Origin: Cloacibacillus sp. An23
Lineage (GTDB): Bacteria > Synergistota > Synergistia > Synergistales > Synergistaceae
Direction of reading: 5' to 3'
DNA: 64,000 bases
Assembly (NCBI RefSeq): GCF_002159945.1
Contig: NZ_NFJQ01000013.1
Span: 1 to 64,000, forward strand
Part shown: positions 1 to 64,000 of the stretch, in pieces
How the letters are laid out: every line of letters starts with the position of its first letter
Position numbering within the stretch: position 1 is the stretch's first letter
Program-made: the position numbers and the translations under genes
Notes under the pieces: generated by a model
What the model was told of the DNA's origin: nothing
Databases searched by the model: none
Seen by the model: the letters and a program-made list of their open reading frames with translations, nothing else

Positions 1-285
1 CGCAGAGAAGGATTAGGTCTTGCGGCTTTAGAAGCTATGACTTCTGGCTTGCCTTTAATTACTACATATGTTGGTGGAATCAAAGACTATACACAAGATG
101 GTGTTACCGGATGCTGTTTAAACTGCCCATCAGATATTACAGCAATGACTTTAGCGATACGGACAATGCACGATCATGCCGAATTCAGGGAGCAGTGTGC
201 TTTAAATAATGTGGAAATGGTAAAACAATTTGACCTCCATCGAAGCCTTTCTGTAATAGCACAAATATATAGAAACATGTATTAA
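1..285 (+). CDS. Glycosyltransferase family 4/1-type, C-terminal part (cut by window edge)
   Basis: The frame is open from base 1, so the start lies outside the window; about 94 residues are visible. The first residues (EGLGLAALEAMTSGLP) match the conserved E-x7-E nucleotide-sugar binding motif of GT-B glycosyltransferases, followed by the usual GGI(K/P)D segment and an acidic C-terminal helix. In this family the motif binds the sugar nucleotide donor and the enzyme works at the cytoplasmic membrane face. It lies upstream of another transferase and a Wzy-like protein, so it probably adds one sugar to the surface polysaccharide repeat unit. Donor and linkage cannot be told. The DNA is AT-rich like the next two genes. 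Confidence 0.85.
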   Translation, partial: RREGLGLAALEAMTSGLPLITTYVGGIKDYTQDGVTGCCLNCPSDITAMTLAIRTMHDHAEFREQCALNNVEMVKQFDLHRSLSVIAQIYRNMY

Positions 286-433
286 ATTGTATATAAGTAT
301 GTATAAATACAATAATGTTGGGTGTTTTGGGAAAATTTTTTGCCAGAATCATACATACTAGATTGAACGCTATTTTTAATAAGAACTACAGGTTAGTGCT
401 TGTTAGGTTTGTATTAAAACGGAGGTCGTTTAC

Positions 434-1339
434 ATGTCCATAATTATATTGATGTCTACTTATAATGGAGAAAAATACCTAAAAGCGCAAATAGAGAGTT
501 TATTATCCCAAACTATTAAGGTTGAAATCTTAGTGCGTGACGACGGATCGACAGATTCTACACAGCAAATACTTGATGATTATGCTCAAAGAGGAATGTT
601 GAAATGGTACAGCGGCAAAAATTTAGGTTCAGGAAAAAGTTTTTTTGACTTGGCTTGTAAAGCGCCCGATGCTGATTTTTATGCTTTTGCAGATCAAGAT
701 GATATCTGGGAGAATAAAAAAGTTGAGCTCGCTGTGCAACAACTAATGAAATTACCAAATAATAAGCCAAATCTGTATTGTGGTAGTTTTGAGCCTGTTG
801 ATGCAGAGTTAAATCCAATTTTAGTGAATAAACAAGTAAAGAATAAAATAATATCTTTGGGTACAGCTTTGTTAGAATGCATTGCGCCTGGTTGTACGTA
901 TGTTTTCAATAAAAAGGCACTGGAAAAGTTTAAAAAATATAAAATGGAGTATATTTCAATTCACGATTGGGACTTATATCGAATCGTTATGTCTCTGGGC
1001 GGAAATGTCGTGTATGATAATGAGCCCCACATTCTTTATAGACAACATGGCAATAATGCTGTCGGATTTCAATCTAGGAATTTAAAACATTGGTATGGAC
1101 GAATGAAACGTTTTTTATCTAAAAAGAATCGTAATACTAGGTATATGTCTGCGTGCCATATCAGAGAATGTTATTATGATGCAATGCCAGAACAAAATAG
1201 AAAGATAATATCAATACTAACTGAGTATCAAGACTCATTATGCAAAAGGCTGCGTTTTGCTAAATCCACTGAATTCGTTATGTCGCATAAAATTGATACA
1301 TTTATACTCTCTATACTGGCTCTAATTAAAAGGGTCTAA
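434..1339 (+). CDS. Glycosyltransferase family 2 (rhamnosyltransferase-like)
   Basis: 301 residues. The N-terminus is a typical GT-A family 2 fold: a start of the type IILMSTYNGEKYL, then RDDGSTD near residue 35 and the metal-binding region FADQDDIWE near residue 77. Length and the QDDIW signature resemble polysaccharide rhamnosyltransferases of the WbbL/RfbF type, which fits the rmlBACD genes in the window, but acceptor and linkage are unknown. A strong ribosome site GGAGG at 421-425 lies 8 bases before the ATG and fixes the start. The gene is AT-rich, contrasts with the chromosome to the right, and is followed after 4 bases by the polymerase-like gene, so the two are cotranscribed. Confidence 0.85.
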   Translation: MSIIILMSTYNGEKYLKAQIESLLSQTIKVEILVRDDGSTDSTQQILDDYAQRGMLKWYSGKNLGSGKSFFDLACKAPDADFYAFADQDDIWENKKVELAVQQLMKLPNNKPNLYCGSFEPVDAELNPILVNKQVKNKIISLGTALLECIAPGCTYVFNKKALEKFKKYKMEYISIHDWDLYRIVMSLGGNVVYDNEPHILYRQHGNNAVGFQSRNLKHWYGRMKRFLSKKNRNTRYMSACHIRECYYDAMPEQNRKIISILTEYQDSLCKRLRFAKSTEFVMSHKIDTFILSILALIKRV

Positions 1340-1343
1340 TGGT

Positions 1344-2537
1344 ATGAAGCTACACTCATTATTTTCGAGATACCAATTTTTTCATATAGTAAATATTTTT
1401 CTTATTTTAGGATATGTTTCTTTTGTAATTTTTATGCCAGCAGATAATTTGTCTTTGAAAAAAATAGTTTTGTTTTTAATATTGATAATCAATGCGCCGC
1501 TCTTGATAAATAGATTTATTGAGTTTCGCCCGCGAATGATATATCTATTTGGCCTAATATATCCTGTGTGTATATGTTTATGTTCTATTATTAGCGGCGG
1601 ATACGTATATGAATCTCTATCTGCTACATATTTTTTTATATCTTTGTTGCTAGTTGTTGTTATAATCGATTATGATATTCAGTATGAAAAAATTTTGGTT
1701 TTTGTGTTAGATTGTTTAGCAATTGTGATTTTGATTTCAGCTATTTTGGACTTTTTCGGTCTATATGACTTATATGATAATTATTTATTGATGTATTTAC
1801 ATCGTACAGGCAATGCAATGGTTGGTAAATCGATTATTTACACTGTGTTTTATATAATTTTCATAAAAACGTCACCTTTGTTGCTAATACCGTTATTGTA
1901 TTATCTGAATAACCGGCGTTATCTAACGGCAATCGTTATATTGTCTGCTCTGGTTTTATCTGGAACTCGCGCAAATATTTTCATGGGCATATTGGCAACT
2001 TTTGGATTTTTTCTTTTGTGCTATGAAAATAGATATGCCAAAGTGATTATCATTATAGGGATTATTCTTCTTGGTTTTTATTGGAGCAACGAAATTTATA
2101 ATATTTTAGTGAGCATTTTTCAAAGAAAAGCACATTCTGATGCTATTCGCTTAGGGCATTATTTATCAATCAGAGAAATACTGTCTGACCCTGTCAATCT
2201 TATATGGGGAATGGGATATGGCGTGCCTTTCTACAGTGCGGGTATCAATGCAATGACTTCTCAGACGGAGCTGTCTTATCTAGAAGTAATAAGGACGAGC
2301 GGCCTTCTTGGAGCTATTCCTTTGTTGTTTTTTTATATTTTTCCGCTTTATAAAATGTATAGTAATAAAAATAAAAGATATAAAATTATTGCTTGTGTTG
2401 GTTATCTTACTATTGCAGCAACAAATCCATTGCTGTTATCTACCACCGCATTTTTAATGTATATTTATATTTATGGTGATTATTATGTTGATTATTCTAT
2501 AAAAGATAATTTATTTATTCTTTTTCATGCTGATTAA
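1344..2537 (+). CDS. O-antigen polymerase/ligase-like membrane protein (Wzy-like)
   Basis: 397 residues, almost wholly hydrophobic, with about 10-11 predicted membrane segments and a large loop around residues 240-290. A short SGTRAN motif near residue 205 sits where Wzy/WaaL-type proteins carry a conserved arginine loop. Family members join undecaprenyl-linked repeat units, or ligate them, on the outer face of the cytoplasmic membrane. Sequence conservation in this group is poor, so the call rests on topology, motif and neighbours (glycosyltransferases, Wzx-like flippase). The last 27 bases overlap the 3' end of the opposite-strand flippase gene. It is among the most AT-rich genes here and probably came in with the cassette. 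Confidence 0.75.
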   Translation: MKLHSLFSRYQFFHIVNIFLILGYVSFVIFMPADNLSLKKIVLFLILIINAPLLINRFIEFRPRMIYLFGLIYPVCICLCSIISGGYVYESLSATYFFISLLLVVVIIDYDIQYEKILVFVLDCLAIVILISAILDFFGLYDLYDNYLLMYLHRTGNAMVGKSIIYTVFYIIFIKTSPLLLIPLLYYLNNRRYLTAIVILSALVLSGTRANIFMGILATFGFFLLCYENRYAKVIIIIGIILLGFYWSNEIYNILVSIFQRKAHSDAIRLGHYLSIREILSDPVNLIWGMGYGVPFYSAGINAMTSQTELSYLEVIRTSGLLGAIPLLFFYIFPLYKMYSNKNKRYKIIACVGYLTIAATNPLLLSTTAFLMYIYIYGDYYVDYSIKDNLFILFHAD

Positions 2538-3965
2538 ACTTTTTACAGTATCAATTATGTATCTGTGTTTTATGATCACAGCCAACGCGAGCGTAGCTAT
2601 ACAGGAGTAACGCAGGACAGGCGTCTTGTACGTAAACAGTATGGCGAAGCCGAAAGCCATGAAGAACGACGTGATGATAAAGAGCGTCTTCGTACTGTAG
2701 GCCTGCGCGCCGTCCAGATAGTCTCGGCATATTTTCTTCATGAATATGTAATGCATACCGGCGTAGACCATAAAGCACAGCAGCGTAGTGTATCCCGCGG
2801 CGTAGTAGCCGAATATGTCTATAAATATATAGTTCAGAATGAGCTTGAGCACGGCGCCGGACATCGTGGCTATAGCTATGAGGTGCGTCTTTTCGTAATA
2901 GAACTCAAAGACGGCGAAGAAGGTGTATGCGAACATGAAATACGAGCTCATAGCGACCGGCGGGATTATCCATATCGCGTCGTAGTATTCCGCTGGCGCG
3001 AATATCGCGACGACTTCTGGCGCGCAGGCCATGAGAGCGACGTTCACCCCAGCGATGATGATGAACGCGGGATAGGCCACGCGCGATATATTGCTTACAT
3101 CGCGCGCCTTGATTTTCTTATAAAGCCACGGCTCTATAGTCTGGAGCATGGAGCTGTTAAACAGCGTCATGATGAGCGACACGGAGTAGGCTAGAGAATA
3201 TATACCAGCCTCGCTCGCGCCTGTCATCTTCTCTATCATTATGCGGTCGGCTGTGTTCAATATAGAGCCGGAGAGATAATGCGGGACGAGCGGCAGGTTG
3301 AACAGCACCGCGTACTTCCAGACCTTCCACGAACAGAACTGCCTGCCGCGCAGCATCTGAGCAAAGAAAAGCCATGTATAGACGGCGAGCTCGACGACGG
3401 CAAGCCCGAGTATGCGGGCCGTGACCTTATCTTCCGCGTGAATAACGAGAAAAACGCCGAGCGCAGGCTTCGCGACGGCGACCAGCAAAGTGATTGCGAC
3501 GAGCTTTATATACTTGTAGTCCACCCTCTGCTCCGTAGCCCAGAAACTGAAAACCGAAGAAGTCCATACCATAACGAGCATCGCCGTCATCTGCACGGTC
3601 GTCAGAGAGAACAGCCCGTTCCAGAAATCACGGAACAGAAAATACACGACGGCCCAGACGCAGACCAGCGTAAGGCAAAGCCCATGCATCGCTGAAGAAT
3701 ATTGCCGCTGCCTGTCCTCGAACTTCACCAGCCCCTGAATATACACCCCGCCGAAAAGATTTAGCGTAACGATGACCGTCACAATACTGAGCCAAGAAGT
3801 AAACACGCTGAACATTCCATACTCCGCAGGCGTAAGAAGCCGCGTGAAAATGGGCGTTGTGATGACCGAAATCCCCTTCTGCACAAAGGAACAGATCAGG
3901 AACCAGAACGACGCCTTGAGCTGAATTGGGATTAATCTATATTTTTCAACGATTTGTAATAGCAT
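2511..3965 (-). CDS. Polysaccharide flippase, Wzx/MATE-type (oligosaccharide transporter)
   Basis: 484 residues with about 12-14 membrane segments. It starts with an amphipathic stretch followed by ASFWFLICSFVQKG and PIFTRLLTPAEYG, the hallmark N-terminus of PST/Wzx flippases, which carry lipid-linked repeat units across the cytoplasmic membrane. It is the last gene of the long - strand polysaccharide unit, and its 3' end overlaps the convergent Wzy-like gene by 27 bases. Its base composition is intermediate, higher in GC than the polymerase. A separate O-unit flippase and polymerase imply Wzx/Wzy-dependent assembly rather than an ABC-transporter route. Confidence 0.88.
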   Translation of the reverse strand: MLLQIVEKYRLIPIQLKASFWFLICSFVQKGISVITTPIFTRLLTPAEYGMFSVFTSWLSIVTVIVTLNLFGGVYIQGLVKFEDRQRQYSSAMHGLCLTLVCVWAVVYFLFRDFWNGLFSLTTVQMTAMLVMVWTSSVFSFWATEQRVDYKYIKLVAITLLVAVAKPALGVFLVIHAEDKVTARILGLAVVELAVYTWLFFAQMLRGRQFCSWKVWKYAVLFNLPLVPHYLSGSILNTADRIMIEKMTGASEAGIYSLAYSVSLIMTLFNSSMLQTIEPWLYKKIKARDVSNISRVAYPAFIIIAGVNVALMACAPEVVAIFAPAEYYDAIWIIPPVAMSSYFMFAYTFFAVFEFYYEKTHLIAIATMSGAVLKLILNYIFIDIFGYYAAGYTTLLCFMVYAGMHYIFMKKICRDYLDGAQAYSTKTLFIITSFFMAFGFAILFTYKTPVLRYSCIATLALAVIIKHRYIIDTVKSLISMKKNK

Positions 3966-4023
3966 GTAATATCTTACTGCACTATTAAATAGCTATATCT
4001 CTCATCGCCGTTGCTGTATGGGT

Positions 4024-4884
4024 TCATTTATCCTCATCACAAGATCTATCCTCTGTAATACTGTTCAAACATTCATAGATCTCTTTTACACTGTAAAACG
4101 TATATGTAGGTTTGACATTTCCGCTGAGAATCGCTTTTACGTCTGCCTCTCCGGTCAAAACACAGATCGATGCAATCCCTGCATTTTGTCCTGAAGCTAT
4201 ATCTGTGTACAACCTGTCTCCGATAATCACAGCCTGTGCTTTTGTTGTATTAAATTTCGTAAGTACAGCATCTATCATTGTCGCTTTCGGTTTACCTATG
4301 TAAACCGGCTTTCTCCCTGTAGCATTTTCAAGCATCATGCAGATCGAACCGCAATCTGGTATAAAACCAAACGAAACAGGACAGGCCAAGTCTGGGTTTG
4401 TCGCTATATATGGGATATCCTGCTGTAGTAGCTCGCATGTTTTCCGTATTTTTCCACTGGTAAGTTCTGTGTCAAACCCCACCAACACGACATCAACATC
4501 GCCTGATATGCCATCCGTGATGTTTATGCCGTTTTTACGCAGCTCGCGAATAAATGACTCTGTCCCTTGGCAGTACACGTTAGCTCCAGGATACTGCGTT
4601 TTAATATATAGCGCCGTCGCTTGCGTCGAAGTGAAGAAATTATCTTCATCGGCTTCAATACCAAGTTTGTTTATCTTATTCACATAATCGCCGACAGATT
4701 TTGACGAATTGTTGGTTACAAATACATATTTCCCGCCTATATTTTTTATATAGTGGAGAAGCTGCAATGTACCGTCAAACAATATATCATCTGTGTAAAT
4801 CGTCCCGTCCATGTCGAACAGAAACAGTTTTTTATTTATAAGTGACGTTGCCTCGACGCCAAAATAGTCACAATGTGTGTTCAT
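4024..4884 (-). CDS. HAD-IIA family phosphatase (NagD-like)
   Basis: 286 residues. The nucleophile motif DMDGT lies at residues 24-28, the TNNSS motif near residue 58, a GKP lysine motif near residue 193 and the GDRLYTDI metal motif near residue 223, the full set for HAD subclass IIA. These enzymes dephosphorylate small phosphate esters in the cytoplasm. It follows the nucleotidyltransferase gene after 20 bases, in one operon with a glycerol-phosphate dehydrogenase-like gene and a CDP-glycerol transferase. The likely substrate is therefore a triose or glycerol phosphate used to make the activated glycerol donor; this is inferred from context only. Confidence 0.85.
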   Translation of the reverse strand: MNTHCDYFGVEATSLINKKLFLFDMDGTIYTDDILFDGTLQLLHYIKNIGGKYVFVTNNSSKSVGDYVNKINKLGIEADEDNFFTSTQATALYIKTQYPGANVYCQGTESFIRELRKNGINITDGISGDVDVVLVGFDTELTSGKIRKTCELLQQDIPYIATNPDLACPVSFGFIPDCGSICMMLENATGRKPVYIGKPKATMIDAVLTKFNTTKAQAVIIGDRLYTDIASGQNAGIASICVLTGEADVKAILSGNVKPTYTFYSVKEIYECLNSITEDRSCDEDK

Positions 4885-4904
4885 AACCCCATCATCCCAC
4901 AGTA

Positions 4905-5612
4905 TCAGGCAAAAATTTTCTCTGCTTCCGCCAAGTCGTCAAGTGTATCGATTTCAAACCAGCGACCGTTAAGCGGACAGGCTTCAAATTCTACCTCTGC
5001 AAAAATATCGTTTATGGCGACCTCGCTCCATAGCTTAACATCATGCTTGATATCGATATATTCAGCACATTTGTTGAAAAATGCTTGGCTTCCATCTTCA
5101 AAAAACTTATATACATCTATGGATGTACCTAATGCCTCTGACGGAGGGATAGTCTTTGCAATTCTACATAATCTCCCGCCCTGCGCAGAGACTTTCATCG
5201 ACTCTTCTAAATATCTGCCATACTCGGCGATAACGGCATTCTGAGCATTGAAGCTAAGCAAGGTTTTTAATACAGATGAATCAAAAAACACATCGGCGTT
5301 CATCATAAGAAACGGATGTCCATAAAAATGTTCGAACGCTAGATATGCAGAATACATATTGTTCGTTGAAGCGTATTCTTTATTCTCTATGATATTTATC
5401 TGCGTCCCGAATTTTTCCGAGATATATGCAGTCAATATATTAGCTTTATATCCAGCTATTATGGTAATGTCATATATCCCATTCTCATATAAATTATCTA
5501 TTTGTTTTTCTAAAATTGGCTTGCCGTTAATAGACACTAACGATTTTGGACAAGTATCCGTAATCGGAGCCAATCTTGATCCTAAACCAGCTGCTAAAAT
5601 CAGTGCTTTCAT
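4905..5612 (-). CDS. Sugar-phosphate/glycerol-phosphate nucleotidyltransferase (LicC-like)
   Basis: 235 residues, a single Rossmann-like nucleotidyltransferase domain. The N-terminus LAAGLGSRL followed by PKSLVSINGKPIL is the NTP-binding signature, and an MNAD motif near residue 104 supplies the metal-binding aspartate. It resembles the phosphocholine/CTP cytidylyltransferase group more than RmlA. The ATG overlaps the stop of the upstream dehydrogenase by one base (TAATG), so the two are translationally coupled. Given the CDP-glycerol transferase nearby, its likely job is CTP-dependent activation of a glycerol phosphate. The nucleotide and substrate are inferred, not shown by the sequence. 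Confidence 0.85.
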   Translation of the reverse strand: MKALILAAGLGSRLAPITDTCPKSLVSINGKPILEKQIDNLYENGIYDITIIAGYKANILTAYISEKFGTQINIIENKEYASTNNMYSAYLAFEHFYGHPFLMMNADVFFDSSVLKTLLSFNAQNAVIAEYGRYLEESMKVSAQGGRLCRIAKTIPPSEALGTSIDVYKFFEDGSQAFFNKCAEYIDIKHDVKLWSEVAINDIFAEVEFEACPLNGRWFEIDTLDDLAEAEKIFA

Positions 5613-6646
5613 TATAGTTCACGCTCCAGTTCGTGATATATTTTTTCTAATCTTTGCGTGCTTAGGTCTGCCTCATTAAGATGCGTATATCTGTTTTTTC
5701 TCATTTTTGTAGCGTTTTGCAGGCAATGTATAAATGTACTTTGGTCTATTTCCAATTTGCGCGGATTGATGCATACGTCAAATTTAGATAAATATTCTGC
5801 GACGTTAGAATAATCAAGTCCTATTATTTTCAATACAGCAATAGTGCCCAGAGCCACTTGAATGCCGTGCAGATTACGTACTGTACCGTAATAATCTAAA
5901 GCGTGGCTGAAAAGATGTTCCGAACCGCTGACAGGGCGGCTGCTGCCAGCGAAGTTCATGGCAATACCAGACAGAACGAGCGAGTTCGCCAATACATTGA
6001 TAAAGTCTGGACAGATAGAATTATATTGTGTCTTCATCATGATATCTAACGATGTCTTAGACATCAGATACGCATACCCGTTCATGTCATCCATGTACCT
6101 GCTGCATGCAAAGTCCCAGTCTATTAATGCCGTATAATTTGATATAGTATCGCCTATTCCGGCTTTAATCAGCGAGACCGGACTGCTTAGGATAAGATCC
6201 GTGTCGAGGAGCAGCATACTTGGCACTGCGCAGCCTAGACTTTTGGGTTTGTTATCCTTCCCCTTCAGCACAGCAATCGGAGAAGCTATCCCATCATTCG
6301 CCATGGTCGTCGGTATTGACAGAAGCGGAACTTTTGCAATATACGCTGCGTATTTGCAAACGTCCAGAACTTTTCCGCCGCCGAGGCCAACGATGCATTT
6401 TATTTCTGAGATGATAACGTTTTCTGCGATGGCCATAGCGTAGGAAATAGTATTGTTGTCTACCAATTCTTCCGCAACGCTGTCTAGATCTTTAAGCTGT
6501 TCTTTTACAACATCTCCGAACAGATTATCAACGACAAAATCGGAAACGTAAAGGATTTTCCCTTTACATTGGTTACTGACCAACATGTCTGCGACATGCG
6601 TTATGTTGCCAGCTGATATTTTCAGTGAATTGGAGTCCCTAAGCAT
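5612..6646 (-). CDS. sn-Glycerol-1-phosphate dehydrogenase-like enzyme (iron-alcohol dehydrogenase superfamily)
   Basis: 344 residues. The NAD(P)-binding GLGGGKVLD near residue 88 and the PTTMANDGIASP segment near residue 117 are typical of the EgsA/AraM group, which reduces dihydroxyacetone phosphate to sn-glycerol 1-phosphate. Metal-ligand candidates are the D of the GIGD segment near residue 165 and two downstream histidines (SEHLFSH and NLHGIQ). It leads the three-gene set dehydrogenase-nucleotidyltransferase-phosphatase, with start spacing fixed by a GAGGG site. Three-gene sets of this make-up in pneumococcal capsule loci have, from memory, been tied to CDP-2-glycerol; here the product could be CDP-1- or CDP-2-glycerol. 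Confidence 0.85.
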   Translation of the reverse strand: MLRDSNSLKISAGNITHVADMLVSNQCKGKILYVSDFVVDNLFGDVVKEQLKDLDSVAEELVDNNTISYAMAIAENVIISEIKCIVGLGGGKVLDVCKYAAYIAKVPLLSIPTTMANDGIASPIAVLKGKDNKPKSLGCAVPSMLLLDTDLILSSPVSLIKAGIGDTISNYTALIDWDFACSRYMDDMNGYAYLMSKTSLDIMMKTQYNSICPDFINVLANSLVLSGIAMNFAGSSRPVSGSEHLFSHALDYYGTVRNLHGIQVALGTIAVLKIIGLDYSNVAEYLSKFDVCINPRKLEIDQSTFIHCLQNATKMRKNRYTHLNEADLSTQRLEKIYHELEREL

Positions 6647-6727
6647 ATTATATCCCTCTTATCATCACGTAAGGTTAAATTCAGCAATGTTTATAAACGT
6701 ATGTGGCTAGAGAAATATGTACATTTA

Positions 6728-6994
6728 TTATTGCGTCTTTTCACATGGCACAGTATCTAGTTTTTTCTCTCCGGTCTCGATAAAATGCACTATGCACTGC
6801 GCTATCCTTTCAGACGCTTTGCCGTCCTCAACATTCCCGATTTCTTCGAGAAAACGCGAAACTCGCTCGCGATACACTGCATCATTGAATTCTTGGATAT
6901 TTTTAATCAATTCTTCATTGGTATAAGAGATTGGGAACGGAAGGGAATCGTAATCAAGGTAGAACTCCCGTTCCTTTTTCTCGTATGATTTCAG
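6728..6994 (-). pseudogene. C-terminal remnant of a CDP-glycerol glycerophosphotransferase (TagF/TagB family)
   Basis: The - strand frame from the stop at 6995-6997 to 6728 is open for about 88 codons. Read without demanding a start it gives EREFYLDYDSLPFP followed by NEELIKNI and a VEDGKASERI tail. This is the usual C-terminus of CDP-glycerol transferases: an aromatic-rich (K/E)xRxFYxDY segment, PxPI, eLI, and the DGxxSxRI end. Nothing resembling the N-terminal 300 residues precedes it, only about 40 bases before the intact paralogue. It is best read as the 3' relic of a second family member lost by recombination when the present cassette was assembled. Confidence 0.7.
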
Positions 6995-7034
6995 TCATGG
7001 ATGAATAAAACCTATACAAAACTGCAAAATACAA

Positions 7035-8294
7035 TCATGTGTTATTGATAGCCATTTTAGCAGAAGTTGATGTTACATCTAAAATACATTCGTATAATTT
7101 ATACATATTGTCTTCATTAGGATAAATTGGCGATGTCCCATATACTATATTTTTCACTTGCTCTAGTTGCGAGTTTACATTTATAATATAATCATATTTT
7201 GCATTTTTGATATTGAGAATTGAATTTTTTAATTCATTTATACTTTTTACTTTTCTTCCTGGTGTCATTTTGACATAATCATATAAAAATCCTCTGTCTT
7301 TATTTAAATAATATTCATAATCAAAACAATAAAAGAGTACAGGTTTATTTAATAAAATATAATCAAAGAAAACAGAAGAATAATCTGTTATTAACATATC
7401 TGATATATCCAAGAAATTATATATATCGCTTTCCTTTGGTAAGTTAATGATTACATCTTTTGCTCTGGCATATGAAACATTGCTTTGTGATGCTGCAAAA
7501 TGGAATTTGGTAACTAAATATATATTATTTTTTTTAAGAAATGATTTCATTAATAAGGGAGTCTTTGCACAAATATCATTGAAAGTGATGCTATCTCTAA
7601 AAGTAGGTAAATACATAACAATATATTGACCCTGTTTCTTTGCCTCTAATATACTCTGTATAGCTGCTTTTTCATTGGGTAAATACATCTTTTTAATATA
7701 GCCCAGAATATAAGCGTGGCGTGGATATGGGCCAATTATAATTTTTTCATCGTTACACCCAAAGGCGAATTGCATATGTTTTGCTAACGTATCAGAAAAT
7801 GCAAGATAAAAAGCATCATTCCATTTCCCTATCTGATATTGAGTTTTAGCTTTGTTTTGTGCGATAGCGTCTCTAATATTTTTTATGTCATTGTTGCAAT
7901 AATAGCCGATTTTTTTTAATGGAAAACCATGCCATAAATTTATTCTTATAGCATCTGATGAACAAAATCGATTTAGATCTATGCCCCCTTCATCAACAAT
8001 ATGAAATTTTGCTCGTAGGTGATACCATATAGAAATCAAACTATTGGTATAAACAACATCTAAATTATTGTCCCTTAGTACTTTAAAAATAGTTTCATTT
8101 CGAGTTGTGAATACTACTTTCTTGAGGCCTAGTCTCGATTTATTCTGCACTAAAAATAGATAAAAAGCTTTTGAGTTATCTGCAAATCTCTGCCCAAACC
8201 ATCCGCCTATAACGATAATTTTAGAAGTTTTAGGAACCAATATAGAAAGAACACCTAATATTATATTAATTATTTTTTTTATATAGTATTTCAT
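7035..8294 (-). CDS. CDP-glycerol glycerophosphotransferase family protein
   Basis: 419 residues. Seen: an N-terminal hydrophobic helix (about residues 8-25) for membrane association, LWHGFPLKKIG near residue 118, LPTFRDS near residue 228, and ITDYSSVFFDY near residue 308 followed by KPVLFYCFD. These are the conserved landmarks of the TagB/TagF GT-B fold, which transfers glycerol phosphate from CDP-glycerol to a lipid-linked or polymer acceptor at the inner membrane face. The gene is strongly AT-rich, unlike the rml genes 34 bases upstream. The linked dehydrogenase, nucleotidyltransferase and phosphatase genes probably make its donor. In a diderm this points to a glycerol-phosphate decoration of the O-unit rather than a wall teichoic acid. 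Confidence 0.88.
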   Translation of the reverse strand: MKYYIKKIINIILGVLSILVPKTSKIIVIGGWFGQRFADNSKAFYLFLVQNKSRLGLKKVVFTTRNETIFKVLRDNNLDVVYTNSLISIWYHLRAKFHIVDEGGIDLNRFCSSDAIRINLWHGFPLKKIGYYCNNDIKNIRDAIAQNKAKTQYQIGKWNDAFYLAFSDTLAKHMQFAFGCNDEKIIIGPYPRHAYILGYIKKMYLPNEKAAIQSILEAKKQGQYIVMYLPTFRDSITFNDICAKTPLLMKSFLKKNNIYLVTKFHFAASQSNVSYARAKDVIINLPKESDIYNFLDISDMLITDYSSVFFDYILLNKPVLFYCFDYEYYLNKDRGFLYDYVKMTPGRKVKSINELKNSILNIKNAKYDYIINVNSQLEQVKNIVYGTSPIYPNEDNMYKLYECILDVTSTSAKMAINNT

Positions 8295-8327
8295 GATATT
8301 GCGTTCAAAGTTCTGTGTTATGTATAT

Positions 8328-9218
8328 TTATAGTACCTGTTTTAGTGAGATGTCCCAATCTAGAAGCCGTAGCATAAAGGTCTCATATAACTTGTGATGG
8401 GACAAAGCAGACAAATATGGTCTAAGAGCAACAGAACGATATTGTTCTGACGTTATTGGTAAAATTGTTGTAGATATATGTTCATGTACCTTTAGCATAT
8501 CCTTTATAGCATTTGCAAACCCATACCACGTCGTGACTCCGCTGTTCGTCAGGTTGTAAACGCCGCTTATTTTACGCATATCTGCGCTGCACAGCGGGCT
8601 TTGTACCTGCGCGAGAGCCTGCGCGGTGGCTTCCGCTATCGTGCGGCACCAGGTGGGCGCGCCGTACTGGTCGTTTACTACGCGGATTTCGTCTTTTTCC
8701 CGAAGCATTTTGCGCATGGTTAGGTAGAAGTTTTTGCCTCTCGCGCCGTAGACCCAGCTGGTGCGGAAAATCAGGTGTTTGCAGCCGGAGCTCTGGATGT
8801 TGAGGTCTCCGGCCAGTTTGGATTCGCCGTAGACGTTGAGCGGGTTGGGCTTGTCGTCTTCCGTCCACGGCTCTTTTTTCGTGCCGTCGAAGACGTAGTC
8901 GGTGGAGTAGTGGGTCATGAGGGCGTCGTGCTTTGCGGCCCAGTCGGCCATTATGCCGGGGGCGTCGGCGTTGAGTTTGAAGGCGAGCCCGCGCTCCGTT
9001 TCCGCCCTGTCAACTGCCGTGTAGGCGGCGGCGTTGGCTATCACCGACGGCTTGTACGCGTCGAGAGTGTTTATTATCGAGGCTTTGTCGGTCAGGTCGC
9101 ATTCGTCTATGTCGACGGCGCGGATCTCTCCGAGCGTCGAGAGCGTGCGGCAGAGTTCCCAGCCGACTTGTCCGTTTTTGCCGAATATCAGTATTCTTGA
9201 TTTTTTAGTTTCGTCCAT
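8328..9218 (-). CDS. rmlD: dTDP-4-dehydrorhamnose reductase
   Basis: 296 residues, an SDR-type reductase that completes dTDP-L-rhamnose by reducing dTDP-6-deoxy-L-lyxo-4-hexulose. The Rossmann motif GKNGQVG lies near residue 13, the STDYVFDG signature near residue 105, and the catalytic YGESKLAG near residue 130. It is fourth in the rmlB-rmlA-rmlC-rmlD run and starts 13 bases after rmlC. The last about 60 codons (8328-8520) are AT-rich and differ from the GC-rich body of the gene; hand count gives about 36% GC over 8341-8520 against about 59% over 8521-8700. The C-terminus is thus probably from another lineage, although the frame is intact. Confidence 0.95.
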   Translation of the reverse strand: MDETKKSRILIFGKNGQVGWELCRTLSTLGEIRAVDIDECDLTDKASIINTLDAYKPSVIANAAAYTAVDRAETERGLAFKLNADAPGIMADWAAKHDALMTHYSTDYVFDGTKKEPWTEDDKPNPLNVYGESKLAGDLNIQSSGCKHLIFRTSWVYGARGKNFYLTMRKMLREKDEIRVVNDQYGAPTWCRTIAEATAQALAQVQSPLCSADMRKISGVYNLTNSGVTTWYGFANAIKDMLKVHEHISTTILPITSEQYRSVALRPYLSALSHHKLYETFMLRLLDWDISLKQVL

Positions 9219-9231
9219 CGTTCGCCACCGT

Positions 9232-9780
9232 CTAATCGAATAGGAGTTCGTCTTGTAAATCTTTGAAATAGGGATGTTTCGTGTCCTTCTCGGAAATCAC
9301 GGGCTCGCTCATGGGCCACGGGATGGCGAGCGTCGGGTCGTTCCAGATTATGCCGCGTTCGCTTTCGGGGCTATATCTGTCGGTGCATTTGTATTGGAAT
9401 AGCGCCGTTTCGGATAGGACGCAGAATCCGTGAGCGAAGCCGCGCGGGACGTAGAGCTGTTCTTTGCATTCCCCGGTGAGCGTGAAGCCCTTCCATTTCC
9501 CAAATGTCGGCGAGCTGCGGCGCAGGTCTACGACTACGTCCCAGACTTCGCCCACGAGGACGGAGACGAGTTTGCCCTGCGTGTACGGCTTTTGGTAGTG
9601 GAGGCCGCGCAGGACGCCGCGAGAGGAGAACGAGACGTTGTCCTGTACGAAATCCTCCGTTATGCCGGAGTTTTCGTAGCGTTCTTTGTTCCACGATTCG
9701 TAGAAGTATCCGCGTGCGTCGCCGAAGATTTTCGGTTTTATGAGAACGAGTCCCGGAAATTCTGTCGTCAGTATTTCCAT
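9232..9780 (-). CDS. rmlC: dTDP-4-dehydrorhamnose 3,5-epimerase
   Basis: 182 residues, a cupin epimerase of usual family length. It converts dTDP-4-keto-6-deoxyglucose to the L-lyxo form. Conserved features are DARGYFYES near residue 22, FVQDNVSFSSRGVLRGLHYQ near residues 43-62 with the catalytic His, and PRGFAHGF near residue 112. It lies 3 bases from rmlA and 13 bases from rmlD in the same direction, so it is part of one transcript making dTDP-L-rhamnose for the surface polysaccharide. Confidence 0.95.
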   Translation of the reverse strand: MEILTTEFPGLVLIKPKIFGDARGYFYESWNKERYENSGITEDFVQDNVSFSSRGVLRGLHYQKPYTQGKLVSVLVGEVWDVVVDLRRSSPTFGKWKGFTLTGECKEQLYVPRGFAHGFCVLSETALFQYKCTDRYSPESERGIIWNDPTLAIPWPMSEPVISEKDTKHPYFKDLQDELLFD

Positions 9781-9783
9781 ATT

Positions 9784-10665
9784 TTACAGTCCTTTTGCGG
9801 AAAGCTGTTTCATGAGGTATTTGCCGTATTCCGTTTTCGACAAAGGCGCGGCGAGTTCGCGCAAGTGGCTGTCGGAGACCCAGCCAGTGCGCCACGCTAT
9901 TTCTTCGGGGCATGAGATCATCAGCCCCTGACGCTTCTGGACAATCTGGACGAAGTCCGCCGCCTCTATCAGGCTGTCGTGCGTGCCCGTGTCGAGCCAC
10001 GTGAAGCCGCGCCCGAAGACTTCTACTTTCAGCTGTTTCTGCGCTAGGTAGACTTTGTTGAGGTCTGTTATTTCCAGCTCGCCGCGCGCGGAGGGCTTCA
10101 TGTTTTTCGCTATGTCTACGACCTGACCGTCGTAGAAGTAGAGGCCGACGACGGCGCAGTTTGATTTCGGCTTCGCGGGTTTTTCTTCGAGGGACACGGC
10201 GTTTCCGTCCGCGTCGAATTCCACTACGCCGTAGCGCTCCGGGTCATCGACGGGGTAGCCGAAGACGGTCGCGCCGCTTTCCTGCGAGGCCGCCTCGCGC
10301 AGCATCTTCGTCAGTCCGCGCCCGTAGAATATGTTGTCGCCGAGCACGAGCGCGCAGCCCTGTCCCGCGATGAATTCCTCGCCGATGATGAACGCCTGCG
10401 CCAGTCCTTCGGGCTTGGGCTGCACGGCGTAGGATATTTTTATTCCCCACTGCGAGCCGTCTTTCAGCAGCCGGCGGAACGACTCTCCGTCCTCCGGCGT
10501 CGTGATGACGAGTATGTCGCGTATGCCCGCTAGCATGAGCGTCGAGAGCGGGTAGTAGATCATAGGCTTGTCGTAGACCGGCATGAGCTGTTTGCTGACC
10601 GGTATCGTGAGCGGCCAGAGGCGCGTGCCGGAGCCGCCCGCGAGGATGATGCCCTTCGTAATCAT
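9784..10665 (-). CDS. rmlA: Glucose-1-phosphate thymidylyltransferase
   Basis: 293 residues, the short RmlA form. The signature [16 protein letters not shown] near the N-terminus is the dTTP-binding loop, with [13 protein letters not shown] after it, and the [11 protein letters not shown] and LGDNIFYG motifs of the active site follow. It joins dTTP and glucose 1-phosphate, the first step of dTDP-rhamnose synthesis. The start overlaps the end of rmlB by 4 bases (ATGA), showing translational coupling. Confidence 0.96.
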
Positions 10666-11729
10666 TGCTCGTCCCCTCCGAGGCCGAGGCGTTCACAGCG
10701 GTATTTACCATTTAAAATGTTCGCAATCCACTGCTGATTATCTAAATACCATTTTATTGTTTTCAGTATGCCGCTTTCGAATGTTTCCTGCGGCTGCCAG
10801 CCGAGTTCGCGCTTTATCTTGGAGGCATCGATCGCGTAGCGCCGGTCGTGTCCCGGGCGGTCTTTTACGAATTTTATCTGCTCTTCGTATTTCGCTCCGC
10901 CGGCCTTCGGGCGCAGTTCATCGAGTATAGAACAGATTGTCTTTACTATCTGTATGTTCTGCCGTTCGCAGCTGCCGCCGACGTTGTACGTTTCGCCCGG
11001 GACGCCAAGCCGCATTACCGTGTCGAGGGCGCGGCAGTGGTCTTCAACGTAGAGCCAGTCGCGGATGTTTTTACCGTCGCCGTAAACCGGAAGCTCCTTG
11101 TCGGCGAGCGCGTTGTGGATTATCAGCGGGATGAGCTTTTCCGGGAACTGGCGCGGCCCGTAGTTGTTGGAGCAGTTCGTCGTCAGCACAGGCAGGCCGT
11201 AGGTGTGGAACCACGCGCGGACGAGATGGTCGGAGGAGGCTTTCGACGCGGAGTAGGGCGAATTCGGAGCGTAGGGCGTGTTTTCGGTGAAATATCCCGT
11301 TTTGCCGAGGCTTCCGTAAACTTCGTCGGTCGATATGTGCAGGAACCGGAATCCGCTTCTGCGCTCGCCGTCCAGCGATTCATAATAGCGGCGCGCCGCC
11401 GTGAGCATCGAGAACGTGCCGTTTATGTTTGTCTCAATGAACGCTGCGGGGCCGTCTATGGAGCGATCGACATGGCTTTCCGCGGCCAGGTGGAATACTG
11501 CGTCTATGCCGTATTCGCAGAGAGTCCGATAGACGAGCTCCGTATCGCAAATATCGCCTTTGACGAAGCTCATACGTTCGCACGGAATCCCTTCGAGCGA
11601 GGCCGGATTACCTGCGTAGGTCAGCTTGTCGTAGACTACTACGTATGCGTCCTGCGAGGTCAGAAAGTGCGCCAGGTTGCTTCCGATGAACCCCGCCGCG
11701 CCTGTAAGCATGTATCGTTTTTGCGTCAT
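10662..11729 (-). CDS. rmlB: dTDP-glucose 4,6-dehydratase
   Basis: 355 residues, an extended SDR. The NAD-binding [11 protein letters not shown] lies at about residues 9-19, [12 protein letters not shown] near residue 80, the active-site STDEVYG near residue 133, and [10 protein letters not shown] near residue 160 supplies the catalytic Tyr/Lys. It forms dTDP-4-keto-6-deoxyglucose. It is the first gene of the - strand polysaccharide unit. The gap to the + strand phosphatase gene (about 180 bases) carries an extended -10 element in its direction at 11773-11781. Confidence 0.96.
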
Positions 11730-11772
11730 GTAATTCTCACCATCTCTTAAGATGATAAATATATCGGAAGTG

Positions 11773-11781
11773 ATTATATCA
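11773..11781 (-). promoter_or_regulatory. Extended -10 promoter element before rmlB
   Basis: On the - strand this reads TGATATAAT, a perfect TATAAT with the upstream TG of an extended -10 box. No convincing -35 is seen at 16-18 bases, which extended -10 promoters can do without. Transcription would begin near 11766, about 37 bases before the rmlB ATG. It is the only good promoter I see for the roughly 9-kb - strand polysaccharide unit. Confidence 0.45.
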
Positions 11782-11915
11782 TATAGAACGGCTTATAGCT
11801 GTAATTGAAGACTACTATAAAATATAATTGTCAGAGCGGCAGGACGGCAGGCTTCGCGTGTGTATCGCGCCGCGCGTCTTGATAGATTTTTCTTGCCTAT
11901 AATGGAGGGATTATG

Positions 11916-12380
11916 ATGACACATAAAATATTATTCGTCTGTCACGGCAATATTTGCCGCAGTCCAATGGCGGAGTTTGTTATGAAGGATATGGTGAGAA
12001 GGGCCGGCCTGGATGCTGAATTTGAGATCGCTTCTGCGGCGACTAGCGCGGAGGAGATTGGAAATCCCGTGCATCAGGGGACGGTCAGGAAGCTTGCGGA
12101 GCACGGTATAAGCTGCGCGGGGAAGAGGGCGCGCCGTATGACGCGGGAGGATTACGCCGTTTACGATTACCTTGTCGGGATGGACGGCGCGAATATTCAT
12201 AATATAAAGCGCCTGTGCGGCGGCGATCCCGACGGGAAAATACGTCTTTTGCTCAGCTTCGCGGGGCGCGGGCGCGATATCGCCGATCCGTGGTACACCG
12301 GGGATTTTGACGCGACGTGGCGGGACGTCGGAGAGGGCTGCCGCGGGCTGCTCGATTTTCTGACTGCGGAGCGAAACTGA
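11916..12380 (+). CDS. Low-molecular-weight protein tyrosine phosphatase
   Basis: 154 residues from the second of two adjacent ATGs, chosen because the GGAGG at 11904-11908 is 7 bases from it and only 4 from the first. The P-loop signature C-H-G-N-I-C-R-S occurs within the first 16 residues, and a DPW segment near residue 128 supplies the general acid. Bacterial members act on tyrosine autokinases of polysaccharide export or on phosphoarginine. The gene sits divergently next to the polysaccharide locus, but no BY-kinase gene is in view, so the link is only positional. Confidence 0.92.
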   Translation: MTHKILFVCHGNICRSPMAEFVMKDMVRRAGLDAEFEIASAATSAEEIGNPVHQGTVRKLAEHGISCAGKRARRMTREDYAVYDYLVGMDGANIHNIKRLCGGDPDGKIRLLLSFAGRGRDIADPWYTGDFDATWRDVGEGCRGLLDFLTAERN

Positions 12381-12410
12381 CGAAGGCGGAAGCGATAGAT
12401 TCAACGCGCG

Positions 12411-12836
12411 TCATAGGGTGATTTCTATATTGTACGCTTCGTCTATCAATATGATTTCTCCGCCGGCGCCGGCGTAACTTTTTATTTCTTCGAAGTTGTT
12501 TTCGATGTATTTAGGCGTCATAACGAGGCAGAAGCAGCGGATATGGCGCAGGTATTCCGCGTCGAATCCGCCGCGCCAGTCCAACGGAACGTAGCAGCCC
12601 TCCACAATCAAGCTTTGGTTGTTTTCCACTGCTGTCTTGATTATCTCGCGCACGACCGGCCAGAGGTATGCCGTGAGTTCGCCGTCGTCTTCCGGCGTTA
12701 GATTTGTGAGACCGCTTCTTATCAGCCCCATTTTGAGATGGTCTATCGATAGGTAGGGGATTTTATATTTTTCGAGCAGCCTCTGCGCGAGCGCCGTTTT
12801 GCCCGTGTGCGAGGCTCCCGTTATCAGTATTATCAC
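12411..12836 (-). CDS. Small P-loop kinase-like ATPase (adenylate kinase-like)
   Basis: 141 residues. A Walker A motif GASHTGKT sits at residues 7-14, followed by a YLSIDHLK segment and a hydrophobic LIVEGCYV strand near residue 76 as a Walker B-like element. This matches the fold of small nucleotide or metabolite kinases found as stand-alone proteins; the phosphate acceptor is unknown. It is the third gene of a - strand operon, 6 bases after the MBL hydrolase. Some GC-rich relatives are labelled adenylate kinase, but the LID region is absent. Confidence 0.7.
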   Translation of the reverse strand: MIILITGASHTGKTALAQRLLEKYKIPYLSIDHLKMGLIRSGLTNLTPEDDGELTAYLWPVVREIIKTAVENNQSLIVEGCYVPLDWRGGFDAEYLRHIRCFCLVMTPKYIENNFEEIKSYAGAGGEIILIDEAYNIEITL

Positions 12837-12842
12837 GGCCGG

Positions 12843-13697
12843 TTATAGTTCGGCGTATTCTGGGTTTTGCCCGCAAGCGCGCTGCTCGTAGACTTTGAAC
12901 GAATCGAGGTCTACGACCATGCCGTCTGTCGCTGGAACGACTTTCGTTTCAGGCGTGTCTAGGTCCTTCAGGCAGCCGGCGCATTCGCCCGATGTCAGCA
13001 TCGCGCCGAGGTGTGTCAGCACGGCTGTTTTCGGGTGGATTTTTGATAGAAGTTCGCGCGCTTCAGCTATTGATATGTGGTCCAGCCGCGGTTTTTTGTC
13101 TGGGAACGTGGCGTTGATTGAGAGGAAAGCGCACGACGAGTAACGCTGGCGGAAGTACGGCATCATGCGGCTGTCGCTGATGATTCCCCAGCAGTTCAGC
13201 CCTTCCTTGCGGAAGATGTAGCCGAAGCAGTCCACGCCGTGATGAAGGTGTATTACCGGCTCGACGGCTACGCCGCTGCCGAGGTCTATCGTTCCGCCCT
13301 CCTCCGGGATTTTTGTCTTAAGTATTCGTTTCTGCGTGTATTTGAGCACTACGGGGTCGGAGCCGCGCAGCGCGTCGTCCGGCGCGACGAGTATTCCGCG
13401 CGGGTCGAAGCCGCCGTGAGTGATTCCTTCGACGACGACGTTCACGTCGGTGCTGTGATCGATATGTTTGTGCGTGAGCATCACTACGTCTGCCGAGGCT
13501 ATCTCGAGTGCGGGGCGCGCCGCACAGATGTGCGCGAGGCTTCCTGGACCAGGGTCTATGACGCCCTGTACGCCGCCGTATCGGAACCAGAGGCCCCCGG
13601 TGCTTCTGAGCTGGCGTATCATGGAGAAACGCCCGCCGCTTGTTCCTATATATTTCAAAAAGTTTTGTGGATATTCAAAATTTTTTATGACTTTCAT
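12843..13697 (-). CDS. MBL-fold metallo-hydrolase (UlaG/RNase Z-like)
   Basis: 284 residues. The metal-binding motif HKHIDH is at residues 76-81, a second histidine pair occurs in HLHHG near residue 152, an aspartate near residue 177 (ISDSRMM), and a final histidine in LTHLG near residue 231. These are the ligands of a dinuclear zinc metallo-beta-lactamase-fold hydrolase. Substrate is not predictable; the overall order resembles RNase Z/phosphodiesterase-type members. A GAGGCGG ribosome site fixes the start, and the gene follows the DUF45 gene after 10 bases. Confidence 0.85.
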   Translation of the reverse strand: MKVIKNFEYPQNFLKYIGTSGGRFSMIRQLRSTGGLWFRYGGVQGVIDPGPGSLAHICAARPALEIASADVVMLTHKHIDHSTDVNVVVEGITHGGFDPRGILVAPDDALRGSDPVVLKYTQKRILKTKIPEEGGTIDLGSGVAVEPVIHLHHGVDCFGYIFRKEGLNCWGIISDSRMMPYFRQRYSSCAFLSINATFPDKKPRLDHISIAEARELLSKIHPKTAVLTHLGAMLTSGECAGCLKDLDTPETKVVPATDGMVVDLDSFKVYEQRACGQNPEYAEL

Positions 13698-13707
13698 TTT
13701 TGCCGCC

Positions 13708-14400
13708 TCACCATCTATATTTGCCGCCGTCGGTTTTCAGCTCTTTTCTCCGCACCGCATAGTCCGGGCAGTATTTTGCGACGCGCGCCCAGAAATTTTG
13801 CGAATGGTTCATCTCCGCCATGTGGCATAGCTCGTGTATCATCACGTATTCCGAAAGCGGCGGCGGAACGAGCGCGAGGCGGACGTTGAGCGTGACGCAG
13901 CCCGATGTCGAGCAGCTTCCCCAGAGCGTCTTGGCGTTTTTGATCGAAACGCGGCGCGGCGCGGCTCCCATTTTTTTGCAGAGCGGGGGAAATTCACGCT
14001 GTATTATCTCCCGCAGCCGCAGCCTGTACCAGACCTCGAAGTTGTGCCGTATTTCTTCTGGCTCCAGCCCTTCAAATGAAATAAAGGCGCCGTCCTCGAG
14101 TTTTAATGGGTAGACGCCGCAGCGAGGCGCGAAACGCAGAGGGTGCTGATCTCCACGGTAGTAAAAAAGCTCGCCTTCAGCGTAGCTGTGTCCTATGCTC
14201 TGTCCGGCCGTCCTGCTCATGAGCTTTTTGCGCAGCTCGTCGCCGCTTTGTTCAATTACCGCGGCGAGCGATTCGCGCGGAACTCCGAGCGGCGCGGCTA
14301 TGAAGAACGCGCCGTTTTCCATGCCGAGCGCGACGTTTTTTCTTCTCGTATTTCTTCTGATCTCGTATTTTATTCCGTCAATCGTGATATATTCCGTCAT
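13708..14400 (-). CDS. YgjP-like/DUF45 metallopeptidase domain protein
   Basis: 230 residues. The zinc motif HELCH is at residues 189-193 with the downstream third ligand in MNHSQNFW, the pattern of the SprT/DUF45 metalloprotease-like family (cytoplasmic, often beside restriction or repair genes, biochemistry little known). KTLWGSC near residue 157 is the other family landmark. The reading frame stays open upstream to 14823, but that part overlaps the ygiQ gene and has no family features, so I place the start at the ATG at 14400; an in-frame ATG at 14421 is an alternative. It is first in a three-gene - strand operon. Confidence 0.82.
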   Translation of the reverse strand: MTEYITIDGIKYEIRRNTRRKNVALGMENGAFFIAAPLGVPRESLAAVIEQSGDELRKKLMSRTAGQSIGHSYAEGELFYYRGDQHPLRFAPRCGVYPLKLEDGAFISFEGLEPEEIRHNFEVWYRLRLREIIQREFPPLCKKMGAAPRRVSIKNAKTLWGSCSTSGCVTLNVRLALVPPPLSEYVMIHELCHMAEMNHSQNFWARVAKYCPDYAVRRKELKTDGGKYRW

Positions 14401-14490
14401 CGCGTCCCGCCGGCTTCCCATAATGATAGAATTATAATGCATCGCTGATGTTTCTGTCAGCGTGCCATAACGATTTACGGGGACGTGGAC

Positions 14491-16344
14491 ATGAGGACGA
14501 AAGGGACAAAGACAGCGGCGAGCGGCGCGAATGTTTGGGGATACGCGAAGCCGCCGCGCTCCGCTTTTCTGCCCGTCGGCGCCGGTGACGTGCGCGCGCG
14601 CGGGTGGGACGGAATAGAGATACTTGTGATTACTGGCGACGCCTATGTGGACCATCCCAGCTTCGGACACGCAATCATAGCGCGATGGCTTGAGGCGCAC
14701 GGCTTCCGTGTCGGCGTAGTGGCGCAGCCGGACTGGCGTGGTACGGACGATTTCGCGAAGCTCGGGCGTCCGTCGCTCTGCGTCATGCTCGCGGCTGGGA
14801 ATCTGGACTCCATGCTGAACCATTACACGGCGTCGAAGAAGAAGCGCCGGTCAGACGCATACACGCCTGGCGGCGAGGCCGGAAAACGCCCAGACCGCGC
14901 GACGATAGTCTACTGCAACAGGATCCGCGAGCTGTGGGGCGACATTCCGCTGATAATCGGCGGGGTGGAGGCGAGCTTGCGCCGTTTCGCGCATTACGAT
15001 TTCTGGAGCGACTCGGTACGCCGCTCCATATTGGCGGACAGCCGCGCAGATCTGCTTGTTTTCGGAATGGGAGAGCTGGCCTCTCTTGAAATCGCGGAGC
15101 GGCTTGCCGCCGGGGAGCCGGTTTCGGCGCTGCGCGACGTCGCTGGGACGTGCTGGAAGACCCACGACGAGGCTCTGGCGAACGACGCTGTGAAGCTGCC
15201 GTCTTACGGCGAGGTCTGCGCTGACAAGAGAAAATTCGCCGAGGCCTTCGCGTCGTTTTACGCGGAGCAGGACGCCGTGCGCGGCAAAAGGCTCATACAG
15301 GACCAGGGCGCGTGGCATGTCGTGCAGAACAGGCCCGCGCGCCCGCTGACTCAGGCCGAGATGGATAAGGTCTACGCGCTGCCGTACACGCGCGCGTGGC
15401 ACCCGGATTATGACGCCAAAGGCGGCGTGCCGGCCTTCGACGAGGTACGTTTCAGCATCACGACGCACAGGGGCTGCTTCGGCGAGTGCGGATTCTGCGC
15501 CATCGCGTCTCATCAGGGGCGCATAATACAGCGCCGCAGCGACGAGTCGATACTGCGCGAGGCCGAGATATTGACGAAAGAGCCCGGCTTCAAGGGGTAT
15601 ATTCACGACGTCGGCGGCCCGACGGCGAATTTTACCGAGCCGTCATGCCCCGACTCCCTGAAACGCGGCTCGTGTAAGGGGAAGTCGTGCCTATATCCAG
15701 CGCCGTGCCGTAAGCTGCGCGCCGGGCACGAAGGATATATAGAGCTGCTGCGCAAAATACGCGCGCTGCCTAAGATAAAAAAAGTGTTCATCCGCTCCGG
15801 CATACGGTACGATTATATACTTGCGGATAAAAACGGAGATTTTCTAGAAGAGCTCTGCCGCTGGCACGTCAGCGGACAGCTCAAGATAGCCCCGGAACAT
15901 ATAAGCCCCGCCGTGCTGAGATACATGCGCAAGCCCGGGCGCGAGGTTACGGAAGAATTCATACGCCGCTACAGGAAGGTCAACGAGAAGCTTGGGCTGA
16001 AACAGTATCTTGTGCCGTACTTCATCTCGGCGCATCCAGGCTCGACGCTGAAGGAAGCGGTCGAGCTCGCGGAGTTCATACGCGACAGCGGCCTGCGCCC
16101 GGAGCAGGTGCAGGACTTCACTCCGACGCCGGGCTCGCTCTCGACCTGCATATACTACACGGGGCTCGACCCGTTCACGATGGAAGAGGTCTACGTCCCG
16201 AAGGGGGCAGAGGAGCGTAAGATGCAGCGCGCGCTGCTCCAGTACTGGATGCCGGAGAACCGCAAATATGTCGTGAAGGCGCTAATGCGCGCGGGCCGCC
16301 GCGACCTCATAGGGTGCGCCCCGAAGTGCCTCGTCAGGCGCTGA
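14491..16344 (+). CDS. YgiQ family radical SAM protein
   Basis: 617 residues from the ATG at 14491 (an in-frame GTG at 14485 is possible, but GGGGA at 14479-14483 is better spaced to the ATG). The radical SAM cluster motif C-x3-C-x2-C occurs as RGCFGECGFC at about residues 328-337, preceded by SITTH; the N-terminal half carries a B12-binding-like fold with VDHPSFGH. The family (UPF0313) is widespread in anaerobes and has no firmly known substrate. The length is normal and the gene appears monocistronic. Confidence 0.93.
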   Translation: MRTKGTKTAASGANVWGYAKPPRSAFLPVGAGDVRARGWDGIEILVITGDAYVDHPSFGHAIIARWLEAHGFRVGVVAQPDWRGTDDFAKLGRPSLCVMLAAGNLDSMLNHYTASKKKRRSDAYTPGGEAGKRPDRATIVYCNRIRELWGDIPLIIGGVEASLRRFAHYDFWSDSVRRSILADSRADLLVFGMGELASLEIAERLAAGEPVSALRDVAGTCWKTHDEALANDAVKLPSYGEVCADKRKFAEAFASFYAEQDAVRGKRLIQDQGAWHVVQNRPARPLTQAEMDKVYALPYTRAWHPDYDAKGGVPAFDEVRFSITTHRGCFGECGFCAIASHQGRIIQRRSDESILREAEILTKEPGFKGYIHDVGGPTANFTEPSCPDSLKRGSCKGKSCLYPAPCRKLRAGHEGYIELLRKIRALPKIKKVFIRSGIRYDYILADKNGDFLEELCRWHVSGQLKIAPEHISPAVLRYMRKPGREVTEEFIRRYRKVNEKLGLKQYLVPYFISAHPGSTLKEAVELAEFIRDSGLRPEQVQDFTPTPGSLSTCIYYTGLDPFTMEEVYVPKGAEERKMQRALLQYWMPENRKYVVKALMRAGRRDLIGCAPKCLVRR

Positions 16345-16452
16345 GACAGGGCGCGAACCCGCCTATGGACAATAACGGCGATAGGTTATAAAATTCTAGC
16401 GTGCGTCATAACGTATAAGACAGTGTGAAAGGAATCTACAGGAGGTAACGGA

Positions 16453-16875
16453 ATGAAAAAAATTATGGCATTACTGCTGGCGGTCGCCGCCCTCTTTGCG
16501 GCAGGCGCGGCTTCGTACGCGGCCGAGGACGTCGTCGGCTATGTAGACGATATGCAGGTGCTCCAGCAGTATTCTAAGTTCGAGCAGGCGCGCAAGCAGC
16601 TCAACGATCTCGGCAACAAAAAGTCCAACGCGGCCAAAGCCGCTTTCGATAAAGAGACGGACGAAAAAAAGAAGAACGAAATCGTACAGACCCTCCAGCT
16701 CGAAATGCGTGAGGAAGAAGCGAAGATCATGACGCCTATTCTCAAAGAGGTCAACGAGACTATAGCGAAGGTAGCGAAGCAGAAGGGCGTGACGATCGTC
16801 GTAAACAAGGCTCTCGTCTATTACGGCGGAACGGACCTTACTCAAGACGTCATCAACGCGCTGAAAACGAAATAA
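16453..16875 (+). CDS. OmpH/Skp family periplasmic chaperone
   Basis: 140 residues. A clear signal peptide (MKKIMALLLAV start, cleavage probably after SYA at about residue 23) is followed by the family opening VGYVDDMQVLQQYSKF and a long charged alpha-helical stretch rich in Lys, Glu and Gln, as in the Skp coiled-coil arms. Skp-type proteins carry unfolded outer-membrane proteins across the periplasm, so this supports a diderm envelope. An AGGAGGT site lies just before the ATG. A strong terminator follows at 16906. Confidence 0.9.
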   Translation: MKKIMALLLAVAALFAAGAASYAAEDVVGYVDDMQVLQQYSKFEQARKQLNDLGNKKSNAAKAAFDKETDEKKKNEIVQTLQLEMREEEAKIMTPILKEVNETIAKVAKQKGVTIVVNKALVYYGGTDLTQDVINALKTK

Positions 16876-16905
16876 CCTGTCTATTAAGACGTTCATAAAT
16901 AACGT

Positions 16906-16935
16906 ACGCCGCCCCATATAAGGGCGGCGTTTTTT
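16906..16935 (+). terminator. Rho-independent terminator after ompH-like gene
   Basis: ACGCCGCCC and GGGCGGCGT form a perfect 9-bp stem around a short A/T loop, followed by six T residues. It lies 30 bases after the stop codon. Confidence 0.9.
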
Positions 16936-17033
16936 GTATTTTTGCGCGCCGGCGTATAGTGCACCGTTTCCCGCCAAAATTCGACTTTCTCAGCTTTATA
17001 CAAAATGCAAAAACTCGTAATAATTTTAAAAAA

Positions 17034-17062
17034 TTGACAAATTTGGGCAGCGATGATATTCT
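17034..17062 (+). promoter_or_regulatory. Sigma-70-type promoter of ahpC
   Basis: TTGACA at 17034-17039 and TATTCT at 17057-17062 are separated by exactly 17 bases, a near-consensus housekeeping promoter. Transcription would start near 17069, about 40 bases upstream of the ahpC ATG. Confidence 0.8.
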
Positions 17063-17070
17063 GAGATCAG

Positions 17071-17084
17071 TTAGCTAAGGCTAA
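17071..17084 (+). promoter_or_regulatory. Candidate operator at the ahpC start site
   Basis: TTAGC-TAAG-GCTAA, hmm-free of mismatches, is a perfect 5-bp inverted repeat lying just downstream of the predicted start of transcription. A repressor bound here would block initiation. It does not match a classical PerR box, and no regulator gene is adjacent, so the binding protein is unknown. Confidence 0.3.
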
Positions 17085-17108
17085 TAAAAAAATCACGGAG
17101 GTATAGCA

Positions 17109-17672
17109 ATGTCTCTTATTGGAAAAGAAATAGCCGACTTTACCGTAAACGCATACCACAACGACGAATTCAAGAGCATATCGAAGGCCGACGTGCTCGG
17201 CAAGTGGTCTGTCTTTTTCTTCTATCCGGCGGACTTTACCTTCGTATGCCCGACCGAGCTCAAAGACCTCGCCGACAAGTACGACGACCTGCGCGAGATA
17301 GGCTGCGAGGTCTATTCCGTATCCTGCGACACGCACTTCGTCCACAAGGCGTGGCACGACGCTTCGGATGCCGTCGGTGCCGTCAGGTTCCCGATGCTCG
17401 GCGACCCGACCGGGCAGCTGGCGCGCGACTTTGACGTTATGATAGAGGGCAAAGGTCTCGCCGAGCGCGGCACCTTCGTCGTAAACCCAGAGGGCAAAAT
17501 CTGCGCCTACGAGGTGAACGCCGGCAACGTCGGGCGCGACGCCGACGAGCTCTTCCGCAAGGTACTTGCGCTTCAGTTCGTGGAGAAGTACGGAGACCGC
17601 GTCTGTCCCGCCAAGTGGGCTCCGGGAAAAGAAACTCTCAAACCCGGGATAGATCTTGTCGGCAAGCTTTAG
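17109..17672 (+). CDS. ahpC: Typical 2-Cys peroxiredoxin (AhpC)
   Basis: 187 residues, the standard AhpC length. The peroxidatic Cys is C47 in FTFVCPTE and the resolving Cys is C166 in DRVCPAKW; PMLGDPTG and the Arg in AERGTF complete the active site. It reduces hydrogen peroxide and alkyl hydroperoxides in the cytoplasm. No ahpF is adjacent, so reduction may rely on a thioredoxin- or glutaredoxin-type donor. A near-consensus promoter and strong terminator flank it, so it is a single-gene unit likely expressed at high level. Confidence 0.96.
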   Translation: MSLIGKEIADFTVNAYHNDEFKSISKADVLGKWSVFFFYPADFTFVCPTELKDLADKYDDLREIGCEVYSVSCDTHFVHKAWHDASDAVGAVRFPMLGDPTGQLARDFDVMIEGKGLAERGTFVVNPEGKICAYEVNAGNVGRDADELFRKVLALQFVEKYGDRVCPAKWAPGKETLKPGIDLVGKL

Positions 17673-17701
17673 CAGACGAGCCGCCGGGTATAACAACTGC
17701 A

Positions 17702-17745
17702 AAAACGGCGCCGGAGAGCCTCGCGTCCTCCGGCGCCGTTTTTTT
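17702..17745 (+). terminator. Rho-independent terminator after ahpC
   Basis: A perfect 15-bp stem (left arm 17702-17716, right arm 17728-17742) with an 11-base loop and a run of seven T. It also includes an A-tract on the left, so it could work in both directions. Confidence 0.92.
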
Positions 17746-17871
17746 GCCGGCGATAGTGCCGTGGATGCGTCAAATTCGAATCTGTAAGTGCTTATTTTTG
17801 TCGATATACAGTTTTAAGATGGATATAAATAAAAATAAGCGCGATTTTTTCTAAAAAAATATGCTTAGGCA

Positions 17872-17900
17872 TTGACAATATGATGATATAGGAATATTAT
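17872..17900 (+). promoter_or_regulatory. Sigma-70-type promoter of glnN
   Basis: TTGACA at 17872-17877 and TATTAT at 17895-17900 with a 17-base spacer. Transcription would start near 17907, about 30 bases before the coding start. The region upstream is AT-rich (17800-17870), as expected for an UP-like element. Confidence 0.8.
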
Positions 17901-17938
17901 CTCCGCATTGAATAAACGTTATGCGCGAGGTGATGTTG

Positions 17939-20026
17939 ATGGCAAAGGTGGAAGAAATTTTCGGGTCGATGGTTTTCAACGAGGCGACGATGAAGCAGCG
18001 TCTGCCGAAGGAGACCTATCGGGCGCTGAAAAATTCTGTTAAAGAGGGCACTCCTGTGCCGCGCGACGTTGCAAACGTCGTAGCCAACGCCATGAAAGAC
18101 TGGGCGGTGGAGAAGGGCGCGACGCATTTCACCCACTGGTTCCAGCCTATGACCGGCATTACTGCCGAGAAGCACGACAGCTTTATATCGCCTCTCGACA
18201 ACGGAAGCATCATAATGGAATTTTCTGGGAAGGAGCTCATAAAGGGCGAGCCCGACGCTTCGTCGTTCCCGTCTGGCGGGCTTCGCGTGACTTTCGAGGC
18301 CAGAGGCTATACTGCGTGGGACCCGACCTCCTACGCCTTTATAAAGGAAAACACTCTCTGCATTCCGACGGTCTTCTGCTCTTACGGCGGAGAGGTGCTC
18401 GACAAGAAGACGCCGCTGCTGCGCTCCATGGAGGTCATGAACACGCAGGCTCTGCGTATACTGCGCCTCTTCGGCAACGCTTCGGTCACACACGTCACGA
18501 CCACTGTCGGCCCGGAGCAGGAATATTTCCTCATAGACAAGGAACTTTATAAGAAGCGCAAGGATCTGCGCTATACCGGGCGTACGCTCTTCGGCGCGAA
18601 GCCGCCTAAGGGGCAGGAACTGGACGACCACTACTTCGGCGCTATAAAGCCGCGCGTCGCGAAGTTCATGGCCGAGCTCGACGAAGAGCTATGGAAGCTC
18701 GGCATCATGGCGAAGACCGAGCACAATGAGGTCGCGCCGTCGCAGCACGAGCTCGCGCCTGTGTTCAGCGACACAAACATCGGCTGCGACCACAACCAGC
18801 TCACTATGGAGATGATGAAGAAGGTCGCGGACCGCAACGGCCTCGTATGCCTGCTCCACGAAAAGCCGTTCGCCGACGTGAACGGCTCCGGCAAACACGT
18901 CAACTGGTCGATAGCGACCGACACCGGCGTGAATCTTCTCGACCCCGGGAAGACGCCGTCGGAGAACGCGCAGTTCCTGCTGTTCCTCTGCGCCGTCATA
19001 AAGGGCGTTGACGAATATCAGGACATGCTGCGCGCGACCGTCGCGACCGCGGCGAACGACCACAGGCTCGGCGGCAACGAAGCGCCGCCGGCGGTCATAT
19101 CGATGTTCATCGGCTCGGAACTCACGGAGATACTCACGGCGATAGAGGAAGGCCGCCCCTACAACGGTCGCGCCGCGAGCCACATGAACATCGGCGTAGA
19201 CATGCTGCCCGTGTTCCGCAAGGACGCTACAGACCGCAACAGGACGTCGCCGTTCGCCTTCACTGGGAATAAGTTTGAATTCAGGATGCTCGGCTCGAGC
19301 CAGTCGATAGCCGGCCCGTGCATCGTCCTCAATACGGTCGTAGCCGAAGAGCTCGAACAGTTCGCCGACGCGCTCGAGGGCGCTGAGGATTTCAACGCCG
19401 CGCTCAACGAGCTTATTCGCAAGACGATCCGCGAGCATAAACGCATACTCTTCGACGGCAACGGCTACGACGATTCGTGGATAGAAGAGGCGGAGCGCCG
19501 CGGGCTGTCGAATTACCGCACTACGCCGGAAGCTATGCCTCATTATGTCGACGCGAAGAATATAGCGCTTTTCTCGAAGCACAAGGTCTTTACGGAAGTC
19601 GAGATGCGTTCGCGCTGCGAGGTGCATCTTGAGAATTATTGCAAGGTAATCCGCATCGAGGCTCTTACGATGGCGGAAATGGTTCGCAAGGATATAATCC
19701 CGGCGTCGTACACCTACCTTAAACGTCTCAGCGAGACCGCGGTGGCGATAAAGACGGCCTGCCCGGATGTAGACTGCGTGATGGAGATAAACATGCTTAA
19801 GCATCTGCGCGGCTACACCGATTCGCTTTACATGGACCTCGGCAGGCTTGACGAGGCGCTTGCCTCCGTCCCGGAGGCGGGCGAGCTTGAAAAGGCGGTT
19901 TATTATAAGGACAAGGTCATTCCGATAATGGAGGCGCTGCGCGCTGCGGCCGACGAGATAGAGAAGTTCGTCGGGGAAAAGTACTGGCCGTACCCGACTT
20001 ACGGAGAGCTGCTATACAGCGTATAA
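17939..20026 (+). CDS. glnN: Glutamine synthetase type III
   Basis: 695 residues, the size of GSIII enzymes rather than GSI (about 450). It joins ammonia to glutamate with ATP. Landmarks are [21 protein letters not shown] near residue 105, [11 protein letters not shown] near residue 193, [13 protein letters not shown] near residue 270 and [11 protein letters not shown] near residue 320. In-frame ATGs occur at 17921, 17933 and 17939; the last is chosen because GAGGTG ends 6 bases before it. It is a single-gene unit with its own promoter and terminator. Many GC-rich anaerobes use GSIII as sole or second glutamine synthetase. Confidence 0.95.
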
Positions 20027-20045
20027 AAACCCCTTACTGTGCAAT

Positions 20046-20088
20046 GGGGCGGGGCGTTTCGGCGACGGAGCGTCCCGCCCCGCTTTTT
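20046..20088 (+). terminator. Rho-independent terminator after glnN
   Basis: GGGGCGGGGCG (20046-20056) pairs with CGTCCCGCCCC (20071-20081) with one G-U pair, followed by a T tract at 20084-20088. Confidence 0.85.
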
Positions 20089-20189
20089 GCGCGCTTCAGC
20101 AGAGGAGCGTGGCTTTTACGATTCGCGGCGGAGCGCCGTCAATAAAAAAGCCGCCCTATTGGAAGGCGGAGATACAAAGCCGGCAAAAA

Positions 20190-20243
20190 CGAGGCGGCCC
20201 GCGAATCCGTGATTAAAGCGGGTTTACGGGCCGTCCTTTTTTG
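20190..20243. terminator. Bidirectional hairpin terminator between glnN and the SDR gene
   Basis: GGCGGCCCG at 20193-20201 pairs with CGGGCCGTC at 20227-20235. The + side ends in TTTTTT, and on the - strand the stem is followed by CGTTTTT. It most likely ends the convergent SDR gene transcript. A smaller CCGCC/GGCGG hairpin lies just upstream at about 20153-20168. Confidence 0.7.
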
Positions 20244-20277
20244 ACCTATCGCTTTTAGCGCCGGACGTGCGGAATTT

Positions 20278-21108
20278 TTATGCCGAAGGTTTCAGCGGGC
20301 CGTAGAAGTACGAGGCCGTAGCTCCGCCGTCCACAAGGAAGTCCGAGCCTGTGATGAAAGCGCCCTTATCGCTCATCAGAAGCTCCGCTACGTTCGCCAC
20401 CTCGTCCGCCGTGCCCGGGCGCCCCGCGGGGCATTTCGCGAACATGTTTTTATAGAAATCGCCGCGCGGGCCGTTAAACTCGTCCAGCGCGAGCGGAGTC
20501 ACGATGATGCCCGGCGAGATGGAATTTATGCGCGCGCCCCTCGAGCCCCACTTGACCGCCTCGGCCATGACGCGCTTGACGTTGCAGCGCTTCGCCATCT
20601 GATAGGCGTGCAGTGTGTCGCGTATGTTTCCCGGCTGAAGCATGTCGAGCTTCAGCAGTTCTTCGGCCGGAGTGCATGCAAGCAGCTCGTCCTGCTCCGG
20701 CGTGAGGGCCGGCATCCTGTGCCCGGACTGACTTGAAATCGTTACGCCGGCGCCGCCCGCTGCGATGACCTTTCCAACCTCTTCGAGCAGGACCGCGGTC
20801 CCGTAGAGGTCTACCTTCAGTATCGTCTCTATGGAAGCCTGGCTCGGCGATACGCCGGCGGCGTTCACGAGCATTTTTATCTCGCCGTGCTTTTGCGCCT
20901 CTCCTATCAGCTTTTTGACAGAATCGCGCGACGCGAGGTCCGTTTCCATTGGCTCCGCGTCGAAGCCTGCCTCGTTCATTATCTTGGCTATCGCCTCGGC
21001 GTTTGCCGGCTTTTTGTCACCGATTATTATTTTCATGCCCGTTCCCATGCGGCGCGCGATGGCCATGCCTATCTGCCCCGCGCCCGCCAGTATCATTACT
21101 GCTTTCAT
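20278..21108 (-). CDS. Short-chain dehydrogenase/reductase
   Basis: 276 residues. The cofactor loop is AGAGQIG near residue 8 and a D in the GD(K) turn near residue 31 suggests NAD preference; NAAG appears near residue 82. The catalytic YxxxK is present as YQMAK near residue 168 and the C-terminus has ITGSDFLVDGGAT, the usual SDR end. An insert of about 25 residues (around 130-160) separates strand 5 from the active-site Tyr. Substrate unknown. It is separated by 35 bases from the flavodoxin gene transcribed in the same direction. Confidence 0.85.
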   Translation of the reverse strand: MKAVMILAGAGQIGMAIARRMGTGMKIIIGDKKPANAEAIAKIMNEAGFDAEPMETDLASRDSVKKLIGEAQKHGEIKMLVNAAGVSPSQASIETILKVDLYGTAVLLEEVGKVIAAGGAGVTISSQSGHRMPALTPEQDELLACTPAEELLKLDMLQPGNIRDTLHAYQMAKRCNVKRVMAEAVKWGSRGARINSISPGIIVTPLALDEFNGPRGDFYKNMFAKCPAGRPGTADEVANVAELLMSDKGAFITGSDFLVDGGATASYFYGPLKPSA

Positions 21109-21143
21109 GTGACGCTTCCTCCCTTATGTTCCGTCAAATATTC

Positions 21144-21671
21144 TTAACGCGCCTCGCCGAGGCTTTTTAACCATTCTTCGATTTTCGCGCGCGATGAAGA
21201 AACCTCTGCGCCGTGGATGGCGAGCCCTCTCTCGACCTTTGCGCCGGGGCAGAGCTTCTTCAGATCGCGCTCGCTGTTCCCCATTCCGCTTCCTTCGTTC
21301 GTGCAGAACGGCATTATACGCTTGCCGGACATGTCGTAGCGCCCGAGGAAGGCGAACATAGCCATAGGCATAGTTCCCCACCAGTTCGGATAGCCGACGA
21401 ATATGTCGGAGTAGCCGTCCATGTTTTCAACGAAACTTTTCAGCTCCGGCCTCGCATTGTCTCTGAGTTCTTTCTTCGCGGCCTCCGTGCAGGCGTAGTA
21501 GTCCGCGGGATACGGCTTGACGGTCTCCACCTCGAAGAGCCTGCCGCCCGTCGCCTCGGCTATTATCTCGGCTGCGGCCTCGGTGTTGCCTTTCGCCAGG
21601 TTTTTTATTTCTCCGTTCCAGTAATTTTCTCCTTTGCGTGAGTAGTAAACTATGAGGATTTTATTCTGCAT
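21144..21671 (-). CDS. Flavodoxin-like protein
   Basis: 175 residues from the ATG at 21671. The frame is open far upstream but only this start begins at the flavodoxin first strand (KILIVYYSRKGEN). The FMN loop after it is longer than usual (GNTEAAAEII near residue 28), and GYPNWWGTMPM near residue 97 is the flavodoxin_4-type signature that contacts FMN. Such proteins are electron carriers or NADPH-dependent reductases. An AAAGGCGG site precedes the start. It is one of two flavodoxin_4-type proteins in the window (the other starts at 56189). Confidence 0.85.
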   Translation of the reverse strand: MQNKILIVYYSRKGENYWNGEIKNLAKGNTEAAAEIIAEATGGRLFEVETVKPYPADYYACTEAAKKELRDNARPELKSFVENMDGYSDIFVGYPNWWGTMPMAMFAFLGRYDMSGKRIMPFCTNEGSGMGNSERDLKKLCPGAKVERGLAIHGAEVSSSRAKIEEWLKSLGEAR

Positions 21672-21847
21672 CGGTTCCGTCGCCGCCTTTCTTACGATTA
21701 TTTTATGGCGGCGGCGGAATAATACAATTCCGCTGTCGAATGCGTCGGATAAGCGTTTCTTATGCGCGGGGCCCGAAAACGTGGAAGCCGGCCCCGAAGG
21801 CCGGCTTTTGCTTATTTTTGTGAGGGCGCGTCCGCTCCGCGGGCGCG

Positions 21848-22003
21848 TTATTCGTCTTTCTGCTTTTCGTCCTCGAAGGGTATCTTGTGCTCTTCCGCAC
21901 ATTCGTAGCAGATTACGACGGTTTCGCCGTTTTCGTCCAGCGCCTCGTGGAAGAGGTCGCAGCATTCGCGCAGCGGTTTCTGACATATCGCGCATCTAAG
22001 CAT
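21848..22003 (-). CDS. 51-residue double-CxxC protein (putative zinc ribbon), coupled to flavin reductase
   Basis: The - strand frame from ATG at 22003 to TAA at 21848 encodes 51 residues. It starts MLRCAICQKPL and has a second pair CYEC near residues 32-35, i.e. Cys4/Cys7 and Cys32/Cys35, the spacing of a treble-clef or ribbon zinc site, then an acidic, lysine-rich tail ending EDEKQKDE. Its ATG directly abuts the TAA of the flavin reductase gene with no intervening base, indicating translational coupling. Function unknown; a metal- or partner-binding accessory to the flavin reductase is an inference from position. Confidence 0.7.
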   Translation of the reverse strand: MLRCAICQKPLRECCDLFHEALDENGETVVICYECAEEHKIPFEDEKQKDE

Positions 22004-22549
22004 TTATCTTTTCGCCTCCTGTTTCTTCCGGACGGAAAATCCGAATTTTCCAAGCTCGCGGCCCAGCGCGCGGTAGCTCCCGTGGACGTATGCGACGAGG
22101 CCGGCGCGGTCCAGGCGGAGCGTGCCCCTCGCGTCGAGCAGCGATTCGTTGACGTTTACGGCGATCACCCTCGCGAGGAACATGTCGTGGCTTCCGAGCT
22201 GCAGGCATTGTTCAACGCGGCATTCTATATTCACCGGGCTTTCCGCTATGAGCGGCGCGGAGACCGCGGACGCCGGCGCTGGCGTTAGGCGGCATAGGCG
22301 GAACTTCTGCACGTCGCGCCCGGACTTCACTCCGCATAGGTCGGCGGCGCGAGTCAGCCGTTCCGTCGTGAGGTTTATAACAAATTCTCCGCTCTCTTTT
22401 ATCATCGCGTGGGAATATCGCTCGGGACGGACCGACACGTACGTCATCGGCGGCTCGCTGTTTACCGTACCCGTCCACGCAGCCGTGATGATGTTCGGCT
22501 TTTCCATTGTGCCGCACGACACCATTACCGGCGGCAGCGGATAGAGCAT
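22004..22549 (-). CDS. Flavin reductase family protein (FMN-binding split barrel)
   Basis: 181 residues from the only ATG. Conserved features are PVMVSCG near residue 8, NIITAAWTG near residue 19 and HDMFLARV near residue 122, typical of the FMN-binding split barrel flavin reductase group common in anaerobes. Family homology runs upstream of the ATG: the in-frame codons before it read TLPKLTWKPGT, the usual N-terminus of the family, and the only sensible initiator there is a CTG at 22577-22579, placed 9 bases after AAGGAG. The true protein is probably 191 residues starting at 22579. It is followed without gap by the 51-residue Cys protein. Confidence 0.85.
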   Translation of the reverse strand: MLYPLPPVMVSCGTMEKPNIITAAWTGTVNSEPPMTYVSVRPERYSHAMIKESGEFVINLTTERLTRAADLCGVKSGRDVQKFRLCRLTPAPASAVSAPLIAESPVNIECRVEQCLQLGSHDMFLARVIAVNVNESLLDARGTLRLDRAGLVAYVHGSYRALGRELGKFGFSVRKKQEAKR

Positions 22550-22719
22550 TGTGCCGGGTTTCCACGTTAGCTTCGGCAGGGTGAATCTCTCCTTCGTCTT
22601 TTATCTGAACGGGGAATTTTTTATTCCCGCTTAGGTTATTATAGTACGTTAAGGGCTTTAGCGCTAAAATTATTCTGCGCGCGTTTCGCGCTGCGAGTTT
22701 CTGGAAAGGAAGTTGTTTC

Positions 22720-23640
22720 ATGGCTTGTTCGGAGCTTTTTCCCGGTTTTTATAAAATAAATCTCCCGATACCGCGCGGCGGCTTCGAGTCTTTTCTCGAC
22801 GGCTGGTTCATAAAGGACGAAGCGCGCGGTCAAAACATACTTGTCGAGACCGGACCGGCGAGCGCCGCGGCTGAGCTTTTCCGCAGTCTTGAAGAGCTCG
22901 GCGGCCCGAGCGTAGATTATCTGATATATACGCACATACACCTCGACCACGCCGGGGGAGCGGGGCAGTTTATACGCCGTTATGGAAAGACGAAGGTGCT
23001 CGCCCCGTCAAAGGGGCGTCCGCATCTTATAGACCCGTCGAAACTCATCGCCGGAAGCCGCGCGACGCTCGGCGGCCTGTGCGACGTCTACGGCGAGCCG
23101 CTTCCCGTTCCGGCGGAGAATATGCTCGGCGACGGCGACGAAATACCCGGGCTGACTGTGATAGACACTCCGGGCCACGCTCCGCACCACAGCTCGTATA
23201 TTTACGAACTCGGCGGGCGCAGGATACTCTTCGCCGGCGAGGCCGCTGGCTGCTGGTTCCGCCTCGAGGACGGAAGTTATTTCACGCGCCCGGCGACACC
23301 GCATAAATTCTATTACGACACGGCTATGGCGTCGCTTGAAAAGCTGCATGCGCTGGACGATATAGACATGGTATGCTTCCCGCATTCCGGCTGGCTCGCT
23401 GATGCTCGCCCGGCCTTCGAGCGCGCGAAAAAACAGATGGAGCTGTGGCTCGAGATACTTTCCGCGCTCCCGCCCGAAGCCGGACGCGAAGAGGCGGCCG
23501 CAGAGCTTTTGAAGAAAGATCCCGTTATGGCGAAGCTAAAAAAGCTGCCCGAGAACGTCAGAAAAAGGGAGTCGTTCTTCATTGGGCAGTCGGCTAACGG
23601 CTATCTCGGCTGGATACGGAGAACCGCGGCCGCGCGGTAA
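22720..23640 (+). CDS. MBL-fold metallo-hydrolase
   Basis: 306 residues. The motif HIHLDH occurs near residue 73, a further His in DTPGHAPHH near residue 150, an Asp/Glu segment in LFAGEAAG near residue 171 and HSG near residue 228. This is the glyoxalase II/hydroxyacyl hydrolase-like arrangement of the metallo-beta-lactamase fold with a C-terminal helical extension of about 70 residues. Substrate unknown. GGAAAGGAAG precedes the ATG. The NSS transporter starts 21 bases downstream, so the two may share a transcript. Confidence 0.87.
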   Translation: MACSELFPGFYKINLPIPRGGFESFLDGWFIKDEARGQNILVETGPASAAAELFRSLEELGGPSVDYLIYTHIHLDHAGGAGQFIRRYGKTKVLAPSKGRPHLIDPSKLIAGSRATLGGLCDVYGEPLPVPAENMLGDGDEIPGLTVIDTPGHAPHHSSYIYELGGRRILFAGEAAGCWFRLEDGSYFTRPATPHKFYYDTAMASLEKLHALDDIDMVCFPHSGWLADARPAFERAKKQMELWLEILSALPPEAGREEAAAELLKKDPVMAKLKKLPENVRKRESFFIGQSANGYLGWIRRTAAAR

Positions 23641-23661
23641 ACTGCGAAAGGATTGGTACAT

Positions 23662-25002
23662 TTGGGAAAAGATAAAAGCATGGGCGGCGTTGAAAGCCGC
23701 GACCAGTGGGGCAGCCGCTGGGGGTTCATCATCGCCTGCGTCGGCTCCGCCGTCGGCATGGCGAACGTCTGGGCTTTTCCTTACCGCGCCGCGAGGTACG
23801 GCGGCTCGTCGTACCTCATACCATATATAATCTGCGTCGTTGTGCTGGGCTGCACTGGCGTCGTCTCCGAGATAGCCTTCGGGCGCTGGGGGCGCAGCGG
23901 CCCGTACGCGACGTTCCGCAAGGCGCTCACTGAGCGCGGCAGGCCCTTCAAAAATATCGGCATCATCCCCGTCTTAGGTTCCTTCGCGATGGCTACCGGC
24001 TACGCGATAATAATGGGGTGGGTGCTGCGCTATCTCTGGGGTTCGCTTTCGGGCGCCATGTTCGCGGCAGAGGACGTCGGAGCATATTTCGGCGCGATAT
24101 GCGGCGACTTCGGCAGCTTCGGCTGGCACATGCTCGCCCTCGGCCTCGGCTTCGCGATGGCTACGGCCGGAATATCCAAGAGCATCGAGCGAGTCTGCAA
24201 GGTTATGATGCCGCTCTTCTATGTAATGTTCATCTATATGGCTGTGCGCGTCGCCATGATGCCAGGCGCGTCCGAGGGCTACAAGTATCTCTTTATACTT
24301 CCCGACACGGCGCACCTGCTTGATCCAGAGACGTGGATTTTCGCGCTCGGGCAGGCCTTTTTCTCGCTCTCGCTCGCGGGCAACGGGACGATCGTCTACG
24401 GCTCGTACCTCGATAAGAAAGAAAACGTGCTGTTCTGTTCCATGAACATCGCGGTATTCGACACGCTTGCGGCCATGCTCGCCGCGATAGTCGTCATTCC
24501 GGCGGTATTCGCCTTCGGCCTCGACCCTGCCTCCGGGCCGCCGCTCATGTTCATAACCCTGCCGATGATTTTCCGCGAAATGACGGGCGGCGCGATGTTT
24601 GCGATAATATTCTTCGCAGCGATACTTTTCGCTGCCGCCACATCGCTCGTGAATCTCTTTGAAACTCCGATAGAGATGATACAGGAACGTTTCCGCCTCT
24701 CGCGCCCGCGCGCGGTCGGCCTCGTCATAGCGGTCTCTGCGCTCTGCGGAATCTTTCTTGAAAACGGAAACGTAATCGGTGAATGGATGGACGTCGTGTC
24801 GATTTACGTCTGTCCCGTCGGCGCTTTCATAGCGGCCTTCATTTTCTACTGGATAATGGGGCCGCGCTTCGCTGAGAAACAGATCGGCCTAGGAAGAAAC
24901 GGCGCGGTTCCAGCGTGGCTGATGCCGCTCGGCAAATATCTCTACTGCGGCATAGCGCTGCTCGTACTGGCGTTAGGCATAATGCTCGGCGGCATAGGCT
25001 AA
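23662..25002 (+). CDS. Neurotransmitter:sodium symporter (NSS/SNF) family transporter
   Basis: 446 residues, 11-12 membrane segments. The family start WGSRWGFIIACVGSAVGMANVWAFP-type TM1, with the unwound GSAVGMANVW substrate/Na+ site, is clear near residues 25-40. Bacterial members (LeuT, TnaT, MhsT) take up amino acids with Na+. The TTG at 23662 is taken as start because AAAGGA at 23646-23651 is 10 bases before it; an upstream TTG at 23653 lies too close. The ferritin-CCC1 gene follows after 17 bases. No MetS-type small subunit is seen. Confidence 0.92.
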   Translation: MGKDKSMGGVESRDQWGSRWGFIIACVGSAVGMANVWAFPYRAARYGGSSYLIPYIICVVVLGCTGVVSEIAFGRWGRSGPYATFRKALTERGRPFKNIGIIPVLGSFAMATGYAIIMGWVLRYLWGSLSGAMFAAEDVGAYFGAICGDFGSFGWHMLALGLGFAMATAGISKSIERVCKVMMPLFYVMFIYMAVRVAMMPGASEGYKYLFILPDTAHLLDPETWIFALGQAFFSLSLAGNGTIVYGSYLDKKENVLFCSMNIAVFDTLAAMLAAIVVIPAVFAFGLDPASGPPLMFITLPMIFREMTGGAMFAIIFFAAILFAAATSLVNLFETPIEMIQERFRLSRPRAVGLVIAVSALCGIFLENGNVIGEWMDVVSIYVCPVGAFIAAFIFYWIMGPRFAEKQIGLGRNGAVPAWLMPLGKYLYCGIALLVLALGIMLGGIG

Positions 25003-25019
25003 TACAGGAGGATTGTGAT

Positions 25020-25883
25020 ATGAACGAAACATCGCTCGCCGCGATAAAGGCGATGCAGCTCGGAGAAATAACGGAACACGTGATATACGGCTACATGGCG
25101 CGCCGCGTAGGCGGCGATAACGGGAAAACGCTCGCGCGCATAGCGGCCGAGGAAAAACGGCACGCCGAGATATGGAGCGGCTTCACCGGCGAAATGCCGA
25201 AGCCCAATCTCGTCAAGGTCACGCTTTACAGACTCTGCGGCCTGATCTTCGGACTCACCTTCGTCATAAACATGATGGAGACGGGCGAGCAGAAGGCCCA
25301 GGCTGAATACGCAAAAATCGCGGAGGCCGCTCCGGTGGCGCTCGACATATTCAAACAGGAAGAAGAACACGAACAGGCGCTCATCGCGATGATAGACGAC
25401 GAGCGGCTCCAGTACATCAGCTCGATGGTACTCGGCATCAACGACGCTCTCGTCGAGCTGACCGGCGCGCTCGCCGGCTTCACATTCGCGCTCGGCGACT
25501 CAGCAGTGATCTGCATGGCCGGGTTCATCACGGGCAGCGCCGCGACTCTGTCGATGGCGGCGTCGGAGTACCTCTCGAAGAAAAACGACCCGTCCGAGAA
25601 ACAACCGCTGAAAGCCGCAGTCTACACCGGCCTCGCCTACATGTTCGCCGTCTGTATGCTGCTCGCCCCGTACGCGTTGATTCCCTCGCCTCTCGTAGCG
25701 CTCGGCGGATGCCTGCTCAGCGCCGCCTTTGTTATATTCATCTTCACCTTCTACGTCTCCGTAGTGCGCAAAGAGCCGTTCGCTCCCGCCTTCCGCGAGA
25801 TGATATGTATCAGCTTCGGCGTCGCCGCCGTCTCGTTCGTCATCGGCTGGGGCGCGCAGCGGCTGCTCGGAATTTCGATGTAA
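25020..25883 (+). CDS. Ferritin-like/rubrerythrin domain fused to VIT1/CCC1 transporter
   Basis: 287 residues from the ATG at 25020, preceded by an excellent AGGAGGA site; the frame is open upstream but that part overlaps the transporter. Residues 1-125 form a ferritin-like four-helix domain with di-iron type ligands (E in GEITEHV, EEKRH near residue 41, EEEHE near residue 115). Residues 135-287 hold about five membrane helices with the CCC1 motif GINDALVELTGALAG. In related fusions the soluble domain binds iron or manganese and the membrane part exports the metal. The role in metal detoxification is inferred. Confidence 0.87.
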   Translation: MNETSLAAIKAMQLGEITEHVIYGYMARRVGGDNGKTLARIAAEEKRHAEIWSGFTGEMPKPNLVKVTLYRLCGLIFGLTFVINMMETGEQKAQAEYAKIAEAAPVALDIFKQEEEHEQALIAMIDDERLQYISSMVLGINDALVELTGALAGFTFALGDSAVICMAGFITGSAATLSMAASEYLSKKNDPSEKQPLKAAVYTGLAYMFAVCMLLAPYALIPSPLVALGGCLLSAAFVIFIFTFYVSVVRKEPFAPAFREMICISFGVAAVSFVIGWGAQRLLGISM

Positions 25884-25931
25884 TAGGGGAAGACGAACTA
25901 AAAGACGCGCCGCGGCGTGAATACGGGGACG

Positions 25932-26567
25932 ATGCTGGCGATTCAGGAGATAACGCTTACATGGGGCAAAGATGAACGGGGCGGACGAAACGCTGCAACG
26001 CGCGCGCGTTTTCTTCGTTCTTACGCCGAGGCGCCTGTGCCGGCGCACTATGCGGCGGCCGTATTCAGACGCGCCTTTTTTCAGGATAGTGATGAACTCT
26101 CGGACGCGGCCCGCCGGCTGCGCGTGCGCGGCGCGTTGGACGGCGAGACGCTGGAAAAGCGCATTCGCCGTATGAAGAAGCTGCACGTAAGCCTATACGC
26201 TTCATTAGACGATATAAAGGCGACGGGGCTCTCCGTGGAGCGCTTCGGAGATTCTTACTCCGTCTGCTTCTTCTGGGACGAGAGCCGCTGCGGAATGCCG
26301 GTCCGACGCGGCTCAAACAAAGATTACAACAATCGCGAATCGCCTCTGTGCGGCAAGGACGTTTTGAACGAAAGGGCGTTTATATTGTCTGCGGAACAAT
26401 ACGGACGAATAGTCTGGAACGAGCGCCTGCGCGACGCGGACACCGGAGGCTGGTTCTACCGACTTCATATTTACAATTTGTTCCACGCCCCGCGCACTTT
26501 CGCCGGCTCGGAGTTCGTCTCTCGCAAACCGGACTTCCTGTATGAGCAGCTGGCCCATCTGAATTGA
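25932..26567 (+). CDS. Hypothetical protein
   Basis: About 211 residues, not recognised. No membrane segment or signal peptide. The first half is Arg/Ala-rich and of low information, the second half (from KKLHVSLYASLDDIKATGL) looks like a folded domain with several aromatic residues (YSVCFFWDES, GGWFYRLHIYNLFHAP) and three cysteines. The start is uncertain: GTG at 25917 and ATG at 25932 are in frame, with only a weak GGGGA site. It sits between the ferritin-CCC1 gene and a strong terminator, so it may be the last gene of that transcript. Confidence 0.55.
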   Translation: MLAIQEITLTWGKDERGGRNAATRARFLRSYAEAPVPAHYAAAVFRRAFFQDSDELSDAARRLRVRGALDGETLEKRIRRMKKLHVSLYASLDDIKATGLSVERFGDSYSVCFFWDESRCGMPVRRGSNKDYNNRESPLCGKDVLNERAFILSAEQYGRIVWNERLRDADTGGWFYRLHIYNLFHAPRTFAGSEFVSRKPDFLYEQLAHLN

Positions 26568-26610
26568 CTAAAAACGGGTCAAAACTGCTCGTGCATAATG
26601 CCTTCCAATA

Positions 26611-26638
26611 AAAATCCCCCGCGTTGAGCGGGGGATTT
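26611..26638. terminator. Bidirectional terminator between hypothetical gene and nfnB
   Basis: CCCCCGC-GTTGA-GCGGGGG (26616-26634) is a perfect 7-bp GC stem, extended by A-T pairs. On the - strand it is followed by ATTTTTATT, making it the terminator of the nfnAB transcript. Confidence 0.85.
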
Positions 26639-26662
26639 CGCGTAGCTTTTTATTTCCGCTTG

Positions 26663-28075
26663 TTACTTCGCGGCTTTCTTTTCCGTGATGTACTTGTCGA
26701 TCGCGACGGCGGCCTCTTTGCCCGCGCCCATAGCGAGGATGACGGTGGCCGCGCCGGTTACGATGTCTCCGCCGGCGAATACGCCGGGGACGGAGGTCGC
26801 GCCGGTTACGGGGTCGGCCTCGATGTAGCCCCACTTGTTGAGCTTCATCTCGGGGAAGGTGGAGAGAAGGACCTTGTTGGAACCCTGTCCGATGGCTTCG
26901 ATGGCGCAGTCGGCTTCGATGAAGAACTCGCTTCCCTCGACGGGGACGGGGCGGCGGCGTCCGGAAGCGTCGGGCTCGCCGAGCTCCATCTTGATGCACT
27001 TGACGCCCTTGAGCGAGCCGTTGCCGTCGTCGACATATTCGGTCGGGTTCGTGAGCCAGTTGAAGACGATGCCCTCTTCGACGGCGTGATGATACTCTTC
27101 GATACGCGCTGGGAGCTCTGCGAGCGAGCGGCGGTAGACTACCGTCACTTCTTCCGCGCCGAGGCGCTTCGCGGAGCGCGCCGCGTCCATAGCGACGTTG
27201 CCGCCGCCGATGACGACGACCTTATGCGCCTTCTTGGCGGGCGTGTCGAACTTCGGGAACTCGTAGCCGTGCATGAGGTTGATGCGGGTAAGGTACTCGG
27301 AAGCGGAGTAGACGCCGTTGAGCGTCGTTCCTGGGACGCCCTGGAAGTGCGGTGCGCCGGCTCCGACCGCGATGTAGCAGGCGTCGTATTCCTGCATGAT
27401 CTCCTGCATCGTTATCGTCTTGCCGACGACTACGTTGGTCTCAATGTCCACGCCGAGTTTCTGCATGGCTTCGATTTCCATTTTAACGATTTTCTTCGGA
27501 AGACGGAACTCGGGGATGCCGTAGATAAGGACTCCGCCGGCGGCGTGGAGGGCTTCGAATATCTTGACTTCATACCCCATCTTCGCGAGGTCGCCCGCGA
27601 CTGTGAGGCTCGACGGGCCGGAGCCGACGACGGCCACCCTGCCCTTTTTCTCGCCTTCATAGGGCTTCGCTTCCATGTTCTCCTGCGCGTACTTCCAGTC
27701 GGCGACGAGGCGCTCGAGCTTTCCTATAGCGACGGGCTCGAAGTCCTTCATCTTGCCGACGGTGCACTTGCCCTCGCACTGCGATTCCTGCGGGCAGACG
27801 CGGCCGCAGACGGCGGGAAGGTTCGTGTACTGATCCATTATCGCGGCGGCGCCGGCCATGTCGCCCTCTTTGATGCACTTGATGAAAGCCGGAATGTCTA
27901 TCTTAACTGGGCAGCCCGCGACGCATGGCTTCGTCTTGCACTGGAGGCAGCGTCCTGCTTCGGTCCGTCCCTCTTCGAGCGTGTAGCCGAGGCAGACTTC
28001 GCCGAAATTGCTCCTGCGGATTTCCGGGTCCTGCTCTTTAATGGGGGTCTTCCACTTCGAGAATGTTACAGCCAT
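26663..28075 (-). CDS. nfnB: NfnB/GltA-type NADPH-binding iron-sulfur flavoprotein
   Basis: 470 residues. An N-terminal ferredoxin-like domain binds two [4Fe-4S] clusters (CLQCKTKPCVAGCP near residue 43 and CGRVCPQESQCEGKC near residue 90), then an FAD-binding VVGSGPSSLTVAGDLA near residue 149 and an NADP-binding IGGGNVAMDAARSA near residue 290. Proteins of this kind are annotated as homotetrameric glutamate synthase GltA, but the pairing with the FAD/NAD subunit points to NfnAB, the electron-bifurcating NADH-dependent ferredoxin:NADP+ oxidoreductase. The start overlaps the upstream partner gene by 10 bases. Confidence 0.9.
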   Translation of the reverse strand: MAVTFSKWKTPIKEQDPEIRRSNFGEVCLGYTLEEGRTEAGRCLQCKTKPCVAGCPVKIDIPAFIKCIKEGDMAGAAAIMDQYTNLPAVCGRVCPQESQCEGKCTVGKMKDFEPVAIGKLERLVADWKYAQENMEAKPYEGEKKGRVAVVGSGPSSLTVAGDLAKMGYEVKIFEALHAAGGVLIYGIPEFRLPKKIVKMEIEAMQKLGVDIETNVVVGKTITMQEIMQEYDACYIAVGAGAPHFQGVPGTTLNGVYSASEYLTRINLMHGYEFPKFDTPAKKAHKVVVIGGGNVAMDAARSAKRLGAEEVTVVYRRSLAELPARIEEYHHAVEEGIVFNWLTNPTEYVDDGNGSLKGVKCIKMELGEPDASGRRRPVPVEGSEFFIEADCAIEAIGQGSNKVLLSTFPEMKLNKWGYIEADPVTGATSVPGVFAGGDIVTGAATVILAMGAGKEAAVAIDKYITEKKAAK

Positions 28076-28911
28076 GTCTCTTCACCTACTTCTTCAATGT
28101 ACTTGTCCATAGAAATCTTTTCCTCGTCCTTGTACTGGCGCATGCGGCTCATAAACTCGTCCCAGTTGACCTTGTGTCCGTCGAACTCGGGGCCGTCGAC
28201 ACAGGCGAAGAATATCTTGCCGTCGACCGTGACGCGGCAGCAGCCGCACATTCCGGTGCCGTCCACCATGAGCGGATTGAGCGATACCCATATCGGGAGG
28301 CCTAGCTCTTTCGCGGCCTTCGTACCGAACTTCATCATGATGGATGGGCCGATGCACCAGCAGCGGTCTACCTTCTCTCCGCGTTCGATTACGAGCTTCA
28401 TAGCGTCGGTGACTACGCCCTTCATGCCCTCGGAGCCGTCGTCGGTCGTGACGATGAGTTCATCGGAATACTTGGCGCACTCTTCTTTCATGACGACGAG
28501 GCTCGAGGTGCGCCCGCCGAGGATCGTGATGACCTTGTTGCCCTGCAGCTTGAGGGCCTTGATGATCGGGTAGAGTGCCGCTATTCCGACGCCGCCGCCG
28601 ACCATGAGGACCGTGCCGTATTTCTCGACTTCGCTGGGCGTGCCGAGCGGGCCTGATATGTCTAGGATCGCGTCGCCGGGTTCGAGGCGCGAAAGAGCCG
28701 CAGTGGACTTGCCGACGACCTGGAAGACGAGACGGATCTGTCCCTTTTCCTCGCAGTGGTCGGCTATGGTGAGAGGAATTCTCTCGCCAGTTTCGTTCAC
28801 GCGCAGAACGACGAACTGCCCGGCCTTCGCGTGGCTTGCGATGCGCGGAGCTTCGACCCACATATCGAACTCCTTAGGCGCGATCTTCTGCTTTGATACT
28901 ATTTTGAACAT
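28066..28911 (-). CDS. nfnA: NfnA-type FAD/NAD-binding subunit
   Basis: 281 residues. A ferredoxin-NADP reductase-like beta-barrel with the FAD site (RIPLTIAD near residue 44), an NAD-binding GGGVGIAALYP near residue 105 and a C-terminal [2Fe-2S] site with DGTGMCGCC at residues 218-225 and C237. This is the small subunit of NfnAB (also annotated as sulfide dehydrogenase or PyrK-like), where flavin bifurcation between NADPH, NADH and ferredoxin occurs. It is first of the two-gene operon and overlaps nfnB by 10 bases. It would balance redox in amino-acid fermentation. Confidence 0.9.
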   Translation of the reverse strand: MFKIVSKQKIAPKEFDMWVEAPRIASHAKAGQFVVLRVNETGERIPLTIADHCEEKGQIRLVFQVVGKSTAALSRLEPGDAILDISGPLGTPSEVEKYGTVLMVGGGVGIAALYPIIKALKLQGNKVITILGGRTSSLVVMKEECAKYSDELIVTTDDGSEGMKGVVTDAMKLVIERGEKVDRCWCIGPSIMMKFGTKAAKELGLPIWVSLNPLMVDGTGMCGCCRVTVDGKIFFACVDGPEFDGHKVNWDEFMSRMRQYKDEEKISMDKYIEEVGEETWL

Positions 28912-29160
28912 GACGTACCTCCTTAAGAGTGTAAGAGCAAAATACCCACGATTATCCTCATTTTCACAAACTTATATAAATTTAGCGCAATTCCTTGATT
29001 TTGACAATGTGCATTAGCATAAATGAGCCAATCGACTATAAAATAATTTGCAATATTTCGATATCTGGATAATTTTTCGTAGTTTTTTCATCCCGTGCGT
29101 GCCATTTTGCCTGCCGCAGGTTATAATGGTTTCAGAATGACTCGTAAGGAGTGGATGAAA

Positions 29161-29406
29161 ATGGAAGTAAAAGTGTATTCGACGCCTTCCTGCCCGTGGT
29201 GCGTAAGGGTAAAGGAATACCTCTCCGGCCTCGGAGTGCCCTATACGAACGTGAACATAGCGGAAGACAGGGCCTCGGCCATGGAGCTCGTCAAGAAGAC
29301 GAAGCAGATCGGTGTGCCGGTGACTTTCATCGGAGATAAATTCGTCGTCGGCTTCAACGAGCCGGAGCTTGAGGCGCTGCTTAAGGAGAACGGGCTTATA
29401 GCGTAG
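29161..29406 (+). CDS. Glutaredoxin-like protein (NrdH/YruB type)
   Basis: 81 residues from the ATG at 29161, 8 bases after AAGGAG; upstream in-frame ATGs at 29137 and 29155 are badly spaced. The active site CPWC is at residues 11-14, and the cis-proline GVPVTFIGD near residue 52 followed by VVGFNEPEL completes the glutaredoxin fold. Such small members reduce disulfides of ribonucleotide reductase or peroxiredoxins and may be recycled by thioredoxin reductase. It is alone, with a CDS-free stretch of about 250 bases upstream. Confidence 0.9.
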   Translation: MEVKVYSTPSCPWCVRVKEYLSGLGVPYTNVNIAEDRASAMELVKKTKQIGVPVTFIGDKFVVGFNEPELEALLKENGLIA

Positions 29407-29527
29407 CTTTTTGTCCCGCGTGGCGTGAAAAAATTCCCAATAGGGTATATTATAATGACGGCGCGGCGTTTGACGCGCCGTCATTCGCTTTTTGCAAAAT
29501 ACAGACGGAAAGAGGCCGGTGATAACG

Positions 29528-30928
29528 ATGGATAAAATTTCATTCTCCTTCGGCGCGGCGTTCGGCCGAAGCGCCGCGGATTGGTGTTCGCTCCGCGCGA
29601 AGTACGAGGCGGCGGCGCTCGAGGCGCAGAGCTGGATCAACGGGACGCCGTTCGGGACGGAGGGCCACGGCTGGATGGCACTGCCCGATTGTTCCGTCGC
29701 CCAGGTCGACGAGACCGCGGAATGGCTGCGCGGCTATGACAGCGTCATTCAGGTCGGCATAGGAGGCTCGGCTCTCGGCAACCTGATGCTTAATCAGGCG
29801 CTTCTCGACGGCTTTTACAACGAAACTGAGGCAAAGCCGAAGTTCTACCTCGCGGACAATCCGGACCCGGACAAGACGCGCTCGATATGGGAGCGTGTGA
29901 AGGACGGAAAGGTCGCGCTCGTCGGAGTCAGCAAGTCGGGCTCAACGGCGGAGACTATGACGCAGTTCCTATGGTATCGCGACGAGATGCTGAAGAAGGG
30001 GCAGAGCGACAGAGATATACTCGTTATCACCGACCCTGAAAAAGGCATCTTCCGAGCTTTCGCTAAAGATTCCGAATGCCGCGTTATGGAGCTTCCCGCC
30101 TCAGTCGGAGGACGCTACTCGGTGCTTTGTCCGGCCGGGCTCGTCACGGCCGCAGCTCTCGGCATAGACGCCGCGGCGCTGCTGCGCGGCGCCGGCGCTA
30201 TGCGCGATTTCGTATCCAAAGAGACGGACTTCGCCAAAAACCCGGCCATGCGTCTCGCCGCTCTGCACATGACGCACGCCGAGGAACGCCGCCCGATGTC
30301 AGTTCTCATGCCATATTCAAGCAAAATGGCATACTTCGCGGAATGGTACGCGCAGCTCTGGGCCGAGAGCCTGGGCAAAGAAGGCAAGGGGACGACGCCC
30401 GTCCGCGCGCTCGGCTCCATAGACCAGCACTCGCAGGTGCAGCTTTACACAGAAGGCCCCGACGATAAATTCTTCACGCTCATCAGCATAAAGGATCACG
30501 GCCCGGAAGCCGTAGTGCCTAACATAGATCACGAAGCGCTGAAGCCGCTCGAATATCTCAACGGTCAGGGTATAGGCGCGATGCTGAACCTCGAAGCGAA
30601 GAGCACCGCCGCCGCGATAGTCAAGGCTGGTCGCCCGCTCGTCTGGATAGAGCTTGAAAAGCTCGACGAGGAGACCGTCGGCGCGCTCGTCTTCTTCTAC
30701 GAATACCTTACGGCGCTGACGGGCCGGATGATGGGCGTCAACCCGTTCGACCAGCCCGGAGTGGAGCAGGGCAAAAAATATACCTACGGCCTGATGGGCC
30801 GCTCCGGCTATGAAAAAGACGCCGAAGAAGTCGGCGAGTGGTTCGCGAAAATCACCGCTGACAGCGTCGAGGCGGTTTACAAGGAACTACGAGCCGGCGA
30901 CGAAACGGGGATTGGAGACCGCAAATAA
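29528..30928 (+). CDS. pgi: Glucose-6-phosphate isomerase
   Basis: 466 residues from the ATG at 29528; upstream in-frame codons precede the family N-terminus. Signatures are QVGIGGSALGN near residue 80, GVSKSGSTAETMTQ near residue 135, LGSIDQHSQVQLYTEGP near residue 300 (catalytic Glu/His region) and a C-terminal FDQPGVEQGKKYTYGLMG. It interconverts glucose 6-phosphate and fructose 6-phosphate, and could feed hexose phosphate to the dTDP-rhamnose pathway. Length is typical of the Thermotoga/Firmicutes-like short form. A lone TATAAT at 29451-29456 may be its -10 box. Confidence 0.94.
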   Translation: MDKISFSFGAAFGRSAADWCSLRAKYEAAALEAQSWINGTPFGTEGHGWMALPDCSVAQVDETAEWLRGYDSVIQVGIGGSALGNLMLNQALLDGFYNETEAKPKFYLADNPDPDKTRSIWERVKDGKVALVGVSKSGSTAETMTQFLWYRDEMLKKGQSDRDILVITDPEKGIFRAFAKDSECRVMELPASVGGRYSVLCPAGLVTAAALGIDAAALLRGAGAMRDFVSKETDFAKNPAMRLAALHMTHAEERRPMSVLMPYSSKMAYFAEWYAQLWAESLGKEGKGTTPVRALGSIDQHSQVQLYTEGPDDKFFTLISIKDHGPEAVVPNIDHEALKPLEYLNGQGIGAMLNLEAKSTAAAIVKAGRPLVWIELEKLDEETVGALVFFYEYLTALTGRMMGVNPFDQPGVEQGKKYTYGLMGRSGYEKDAEEVGEWFAKITADSVEAVYKELRAGDETGIGDRK

Positions 30929-31269
30929 AGGCAGCGTATCGGGCACCGGGAAGGCGCGAGATATTCAGCCGGTTTTGTTGTCCCTGAACCCCAAAGGAGT
31001 CTGCACTTTGGCGCACGACTTTGCTTGCAAAGCATAGCGCGTTATGCGTTCTCCCGGCATCTCTGCGAAGACGCAGGTGCCGCCGGGGACTGCAAACAGA
31101 TTTGAAGCGGCCGGAAAACAGGGCTGTAATTGCGCGGCATGAGACTCCATAAACGCTGGGCTTGTCTCATCAGCAGACAGTGCGTACATGAAAGCCCTCG
31201 TACCGTACTGCGACGGACTTGGGAATAAAATGTCCAGAACTTGTGGACGTACTCTTACAAAAATTGAAA

Positions 31270-31303
31270 TAGGCGGGAGGACATTTTAAGGTTTTCCCGC
31301 CTA
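31270..31303 (-). terminator. Hairpin downstream of the zinc-ribbon gene
   Basis: TAGGCGGGA (31270-31278) and TCCCGCCTA (31295-31303) form a perfect 9-bp stem. On the - strand it is followed by TTTCAATTTTTG, a weak T-rich tail, so it may end the transcript of the gene at 31440-32108, 137 bases away. Confidence 0.45.
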
Positions 31304-31326
31304 GTTTGCCCATCGGCACGGAAAGG

Positions 31327-31384
31327 CGAGCCAGCCGGCGGCGGCACATGAAATGCGCCCTGCCTCTTGCCGTTGGCTGGCTCG
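31327..31384. repeat. Long GC-rich inverted repeat
   Basis: CGAGCCAGCC at 31327-31336 and GGCTGGCTCG at 31375-31384 are perfect 10-bp inverted repeats. The 38-base loop has further pairing (GGCGGCA against TGCCGTT). There is no adjacent T tract, so it is not a simple terminator. Function unknown. Confidence 0.5.
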
Positions 31385-31439
31385 GCTGGCTTCGTTATTT
31401 CACTGGTGAATAATACTTAGAGCATTATTGTGTGATTTT

Positions 31440-32108
31440 TTATTTGTTTAATCGTTTGACCGGCATAGACATCACATCAGTAAAATGCTTACGTAAAATC
31501 TCTATAAATAGCGCACCCTTAATAAATGGTTTAAGATTACTTGCTGCAATCTCAAAATATTGGGAATAACTCCAATCTAGCACATCTTCACCGCACCAGA
31601 AACCAAACAGTTCAGCCGCCAAATCCATCTGCTGGCTGGATAGGGACTTCCACATAATCTGTAACCGAAGGCGGTCGCAGTTTTTTTCGAGCTGTTCGGC
31701 GCGGATGTTCTGTTGAGCAAAATCATGTACATTTGTCCAATACTGTTTCAAATCAATATGATTGGAGAAAAGGATGCTGCAATCAATGTAGGAAAATATC
31801 TCTGCCATACAGAGGATGCGCCGCCGGTGAAATGCCTCCATTTCCCGTTCCAACCCTTCAGCCCGGTTTATTTGATGTCTCTCCCTGCAAGCGTAGGCTT
31901 CATTTTCCATCGCTTGGAATGCTTCATCGACTTTCTTTGCAATAGTAAACATTTGGATTTCATCGGCATTATTGCGTTTTCGAAGGTTGTTCCAACTATC
32001 CTGCTCTAACTTATCTTCTTTGGAATAGCAGACCGGGCATATAGCCTGTACAGGCACGATTTCTCTTGCCAAACAGTAGGGACAAAGGATTCTTGTTTTT
32101 GTGCTCAA
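31440..32108 (-). CDS. Hypothetical protein with N-terminal zinc ribbon
   Basis: 222 residues from a TTG at 32108, placed 8 bases after a strong GGAGG; the frame stays open 16 codons further, without a ribosome site. The N-terminus has CPYC and CPVC about 14 residues apart, a four-Cys zinc ribbon, then a long charged helical region and a Trp/Phe-containing C-terminal part. No known family is recognised. It is AT-richer than its neighbours and flanked by a structured gene-poor stretch, which suggests recent acquisition. Directly upstream (about 32170-32262) a short - strand frame with a C-rich, Glu/Lys-rich reading but no ribosome site may be a decayed gene fragment. Confidence 0.65.
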   Translation of the reverse strand: MSTKTRILCPYCLAREIVPVQAICPVCYSKEDKLEQDSWNNLRKRNNADEIQMFTIAKKVDEAFQAMENEAYACRERHQINRAEGLEREMEAFHRRRILCMAEIFSYIDCSILFSNHIDLKQYWTNVHDFAQQNIRAEQLEKNCDRLRLQIMWKSLSSQQMDLAAELFGFWCGEDVLDWSYSQYFEIAASNLKPFIKGALFIEILRKHFTDVMSMPVKRLNK

Positions 32109-32347
32109 TGTCGTCACCTCCGTGGATTTTGTGGATTTTATATTTTGATTTGTCAATTTCTTGTTTTTTCACGCTTCGGGTTGAGGGGGGCAGCGAGTCC
32201 GACTTCTGTGCAAGCATTTTTCAACCGCTTTTTCTTCTTCGGGCAGCTTCTCAAAATGCAATTTATGAAAATATAAAAATAGCCATAGCAGAGCGGCCGC
32301 TATTTGCCGCGCGGTTATTTTTGAGTCAAAAGCTTATTTTACGCGTT

Positions 32348-32536
32348 TCAGTCCGAAATTTTCAGCCTGATGAAGTCGCCCGTAAGATTCCAGCTTTTTT
32401 CTATGATGTTCGCCGTTTCGCCGGGCTGCATCCATGGGAGCATGTTGGCGATGCCGAAGGCGTCGACTATCGTGATGAATCTTTCTCCGCTGTCGTTGAT
32501 GTAAAGGTATACGCCCTCGGGCTGCTGTTTCGCCAT
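32348..32536 (-). CDS. Small conserved-looking hypothetical protein (62 aa)
   Basis: 62 residues with a good TTGGAGGCG ribosome site ahead of the ATG. The reading (start MAKQQPEGVYLYINDSGE, later NMLPWMQPGETANIIEK) has normal protein composition and GC-rich third positions like the chromosome, so it is probably a real gene. It has no membrane segment or cysteine. Family not recognised. Confidence 0.65.
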   Translation of the reverse strand: MAKQQPEGVYLYINDSGERFITIVDAFGIANMLPWMQPGETANIIEKSWNLTGDFIRLKISD

Positions 32537-32652
32537 TTATCGCGCCTCCAAACTTCGTCTGCCGATAATTATACTACACACGGATTTCTTTTGAAAAAGC
32601 CGGCCGGCGCTTGCGCTTCATCGGAGAGGACGTCTTCGGCGCGCAAGTTTAC

Positions 32653-32671
32653 TATATGAGCCGTTCATATA
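32653..32671 (+). promoter_or_regulatory. Palindromic operator candidate with -10 box before the symporter-sensor operon
   Basis: TATATGA-GCCGT-TCATATA is a perfect 7-bp inverted repeat with a 5-base centre. A TATAAT follows at 32673-32678, so the palindrome would cover the spacer and -35 position of that promoter (a TTTACT at 32648-32653 is a poor -35). The likely start is near 32685, about 58 bases before the small membrane protein. A repressor bound to the palindrome would shut the whole operon; the regulator is not in the window. Confidence 0.45.
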
Positions 32672-32742
32672 TTATAATTTATATGCGAGATAAAGTTTGT
32701 TGAAATTTTTGCGGGCGCATAGAGCCGCCGGCTGGTGGTGAC

Positions 32743-32838
32743 ATGAGGATGGTCTCAATAGTATGGATAGTGTTCGTTCTGCTTATAGCGGCCCCAGGCA
32801 TAATCGTGCGCGTGTTCTTCAGGGGAGGGAGGCGCTGA
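32743..32838 (+). CDS. 31-residue symporter small accessory membrane protein
   Basis: 31 residues: after a short MRMVS start comes one hydrophobic helix (WIVFVLLIAAPGIIVRV) and a basic end FRGGRR. GGTGGTGA lies 4-5 bases before the ATG. The stop is one base from the GTG of the SSS symporter. Tiny single-helix proteins in this position are known in front of SSS-type symporters (and as MetS for NSS transporters), where they are thought to support transporter assembly or activity. Family assignment is by length, topology and position. Confidence 0.75.
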   Translation: MRMVSIVWIVFVLLIAAPGIIVRVFFRGGRR

Positions 32839-32839
32839 C

Positions 32840-34240
32840 GTGCCGCCGCTCGCGTATTATCTCGCGGCTTTCGCCGTGTATACCATATCGATAATCCTTC
32901 TTACGGGGCAGTCTTTCCCGATGAAGGAGAGCGTCAGGTCGTTCTATCTTGGCAACCGCGCAGTTCCGCTGTGGCCTACTGCGGCGACTTTCTGCGCGAC
33001 GTGGATCAGCCCGCTTTCTCTCGTCGGCTTCAGCATGTGGTATTACCGCGATGGATGGGTGGCATTCTGGTCGTCGGTCAACGGCTGGATGCTCGGCTTT
33101 CTCTTTTTCCCGTTTATTGTGAAGCGTCTGCGCATGGCGCGCGTCATGTCGATGCCTGAGTGGCTCGAGAAGAGCTGCGGCGACGTGCGCGTGCGCCGGC
33201 TCGCGGCGGCGGCGATGATTTTCCTCTACACTGTGTACCTCGTCATTCAGTTCCGCGCATTCGGCGTCATAGTCTCGTATATGCTTCAGATACCGCAGGG
33301 GTTCGCATCTACGTCGCTTATTTATCTTTTCGTGCTTTATACGACTTTCGGCGGCTATCCGTCGGTGGTCCGCAGCGATTCACTGAATCTTCTGCTGATA
33401 ATCATAGGCGTGAGCGCTGCCGCTTACTTCGCTTTGCCCGGCGGCTTCACTTTGTCCGATGCCGCCGAGGTGCTGCGGAGCGAAAGTCTGCGCTCGCCGC
33501 CGGAGACTATGAGCGCGGCTGAAATTTTTTCAAGCTTCGCGGTCATGCTCACGTGGGGCTTCGGCGTCGCTGCCAACCCTCAGTACGCCGTTAGGATCAT
33601 CGCATGCCGGAGCCGCCGCGAAGCTTTCCGTCTGCTGTCGGCCGCGCCCTATATAATCGGGTGGATATATCTGTGTGTGAGCTTTTTCGTCATGGTCTGC
33701 CGCGTCTGTCATCCCGACATCGGCGTCATGGAGGAGACGCTCGGATTTGCCGTTCTTGGGCAGTTTCTGCCGCCTTTTGCGAGTATGCTTCTTCTGGTAT
33801 GCGTCATAGCTTCCGCCGTGAGCACGGCGAATTCGCAGCTTTTGCTCGCGGCCTGCTCGCTCTGCTATGATCTGTTTCCGAGGCGCGCGCCGCGCGGCGG
33901 CGTTTTCGGCGATGAACGCTTTTTGATCGCGAACCGCGCCGCAGTCACGGTGATAGCCTCGGCGGCTCTGCTGCTCGGCACGGCGGAGCTTCCGGGCTAT
34001 ATGAGGCTCGGTTCGATAAGCTGGACGCTCGTCGCCATTTTGTATTTTTACCCGCTTTTTACGCCGCGTCTCGTCGTCCGTGAGATTCTGTTCTCTGTGC
34101 TTTTGTGCGCCGTCGCGGCTCAGCTTTTTCTTATTTTCGTATTCGGCCTTGAGCCGGAGTACGCGATGCTCGCGGTGATGGCGGGCGAGGGTCTGGTATT
34201 CGCGCTGCGCCGCCGCGCGCGGGAGGCCTCCGATGTTTAG
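32840..34240 (+). CDS. Sodium:solute symporter (SSS/SLC5 family)
   Basis: 466 residues starting at GTG, with about 12-13 membrane segments. FYLGNRAVPLWPTAATFCATWISPLSLVG-type TM1 region near residues 35-65 and ASAVSTANSQLLLAACS near residue 325 are SSS landmarks, the latter carrying the Ser/Thr Na+-site residues of TM8. Substrate not predictable, although PutP-like length suggests a small organic anion or amino acid. The end overlaps the histidine kinase start by 8 bases. The tight link with a sensor and sigma-54 activator recalls CbrA, where an SLC5 transporter domain is fused to the kinase. Confidence 0.9.
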   Translation: MPPLAYYLAAFAVYTISIILLTGQSFPMKESVRSFYLGNRAVPLWPTAATFCATWISPLSLVGFSMWYYRDGWVAFWSSVNGWMLGFLFFPFIVKRLRMARVMSMPEWLEKSCGDVRVRRLAAAAMIFLYTVYLVIQFRAFGVIVSYMLQIPQGFASTSLIYLFVLYTTFGGYPSVVRSDSLNLLLIIIGVSAAAYFALPGGFTLSDAAEVLRSESLRSPPETMSAAEIFSSFAVMLTWGFGVAANPQYAVRIIACRSRREAFRLLSAAPYIIGWIYLCVSFFVMVCRVCHPDIGVMEETLGFAVLGQFLPPFASMLLLVCVIASAVSTANSQLLLAACSLCYDLFPRRAPRGGVFGDERFLIANRAAVTVIASAALLLGTAELPGYMRLGSISWTLVAILYFYPLFTPRLVVREILFSVLLCAVAAQLFLIFVFGLEPEYAMLAVMAGEGLVFALRRRAREASDV

Positions 34241-35533
34241 ACGCATAAGCCTCGAAAGCCTTATGAAATGGATATTCCTGCTGATCGCTCTTTCTACGGC
34301 GGTTCTGATTCTCGGCACGCGGCTTTATCAGAGTTACGCGCAGAAGCGGGAGTCGGCGGCGGCCTCAGCCGAACGTCTCGTGAGGCTGCTAGATATGTAC
34401 GACATCAATTATTCCGAGGCGGTAATCCTTGAGGAGCTCGGGCCGTACTGGCGTCGGTGCGCCGCGGGCGAGCCCCCATCGCTGACGGTCGAGAGCGGAG
34501 GGAGGTATTACGGTTTCGTCCCTGCGCCCGAGGCGATCTACTCCGATATGGTGGAGGAGGAGCGCTATCTGATACTCGTCGGCATACTCGGCCTCATCGT
34601 CGCCGTCGAGCTCGCCGTGTTTCTCTCGTACATACTTACGCGCCCGCTCAGGCGGCTCACGCGTATGTGCAGGGAGATTGCGGACGGCAAGCCGGTGCGC
34701 GCGCCGCTGGCGCTTTTGTCGCCGTCGGAGTTTTACGAGCTTACCGCGAGTTTCAACGATATGTCGGCGCAGCTTGAGCGGTGGCGCGAGGTGCAGCGGC
34801 AGCTCAGCAGGATGGACAGACTTGCGGCCCTCGGAGCGATGATTTCCAGCCTTTCTCACGAGATACGCAATCCGCTCGCGAGCATGAGGATTCAGGCAGA
34901 TTTGCTGCGTGACGGGATAGAGCGGTTCGCGTCCGGCGATTTCAGCGGCGAAGACATTGGCGACGCGGAGGAGCAGATAAAGGTCCTCGGCGAGGAGATA
35001 GACAGGCTGAACAACATCGTCGTGCAGCTTCTGTCCTTTGTCAGGCCGCGTCCCGCAGTGCTGACGCCGACGAAGCTCGACGCGCTTCTGCCGTGGGCCG
35101 GCTCAATGCTAGGCGCGCAGGCGCGGAAGCACGGAGTTAGACTGACGCTCAAAAGCACGGAGCCAGACGTGACTGTGATGGCGGACGGAGAGTCGCTGCG
35201 GCAGATTGTGATGAATCTCGCGCTCAATTCCATTCAGGCGATGGAGGAGGGCGGCGGAAGCCTCACCGTTTCCGTCGGGCTTTCGCCGCCCTCGGCCGGC
35301 GGCGGCGAAAGGGGCGTGATCACCGTCGCGGATACCGGCGGCGGCATACCGAGCGGGATAGAGCACAGGATATTCGACCCGTTCTTCACGACGAGGAAGG
35401 ACGGCACGGGGCTCGGGCTCAGCATCGTACAGAGGATAACGGAAAATCTTGGCGGCGAGCTGTCGCTTGAGAACAGCGGCGGCGGAGCTGTATTCAGAAT
35501 ATATTTCAAGCTTGCGGAGCGGAGGATGGAACA

Positions 35534-35537
<4 letters not shown>
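34233..35537 (+). CDS. Membrane sensor histidine kinase, NtrB-type
   Basis: 434 residues. TM1 is about residues 12-30, a periplasmic domain of only about 80 residues follows, TM2 is about 111-136, then HAMP (to about 185), a HisKA domain with phospho-accepting His209 in LSHEIRNPL, and an HATPase domain with N box (MNLALNSIQ), G1 (ADTGGGIP) and G2 (GTGLGLSI). The overall architecture matches DctB/ZraS kinases that phosphorylate sigma-54 activators. It overlaps the symporter by 8 bases and the response regulator by 4. The small sensor domain allows that the symporter itself takes part in sensing. Confidence 0.93.
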
Positions 35538-36878
<1,341 letters not shown>

Positions 36879-36886
<8 letters not shown>

Positions 36887-38111
36887 GCTGAAACTTTTAC
36901 GCTCTATATACGGCGCGCCGAAAGCTTCAGTGACGCCGAAGCTTTTCCACGGCGCGAACCTTCTTCTGACGCCGCTCGCGGGGCTGACGGAGGCGTGCCG
37001 TATGCTGGCGGACGGCAATATGTTCATATCATTCGCGCCGCCGCGCAATTTTTCCGAGCGGATAGAGAACGCGGCGGAATTCTATGAAAACATCCCGGCT
37101 CTTCCGTCTATGGACGAGTCGCTATATCCGCAGGTGTGCGGCTGCCCCGGCTACGCCGGTGTGCGGCAGCGCGCGCCGGCGGGCTTCTGGTGCTCGCTGC
37201 TCGGGCCGGAAGGTTATCTGAACTGTACGCCGGATCAGGCGGCGGAGCTATCGGGGCTCGGCTTGCGCGAGACGCTGGCGTTTATAGAAAATCTGAAAAA
37301 TCACGTCGAACCGCCTGGGCTCTTCGCCTCAGGCCTCGCCGAATCGCTCACGATACAGCTCCGGCGCGCGGGACTTGAAGGCAGCGCGGCTTGGTTTCTT
37401 ATCACGGAGGGAAGAGACGCTCTCGCAGATGAAAAGCTCGCTGAGTGGCGCGTTTCGCGCGGCGTCGGCGAAAGCGTCGTTGACGAGGCGATGCGCGTGC
37501 TGCGCGCCCTTGACCCGGCACCAGGCAGAAATTTTTCGCAGCCGCGTTACATTGCGGCAGACGTCGAGTTTTCCGTCTGCGGCGGTGAGGTCGAGCCGCG
37601 CCTTATAACAGGCAATCTGCCGTCGCTCGAAGCTCATTTCGCCGAGTTCGGCCTCGCGCGCGGCGAAGCTCCGAGCGAGCGCTGGATGCGCGGCGAGTGG
37701 AGCGTTGCCCGCCGCGCGCTGAAGCTTCTCGGCCTTCGCTGCCGCACGGTCATGCGCCTGTCGCTGTACATAGCGTCAAAGCAGCGCGAAAAGATCCTCG
37801 ACATGAGCCTGCCGCCGAAGCCGATGACCTACGCGGAGGCCGGCGCGGCCCTTTCTCTCCATGCTTCAACGCTGCACCGCTGCGCAAAAAACACGTACTG
37901 CATGATAAACGGGCGCTGCTTTCAGATGAGCGCTTTTTTCTCGCGCGCCTCCGCCGCCGACAGAAAAATGAGCGTTTCCGAACTGCGCGCCCGAGTAGCT
38001 GAGCTTCGCGCGGCAGGCATGACGAACCGCGCCATCGGAAAGCTGCTCGGCGTTCCGGAGCGCACGGCCGCATACCACGCCCTGAAGTCCGGAACGTCAC
38101 GCCGGCGCTGA
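36879..38111 (+). CDS. rpoN: Diverged RNA polymerase sigma-54 factor
   Basis: 410 residues, shorter than the usual 430-500. Region I is recognisable at about residues 17-50 (SVTPKLF...ANLLLTP) but lacks the Gln richness. The core-binding domain has GYLNCT and EPPGLFASGLAESL; the PGRNFS segment and an ST(L)HRC helix (canonical HESTVSR) follow. The RpoN box at the C-terminus, normally ARRTVAKYRE, reads PERTAAYHAL: R, T and one A are kept, the rest changed. It overlaps its activator gene. It is clearly RpoN-derived, but probably with altered -24 recognition, and may be a second, dedicated sigma-54. Confidence 0.87.
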
Positions 38112-38218
38112 CGCTTCGCCCTCTTTCGCCTTCTTTTTGCCTTTTCGGTTGCGTATTTTCCGGTCTTGTTCCGTATGTGCGGAGCCGCTCGTACATCCGC
38201 CCTATTCGCGTGCGATTG

Positions 38219-38240
38219 CGCACGCCGTGCGCGGCGTGCG
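38219..38240 (+). promoter_or_regulatory. Candidate activator binding site (UAS) upstream of the -24/-12 promoter
   Basis: CGCACGCC-GTGCGC-GGCGTGCG is a perfect 8-bp inverted repeat, centred about 110 bases before the -24 element, a normal distance for an NtrC-type enhancer. A related half-site (GCGCACGCC) recurs at about 38261-38269. The GC-rich background makes chance palindromes more likely. Confidence 0.4.
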
Positions 38241-38337
38241 TTAGGCGCACTATGCTCAGCGCGCACGCCGGCGCGGCGGCATCGCGAAAAGCCAGTTCCC
38301 GAGCCGCTCCGCCGTTTTTACACCGGCCACTTGATTT

Positions 38338-38353
38338 CGGCAACTTTTTTGCA
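38338..38353 (+). promoter_or_regulatory. Candidate sigma-54 (-24/-12) promoter of the 5-oxoprolinase operon
   Basis: CGGCAACTTTTTTGCA has GG at 38339-38340 and GC at 38351-38352, exactly 12 bases apart as needed for -24/-12, with TTGCA perfect at -12 and CGGCAA in place of TGGCAC at -24. Transcription would begin near 38364, about 39 bases ahead of the transporter ATG. It sits directly after the sigma-54/activator operon and before its probable target genes. Confidence 0.6.
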
Positions 38354-38402
38354 TGTATATAGGCGAGGGTTAATCATCCATCATCCACAGGAGGTATGAA
38401 AA

Positions 38403-39599
38403 ATGGGCGAGAAGAAAGAATCTGCGGTAAGCGTACTTATTGGGGCGGCGTTCCTTATGGCGACGTCAGCCATCGGGCCTGGGTTCCTGACTCAGACGAC
38501 GGTGTTCACGGACAAGCTGAAGGCTGCGTTCGCCTTCGCGATAATCGTATCTATCCTTATCGATATCATCGTGCAGCTCAACATCTGGCGTATCCTCGGC
38601 GTCTCCGGCAAACGCGCGCAGGACGTCGCGAACGAAGTTTTCCCTGGGCTCGGTTATTTCCTCGCGATACTCGTGGCAATAGGCGGACTTGTATTCAACA
38701 TCGGCAACGTCGGCGGCGCGGCGATGGGGCTTAACGTCATCTGCGGGATACCGCTCGCCCCGGCGGCGATCATAAGCGCGCTCTGCGCGATCGTGCTCTT
38801 TGTAAGCAAGGAGGCCGGCAAGGCTATGGACACCTTCACAAAAGTCCTCGGCATCATCATGCTCGTAATGGTCGGCTTCATGGTGGTCAAGACACAGCCG
38901 CCTGTCGGACTGGCGCTGAAGGAGACTGTGCTCCCGTCGCAGATAGACTGGCTTACTATATTGACGCTCGTCGGCGGCACGGTCGGCGGCTATATAACCT
39001 TCTCCGGAGCGCACAGAATCATTGACGCGAACATTACGGGAATCGAAAACCTCGACAAAATATCCAAAGGCTCGATTTCAGCCATCGGCATCACCGGCCT
39101 CATGCGCTACCTGCTCTTCCTCGCCATTCTCGGCGTCGTAGCCGGCGGCGCGCAGCTCGACCCGGCCAACCCGCCTGCGTCGGCGTTCAGGATAGGCGCA
39201 GGCGAGCTCGGCTACCGCATATTCGGCGTAATACTATGGTGCGCCGCTGTAACGTCGGTCGTCGGCGCTTCATATACGTCGATTTCCTTCCTGCGCACGC
39301 TCTTCGCGCGTGTCGAGGCCAAGCACCGCTGGTGGATAATCGGCTTCATCTGCATTTCGACTGCGATATTCACGACGCTTGGAAATCCAGTCACGCTGCT
39401 CATATTCGCCGGCTCCGTCAACGGCCTGATACTGCCGATTTCGCTCGGCGCTATACTGCTGGCTGCGCACAAGACGAAGATAGTGGGCGAAGGCTACAAG
39501 CACCCGATGATACTGACGGCGCTCGGCTGGGTCATGGTCGCCTTTACGGCGTGGATGGGCGCAAGGTCGCTGACCGGGATAATGCAGCTTTTCTCGTAA
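38403..39599 (+). CDS. NRAMP-related transporter (YcsG-like)
   Basis: 398 residues, about 11 membrane segments. The fold is NRAMP, but the metal motifs are gone: TM1 has GPGF where metal transporters have DPGN, and TM6 has SGAH in place of MPH. Such proteins are found with 5-oxoprolinase genes (B. subtilis ycsG beside ycsF, ycsI and kipIA), as here. It therefore probably carries an organic acid such as 5-oxoproline or D-glutamate, not a divalent metal; this is inference. AGGAGGT precedes the ATG. First gene downstream of the candidate sigma-54 promoter. Confidence 0.88.
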   Translation: MGEKKESAVSVLIGAAFLMATSAIGPGFLTQTTVFTDKLKAAFAFAIIVSILIDIIVQLNIWRILGVSGKRAQDVANEVFPGLGYFLAILVAIGGLVFNIGNVGGAAMGLNVICGIPLAPAAIISALCAIVLFVSKEAGKAMDTFTKVLGIIMLVMVGFMVVKTQPPVGLALKETVLPSQIDWLTILTLVGGTVGGYITFSGAHRIIDANITGIENLDKISKGSISAIGITGLMRYLLFLAILGVVAGGAQLDPANPPASAFRIGAGELGYRIFGVILWCAAVTSVVGASYTSISFLRTLFARVEAKHRWWIIGFICISTAIFTTLGNPVTLLIFAGSVNGLILPISLGAILLAAHKTKIVGEGYKHPMILTALGWVMVAFTAWMGARSLTGIMQLFS

Positions 39600-39662
39600 G
39601 AGGCGCGGAGGCGTTAAAATAATGGATAAGCTGAAATTTTACTCGCGAAAGAGGTGACCGCT

Positions 39663-40403
39663 TTGGCGATATACATCGACGAACCTAAATTTCTGGCTGC
39701 GGGGGAGTCATGCGTCGTAGTCGAGTTCGCCGACGAGATCAGCCGGGAGGCGAACGACGCGGTGACGGCGCTGGCGAAGCACATGAGGTTGCAGAAGCGC
39801 GTGCCGCTGATGGAGTGCCTGCCGACGTACAGGTCGCTTGCGATATACTTCGACCCGACCAAGACGGCGCGCGAGGCCGTCATACAAGAAGCACGTTCGG
39901 CGCCGGCGTTTTCGGCGGACTGCGGAACTTACGGCACGGAGATAGAGATTCCCGTCTGTTACGGCGGCGAGTACGGCCCGGATATAGCGAACGTCGCGGA
40001 GCACGCCGGCATAGCTGAAGAAGAGGTCGTCCTACGCCACAGCGCGAAGCCGTGCCACTGCTACATGATCGGCTTCCTTCCGGGCTTCGCCTATCTCGGC
40101 GGAATGGACGAGAGCATAGCGACGCCGCGCCTCGCGAACCCGCGCACCGTAATCAAGGGCGGCAGCGTCGGCATCGCCGGGAAGCAGACAGGCATCTATC
40201 CGATAGACAGCCCAGGCGGCTGGCAGCTCATCGGCCGCACGCCGCTGCGGCTTTTCACGCCCGAGGCGGCGCGCCCGACTCTTATCGAGGCTGGTTACGA
40301 GGTGCGTTTCGTCTCGGTGTCGGAAGACGAATACAAAAAGATAGAGGCCGAGGTCGCCGCGGGCGTTTACAGGCCGGTAATAAAGGAGGCGGATACGCTA
40401 TGA
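39663..40403 (+). CDS. pxpB: 5-oxoprolinase subunit PxpB (KipI family)
   Basis: 246 residues from a TTG at 39663, 6-7 bases after AGAGGTG; the in-frame GTG at 39654 lies inside that ribosome site. The C-terminal half has the AHS1/KipI signature MIGFLPGFAYLGGMD near residue 130 and RTVIKGGSVGIAGKQTG with YPIDSPGGW further on. With PxpA and PxpC it forms the ATP-dependent bacterial 5-oxoprolinase that opens 5-oxo-L-proline to glutamate. Overlaps pxpC by 4 bases. Confidence 0.93.
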   Translation: MAIYIDEPKFLAAGESCVVVEFADEISREANDAVTALAKHMRLQKRVPLMECLPTYRSLAIYFDPTKTAREAVIQEARSAPAFSADCGTYGTEIEIPVCYGGEYGPDIANVAEHAGIAEEEVVLRHSAKPCHCYMIGFLPGFAYLGGMDESIATPRLANPRTVIKGGSVGIAGKQTGIYPIDSPGGWQLIGRTPLRLFTPEAARPTLIEAGYEVRFVSVSEDEYKKIEAEVAAGVYRPVIKEADTL

Positions 40404-41464
40404 CGGAGCTTAAGGTCGGACGCGCCGGAATGCTGACCTCGGTGCAGGACCTCGGGCGCTGGGGCTTCCAGTCCAGCGGCGTCCCCGTAGCGGGCGCGAT
40501 GGACCTTCCGGCGCTGCGTCTCGGAAACGCAATGCTCGGCAACCCCGAGGGGGCGGCCGCTCTCGAGGTTACGCTGCTCGGCCCTGAGCTCGAGGTTTGC
40601 GGAGCCGGCGCGGCGGTGTTCGCGGGAGCGGATTTGGGCTTCTCCGTCAACGGACGCGCCGTGGGTTCGTGGCGCGTAGTGGAATTAAAAAACGGCGACG
40701 TGATTTCATTCTCCGGGCCGAAAAACGGCTGCCGCGGCAATCTGTGTTTCGCTGGCGGCGTTGACGTGCCGCCCGTCATGAACAGCCGCTCGACATACAT
40801 GCGCGCGAAAATCGGCGGCTTTGAGGGACGCGCGCTGAAAAACGGAGACGTTGTAAAAATAGGCGGGCCGTCTCCGCTCTGGAAAAAGCTTGACGGCTTC
40901 GCTCTGCCCCCTGAGCTCAATCCGGCGCTGCCCCCGGACGCGCCGCTCTCTCTCATGACCGGGCTTCAGGAGGATATGTTCACGGAAGAAGGAAAGGCGG
41001 CTCTCTTCTCGTCGGAATACACAATCACCACGGACTCCGACAGGATGGGATGCCGTCTCGACGGGCAGAAAATCGAACACGGCGGCAAAGGCGGAGACAT
41101 AGTCTCCGACGCCGTGCCGCTCGGCGCGGTACAGGTGCCGTCGCACGGAATGCCGATAGTGATGCTCGCGGACCGTCAGACGACAGGCGGATACACGAAG
41201 ATAGGCGTGCTGACGCCGCTTTCTATAGAGGCGCTCGTACAGAAAATGCCGGGAGCTGCGGTGCGCTTCCGCGAAGCATCGATAGACGAGGGAACAGCCG
41301 AGCAGATGAAGATAGCCGCCGCCGTGCGCCGGGTAAACGAGCTGCGCTGCTCCTACGTGTCGCGTCCGCGCGCGGCGCTGACGCAGGCCGGAGCGACAGT
41401 GTCAAGGCTCCGCCTGACCGTCTGCGGAAAACAGTACGATGTAACCTGCGAAGAGATGCCATAA
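40400..41464 (+). CDS. pxpC: 5-oxoprolinase subunit PxpC (biotin-dependent carboxyltransferase-like, KipA)
   Basis: 354 residues from the ATG at 40400, which overlaps the pxpB stop (ATGA) and follows AAAGGAGGC. The N-terminal signature GMLTSVQDLGRWGFQSSGVPVAGAMD and the later YTKIGVLTPLSI belong to the AHS2/KipA family. It is a subunit of the PxpABC complex in the cytoplasm. The frame is open upstream inside pxpB, but that stretch is a shadow. Confidence 0.94.
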   Translation: MTELKVGRAGMLTSVQDLGRWGFQSSGVPVAGAMDLPALRLGNAMLGNPEGAAALEVTLLGPELEVCGAGAAVFAGADLGFSVNGRAVGSWRVVELKNGDVISFSGPKNGCRGNLCFAGGVDVPPVMNSRSTYMRAKIGGFEGRALKNGDVVKIGGPSPLWKKLDGFALPPELNPALPPDAPLSLMTGLQEDMFTEEGKAALFSSEYTITTDSDRMGCRLDGQKIEHGGKGGDIVSDAVPLGAVQVPSHGMPIVMLADRQTTGGYTKIGVLTPLSIEALVQKMPGAAVRFREASIDEGTAEQMKIAAAVRRVNELRCSYVSRPRAALTQAGATVSRLRLTVCGKQYDVTCEEMP

Positions 41465-41477
41465 GGAGGAATGCACG

Positions 41478-42251
41478 ATGTACAAGGTAGACCTGAACAG
41501 CGACATAGGCGAAAGCTTCGGCGCATATAAGCTCGGCGACGACGCGGCGGTGATGGACGCCGTAACATCCGCCAACGTGGCCTGCGGCTTCCACGCCGGC
41601 GACCCGCTCGTGATGAAGAAAACTCTTGAAAACTGCGCGGCGAAGGGCGTCGCCGCCGGAGCGCACCCCGGCTATCCGGACCTCGTGGGCTTCGGACGCA
41701 GAAACATGAAATGCACGCCGGACGAAGAATACGCCGACTGCCTGTATCAGATCGGCGCGCTCCAGGCTTTTTGCCGCGCGAACGGCATGACGCTCCAGCA
41801 CGTGAAGCCGCACGGCGCGATGTACAACCAGGCCGCTAAAGATCCGTCCCTCGCCTCCGCGATAGCGCGCGCCGTCAGGGACGCTGGGGAGGGAATAATC
41901 CTCATGGGACTCGCCAACTCCGAATTCGAGAGGGCGGCCGAAGAGCTCGGCGTACCGTTCGCCGCGGAGGCGTTCGCCGACAGGGCCTACATGCCGGACG
42001 GATCGCTCGTCCCGCGCTCCCAGCCCGGCGCCGTGATACACGACGCTGCGAAGGCGGCCGGGCGCGTGGTCCGCATGGTGACAGAAGGTACGGTCGAAGC
42101 AATAGACGGAACCGTCATAAATTTCCGCCCCGACTCGATATGTATGCACGGAGACACGCCCGAGGCGGTCGAAATGGCGAAGGCCGTCCGCGCGGCCCTC
42201 GAAGCCGCGGGAGTGAAAGTAACCAGCTTAAAGGAGGTCGTACTGGGATGA
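41478..42251 (+). CDS. pxpA: 5-oxoprolinase subunit PxpA (LamB/YcsF family)
   Basis: 257 residues. Conserved landmarks: [18 protein letters not shown] at the N-terminus, [12 protein letters not shown] near residue 35, [15 protein letters not shown] near residue 62 and [11 protein letters not shown] near residue 115, giving the metal and substrate site of the polysaccharide-deacetylase-like fold. PxpA is the ATP-dependent hydrolytic component of 5-oxoprolinase. A GGAGGAATG site precedes the start 13 bases after pxpC; its stop overlaps the next gene by 4 bases. Confidence 0.95.
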
Positions 42252-43057
42252 CTCTGCCGTTTGACGTAACGCCGTTCCGCGCGACGCCGCCGAAAGAAAT
42301 GCGCCGCATCATACGCGAAGGCGAATGGCCGCACCCGACGTCCGGACTCTGCCGCTTCCACGTGCAGGCGAACATGATAGTTCTGCCGAAAGACTGGGCC
42401 TATGACTTTCTCGTATTCGCACAGCGCAATCCGAAGCCGTGCCCGATACTCGACGTGACCGAGCCTGGAGATTGGGAGGCGCGCCTCATAGCGCCTGGCT
42501 CCGACGTGCGCACCGACATACCGAAGTACCGCGTCTGGAAAGACGGCGAGCTTATAGACGAACCGTCGGACGTCGTGAAATATTGGCGCGGCGACCTCGT
42601 AGCCTTCCTGCTTGGCTGCTCCTTCAGCTTCGAAGGCGCGCTGCTTGAAGCCGGAATATCAATACGCCACATCGACATGAACCGCAACGTACCGATGTAC
42701 ATAACGAATATCCAGAACAAACCGGCAGGGCGTCTCTCAGGCCCGATGGTTGTCAGTATGCGCCCGATACGATATGAACAGGTGCCTAAAGCGGTGCTCG
42801 CGACGGGACGTTTCCCCGCGGTACACGGCGCTCCCGTACATATCGGGGACCCCGCCGCCATCGGCGTCAAGGATATAAATAAGCCGGACTTCGGCGACGC
42901 GGTCGAAATACGCGAAGGCGAGACGCCAGTCTTCTGGGCCTGCGGGGTCACGCCGCAGGCGGTCGTGATGAACGTCAGGCCGCCCTTCGCGATAACGCAC
43001 GCGCCTGGACACATGTTCATAGGCGACCCGAAAGACGTGGACTACGCAGTATTTTAA
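42248..43057 (+). CDS. Putative hydro-lyase, UPF0317/DUF1445 (YcsI family; possible D-glutamate cyclase)
   Basis: 269 residues from the ATG at 42248 overlapping the pxpA stop. Family features are [15 protein letters not shown] near residue 34, [12 protein letters not shown] near residue 120 and a C-terminal [12 protein letters not shown]. The human relative of this family is D-glutamate cyclase, which converts D-glutamate to 5-oxo-D-proline, so a role linking D-glutamate or 5-oxo-D-proline to this operon is attractive but unproven. It is the fifth and last gene of the YcsG-pxpBCA unit, followed by a perfect hairpin. Confidence 0.9.
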
Positions 43058-43078
43058 CTGAAAGTCGTAAAATTTAGG

Positions 43079-43111
43079 GCAAAGCGCGGGGCTTTCTGCT
43101 CCGCGCTTTGC
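43079..43111. terminator. Hairpin after the 5-oxoprolinase operon
   Basis: GCAAAGCGCGG (43079-43089) and CCGCGCTTTGC (43101-43111) form a perfect 11-bp stem with an 11-base loop. There is no T tract, so it may be a bidirectional or Rho-assisted end between the convergent operons. Confidence 0.55.
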
Positions 43112-43138
43112 AGTGCGGAAGCGCCGTGTTTGTGCGCT

Positions 43139-43990
43139 TTATTTTTCTTTTAAGGAAACCCACATAACTCCGGCGAGCATCAGAAGCGCTCCTGCGATCT
43201 GCCTCGCGCCCATGACTTCCCCGAGGGCCGCGAAGGCGAAAACGGCTGACGATACGGGTTCAAGCGTAAGGATTATCCCCGCAGCCGTCGGCGTCAGATG
43301 CTGCTGAGAGACGGACTGCGCTATAAAACAGAACGCCGTACAGAAAACTCCTATGACCAGCGCCCATTTCCAGAAATCAAACGCGGACGGGAGAGAAAAG
43401 CCGCCCGAGACGAGCTGCGTCGCTCCGGCGTAAAGCCCTATGAAAAGGAACTGCATCGTCCCTATGGCGATCGGGTTCGCCCCGCGAAGAAACCTCGCCG
43501 CGAAAACGACGTAGGCTCCGTAGCAGAAGGCGCTCGCGAGACAAAAAACGTCGCCGCCGTGAAAGCTCATACCTCCATCGAGCGTCAGCAGGCAGATTCC
43601 GACGAGAGACATCGCGAGCGCGAACGCGGCGTGGAGGCCGATACGCTCGCGAAAGCATATAAACTGAATCAGAGGAATGAACACCACAGAAAGGCCCACG
43701 AGGAAGCCTGCGTTCGTCGCGCTGGTAGAACCGACTCCCAGCACCATGAAAAGACACGCGCAAAACATCATAATCCCTAGCTGCGCTGAGTGGAGGACCT
43801 CGGATTTTTTCAGCGGCGTTATCCTTTTGTAAAAAAACGGAAAAGTCACGGCGAAGGCCACGAGGAAGCGCACCGTCAGAAGCGTGAAGGCGTTCGTGTA
43901 TTCGAGGCAGATCTTCGATATGCCGTACGTGGCCCCCCAAAGCACCGCTACAAGCGCGAGCAGCAAATTGTACTTGTACCTTCCGATCAT
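43139..43990 (-). CDS. EamA/DMT family transporter
   Basis: About 283 residues with 10 membrane helices in two EamA repeats: LLALVAVLWGATYGISK at the N-terminus and a second repeat from about residue 145 (FCLASAFCYGAYVVFAARFL). Members export or take up metabolites such as amino acids. Three in-frame starts (GTG 43999, ATG 43996, ATG 43990) are close together; the last has the best spacing to GGTGA. It converges on the 5-oxoprolinase operon. Confidence 0.9.
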   Translation of the reverse strand: MIGRYKYNLLLALVAVLWGATYGISKICLEYTNAFTLLTVRFLVAFAVTFPFFYKRITPLKKSEVLHSAQLGIMMFCACLFMVLGVGSTSATNAGFLVGLSVVFIPLIQFICFRERIGLHAAFALAMSLVGICLLTLDGGMSFHGGDVFCLASAFCYGAYVVFAARFLRGANPIAIGTMQFLFIGLYAGATQLVSGGFSLPSAFDFWKWALVIGVFCTAFCFIAQSVSQQHLTPTAAGIILTLEPVSSAVFAFAALGEVMGARQIAGALLMLAGVMWVSLKEK

Positions 43991-44103
43991 ACGCATCACC
44001 GGCGGATATTATACACTACGACGATAAACAGAAGACCGCGCCTCAGTCATTTTTGATTTGTCCGGGCGCGGTCGTGATTATTTTTTAAAGTTCGGCTCAG
44101 TGT

Positions 44104-44907
44104 TTATGCGCTTTTTCCAAGATACGCCAGAAAGCCTCCGTCTACGTATAGCATGTGGCCGTTGACGAAGTTTGAGGCTTCTGAGGCAAGAAAAACTACC
44201 GGCCCCGCAATGTCTTGCTCCGGATTCCCCCAGCGTCCCGCCGGCGTTTGTGTGCAAATGAAAATGTCAAATGGATTCGGCGAACCGTCTGCGCTTTTTG
44301 CGCGCAGAGATGCGTTCATATCAGTCGCCATATAACCGGGGGCGACTGCGTTGCACTGAATGTTGTACGGCCCGTACTCCGACGCTATGTTTCTCGTGAG
44401 CATCTTGAGGCCGCCTTTCGCTGAGGCGTAGGCCGCCGCCGTTTCTCGCCCGAGCTCGCTCATTATCCCGCAGACGTTTATTATCTTTCCGCCCTTTCTC
44501 TTAATCATATACGGAATGACGGTTTTAGCAGTAATGAACGGCCCAACCAGGTCTGTATCCACAATTCTGCGGAAATCGGCAGTTTCCATTTCAGTCATTG
44601 GAACTCGGTTGATTATCCCAGCGTTATTGAGAAGTATGTCTATATGTCCGCCGTTATTCTCAATTTCTGAGAAAAGCCACCAAACGCCAGTAGGGCTTGT
44701 AACGTCACAGACATATCCTTTCGCGTCTATTCCTCTTGTCTTGTACGCTTCCATACCTTTTTCAACGGACTCTTCGCTGCGCGCGCAAAAAAGAATCTCT
44801 GCGCCGGCTTCAGCGAGAGCGCAGGCCATCGCAAATCCAAGCCCGCGAGAACCTCCCGTCACAAACGCATGCTTCCCTTTAAGAGAAAACAAATTGACAG
44901 ATGACAT
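44104..44907 (-). CDS. SDR family oxidoreductase (gluconate 5-dehydrogenase-like)
   Basis: 267 residues from the ATG at 44907 (a GTG at 44916 is in frame). TGGSRGLGFAMA near residue 17 binds the dinucleotide, NNAGI lies near residue 94, the catalytic Tyr/Lys is in AAAYASAKGG near residue 160 and PGYMATDMN near residue 190 is typical of sugar-acid SDRs such as IdnO/KduD. Substrate inferred only by resemblance. It is third in a - strand run with a YciI protein (16 bases upstream) and a YjiH membrane protein. Confidence 0.88.
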   Translation of the reverse strand: MSSVNLFSLKGKHAFVTGGSRGLGFAMACALAEAGAEILFCARSEESVEKGMEAYKTRGIDAKGYVCDVTSPTGVWWLFSEIENNGGHIDILLNNAGIINRVPMTEMETADFRRIVDTDLVGPFITAKTVIPYMIKRKGGKIINVCGIMSELGRETAAAYASAKGGLKMLTRNIASEYGPYNIQCNAVAPGYMATDMNASLRAKSADGSPNPFDIFICTQTPAGRWGNPEQDIAGPVVFLASEASNFVNGHMLYVDGGFLAYLGKSA

Positions 44908-44923
44908 GCAAATCACCGTCCTT

Positions 44924-45214
44924 TTAACCTTCTACGAACGTCTTAAATGCGTCAGCGTATTTCGTTGGAATTATTTCGTAAAGTTCACATTCTGTTACCC
45001 CATTTTTGCGGAACGGGTCGTGTGATAAAATCTCGGAAACCTCTGCTTCAGTGCCGACATTGAACAGTATCGCCCCGCCGGTGCGCGGATTTCTCCGTCC
45101 TGAAAATATCACCTTTCCCTGTGCATAGTACCTGTCCAGAAATTCCGAATGCGCGGGAAGAAACTTATCTACGTCTTCTGTCGGCCTGACATACTTTGTT
45201 AAAACTAAAAACAT
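44924..45214 (-). CDS. YciI family protein
   Basis: 96 residues, a single ferredoxin-like YCII domain with the conserved His/Asp pair region (PAHSEFLDRYYAQGKVIFSGRRNPRTGGAIL) spanning residues 20-50; SHDPFRKNG near residue 65 is the other landmark. Such proteins are small dimeric enzymes or accessory domains of unclear reaction. It lies 61 bases after the YjiH gene and 16 before the SDR gene. Confidence 0.88.
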   Translation of the reverse strand: MFLVLTKYVRPTEDVDKFLPAHSEFLDRYYAQGKVIFSGRRNPRTGGAILFNVGTEAEVSEILSHDPFRKNGVTECELYEIIPTKYADAFKTFVEG

Positions 45215-45275
45215 GGCGATTCCTCCTTTTTAGTAAATTTACGGCCAATTTTCTGCATTTCCGGCTTGTTTGTCT

Positions 45276-46613
45276 TTACTGCGCAATTGCTGCCGCAACA
45301 TCCTTGAAGCCCAACGCCATAGCGATTGGGATCGTCACTACGATGCTGAACACTACTCGTTCAAACCAAATAACGACTATATCTTTCAAAGTAAGCGGAA
45401 TGTCCGTTCCCATGAGGCACGGGATACTTGCCGAGAAGAAGAGTATTTCCGATATGCTTACGACGGCGATGACGAATTTGACAAGCATAGTACCTTCTTT
45501 TGCGACAAGCACGGCGGGGAGGAACATTTCAGGCAGCGAAAGAGCCGCGGCTTTGCCTGCGAGCGCGGCCTGCTCGATCCCGAATATTTTGAAGAACGGG
45601 TAGAAGACGTAGCCGAACCAGTCAAACAGCGGCGTATACTCCGCAAGCACAAGGCCGAGCAGCCCGATGGACATGATTGACGGTATCACGCTGAACGCCA
45701 TATTCAGCCCTGCATAGAGATTTTCCCATATCAGTTTCGAAAGCGGGCCTGTTTTTGAAGCCGTTTCGATTCCGGCCTGCCATGCGCGCGAAAGCATGTT
45801 GCCGTGATATTCAGGCTCCGGCGTTTTTTCACCGGTGAAGTATGTGTCCGGTATGGAACTCAAAGGCCACAGCCTGGCGGTAATAGCCGTTACTGCGAAC
45901 GTCACCACGAGCGAGACCCAGAAATATAATCCCCAGTGATCCATAATGTTCAGCGTTTTGGCCACGATGAGCAAAAAGGTAGCGGAGACGGTGGAGAAGC
46001 CGGTCGCTATTATCGCTGCTTCCTTTGCGGAGTATTTGCCCTGTCTGTAAACGCCGTTAGTGATGATCAGCGCTATGGAGTAGCTTCCGACGAACGACGC
46101 GACAGCGTCGATGGCCGAACGTCCCGGCGTCTTGAACACTGGGCGCATTACCGGGGTCATAAGCACGCCGGTAAACTCCATAAGTCCGAAATTCGCGAGG
46201 AAGGCGAGAAATGCGGAGCCTATGGGAATGACCAGTCCGACGGGAGTTGCGAGCGACTTGTAGAGAAACGGGCCGAAGTCTGGCCGGCTGAGCCACTCAG
46301 GCGGATTAAGGTTGAATACGAGTATCGTCCCTATCACAGCGCCGCATATCTTCGCTATCGAGAAAAAAATCGTAACCGCGTCTTTTTCCCATGTTTTTCT
46401 GATAAACGGCAGTGCTGCCCCAATGTACATAACAAGCAGAATATAGAATTTTGCCGGCTCAGCAAGGTTAGAGGTAATGAACGATATTATATGATCCACC
46501 GGTATTGTTGACTTTCCGCCGATTTCAAGAGGATAGAAAAACATAAATATCCCAAAGATACTGAACGCGACGAATTTCAAAGCAGCATTAGAAGCGGTGT
46601 TTTCCGTTTTCAT
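45276..46613 (-). CDS. YjiH family membrane protein (nucleoside-recognition/GATE domain)
   Basis: 445 residues with about 11 membrane helices. FSIFGIFMFFYPLEIGGKSTIPVDH-like start and the central SFVGSYSIALIITNGVYRQGKYSAKEAA region identify the YjiH/GATE group, proteins related to nucleoside-transport gates and SpmA-type proteins. Cargo unknown. AGGAGGAATAAC precedes the ATG. It opens a three-gene - strand unit and has a long upstream leader with a possible 17-codon peptide. Confidence 0.87.
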   Translation of the reverse strand: MKTENTASNAALKFVAFSIFGIFMFFYPLEIGGKSTIPVDHIISFITSNLAEPAKFYILLVMYIGAALPFIRKTWEKDAVTIFFSIAKICGAVIGTILVFNLNPPEWLSRPDFGPFLYKSLATPVGLVIPIGSAFLAFLANFGLMEFTGVLMTPVMRPVFKTPGRSAIDAVASFVGSYSIALIITNGVYRQGKYSAKEAAIIATGFSTVSATFLLIVAKTLNIMDHWGLYFWVSLVVTFAVTAITARLWPLSSIPDTYFTGEKTPEPEYHGNMLSRAWQAGIETASKTGPLSKLIWENLYAGLNMAFSVIPSIMSIGLLGLVLAEYTPLFDWFGYVFYPFFKIFGIEQAALAGKAAALSLPEMFLPAVLVAKEGTMLVKFVIAVVSISEILFFSASIPCLMGTDIPLTLKDIVVIWFERVVFSIVVTIPIAMALGFKDVAAAIAQ

Positions 46614-46968
46614 GTTATTCCTCCTGATGTTAGTTTTCAGACTCGTTATCTCTGGCAGTATCTTTCTTGTGTGTATGCGCCTATTTTGCGTGTGTGCGCT
46701 GTTCTGCAGCCGCTGAAAGCCCGTGGCTTTTCAGTTTTTCACCTCCTTTTCAGGCGGCCTGTTTATTCCAAATCCTATCTTGACGTTATAATAACACCGA
46801 GGGTATAAAAAATATATAAAATAAAGAGTAAAAATACTGAAATGCTATTTTACAAATGCGCGACGCTTGACGCATAAATTGCGCGGGGGCCTATTTTTCC
46901 GTAAAAGCATTTATGCTAAAATGTAATTTGCGCTAAAGTTGGGCGCGCATGAAAGAGAGGTCTTGATT
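46614..46968. promoter_or_regulatory. 355-base divergent control region between YjiH gene and nadE
   Basis: The right part is AT-rich. A + strand promoter TTGACG (46780-46785) N18 TATAAA (46804-46809) points toward nadE. On the - strand the leader of the YjiH unit contains a strong unused-looking ribosome site (AAGGAGGTGA, about 46737-46748) and a hairpin just after it. No longer gene is visible. Confidence 0.45.
46681..46734 (-). other. Possible 17-codon leader peptide with CTG start
   Basis: On the - strand AGGAGG is followed after 7 bases by CTG and 17 sense codons (reading MKSHGLSAAAEQRTHAK) to a TAG. The beginning lies in an imperfect hairpin (TGAAAAGCC / GGCTTTCA). Spacing to the ribosome site is ideal but no ATG/GTG/TTG is present, so it could be a leader peptide, a regulatory ribosome-binding decoy, or chance. 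Confidence 0.25.
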
Positions 46969-47718
46969 ATGTCGATATACCGCAGCCCGGAGAAAATAGC
47001 AGGATATTTGGAAAACTGGATAAGAGAAAAATTCAGAGAGGCCGGAGTCAAACGCGCGGTGCTCGGCATAAGCGGCGGGATAGATTCGGCGCTGCTGGCG
47101 GCGCTGCTGGCTAAGGTGCTTGGCCCGGAGAACGTGACGGGCGTCATAATGCCATGCCACAGTATGCCCATAGACGAGGAATATGCGAGACTGCTGGCGG
47201 ACGCTCTTAAAATCAACACCGTGAAGGTGGAACTGTCGCAGGTGTACGACGCGATGACCGCAGCGTTGGCTGAGGGCGGAGCCGCCCCGGACGGCCTTGC
47301 GTCGGCGAACATCAAGCCGCGTCTGCGCATGACCGCTCTATACTCGATAGCGCAGCAGCAGGGCGCGCTGGTATGCGGCGGCGGCAACAAGGACGAAATA
47401 ACAATGGGATATTTCACCAAATACGGCGATGCCGGCGTCGATCTTCTGCCGCTCGCGGATCTTTTGAAGGGCGAAGTCTGGGCCACGGCCGAATATCTCG
47501 GAGTCCCGCACGAAATAATAGACCGCCCTCCGACCGCGGGGCTGTGGGACGGTCAGACCGACGAGGCCGAGATGGGACTCACCTACAGGGAACTGGACGC
47601 GTACATCGCGACCGGAGAAGGCGCGGAAGAAGCCAAGGCAAAAATCGAGGCCGCGAAGAAGCGTTCTGAGCACAAAAAGAAATTCCCGCCTATGGCGCGG
47701 CTTCCGGAAAATCTGTAG
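46969..47718 (+). CDS. nadE: NH3-dependent NAD(+) synthetase
   Basis: 249 residues from the ATG at 46969 (AGAGAGG 8 bases before). The PP-loop SGGIDSALLAALL is near residue 34, GNKDEITMGYFTKYGD near residue 137 and RPPTAGLWDGQTDEAEMG near residue 183 are the substrate sites. It amidates nicotinate adenine dinucleotide to NAD in the cytoplasm. There is no N-terminal glutaminase domain, so it uses free ammonia, which fits an amino-acid fermenter. yebC starts 37 bases downstream. Confidence 0.95.
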   Translation: MSIYRSPEKIAGYLENWIREKFREAGVKRAVLGISGGIDSALLAALLAKVLGPENVTGVIMPCHSMPIDEEYARLLADALKINTVKVELSQVYDAMTAALAEGGAAPDGLASANIKPRLRMTALYSIAQQQGALVCGGGNKDEITMGYFTKYGDAGVDLLPLADLLKGEVWATAEYLGVPHEIIDRPPTAGLWDGQTDEAEMGLTYRELDAYIATGEGAEEAKAKIEAAKKRSEHKKKFPPMARLPENL

Positions 47719-47755
47719 TATCAAAGTTTTTAAATAAATTTATGAGGTGATTCTT

Positions 47756-48502
47756 TTGTCAGGACATTCGCATTGGGCGGGCATCAAGCACCGCAAAGCA
47801 GCTCAGGACGCCAAGAAGGGCGTCGCCTTCCAGAAGCTTATAAAGGACGTAATAGCTGCCGCTAAGGCCGGCGGCGGAGATCCCAATTCCAATTTCCGCC
47901 TTAAAGTCGCTATAGACAGAGCGCGGGCCGGCAACGTCCCCGTGGACAACATCGAGCGCGGCATCAAACGCGGCACAGGCGAGCTCGGCGGCGAGATGGA
48001 GGTCGTGCTTTACGAAGGCTACGGCCCGAACGGCGTCGCCGTCATGGTTGAAGTCATGACCGACAACCGTAACCGCACCGCTCCGGAGATGCGTTCGCTT
48101 TTTACTAAGACCGGCGGGGCTATCGGAGAGATGGGATGCGTCGCGTGGAATTTCGACCGCAAGGGCGTGATCGAGGTGACCGGAGACGGCATCGACGAGG
48201 ACGCTCTTATGATGGCGGCCATCGACGCTGGGGCCGACGACCTTGAGGCGGAGGACGGAGGCTTCCAGATCACATGCGATCCGTCCGTGCTGTCGCAGGT
48301 CGGCGAAGCTCTTAAGAACGACGGATACAACGTTGATACGATGGAAATCCAGATGATACCGAAGAACACCGTCACGATCAACAACAAAGCGGACGCGCAG
48401 AAGCTTCTCGCGATGGTCGAGCGCTTCGAGGATCACGACGACGTTCAGGCCGTCTACTCGAATTTCGACATTCCGGAAGAGATTCTTGCTGAAATCGAAT
48501 AG
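47756..48502 (+). CDS. YebC/PmpR family DNA-binding/translation regulator
   Basis: 248 residues from a TTG at 47756, 5-6 bases after AGGTGA; the family N-terminus SGHSHWAGIKHRKAAQDAKKG begins right there. GGDPNSNFRLKVAIDRARAGNVP near residue 38 and the YEGYGPNGVAVMVE region near residue 85 are also diagnostic. It often lies next to ruvC, as here. Members act as transcription regulators or, per newer work on YebC, in translation of proline-rich stretches. Overlaps ruvC by 17 bases. Confidence 0.94.
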   Translation: MSGHSHWAGIKHRKAAQDAKKGVAFQKLIKDVIAAAKAGGGDPNSNFRLKVAIDRARAGNVPVDNIERGIKRGTGELGGEMEVVLYEGYGPNGVAVMVEVMTDNRNRTAPEMRSLFTKTGGAIGEMGCVAWNFDRKGVIEVTGDGIDEDALMMAAIDAGADDLEAEDGGFQITCDPSVLSQVGEALKNDGYNVDTMEIQMIPKNTVTINNKADAQKLLAMVERFEDHDDVQAVYSNFDIPEEILAEIE

Positions 48503-49016
48503 CAGCGAAGATGGCGCTATTCGCGCTTTAGGGATAGACCCCGGGCTCGGCACGCTGGGCTACGGGGTCGTTTCGCAGTATGGGAACTCGCTGAAATGCG
48601 AAACCTACGGCGTGATAAAGACTCCGACCGGCTTGTCTCTCGCGCAGCGTCTCGCGAGGCTCTATTTCGAACTGAAACAGGTAGCGGAAGAATTCCCGCC
48701 TGACATGGTGGCCGTCGAGAAGCTATTTTTCGGCAGGAACACGACTACTGCGGAGATGGTCTGGCAGGCGCGCGGGGTCGTGCTTCTCCTCGCGGCGCAG
48801 CTCGGCTTCGAACCGTACGAGATAAAGCCGAACGAGGTCAAGCTCGCGGTCTGCGGCTACGGAGGCGCGGAGAAGGGGCAGGTGCAGGGCATGGTCGCCC
48901 ACATGCTCGGTCTCGCAAAGAATCCGAGCCCCGACGACGCGGCGGACGCGCTCGCGATAGCCATAGCGGGCCTCGCGGTCCACACTTACGACAGAAACAT
49001 CATGAGAGGCTGTTGA
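48486..49016 (+). CDS. ruvC: Holliday junction resolvase RuvC
   Basis: 176 residues starting at TTG 48486 inside yebC. The catalytic acids are the D of GIDPGLGTLGYG near residue 17, E in VAVEKLFFG near residue 77 and the aspartates of DDAADALAIA near residue 150. RuvC cuts four-way junctions resolved by RuvAB. The gene is part of yebC-ruvC-ruvA-ruvB with 3-12 base gaps. Confidence 0.95.
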   Translation: MLKSNSSEDGAIRALGIDPGLGTLGYGVVSQYGNSLKCETYGVIKTPTGLSLAQRLARLYFELKQVAEEFPPDMVAVEKLFFGRNTTTAEMVWQARGVVLLLAAQLGFEPYEIKPNEVKLAVCGYGGAEKGQVQGMVAHMLGLAKNPSPDDAADALAIAIAGLAVHTYDRNIMRGC

Positions 49017-49019
49017 GCT

Positions 49020-49625
49020 ATGATAACTTTTCTCAGAGGTACGCTCGCCGAAATCTCCAAAGAAAGCATAATAATCGACGTTTCCGGCTTCGGTATAGAG
49101 GTATATCCGACCAAGGCGCTTCTCGCCTCCGCCGTTGTAGGCGAAGAGATGAAGTGCCTGACATATATGCAGGTCAGCGACGCCGGCGTCGCGATGTTCG
49201 GCTTTGCGAGCGAATCAGAACGCGACTTCTTCATGGAACTGCTTCACGTCAAGACGATCGGCGGAAAGCTCGCTATAATGCTCATGCGCTGCCTCGACAT
49301 GGCGCGCATCGTCGAGGCGATAAAGGCCGGCAACGTCTCGGCGCTTTCTGTGCCCGGGCTCGGCGCCAAGCGCGCAGAACGCATCTGCTTCGAGCTTAGG
49401 AGCAAGGTCGAGAAAGAATTCGCATCGGTCGGAGCGGAATTTTCGGCCGCCGGCGGCGTTTCGTCGTTCGACTCGTTCGTGGCCGAGGCTCTTGCCGGCC
49501 TCGGTTTCTCTCACGGCGAATGCGCACGCGCGATAGCGACGGCTAAGGCGCAGGCGGACGACGGAGCGGCGTGGACGGAGGAAAGCCTGCTCAAAGCCGC
49601 GCTCGGCGTGCTCCAGCGCAGGTAG
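49020..49625 (+). CDS. ruvA: Holliday junction DNA helicase subunit RuvA
   Basis: 201 residues. An OB-fold N-terminal domain (ITFLRGTLAEISKESIIIDVSGFG) is followed by two HhH motifs (KTIGGKLAIMLMR and VPGLGAKRAERICFELRSK) and a C-terminal three-helix domain that contacts RuvB. RuvA binds the four-way junction as a tetramer. It starts 3 bases after ruvC. Confidence 0.95.
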   Translation: MITFLRGTLAEISKESIIIDVSGFGIEVYPTKALLASAVVGEEMKCLTYMQVSDAGVAMFGFASESERDFFMELLHVKTIGGKLAIMLMRCLDMARIVEAIKAGNVSALSVPGLGAKRAERICFELRSKVEKEFASVGAEFSAAGGVSSFDSFVAEALAGLGFSHGECARAIATAKAQADDGAAWTEESLLKAALGVLQRR

Positions 49626-49637
49626 CGAGGTGTTGAA

Positions 49638-50705
49638 ATGGAAGACAACGACCGTTCTCACAAACTTATAGAAACGATGCGCCGCGAGAAAGAGGATGAG
49701 ATTTACACTCTCCGCCCGCAGGCGCTTAACGACTTCATCGGGCAGAGCGCGCTCAAGGACAAGCTGACTATCTTCATGACGGCCTCGCTTCAGCGCGAGG
49801 AGCCGCTGGACCACACTTTATTCTACGGCCCTCCGGGCCTCGGCAAGACGACGCTCGCCGGGATAATAGCGAAGGAAATGAAGGGCAACCTGCGCGTTAC
49901 CACTGGTCCGGCGCTCGAACGCGCGGGAGACCTCGCCGCGATATTGTCGAACATCCAGCCGAACGACGTGCTTTTCATCGACGAGATACACAGGATGTCG
50001 GCGAACATCGAAGAGATACTGTATCCCGCGATGGAGGATTTCTCGCTCTCGATAGTGGTAGGCAAGGGGCCGCTCGCGCGCAGCATCCGCCTCGCGCTTC
50101 CAAAATTTACCCTGATAGGCGCGACGACTCGCCTCGGCCTGCTGACCTCGCCGCTGCGCGCGCGCTTCGGCATAGTGGAGCAGCTTCACCTATATTCGGC
50201 CGAGGAGCTTACCGCGATAGTCAAGAGAGGCGCCGGCGTGCTCGGAGTGAAAATTCTCGACGACGCGGCGGAAGAGATAGGGCTGCGTTCGCGCGGGACG
50301 CCGCGCGTGGCTCTGCGCCTTCTGCGCCGCGTGCGCGACGTCGCGGAGGTCAAGCGCGTCCCACAGGTCGAACGCGACCTCGCGCGCTACGCGCTGGACA
50401 TGCTCGGCGTAGACCCGGAAGGGCTCGACGACGGCGACCGCAAATTCCTTCGCGCGCTGATAGAGCTTTTCGACGGCGGCCCCGTCGGTCTTTCGACGCT
50501 CGCCGCGGCGCTCAACGAAGACGCGCAGACGATAGAGGATATTTACGAGCCGTACCTGATACAGAAGGGGCTGCTCGAACGCACGCCGCGCGGAAGGCGC
50601 GCGACGCGCAACACATGGGACTATCTCGGCATCCCGGTCTCGCAGCACTTCATGCAGTATCAGCAGAACCAGCAGAGCCTCTTCACGCCGGAGGACGAGC
50701 AATGA
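49638..50705 (+). CDS. ruvB: Holliday junction DNA helicase subunit RuvB
   Basis: 355 residues, standard RuvB length. The Walker [13 protein letters not shown] is near residue 62, Walker [10 protein letters not shown] near residue 113, [18 protein letters not shown] with the Arg finger region near residue 162, and a C-terminal winged helix ([15 protein letters not shown]). It is the AAA+ motor of branch migration. The stop overlaps the DUF2905 start by 3 bases. Confidence 0.97.
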
Positions 50706-50923
50706 ACCAGCTCGGAAAAATGCTCATCTGCATGGGGCTGCTGCTCGCGGCGGTAGGCGTCGTGCTCGTCCTAGCGGGCAAGCTCAACATCCCGTTCGGC
50801 AAGCTGCCGGGCGACATCACGTACCAGAAAAAGAATCTTACGGTCTTCGCGCCGTTCGGGACGATGCTCGTAGTCAGCCTCGTACTCTCGATAATCTTCA
50901 ATATCTTCTCCAGGTGGAAATAA
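50702..50923 (+). CDS. DUF2905 small membrane protein
   Basis: 73 residues with two membrane helices ([23 protein letters not shown] and [21 protein letters not shown]) joined by the family loop [12 protein letters not shown]. Function unknown. DUF2905 genes commonly follow ruvB, as here, and the ATGA overlap couples it to ruvB. The SpoIID gene starts 3 bases downstream. Confidence 0.9.
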
Positions 50924-50926
50924 TCG

Positions 50927-52366
50927 ATGAAAAAAATTATCTTAGCAGCGGCGGTCATATCCGTCTTTCTATGGGGCGCTCAGGCGTCGGCGCGGGAAAT
51001 AACCGTGCTTCTCAAGCAGGGCGTCTCTCAGGGCACGATCGGCGGCTCCGGCGTGGTGCTCACCGACGCCGGAGGAATGTACACGAAGCCGTTCAACGGT
51101 ACGTTCAAGATAAGCTATGCAAACGGCGCGATGAAGGCCGGGAAGGTCACATATAAACTGCCCGTGACGATGAAAAGCAGTTCCGGCGTCGTCGTTGACG
51201 GAGTTAAGTACAAGGGCTCTCTGGTCATCGAACGCAATTCCAACAAGCTCAACATAGTCAACAAGGTGGACATAGAGGAATATCTGAAGGGCGTCCTAAA
51301 GTCGGAAATGCACCCTACGTGGCCTAAAGAGGCGCTCAAGGCGCAGGCCGTGCTCGCGCGTACATACACTCTGGCCTCCAAGAAACACGGCGGCTACGAC
51401 ATCTGCAATACGACGCACTGCCAGGTCTACGGAGGCGTGGCGGACGAGTCCTCGAACATCGTGCAGGCCGTAAACGAGACGAAAGGGCAGATACTTACCT
51501 ACGGAGGCGCTCCGGCGCAGATTTTCTTCTTCAGCGACAGCGGCGGCATGACGACGGGCTCGGAAACCGTATGGGGCTCGGCTATACCGTATCTTACCCC
51601 GAAGGCCGACCCCGTGTCGAACGACAGCCCGAACAAAACGTGGCAGACCACTCTCACGATGGCCCAGATCGGCCAGAAGCTCAACGCGGCTGGAACCGGA
51701 GTCGGGACGCTAAAATCGCTGCGCCCGCATAAGCGCGATAAGAGCGGCAGGATAGAGCAGATCGAGCTCAAAGGGAGCGCCGGAACGAAGATAATCAGCG
51801 GCAACAAATTCCGCACCGCCGTCGGAGCGACCGTCGTAAAGAGCACGCTCTTTGAATTCAACCGCCGCAGCGGCTACAGCGTGAAGTCATCTCCGGCCTC
51901 GAAGCCCGCCGTCAACCTCGTCCAGATACCGAAGCAGAACGCCTCGTCCGCGCAGGCGGCTCAAATCGCGGGAATGCCCGAGTGCGACGCCGACAAGCTC
52001 TACTGGATGGCGCAGAACGGCGTATTCACGATGAGGGAGCTGCTTGCTATGATAGGCGACGACAGCAAATATCCTCAGTACGTCGCGGAAGGCCTCGCAC
52101 GCATGGCGAAGATGAAAAACCCGCCGGTGAAGGCAGAGAAGCCCAAACCTGCGCAGCCGGCTCCGTCTCAAGCCGCCGCAGAGGTTTCCGCGTCTCCGCT
52201 CTCGATGGAGGGGACTTCATCCGGCACTGTGGTAATGTACGGGCGCGGATACGGTCACGGAGTAGGCTTCCCGCAGTGGACCGCAAAGGCCCTTGCCGAG
52301 GCCGGGTGGGATTACAGGCGGATGCTCGAATATTACTTCCAGGGCACGAAGCTGGAAACGCGCTGA
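50927..52366 (+). CDS. SpoIID/LytB domain protein (secreted amidase-enhancer/peptidoglycan lyase-like)
   Basis: 479 residues with a signal peptide (cleavage probably after ASA near residue 22). The SpoIID domain lies from about residue 100 to 330 (NKVDIEEYLKGVLKSEMHPTWP-type start, QAVLARTYTLASK, FFSDSGGMT) and its final motif YGRGYGHGVGFPQWTAKALAEAG is at the C-terminus, separated by an unusual Pro/Ala/Lys-rich insert at about 340-430. SpoIID-like proteins cleave denuded peptidoglycan; here in a non-sporulating-looking diderm it would act in cell division or septal remodelling. The start is 3 bases after DUF2905. Confidence 0.9.
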   Translation: MKKIILAAAVISVFLWGAQASAREITVLLKQGVSQGTIGGSGVVLTDAGGMYTKPFNGTFKISYANGAMKAGKVTYKLPVTMKSSSGVVVDGVKYKGSLVIERNSNKLNIVNKVDIEEYLKGVLKSEMHPTWPKEALKAQAVLARTYTLASKKHGGYDICNTTHCQVYGGVADESSNIVQAVNETKGQILTYGGAPAQIFFFSDSGGMTTGSETVWGSAIPYLTPKADPVSNDSPNKTWQTTLTMAQIGQKLNAAGTGVGTLKSLRPHKRDKSGRIEQIELKGSAGTKIISGNKFRTAVGATVVKSTLFEFNRRSGYSVKSSPASKPAVNLVQIPKQNASSAQAAQIAGMPECDADKLYWMAQNGVFTMRELLAMIGDDSKYPQYVAEGLARMAKMKNPPVKAEKPKPAQPAPSQAAAEVSASPLSMEGTSSGTVVMYGRGYGHGVGFPQWTAKALAEAGWDYRRMLEYYFQGTKLETR

Positions 52367-52367
52367 C

Positions 52368-53420
52368 ATGGAACGCGACCTGACTAAAACGGCGGCCTAC
52401 GACTACGAGCTGCCGAAGGAGCTGATAGCGCAGGATCCTGCCGAGCCGCGCGACTCGTCCCGGCTCATGGTCGTCCACAGGGACTGCGGCGCGACGGAGG
52501 ACAGAATATTCCGAGACGTCACGGAATATCTCGACGACGGCGACCTGCTCGTCCTCAACGACACGCGCGTGCTTCCGGCGCGCGTCAAGGGCGTCAAGAA
52601 AAGCGGAGAACACGGCGCGCACGTCGAAATATTCTTTCTCAACCCCGGCGGAGCTCCGAACGAATGGACGGCGCTCGTGCGCCCGGGGCGCAAACTGCCC
52701 GAGGGGACTAAGGTCGCGCTCGACGCCGAGACGGAAGTGGTCGTAGGCGCGCGCCTCGAGGACGGCCTTAGGACGCTTATTTTCGACGAAAAAGCTGACC
52801 CGCTCGCGATAATACATAAGTTCGGCAAGACGCCGCTTCCGCATTACATCACAGAGACGCACGCCGAGCCTGAACGCTACCAGACCGTCTACGCGAAAGC
52901 CGAGAAGGAGAACTCTGTCGCCGCGCCGACGGCGGGGCTGCACTTTACGCCGGAGCTTCTCAACAAGCTTGAGGATAAGGGCGTGCCGCATGTATTCGTC
53001 ACGCTTCGCGTCGGCCTGGGCACCTTCCGCCCCGTGAAGGCCGAGAATATCGCCGACCACATAATGCACGAAGAGTTCTGCGAAATACCCCGGGAGACCG
53101 CCGATGCCATAAACGCGGCGAAGGCGCGCGGCGGGCGCGTCGTCGCCGTCGGCACCACCGTAGTGCGCACGCTTGAATCATTCGCGATGCGTTACGGCAA
53201 AGTCGTCCCCGGCGCGCTCGACACGCGGCTTTTCATAAGCCCGGGCTTCGAGTTCAGGGTCATAGACGCGCTGATAACCAACTTCCATCTGCCGATGAGC
53301 ACGCTGCTTATGCTCGTCTCGGCCTTCGGCGGATACGATACGATGATGAACGCCTACAACGAGGCGGTGCGCAAACGCTACCGTTTCTTCTCGTTCGGCG
53401 ACTCTATGCTTATAGAATAG
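52368..53420 (+). CDS. queA: S-adenosylmethionine:tRNA ribosyltransferase-isomerase
   Basis: 350 residues from the ATG at 52368, one base after the SpoIID stop. The family opening YDYELPKELIAQDPAEPRDSSRLMV, the DTRVLPAR motif near residue 65, and AAPTAGLHFTPELL near residue 182 are clear, as is the C-terminal ITNFHLPMSTLLMLVSAF. QueA converts preQ1 in tRNA to epoxyqueuosine. It often lies near ruv genes in anaerobes. Confidence 0.96.
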   Translation: MERDLTKTAAYDYELPKELIAQDPAEPRDSSRLMVVHRDCGATEDRIFRDVTEYLDDGDLLVLNDTRVLPARVKGVKKSGEHGAHVEIFFLNPGGAPNEWTALVRPGRKLPEGTKVALDAETEVVVGARLEDGLRTLIFDEKADPLAIIHKFGKTPLPHYITETHAEPERYQTVYAKAEKENSVAAPTAGLHFTPELLNKLEDKGVPHVFVTLRVGLGTFRPVKAENIADHIMHEEFCEIPRETADAINAAKARGGRVVAVGTTVVRTLESFAMRYGKVVPGALDTRLFISPGFEFRVIDALITNFHLPMSTLLMLVSAFGGYDTMMNAYNEAVRKRYRFFSFGDSMLIE

Positions 53421-53432
53421 GAGGCGGCTGTA

Positions 53433-53675
53433 ATGACGGTGAAAATGTTCGGAACGAAAAATTGTCCTGACGTGCGCGCGGCGCTCGAAACTATAGCGGA
53501 GAAGGGGCTTCCCGTCGAGTTCGTCAATATCGACGAAAGCACGGCTAACCTTAAGCTTTTTCTGCGGCTGCGCGACAAGGCTCCGGAATTTGACGAAATA
53601 AAGAAAAAAGGCTCTATAGGCGTGCCGTGTTTCGTGGACGGTTCACGGATATTCTTCGACATCAACGAGCTGTAA
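53433..53675 (+). CDS. Glutaredoxin-related protein (single-Cys-type)
   Basis: 80 residues. A thioredoxin-fold start MTVKMFGTKNCPD with one Cys in NCPDVR (the usual CxxC second Cys is missing) and a cis-Pro segment GSIGVPCFVDG near residue 62 with another Cys. It looks like the Clostridium-type glutaredoxin-related family. It sits 12 bases after queA and ahead of a terminator, so it is the end of the yebC-to-queA transcript. Confidence 0.8.
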   Translation: MTVKMFGTKNCPDVRAALETIAEKGLPVEFVNIDESTANLKLFLRLRDKAPEFDEIKKKGSIGVPCFVDGSRIFFDINEL

Positions 53676-53683
53676 ATCGTTCG

Positions 53684-53716
53684 CGGACGGGGAGGATGCC
53701 TCTCCGTCCGTTTTTT
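53684..53716 (+). terminator. Rho-independent terminator after glutaredoxin-like gene
   Basis: CGGACGGGGAG (53684-53694) pairs with CTCTCCGTCCG (53700-53710) with one G-U pair, followed by six T. Confidence 0.9.
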
Positions 53717-53740
53717 ATAACCTATGATGGAGGTGGTCCG

Positions 53741-54634
53741 ATGCTTTTGAGACAGCTTAAATATTTCGCCGCGGTCGTCGAGCGCGGCAGCTTCACCGAA
53801 GCGGCGGCTGACTGCTATATTTCGCAGTCGGCCGTGTCGCAGCAGATAAAGGCTCTTGAAAACGAGCTGGGCGTGAGGCTGCTCGAGCGCAGGAACCGCG
53901 GCTTTTCTCTTACTCCGGCTGGAGAGCTCTTCTACGGGCGCGGGAAAAAACTGCTGCGCGAGGCGGAAGAGCTGTGCCGCGACACGGTGGCCGCTTCGCT
54001 CGGAGGAGCGCGCAGGCTCCGCGTCGGCTACCTCAAATGCTTCGGAGGCGACGAGCTGCGGCTCGCCGTGGCCGAATTCTCCGAGAAATACCCCGAAACG
54101 TCGATAGAAACTATAGGCGGCAGCCATGAGGAGCTGTACGACCTTCTGCGCTTCGGCGGCGCGGACGTCGCCATGAGCGACCAGCGCCGCGCCTTTTCGG
54201 ACGAATATGTGAACTTCCATCTGTCGTACTGTTTCTGCTGCGCGGAGTTCTCCGGGCGCAGCGAGCTGGCCTCCCACGCGGAGTACGTCGATGCGGAGGC
54301 GCTGTCGAAAATCCCCTGCATACTCGTCGCGTCGAAGGAGCAGCGCGACAACGAAGCCGATTTTTATCAGAACACGCTCGGCATCGGCAGCAGCTTCATA
54401 TTTGCCGAGAGCATCGACGAGGGGCGCATGACGGCGGCCGGGAACGCCGGCTTTCTGCTCGTCGAATACGGCGAACGCCGTCCGGCGCGGGACGCATCTC
54501 TGCTGCGCCTTCCCATATATTCCGGCGGCTCGCCGCTGCGCCGAAACTACTGCGCCTTCTGGCGCAAAAGCGCGGAAAAGCCGGAGTCGGCGGAATTTGC
54601 GGAAATCCTTTACGAAATATTCAAAAGCCGCTGA
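53741..54634 (+). CDS. LysR family transcriptional regulator
   Basis: 297 residues from the ATG at 53741 (GGAGGTGG before it). The N-terminal winged HTH is typical: LKYFAAVVERGSFTEAAADCYISQSAVSQQIKALENELGVRLLERRNRGFSLTPAG-type sequence spans residues 5-60. A co-inducer domain follows. It is a single gene between two terminators; its target may be the secreted hydrolase or flavodoxin genes downstream. Confidence 0.94.
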   Translation: MLLRQLKYFAAVVERGSFTEAAADCYISQSAVSQQIKALENELGVRLLERRNRGFSLTPAGELFYGRGKKLLREAEELCRDTVAASLGGARRLRVGYLKCFGGDELRLAVAEFSEKYPETSIETIGGSHEELYDLLRFGGADVAMSDQRRAFSDEYVNFHLSYCFCCAEFSGRSELASHAEYVDAEALSKIPCILVASKEQRDNEADFYQNTLGIGSSFIFAESIDEGRMTAAGNAGFLLVEYGERRPARDASLLRLPIYSGGSPLRRNYCAFWRKSAEKPESAEFAEILYEIFKSR

Positions 54635-54660
54635 AACAGCTGAAAACGGCAAAAGCTGAA

Positions 54661-54699
54661 AAAACGCCGCTTCGTCCCGACCGGACGGGCGGCGTTTTT
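54661..54699 (+). terminator. Rho-independent terminator after lysR-type gene
   Basis: AAAACGCCGC (54661-54670) and GCGGCGTTTT (54689-54698) form a perfect 10-bp stem with an 18-base loop and T tail. Confidence 0.85.
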
Positions 54700-54952
54700 C
54701 GTATAAGCGATACTTATCCGCGCCATTAGAGGACGAAATTGTTTCCGCGGCGGAGCTTGCCTAAAATAACAACGTACACAATAAAACATGCCCGAAGCGG
54801 CGAATATATGAAAGGAGATGCTCGCAGGAATGAAAACGAACGGCGTCGGTAAAATTGCAGTAAAGCTTGCCATGGCTCTGACCGCGGCGGCGTGCCGCAG
54901 CACCGTCCAAAAAATAAAAACTTTGAGGCATGACACAGGAAGGGGAAACAAC

Positions 54953-56011
54953 ATGAAGAAGTATTTCGCATTATTGGCGCTTGCCGCCGCGTTAGCCGCG
55001 GCTCCGTCACAGGCGGCGGATCTGGCAGGACTTCCCGGCGTTCCGCAGACTGAGAAGGCGACTGTCACAGAGGTAGGCGCGAACACCGGAGTCACGGTAC
55101 GCAAGGTGACTTTCAAACGCAGCAACGACATAACGCTTGTCGGAAACCTGTTCCTGCCGAAAGATTTCGACATGAACAAACGCTACGCCGCCATAATCAG
55201 CGTGCATCCGGCGGGAAGCGTCAAGGAACAGTCGTCGGGGCTCTACGCGCACAGGCTCGCCGAAAGAGGATTCGTCACGCTCGCCTTCGACTCGGCCTAC
55301 GCGGGAGAGAGCGGAGGAACGCCGCACCTTTCGGAAGCGCCGTACGAACGCGTTGAAGACATACGCTACGCGGTAGACTACCTCGTGACGCTTCCGTTCA
55401 TAGACGAAACGCGCATCGGCGCGCTCGGCCTCTGCGCCGGAGGCGGCTACGCCGTCGCGGCGGCCCAGACCGAACGCAGGATAAGCGCCGTCGGAGCGGT
55501 CAGCGGCGCTGACATCGGCGCGGCGAACAGGGGAAGCTGGCTCGGCGGACGCCCGATCGAGGAACAGATAAAAATACTCGAAGACGTTTCCGCGCAGCGC
55601 ACACGCGAGGCGCGCGGCGAGCCTCTGATGGCAGTTCCGATGTGTCCGGAGCCGCCGACCGAGGACACCGCGCCGTCCTTCCGCGAGGGCTACGAATATT
55701 ACTGCACTCCGCGCGGAATGCACCCGCGCGCGAACAACCGCTACCTGCGCCGCAGCCAGGAGACGAAAATGGCTTTCTCCGCGATAACCAACATACAGTA
55801 TCTCACGCAGCCGGTGCTGCTCATCGTCGGCGAAAAGGCCGACTCTATATGGCAGAGCCGGCGCATATACGACGCGCTGCCCGGCAAGGACAAGGAGATA
55901 TTCACGATAGCCGGCGCGAGCCACATCGACCTCTACGACAAACCGCAGTACGTCGGCCCGGCGGTGGAGAAGCTTGACGGCTTCTTCAAGCGGACGCTTG
56001 CGGAAAAATAA
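54953..56011 (+). CDS. Secreted alpha/beta hydrolase (dienelactone hydrolase-like)
   Basis: 352 residues from the ATG at 54953, the start of a normal signal peptide (MKKYFALLALAAALAA, cleavage near SQA). The nucleophile elbow is GLCAGGGY near residue 163, so the nucleophile is Cys as in dienelactone hydrolases; HVE-type ends are replaced by GASHIDLY near residue 323 with the catalytic His, and VGEKAD near residue 290 holds the Asp. Substrate unknown. The same frame is open 45 codons upstream (to 54818) with its own ATG, ribosome site and a second hydrophobic stretch. Confidence 0.87.
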   Translation: MKKYFALLALAAALAAAPSQAADLAGLPGVPQTEKATVTEVGANTGVTVRKVTFKRSNDITLVGNLFLPKDFDMNKRYAAIISVHPAGSVKEQSSGLYAHRLAERGFVTLAFDSAYAGESGGTPHLSEAPYERVEDIRYAVDYLVTLPFIDETRIGALGLCAGGGYAVAAAQTERRISAVGAVSGADIGAANRGSWLGGRPIEEQIKILEDVSAQRTREARGEPLMAVPMCPEPPTEDTAPSFREGYEYYCTPRGMHPRANNRYLRRSQETKMAFSAITNIQYLTQPVLLIVGEKADSIWQSRRIYDALPGKDKEIFTIAGASHIDLYDKPQYVGPAVEKLDGFFKRTLAEK

Positions 56012-56040
56012 GAAAAATATTCACCTGCGAAAAACATGAC

Positions 56041-56065
56041 GGAGCGCCGCATACAGCGGCGCTCC
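56041..56065. repeat. Perfect hairpin after hydrolase gene
   Basis: GGAGCGCCGC-ATACA-GCGGCGCTCC, a perfect 10-bp stem, 30 bases after the hydrolase stop. It has no T tract, so it may act as an mRNA 3' end stabiliser. A second, 6-bp hairpin (GGCCCG / CGGGCC, 56151-56167) lies just before the flavodoxin ribosome site. Confidence 0.5.
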
Positions 56066-56188
56066 ATGCGTGTCAGGCATGAGCCGCCGATAAAAAACCG
56101 GCATTTTACAGAGCGCCGCGAAAGCGTAGAATTATATCCGAAAAGTAAAAGGCCCGCCAGTCGGGCCGCACGAACGGAGGAATTGACA

Positions 56189-56659
56189 ATGAAAAAACTT
56201 GTGGCGTATTTTTCAGCCAGCGGTGTGACCAGAGAGGCGGCGCGCCGCGTCGCTCAGGCGGCGGGAGCCGATCTTTTCGAGATAAAGCCCGTCGAGCCAT
56301 ATTCGCACGCAGACCTCGACTGGACGAATAAGAAAAGCCGCAGCACGCTCGAAATGAACGATCCGGCCTCGCGTCCCGCGACAGCCGAAAAGCTGCCGAA
56401 CATGGACGAATACGGCGTCGTCTATCTCGGATTCCCGATATGGTGGTACGTCGCGCCGAGAATCATAGAGACTTTCCTCGACAGCTACGACTTCACTGGA
56501 AAGACGATAGTGCCGTTCGCGACCTCCGGCGGCAGCGGAATGGGCCGCACGGTCGAGGTACTCAAGCAGCGCGCTCCGCGCGCGGAATGGAAAGCCGGGA
56601 AGATGCTGAATAGGCTCTCCGACGGCGAGGTCAGGAGCCTGGTCGCCGAGGCGGAGTAG
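56189..56659 (+). CDS. Flavodoxin-like protein
   Basis: 156 residues from the ATG at 56189 with a GGAGG at 56176-56180. KLVAYFSASGVTREAARRVA binds the FMN phosphate near residues 3-20, GFPIWWYVAPR near residue 78 is the flavodoxin_4 signature and GGSGMGRTVE near residue 113 ends the FMN site. A reductase or electron carrier role is likely, as for the homologue at 21144-21671, from which it differs in loop length. Confidence 0.9.
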   Translation: MKKLVAYFSASGVTREAARRVAQAAGADLFEIKPVEPYSHADLDWTNKKSRSTLEMNDPASRPATAEKLPNMDEYGVVYLGFPIWWYVAPRIIETFLDSYDFTGKTIVPFATSGGSGMGRTVEVLKQRAPRAEWKAGKMLNRLSDGEVRSLVAEAE

Positions 56660-56703
56660 CGGCGGCTTAAATTCTTTGCCGCGTCATTGAACATGACAAA
56701 ACG

Positions 56704-56740
56704 GCGGGCCGGAGGGAAAACTTTCGGCCCGCGCCTGTTT
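56704..56740. terminator. Bidirectional terminator between flavodoxin and aminotransferase genes
   Basis: GCGGGCCG (56704-56711) pairs with CGGCCCGC (56725-56732). On the + side it is followed by GCCTGTTTCG and on the - side by CGTTTTGTC. Confidence 0.75.
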
Positions 56741-56835
56741 CGCATCGTTTAACGGCTGAACGGATAAAACGATAAACGATACTTTACCGCGCGGCGCACG
56801 CTATACAGTCCGTTCGGAACATTCGTGCGCGTACT

Positions 56836-57666
56836 CTATGAAAGGCGGCGCTCCAGATTTTCAAGGAAAAGCTTGTAAAGCCGCGCCGATATCGGTCCGG
56901 GCTTTCCGTCTCCAATGACGGCGCCGCCGACGCGCGTGACGGCGAGGACCTCGTTTACAGTGCCGGTGATGAACGCCTCGCTCGCCTCTTTCAGCTCAGA
57001 TTCGAGAGGGCAGCGTTCTTCGACCGTAAAGCCGTCCGCGCGCGCGAGCTCGATGACGGCTGAGCGCGTAACTCCGTCAAGCACGCGTCCGGCGGGCGCT
57101 GTGATTATTTTCCCCTCTTTGCAGAGGAAGAAATTGTTCGTCATCGACTCCGTTATCTCGCCGTCCGGCATATAGAGCGACTCGTGCTTCGAGCTTTCTC
57201 CTTTCAGCGGCATAAGGCCGAAGAGATAGTTCGTACTCTTGCATAGCGGGAAGGGGCGTTCCGTGCGGTTCGGTTCGAGAACCGCGCCGCGTTTCCGTTC
57301 TTCCTCCGGCGTCTTGTTTATCTCGTCGAATATCACGAAGAAGCGCGGCTTCGGAAAAATCCCCTTTGCGTTGACGTCGCCGCCCGTGATATACGGCTTT
57401 ACGAGGCCGTCGGAGGGGCAGCCGCCGAGGCCTAACCCAACGCTTATTATGCCGGGCAGTTCCTGAAGTATTTCAGCGGCGGATATTCCCGCGCGTTCCG
57501 CGCTTGCCGCGAGGCGGCCGAGGTGCTCGCGCGCCGCGAACAGCCGTCCGCCGTATATGCGTATCGATTCGAATACGGCGACTCCGCGCTGTACCGCCAT
57601 GTCGGTGACGGGAATGAAGCACCCGGACGGCTGCAGATATTTTCCGTCGATGTAGCAAAGCGCCAT
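56836..57666 (-). CDS. Class IV aminotransferase (branched-chain or D-amino acid type)
   Basis: 276 residues. It has the fold-type IV layout: an N-terminal domain beginning MALCYIDGKYL and, in the C-terminal half, the catalytic PLP-binding Lys in PLCKSTNYLFG near residue 145, MPDGEITESMTNNFF near residue 170 (with the Glu at the cofactor) and the phosphate-binding GVTRSAVIELA. Members act on branched-chain or D-amino acids or aminodeoxychorismate; context does not decide. It converges on the flavodoxin gene; the hut genes lie behind it. Confidence 0.88.
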   Translation of the reverse strand: MALCYIDGKYLQPSGCFIPVTDMAVQRGVAVFESIRIYGGRLFAAREHLGRLAASAERAGISAAEILQELPGIISVGLGLGGCPSDGLVKPYITGGDVNAKGIFPKPRFFVIFDEINKTPEEERKRGAVLEPNRTERPFPLCKSTNYLFGLMPLKGESSKHESLYMPDGEITESMTNNFFLCKEGKIITAPAGRVLDGVTRSAVIELARADGFTVEERCPLESELKEASEAFITGTVNEVLAVTRVGGAVIGDGKPGPISARLYKLFLENLERRLS

Positions 57667-57903
57667 TTTTATTCATCTCCTCCCGCAGTGATATCGACGA
57701 GTATAAGGCCGAAGCGGCGTCAGCGGCGCTGTGAAAGTATTTAGATTTTATAAGTTTTGTAAAAATCATTTATGCTTACAAGAAATGTTACATATTAGGG
57801 GGGGATCCAAACCGAAAGGGGCCGCCGCACCAGAGCGCGGCGTTCGCTGCCTCTTATGTCTCACTGACGGCGCGGCCGCCTTTCGCGCGGAAATCCAGCA
57901 AAG

Positions 57904-57927
57904 AAAAAGCGGCCCCGACGGGCCGCC
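57904..57927 (-). terminator. Terminator of the hutI-ftcD operon
   Basis: On the - strand a GC-rich 7-bp stem GCGGCCC/GGGCCGC with loop GTCG, followed by TTTTT. It lies 30 bases after the hutI stop. Confidence 0.88.
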
Positions 57928-57956
57928 AAATATGTCGCGCGTATTGGAACCGTCCT

Positions 57957-59207
57957 TTACGCCACGCGTTCACCGAGCTTGTAAACCTCTTCTATCGACG
58001 TCGCGCCGGCATGGTAGGCGAGGGCCGTCGGGGTTTCGCCGTCGAGGACCAGGAAGTCAGCCTGTTTGCCGGCTTCGAGGCTGCCGAGCTTTTTCGCACG
58101 GTTCAGCGCGTAGGCGGCGTTGAGCGTCGTCGCGGTGAGCGCCTCTTCGACGGAAAGATCCATGCACATCACGCCGAGGCCGAAGATGAACGGCATTGAC
58201 TCGCAGAAGCATGAGCCGGGGTTGCAGTCGGTCGCCATTGCGACGGGGACGCCCCAGTCGACCATGTCGCGTCCTCTCGCGTAGGGCTTCTTTAGGCTGT
58301 AGGCCGTAGCGGGGAGCAGGACGGCTATTGAGCCGGCCTTGCCCATAGCGCGCAGGTTTTCTTCGGAAGCGGCGAGAAGGTGCTCCGCCGAGCGCGTTGC
58401 AAGCTCCGCCGCGAGTCCGGCACCGCCGAGGTCGTTCACCTCGTCCGCGTGTATCTTCGTGTCGAAGCCCATTTCCTTGGCGGCCTTCAGCAGCCTGCGG
58501 CTCTGCTCCACAGAGAATACCCCTTCTTCGCAGAATACGTCGCAGAACTCAGCGATGCCCTGCTCCTTGACCTTCGGCAGCATCTGCTTGACGAGCACCT
58601 CGTCGACGAACTCGTCGGCGCGCCCCTTGTATTCCTGCGGGACTGCGTGCGCGCCCATGAAGGTCGGCACGACGTCGAGCGGCGTCTCGCGCCCGACGCG
58701 CCCTATGACTTCGAGCATTTTCAGCTCGAGGCCGAGCTCGAGGCCGTATCCGCTCTTTATTTCTACCGTCGTCGTACCCTTCGCGAGAGCGGAGAGCGCA
58801 AGCTTCTTCGTCGTCTCGAAAAGCTGATCTTCGGTCGCGGCCTTCACGGCGTTGACAGACGAGAGTATGCCTCCGCCGCGCGCGAGTATCTCGAGATAGG
58901 GAAGTCCGGCGAGGCGCATGCCGAACTCGTCCTCGCGCCGTTTTGCGAAACACATGTGCGTGTGCGGGTCTACGAAACCCGGAACTACGCAGGCCCCGCC
59001 GAAGTCCTTTTCCAAGGCGACCTCGCATGGGCATACGTTTTTGAGTATTTCGTCCTCTTCGCCTATTTTTTCTATGATTCCGCCTGCGACGAGCATAGCG
59101 GCCTTCTTTATCTCTTTGACGTTCGCCTGTTCCTTTCCGGCCAGCGGACGGCCTCCGTCTACGGGGGTGAAGAGGCGCATGTTGCGGTAAAGCTTTTTAG
59201 TTCCCAT
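57957..59207 (-). CDS. hutI: Imidazolonepropionase
   Basis: 416 residues, an amidohydrolase-superfamily enzyme of normal length. The metal motif is DPHTHMCFAKRREDEF near residue 79; HADEVNDLGGAG near residue 244 and ATDCNPGSC near residue 315 carry the remaining His and Asp ligands. It opens imidazolone propionate to N-formimino-glutamate, third step of histidine breakdown. Its ATG overlaps the ftcD stop by one base (TAATG), coupling the two. Confidence 0.96.
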   Translation of the reverse strand: MGTKKLYRNMRLFTPVDGGRPLAGKEQANVKEIKKAAMLVAGGIIEKIGEEDEILKNVCPCEVALEKDFGGACVVPGFVDPHTHMCFAKRREDEFGMRLAGLPYLEILARGGGILSSVNAVKAATEDQLFETTKKLALSALAKGTTTVEIKSGYGLELGLELKMLEVIGRVGRETPLDVVPTFMGAHAVPQEYKGRADEFVDEVLVKQMLPKVKEQGIAEFCDVFCEEGVFSVEQSRRLLKAAKEMGFDTKIHADEVNDLGGAGLAAELATRSAEHLLAASEENLRAMGKAGSIAVLLPATAYSLKKPYARGRDMVDWGVPVAMATDCNPGSCFCESMPFIFGLGVMCMDLSVEEALTATTLNAAYALNRAKKLGSLEAGKQADFLVLDGETPTALAYHAGATSIEEVYKLGERVA

Positions 59208-60124
59208 TATTCAGCATCCTTTCCCATAAGCTCAAGCAGGCGCAGCTCAAGCACCTGCTCGGGGTCGAAGCCCGCTATCTGAAGATAATACGACGCGCTT
59301 TCGAGTATCGCGTTCACCGGTATCATGCCGTAGACCTCCGTCTCGAGCACATCGACGCCCCAGCGCTTCGCCTCCATGCGTATCGTTTCGAGCACGCGGT
59401 AGAGCGAATTCTTTTCGTAGTCAACGAGGTTCATGCTGACCTGAGAGATGCCGCGCTCCTCAAGCGCGAGGCCGATGCCTTTGACGTGGCAGAAGCCGCC
59501 CGACGACGCGCGGACAGCCGTCGCTATCTTCTTCGCTATATTCACGTCCGGCGTGTTGAGGTTGACGTTGAAGGCTACTAGGAATTTACGCGCGCCGATG
59601 ACCGTCGCTCCGGCTGTGGGGTGGAGACATGCCTCGCCTATATCGGGCCTGCGGTCGGGGTTGGTCTTGGCCTCCTCCTTAAGCACCTCGTACTGGCCTT
59701 TGCGTATTACTTCGAGACGCTTGCGCTCCGGGCGCAGCGCCGCGTCCTCGTAGAAGTAGACGGGGACGCCAGTCTCCTTATAGTAGAGTTCACCGAAGCT
59801 GTGCGCCAGCTCGATGCATTCCTCCATAGTTATTCCCTTGACTGGCGTGAAAGGAACGACGTCTACAGCCCCGATGCGCGGGTGCCCGCCTTGGTGCGCG
59901 TTCATGTCTATGTGCTTCAGGGCAGTTTTTGCGGCGTCGAGCAGCGCTTCCTGTATCGGAGCGGGAGCTCCGACCAGGCTGACGACGAGGCGGTTGTGAT
60001 CCTCGTCGGCGCGGTGGTCGAGAAGGTAGACTCCGCGCCTGCCCTTGAAGCAGCTTACTATTTCATCTATGACGTCCTGTCTCCTGCCTTCACTGAAATT
60101 CGGTACGCATTCAATCAACTGCAT
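59207..60124 (-). CDS. ftcD: Glutamate formimidoyltransferase
   Basis: 305 residues, only the transferase part of the bifunctional mammalian enzyme. NAHQGGHPRIGAVDVVPFTP near residues 75-94 is the active-site region with the catalytic His. It moves the formimino group from formiminoglutamate to tetrahydrofolate, giving glutamate. This shows the folate branch of histidine degradation, not HutG hydrolysis. The cyclodeaminase partner (FchA) is not in the window. First of the two-gene ftcD-hutI transcript. Confidence 0.95.
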   Translation of the reverse strand: MQLIECVPNFSEGRRQDVIDEIVSCFKGRRGVYLLDHRADEDHNRLVVSLVGAPAPIQEALLDAAKTALKHIDMNAHQGGHPRIGAVDVVPFTPVKGITMEECIELAHSFGELYYKETGVPVYFYEDAALRPERKRLEVIRKGQYEVLKEEAKTNPDRRPDIGEACLHPTAGATVIGARKFLVAFNVNLNTPDVNIAKKIATAVRASSGGFCHVKGIGLALEERGISQVSMNLVDYEKNSLYRVLETIRMEAKRWGVDVLETEVYGMIPVNAILESASYYLQIAGFDPEQVLELRLLELMGKDAE

Positions 60125-60200
60125 TTAGCCGTCACGCCTTTCACTGTGTATATATGAGAACCCATACGGATATAGTATAACTTTTCGCGCATAAAATAAA

Positions 60201-60229
60201 TGTAAAAAGCGGACGGGCCGCTTTTTACA
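60201..60229. terminator. Bidirectional terminator between hutH and ftcD
   Basis: TGTAAAAAGCGG-ACGGG-CCGCTTTTTACA is a perfect 12-bp inverted repeat with T tracts on both strands. It ends the hutH transcript and sits just before ftcD, so hutH and ftcD-hutI are separate units unless read-through occurs. Confidence 0.85.
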
Positions 60230-60267
60230 TTTAACGTGCGGTTATATTTTGCCGCTTTTGGGGAGAT

Positions 60268-61794
60268 TTATTTGAGCTCGCCGATTTCCTTCTCGACCGC
60301 TTCGACTATCGCGCCGTTCTCGACCAGCTCGAGCGATTTCAGAAGAAGCGGCTGCATGAACTGGTCCTTCTCGTAGAACGGCACGTGCTTGCGGAATTCG
60401 GCGTGCGCGGCGCCGGAGCCCTTGCCGGGCTTCAGCGGGGCGCGGAAGTCCATGCCCTGCGCCGCGTTGACCATCTCTATCGCGATAACGCGGTTCGTGT
60501 TGTTGAGTATCTGGCGTGCCTTGCGCGCGCTGTAGCCGCCCATCGAGACGTGGTCCTCCTGGTTCGCCGACGTCGGTATAGAGTCGACGACCGATGGATG
60601 GGCGAGCACCTTGTTTTCGGAGACGAGGGCCGCAGCGGTGTACTGCGGGATCATGAAGCCGCTGTTGACGCCGCTGTCGGAGACGAGGAACGGCGGCAGG
60701 TCGGAGAGCTTGTGATCCACCATGCGCGCGACGCGGCGCTCAGCGATATTGGCGAACTCGGCCGCCGCTATGCCGAAGAAGTCCATCGCCATAGCCATCG
60801 GCTGCCCGTGGAAGTTGCCGCCGCTCACGGCGTCGCCGTCCTTATGGAAGATTATCGGGTTGTCGGTGACGGAATTGATCTCTATTTCTATCTTTTCCTT
60901 GACGTAGGCTATCGCGTCGCGGCTCGCGCCGTGTACCTGCGGCAGGCAGCGCAGCGAGTAGGCGTCCTGAACGCGGTCCTTTTTATATGCTTCGACGATC
61001 TCGCTGCCCTCGAGCAGGCGGCGCATATTTTCGGCTACGATTCCCTGTCCAACCTGGGGGCGAAGGTCGTGCGTCCTCTTGTCGAAGGCGTATGGGACGG
61101 CGTGAAGCGCCTCGGCCGACATCGAAGCCGCTATGTCGGCGTTCTTCTCCATGTTGATGCCGTCCACGACGCAGAGCGCCGCGACGGCGTTCATTACGGT
61201 CGTGCCGTTGTTGAGCGCGAGGCCCTCCTTGGGCTGGAGCTCGACCGGCTTCATGCCGGCCTTGACGAGCGCCTCGGAGGCCGGCATCGTCTTGCCCTGA
61301 TAGACTACGTTGCCGTGGCCGATGAGGGTTATCGCGACGTGCGAGAGCGGGCAGAGGTCGCCGCTCGCTCCGACGGAGCCCTGCGTCGGCACGACGGGGT
61401 GGATGCCGAGGTTGAGATAATCGACCATCTGCTGGAGCGTCTCTAGACTGATGCCGGAGTATCCGCGCGAGAGCGTGTTGATGCGGAGCAGCATTATCGC
61501 GCGCACGACGTCCTCGGGGTAAGGTTCGCCGAAGCCGCAGGAGTGGCTTAGAAGAAGGTTCTCCTGGAGCTGGCGGCATTTGTCGCGCGGTATGACTACC
61601 GTCGATAGGTCGCCGAAGCCTGTCGTGATGCCGTAGACGACGCGGCCTTCGTCCGCCCATTCGAGTACGGCCTTAGCGCATTCCTTGACCAGCTTCTTCG
61701 CCTCGGGAGTTATTTCCACCTTATAACCTTTGCGAGCCACGTTCACGACGTCCTGCAGCGTGAGAGACTTTCCGTCCAAATAGACTGTCGACAT
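60268..61794 (-). CDS. hutH: Histidine ammonia-lyase
   Basis: 508 residues, typical HAL length. The MIO cofactor triad Ala143-Ser144-Gly145 lies in GSVGASGDLCPLSH; YGITTGFG near residue 54 holds the catalytic Tyr, and QDAYSLRCLPQVHG near residue 277 and NFHGQPMAMAMDFF near residue 329 are conserved. It deaminates histidine to urocanate and frees ammonia. A hut control region and the divergent hutU lie upstream; a bidirectional terminator follows. Confidence 0.97.
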   Translation of the reverse strand: MSTVYLDGKSLTLQDVVNVARKGYKVEITPEAKKLVKECAKAVLEWADEGRVVYGITTGFGDLSTVVIPRDKCRQLQENLLLSHSCGFGEPYPEDVVRAIMLLRINTLSRGYSGISLETLQQMVDYLNLGIHPVVPTQGSVGASGDLCPLSHVAITLIGHGNVVYQGKTMPASEALVKAGMKPVELQPKEGLALNNGTTVMNAVAALCVVDGINMEKNADIAASMSAEALHAVPYAFDKRTHDLRPQVGQGIVAENMRRLLEGSEIVEAYKKDRVQDAYSLRCLPQVHGASRDAIAYVKEKIEIEINSVTDNPIIFHKDGDAVSGGNFHGQPMAMAMDFFGIAAAEFANIAERRVARMVDHKLSDLPPFLVSDSGVNSGFMIPQYTAAALVSENKVLAHPSVVDSIPTSANQEDHVSMGGYSARKARQILNNTNRVIAIEMVNAAQGMDFRAPLKPGKGSGAAHAEFRKHVPFYEKDQFMQPLLLKSLELVENGAIVEAVEKEIGELK

Positions 61795-62112
61795 AATATT
61801 TCCTCCTTAATCTGTTTATTACTTCTCTAGCGATATGTTATAATTTTCTAAATCTTAAATCTCGCTCGACGTTTTGCCGAGGAGAACTTGTTTCACACTT
61901 TAAAGCTTTTTGATCCTAAAATTTTGCGCTACAATTAGTATAATATGAAACGCGGCGAAGTCAAGAAGAAAAAACGAAAAAGCCGCAGCGGCGTAAAAAA
62001 GTGTAAAAAACGTTTTTTACGTTTATTTTATAAACGAGCTGTATCATCTTCTCAGATTATGAAAAAAGGCGACGGGCCTTAAATTTTGATGAATACATGG
62101 AGGAATAAGATC
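61795..62112. promoter_or_regulatory. Divergent hutH-hutU control region
   Basis: 318 bases, AT-rich. On the + strand TATAAT at 61939-61944 may be the hutU -10 box, though no good -35 is seen. On the - strand a TATAAC element lies near 61844 toward hutH. Two abutting palindromes occupy 62003-62036 (separate entry). No other gene is visible. Confidence 0.55.
62003..62036 (+). promoter_or_regulatory. Two abutting palindromes upstream of hutU (operator candidates)
   Basis: GTAAAAAACGTTTTTTAC at 62003-62020 is a perfect 18-base palindrome. It shares its last base with CGTTTAT-TTT-ATAAACG at 62020-62036, a perfect 7-bp inverted repeat. They lie in the hutU leader, about 60 bases after the -10 candidate and 77 bases before the ATG, where a repressor could block elongation; alternatively the pair forms an mRNA hairpin. 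Confidence 0.45.
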
Positions 62113-64000
62113 ATGCATGACGCGTCAGGCAAAGCGCTTGAACTGAGGCTTGAGTTCCCGAACGGGCTGCCGGAGATGCCGGAGTTCGAACCGGGTATAA
62201 GAAGGGCTCCGAACAGGGGCCAGGTGCTCAACGACAAGGAAGTCGTGCTTGCGCTCAAGAACGCGCTGCGCTATATCCCGGTCGAGTACCACAAGGAGCT
62301 GGCTCCCGAGTTCCTCAAGGAATATCAGGAGCACGGACGCATCTACGGCTACCGCTTCCGCCCGAAAGGAAAGCTCTACGGCAAGCCTATAGACGAATAC
62401 AAAGGGAAGTGCATCGAAGGCAAGGCCATCCAGGTAATGATAGACAATAACCTCGACTTCGACGTGGCGCTCTATCCATACGAGCTCGTCACTTATGGCG
62501 AGACGGGGCAGGTTTGCCAGAACTGGATGCAGTACCTCCTTATAAAGAAATATCTTGAGATAGTCACCGAGGACCAGACGCTCGTCGTGCAGTCGGGACA
62601 TCCGCTCGGGCTGTTCCGCTCGCATCCCTCCGCGCCGCGCGTCATTCTCACGAACGGCCTTATGGTCGGTCTCTTCGACGACCCGGAGAACTTCCGCCGC
62701 GCGACCGCGCTCGGCGTAGCCAACTACGGACAGATGACCGCCGGCGGCTGGATGTACATAGGGCCGCAGGGGATAGTCCACGGAACGTACAACACGCTGC
62801 TCAACGCCGGGCGCAAGAAGTTCCACCTCGCAGAAGGCAAGGGGTTGGCGGGACATCTCTTTATTTCGTCGGGATTGGGCGGAATGAGCGGAGCGCAGCC
62901 GAAAGCCGCTGAGATAGCCGGGGCCGCCGCGATAATCGCCGAGGTAGACCCGTCGCGCATCGAAACGCGCCACAGCCAGGGCTGGGTCAGCAAAAGGACG
63001 AAAGACCTCGCCGAAGCCTTCAAGTGGGCGGAGGAAGCGATGGCCGAGGGCAAGCCGCTCTCCATAGCCTACGAGGGCAACATTGTAGACCTTCTCCAGT
63101 ACGCTCTCGACAACGATAAAAAGGTCGAGCTTCTCTCCGACCAGACATCCTGCCACGCCGTCTACGACGGAGGCTACTGCCCGCAGGGAATCAGCTTTGA
63201 GGAAAGAACGCGCCTTCTCGCCGAGGATCACGACGAATTCGTCCGCCTCGTAGACAAGACGCTCAAAAAGCACTACGAGCTCATCAAGGCCCTCGTCGCC
63301 AAAGGAGCCTACTTCTTTGACTACGGCAACGCCTTCATGCGCGCCGTCTTCGATTCCGGCGTGAAGGAAATCGCAAAGAACGGCGAAAACACCTTCGAAG
63401 GCTTCATCTTCCCCTCCTATGTCGAGGACATCATGGGGCCGCTCCTCTTCGACTACGGCTACGGCCCGTTCCGTTGGTGCTGCCTCTCGCGCAATCCAGA
63501 GGATCTCATCAAGACCGACCACGCCGCGATGGAATGCATCGACAAAGACCGCCGCTTCCAGGACCACGACAACTGGGTTTGGATCCGCGACGCGGAAAAG
63601 AACAAGCTCGTCGTCGGTACGCAGTGCCGCATCCTTTACCAGGACGAGGAAGGCCGTATGAAGATAGCTCTCAAGTTCAACGAAATGGTCCGCAACGGCG
63701 AAATCGGCCCCGTCATGCTCGGACGCGACCACCACGACGTATCCGGCACGGACTCGCCTTTCCGCGAGACTTCGAACATCTACGACGGAAGCAACGTCAT
63801 GGCTGAAATGGCTATTCACTGCTTCGCCGGGAACTGCGCCCGCGGCATGAGCATGGTAGCTCTCCACAACGGCGGCGGAGTCGGAACCGGCAAAGCAATC
63901 AACGGAGGCTTCGGGCTTGTGCTCGACGGAAGCGAAAGAGTGGACAGGATAATCCTCGAGTCCATGAGCTGGGACGTCATGAGCGGAGTCGCGAGACGCG
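62113..64000 (+). CDS. hutU: Urocanate hydratase, large form (3' end outside window)
   Basis: The frame is open from the ATG at 62113 (GGAGG 9 bases earlier) to the last base, about 629 codons, with no stop. Landmarks: TGQVCQNWMQYLLIK near residue 135, GANYGQMTAGGWMYIGPQGIVHGT-type NAD site near residue 200-225, SCHAVYDGGYCPQG near residue 345, and CFAGNCARGMSMVALHNGGGVGTG near residue 575. It hydrates urocanate to imidazolone propionate with NAD+ as cofactor. The length exceeds the about 550-residue E. coli/Pseudomonas type and fits the about 670-residue group of anaerobes. It is divergent from hutH. Confidence 0.95.
   Translation, partial: MHDASGKALELRLEFPNGLPEMPEFEPGIRRAPNRGQVLNDKEVVLALKNALRYIPVEYHKELAPEFLKEYQEHGRIYGYRFRPKGKLYGKPIDEYKGKCIEGKAIQVMIDNNLDFDVALYPYELVTYGETGQVCQNWMQYLLIKKYLEIVTEDQTLVVQSGHPLGLFRSHPSAPRVILTNGLMVGLFDDPENFRRATALGVANYGQMTAGGWMYIGPQGIVHGTYNTLLNAGRKKFHLAEGKGLAGHLFISSGLGGMSGAQPKAAEIAGAAAIIAEVDPSRIETRHSQGWVSKRTKDLAEAFKWAEEAMAEGKPLSIAYEGNIVDLLQYALDNDKKVELLSDQTSCHAVYDGGYCPQGISFEERTRLLAEDHDEFVRLVDKTLKKHYELIKALVAKGAYFFDYGNAFMRAVFDSGVKEIAKNGENTFEGFIFPSYVEDIMGPLLFDYGYGPFRWCCLSRNPEDLIKTDHAAMECIDKDRRFQDHDNWVWIRDAEKNKLVVGTQCRILYQDEEGRMKIALKFNEMVRNGEIGPVMLGRDHHDVSGTDSPFRETSNIYDGSNVMAEMAIHCFAGNCARGMSMVALHNGGGVGTGKAINGGFGLVLDGSERVDRIILESMSWDVMSGVARR

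Follow-up and report, generated by a model that had tools for sequence, protein, structure and literature searches.

A gtp-type gene cassette, probably for CDP-2-glycerol, in a probable rhamnose-containing surface polysaccharide locus of a Synergistota bacterium

The window, the whole stretch of 64,000 nucleotides analysed here, comes from the 2.9 Mb genome of Cloacibacillus sp. An23. It covers the first 64 kb of its contig, which starts at window base 1; the polysaccharide cluster is visible only from there on, so that its product may or may not be an O-antigen. The minus strand carries, in order, rmlB, rmlA, rmlC, rmlD and the genes for a Glyphos_transf protein, a dehydrogenase of the glycerol-1-phosphate dehydrogenase (G1PDH) family, a LicC-like nucleotidyltransferase, a HAD-IIA protein and Wzx. 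Facing the cassette from the plus strand are genes for a glycosyltransferase of family 2 and for a polytopic protein (Table 1). The four cassette proteins are intact open reading frames with the family matches listed, which confirms the set of enzymes that a sequence-only reading had described as colinear. Colinearity holds but strict contiguity does not: 388 bases separate the transferase gene from the dehydrogenase gene, and they contain an 84-residue open stretch that corresponds to the C-terminal end of a Glyphos_transf protein. Downstream of this gap the spacing is tight. A single base is common to the dehydrogenase and nucleotidyltransferase genes, 20 bases separate the latter from the HAD gene and a further 58 lie before wzx, so that these four genes look like one transcription unit. 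At the far end, the convergent wzx and probable wzy genes share their last 27 bases (window 2511-2537) and differ strongly in GC content, 50% versus 30%; this overlap is likely a mosaic join.

Table 1. Features of the polysaccharide locus, with the evidence for each assignment
Feature	Position	Strand	Evidence
WchX-like glycerophosphotransferase, Glyphos_transf, 419 aa	7035..8294	-	PF04464 2.4e-49; TagF/TarL structure matches
Remnant of second Glyphos_transf gene, C-terminal end only	6728..6994	-	PF04464 positions 301-366, 1.4e-8
gtp1-like dehydrogenase, G1PDH/EgsA/AraM family	5612..6646	-	Profiles, tree branch, G1PDH-specific residues
gtp2-like LicC-type nucleotidyltransferase	4905..5612	-	NTP_transferase 3.8e-15; LicC 1jyk
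gtp3-like HAD-IIA protein	4024..4884	-	HAD-IIA 1.1e-46; catalytic motifs; Gtp3 branch in HAD tree
Wzx-type flippase	2511..3965	-	Polysacc_synt 5.5e-17
rmlD, rmlC, rmlA, rmlB, dTDP-L-rhamnose synthesis	8328..11729	-	Family profile matches
Family 2 glycosyltransferase and probable Wzy	434..2537	+	Glycos_transf_2 1e-16; hydropathy, about 11 membrane segments

The intact transferase shares 41% identity with its counterpart from the same cassette in L170, a Clostridiales genome. It has a single domain and scores under the TarF cut-off, and a role in adding side groups is more likely than one as a polymerase. What of the relict beside it? Within the set it is closest to the transferase next to gtp2 in L052 (Bacilli), not to its intact neighbour, and for this reason it seems that the cassette originally had a different transferase, later replaced by the present one.

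The dehydrogenase matches Fe-ADH_2 (1.4e-28) and the NCBIfam model for G1P dehydrogenase (1.2e-75), and it falls below the equivalog cut-off for G1PDH (254.7 bits versus 413). Its earlier description as EgsA/AraM-like stands at the level of the family and not in the tree, where it sits in a bacterial gtp1 branch rather than in the AraM branch. We took as G1PDH-specific those residues that AraM-type and archaeal enzymes share but that none of the five glycerol dehydrogenases compared has. The window protein keeps D176, W177, S236, P238, S240, G241, E243, S247, H248, R316 and R319, which cluster around the metal site and the C-terminus, and the same residues are found in all six gtp1-type relatives with S236T as the sole exception. 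These retained motifs are suggestive of dihydroxyacetone phosphate (DHAP), over dihydroxyacetone, as the substrate. A glycerol dehydrogenase assignment was rejected, given the weaker profile score and the lack of the G1PDH motifs in glycerol dehydrogenases. The Glu of the LHGEQ motif was dropped as a substrate marker, as AraM-type proteins also lack it.

The best solved relative of the nucleotidyltransferase, Gtp2, is LicC (1jyk, 2.7e-21). In a scan of species genomes made with a Gtp2 alignment it proved 53-65% identical to ten Firmicutes proteins, nine of them at 57-65%, from mostly gut-type Firmicutes, and one at 53%. It matches NTP_transferase and not PF01467 (CTP_transf_like), and so does not carry the domain by which TagD/GCT enzymes are recognised. 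A PF01467 search of the bacterium's own genome returned only four proteins (open frames of 178-674 aa), with no obvious TagD-type enzyme among them. The longest, a 674-aa open frame at G000:C6:204407-205438, has a CTP_transf_like match together with a distant LicC-like match, and long proteins similar to it recur across Synergistota.

The HAD-IIA protein, Gtp3, scores 159.7 bits against its profile, above the cut-off of 100.15, and all four catalytic motifs are present (DMDGT, TNNSS, GKP, GDRLYTD). In the HAD tree the proteins encoded beside Gtp2 share one branch (89/95), from which the remaining HAD-IIA proteins of their genomes are separate; fused HADs, described below, make another branch.

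How constant is the company that these genes keep? The order wchX-gtp1-gtp2-gtp3 recurs in three other genomes, L170 (Clostridiales), L166 (Clostridia) and L167 (Bacilli), and in L170 it is accompanied by rmlACBD and wzx. Because the same order also stands in published pneumococcal loci, the cassette is not a chance assembly. Partial sets are found as well: gtp1-gtp2-gtp3 in L047, gtp2-gtp3 with the tail of gtp1 at the contig edge in L050, gtp2-gtp3 in L045 and L049, where no close gtp1 occurs anywhere in either genome, gtp1-gtp2 without a Gtp3-branch HAD in L046, and gtp2 with no partner next to it in L048, L051, L052 and L053, the L052 genome having a Gtp3-branch HAD about 13 kb from gtp2. 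In three phyla, represented by Gastranaerophilales, Acetomicrobium and Psychrobacillus, the nucleotidyltransferase and the HAD are one protein, and each such fusion has a Glyphos_transf gene upstream. Their fusion in single proteins is good evidence that Gtp2 and Gtp3 would act in one pathway. Six genomes, among them the three with fusions, show the HAD but not the dehydrogenase, and one shows the dehydrogenase but not the HAD; these are small numbers in a set where several genomes are incomplete.

Several variants of the arrangement deserve mention. In L045 (5211-7519) a gene of the CDP-alcohol phosphatidyltransferase family replaces the Glyphos_transf gene and gtp1 ahead of gtp2-gtp3. In the Gastranaerophilales genome L055 (6001-8549) a divergent second GpsA-family gene directly follows the Gtp2-Gtp3 fusion, with another GpsA elsewhere in the genome, as if a G3P dehydrogenase were standing in for Gtp1. 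Three Bacilli genomes (L177, L178, L179) carry a HAD-less set of a CDP-alcohol transferase, a LicC-like nucleotidyltransferase, a G1PDH-family dehydrogenase and an ABC polysaccharide exporter, and their dehydrogenases occupy their own branch of the tree. In another genome of the same family as the window's host (L006:1138-3455) an AraM-type dehydrogenase gene overlaps a HAD-IIA gene, recalling araM-araL of Bacillus subtilis.

What might the cassette make? There is good support for the first proposal, a pathway that activates glycerol and supplies it to a glycerophosphotransferase within a diderm polysaccharide locus. We consider it probable that this is a gtp-type cassette for CDP-2-glycerol in a Wzx/Wzy-type, rhamnose-containing surface polysaccharide locus, and that it came to Synergistota from gut Firmicutes. 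The 2-linked form, which had been offered as an alternative, thus becomes the best supported: the cassette matches the CDP-2-glycerol set of pneumococcal serotypes 23F and 15B/C, and it is this match in gene order, together with the HAD accompanying Gtp2 or being fused to it more often than the dehydrogenase, that favours it. Gtp1 and Gtp3 would then supply glycerol-2-phosphate, Gtp2 would activate it with CTP, and the WchX-like transferase would put it on the repeat unit before Wzx flips the unit across. Wang et al. are said to have found in 2010 that Gtp1 is a dihydroxyacetone reductase, Gtp3 a glycerol-2-phosphotransferase and Gtp2 the cytidylyltransferase yielding CDP-2-glycerol, and glycerol-2-phosphate might accordingly be reached as is reported for pneumococcus, from dihydroxyacetone by way of glycerol. 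A second possible route runs from DHAP by way of sn-glycerol-1-phosphate (G1P), whose phosphate the HAD would then shift. That the dehydrogenase motifs fit DHAP better than dihydroxyacetone counts against the CDP-2-glycerol reading in its reported form, and points to a possible weak spot in the pneumococcal pathway as reported: the signatures and the gene swap suggest entry at DHAP and G1P, not at dihydroxyacetone and glycerol. The retained G1PDH motifs and the GpsA-family gene after the Gastranaerophilales fusion suggest a reductase step that would begin at DHAP, with the HAD moving the phosphate to C2. From the same two observations we put forward, tentatively and as less likely than not, that the Gtp3-type HAD-IIA protein is a glycerol-phosphate mutase or transphosphorylase, converting G1P (made by Gtp1 from DHAP) or G3P to glycerol-2-phosphate. 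Glycerol-2-phosphate is achiral. If the mutase idea is true, the stereochemistry of the dehydrogenase would be erased in this intermediate, and either enantiomer would serve.

Does the locus instead build a polymer of opposite-handed glycerol phosphate, as had been suggested from the dehydrogenase family? The dehydrogenase would make G1P from DHAP, the LicC-like enzyme CDP-1-glycerol from G1P, and the HAD would be an accessory or clean-up phosphatase. The kept G1PDH-specific residues favour this, as do profile scores far higher with G1PDH than with glycerol dehydrogenase models, the existence of HAD-less nucleotidyltransferase-dehydrogenase pairs (L177-L179, L075, L046), and the in vitro acceptance of CDP-1-glycerol by TagF-like polymerases (PMC8262930). 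With a direct route, however, one would expect the dehydrogenase and nucleotidyltransferase to be constant and the HAD optional, and the opposite is observed: the HAD, fused to Gtp2 in three phyla, follows Gtp2 the more faithfully, which argues against a plain path from G1P to CDP-1-glycerol. The dehydrogenases of the HAD-less L177-L179 sets sit on another branch, and the window has the gene order of a known CDP-2-glycerol locus. G1P stereochemistry is therefore a second choice, and an unlikely one. Were it true, the locus would make a bacterial polysaccharide from CDP-activated G1P; the evidence tends the other way, and L177-L179 are better candidates than the window for such a route. That the trio activates some other small polyol or sugar phosphate is very improbable. 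In favour of this, iron-type dehydrogenases, LicC-like enzymes and HAD-IIA proteins are all broad families and the roles assigned to them in these loci come from sequence, but a CDP-glycerol-type transferase adjoins the trio and the gene order is that of the pneumococcal glycerol set. G3P is present in all bacteria, which counts for ordinary CDP-3-glycerol made from this central metabolite, as does the GpsA-family gene in L055. Such a pathway, with dehydrogenase and HAD in side roles, would use the customary donor of TagF-type transferases, but it is very improbable, as it leaves the conserved gtp1 and gtp3 genes unexplained and most known G3P cytidylyltransferases come from a different family (PMC8262930), with no obvious one in this genome.

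Where did the cassette come from? At 28-43% its GC content lies below that of rml (53-60%) and of the remaining window sequence (58%). Of 188 Synergistota genomes only 3 contain a clear Gtp2 relative, in one case as the fusion, and for Gtp1, Gtp2 and Gtp3 alike the closest sequences come from gut Clostridia. For these reasons acquisition from Firmicutes is the simplest account and probably the right one. Firmicutes rarely carry the cassette either: it was present in 2 of 391 Clostridia-class genomes and in 2 of 399 from the Bacilli class, and both counts include the genome around which the sample was drawn. No Gtp2 relatives were seen in the viral contigs scanned, and plasmid searches with Gtp1 and Gtp2 returned only distant family members. 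Neither protein turned up at the thresholds used among 284 genomes from a Streptococcus-type genus, in a search that included no known positive, so that this absence is uninformative.

How does the locus compare with known systems? The transferase has the Glyphos_transf domain in common with TagF/TarF and TagF-like capsule polymerases, from which its single domain and sub-threshold TarF score set it apart. The dehydrogenase belongs to one family with the G1P dehydrogenases EgsA and AraM, with metal-site and C-terminal motifs in common, but it falls below their equivalog cut-off and off the AraM branch, and its setting is a polysaccharide locus rather than lipid or arabinose metabolism. In the araABDLMNPQ operon of B. 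subtilis, as in the window, a NagD-type HAD-IIA gene (araL) adjoins a G1PDH-family gene (araM); unlike the window, that operon has neither nucleotidyltransferase nor glycerophosphotransferase, and AraL is a low-specificity phosphatase for which activity on glycerol 3-phosphate was not seen (PMC3207120). The closest likeness is to Streptococcus pneumoniae, where the 23F locus reads wzx, wchX, gtp1, gtp2, gtp3, rmlA, rmlC, rmlB, rmlD (PMC3493582) and the 15B/C locus wzx, wciZ, wchX, gtp1, gtp2, gtp3 (PMC5207522). The window has the identical wchX-gtp1-gtp2-gtp3 order, the same kinds of enzymes as named there, and wzx and rml as neighbours; gene order and names are what make its proteins candidate homologs of the assayed pneumococcal Gtp enzymes. 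It differs in its host, a diderm, in having rml upstream rather than downstream, and in a transferase that seems to have been substituted for another, leaving a remnant. Most likely, then, the finding amounts to a known pathway in a new host, and not to a polymer of opposite-handed glycerol. The cassette, seldom met and known from the capsules of pneumococci, now extends to Clostridia and a diderm phylum, and it appears to move as a unit.
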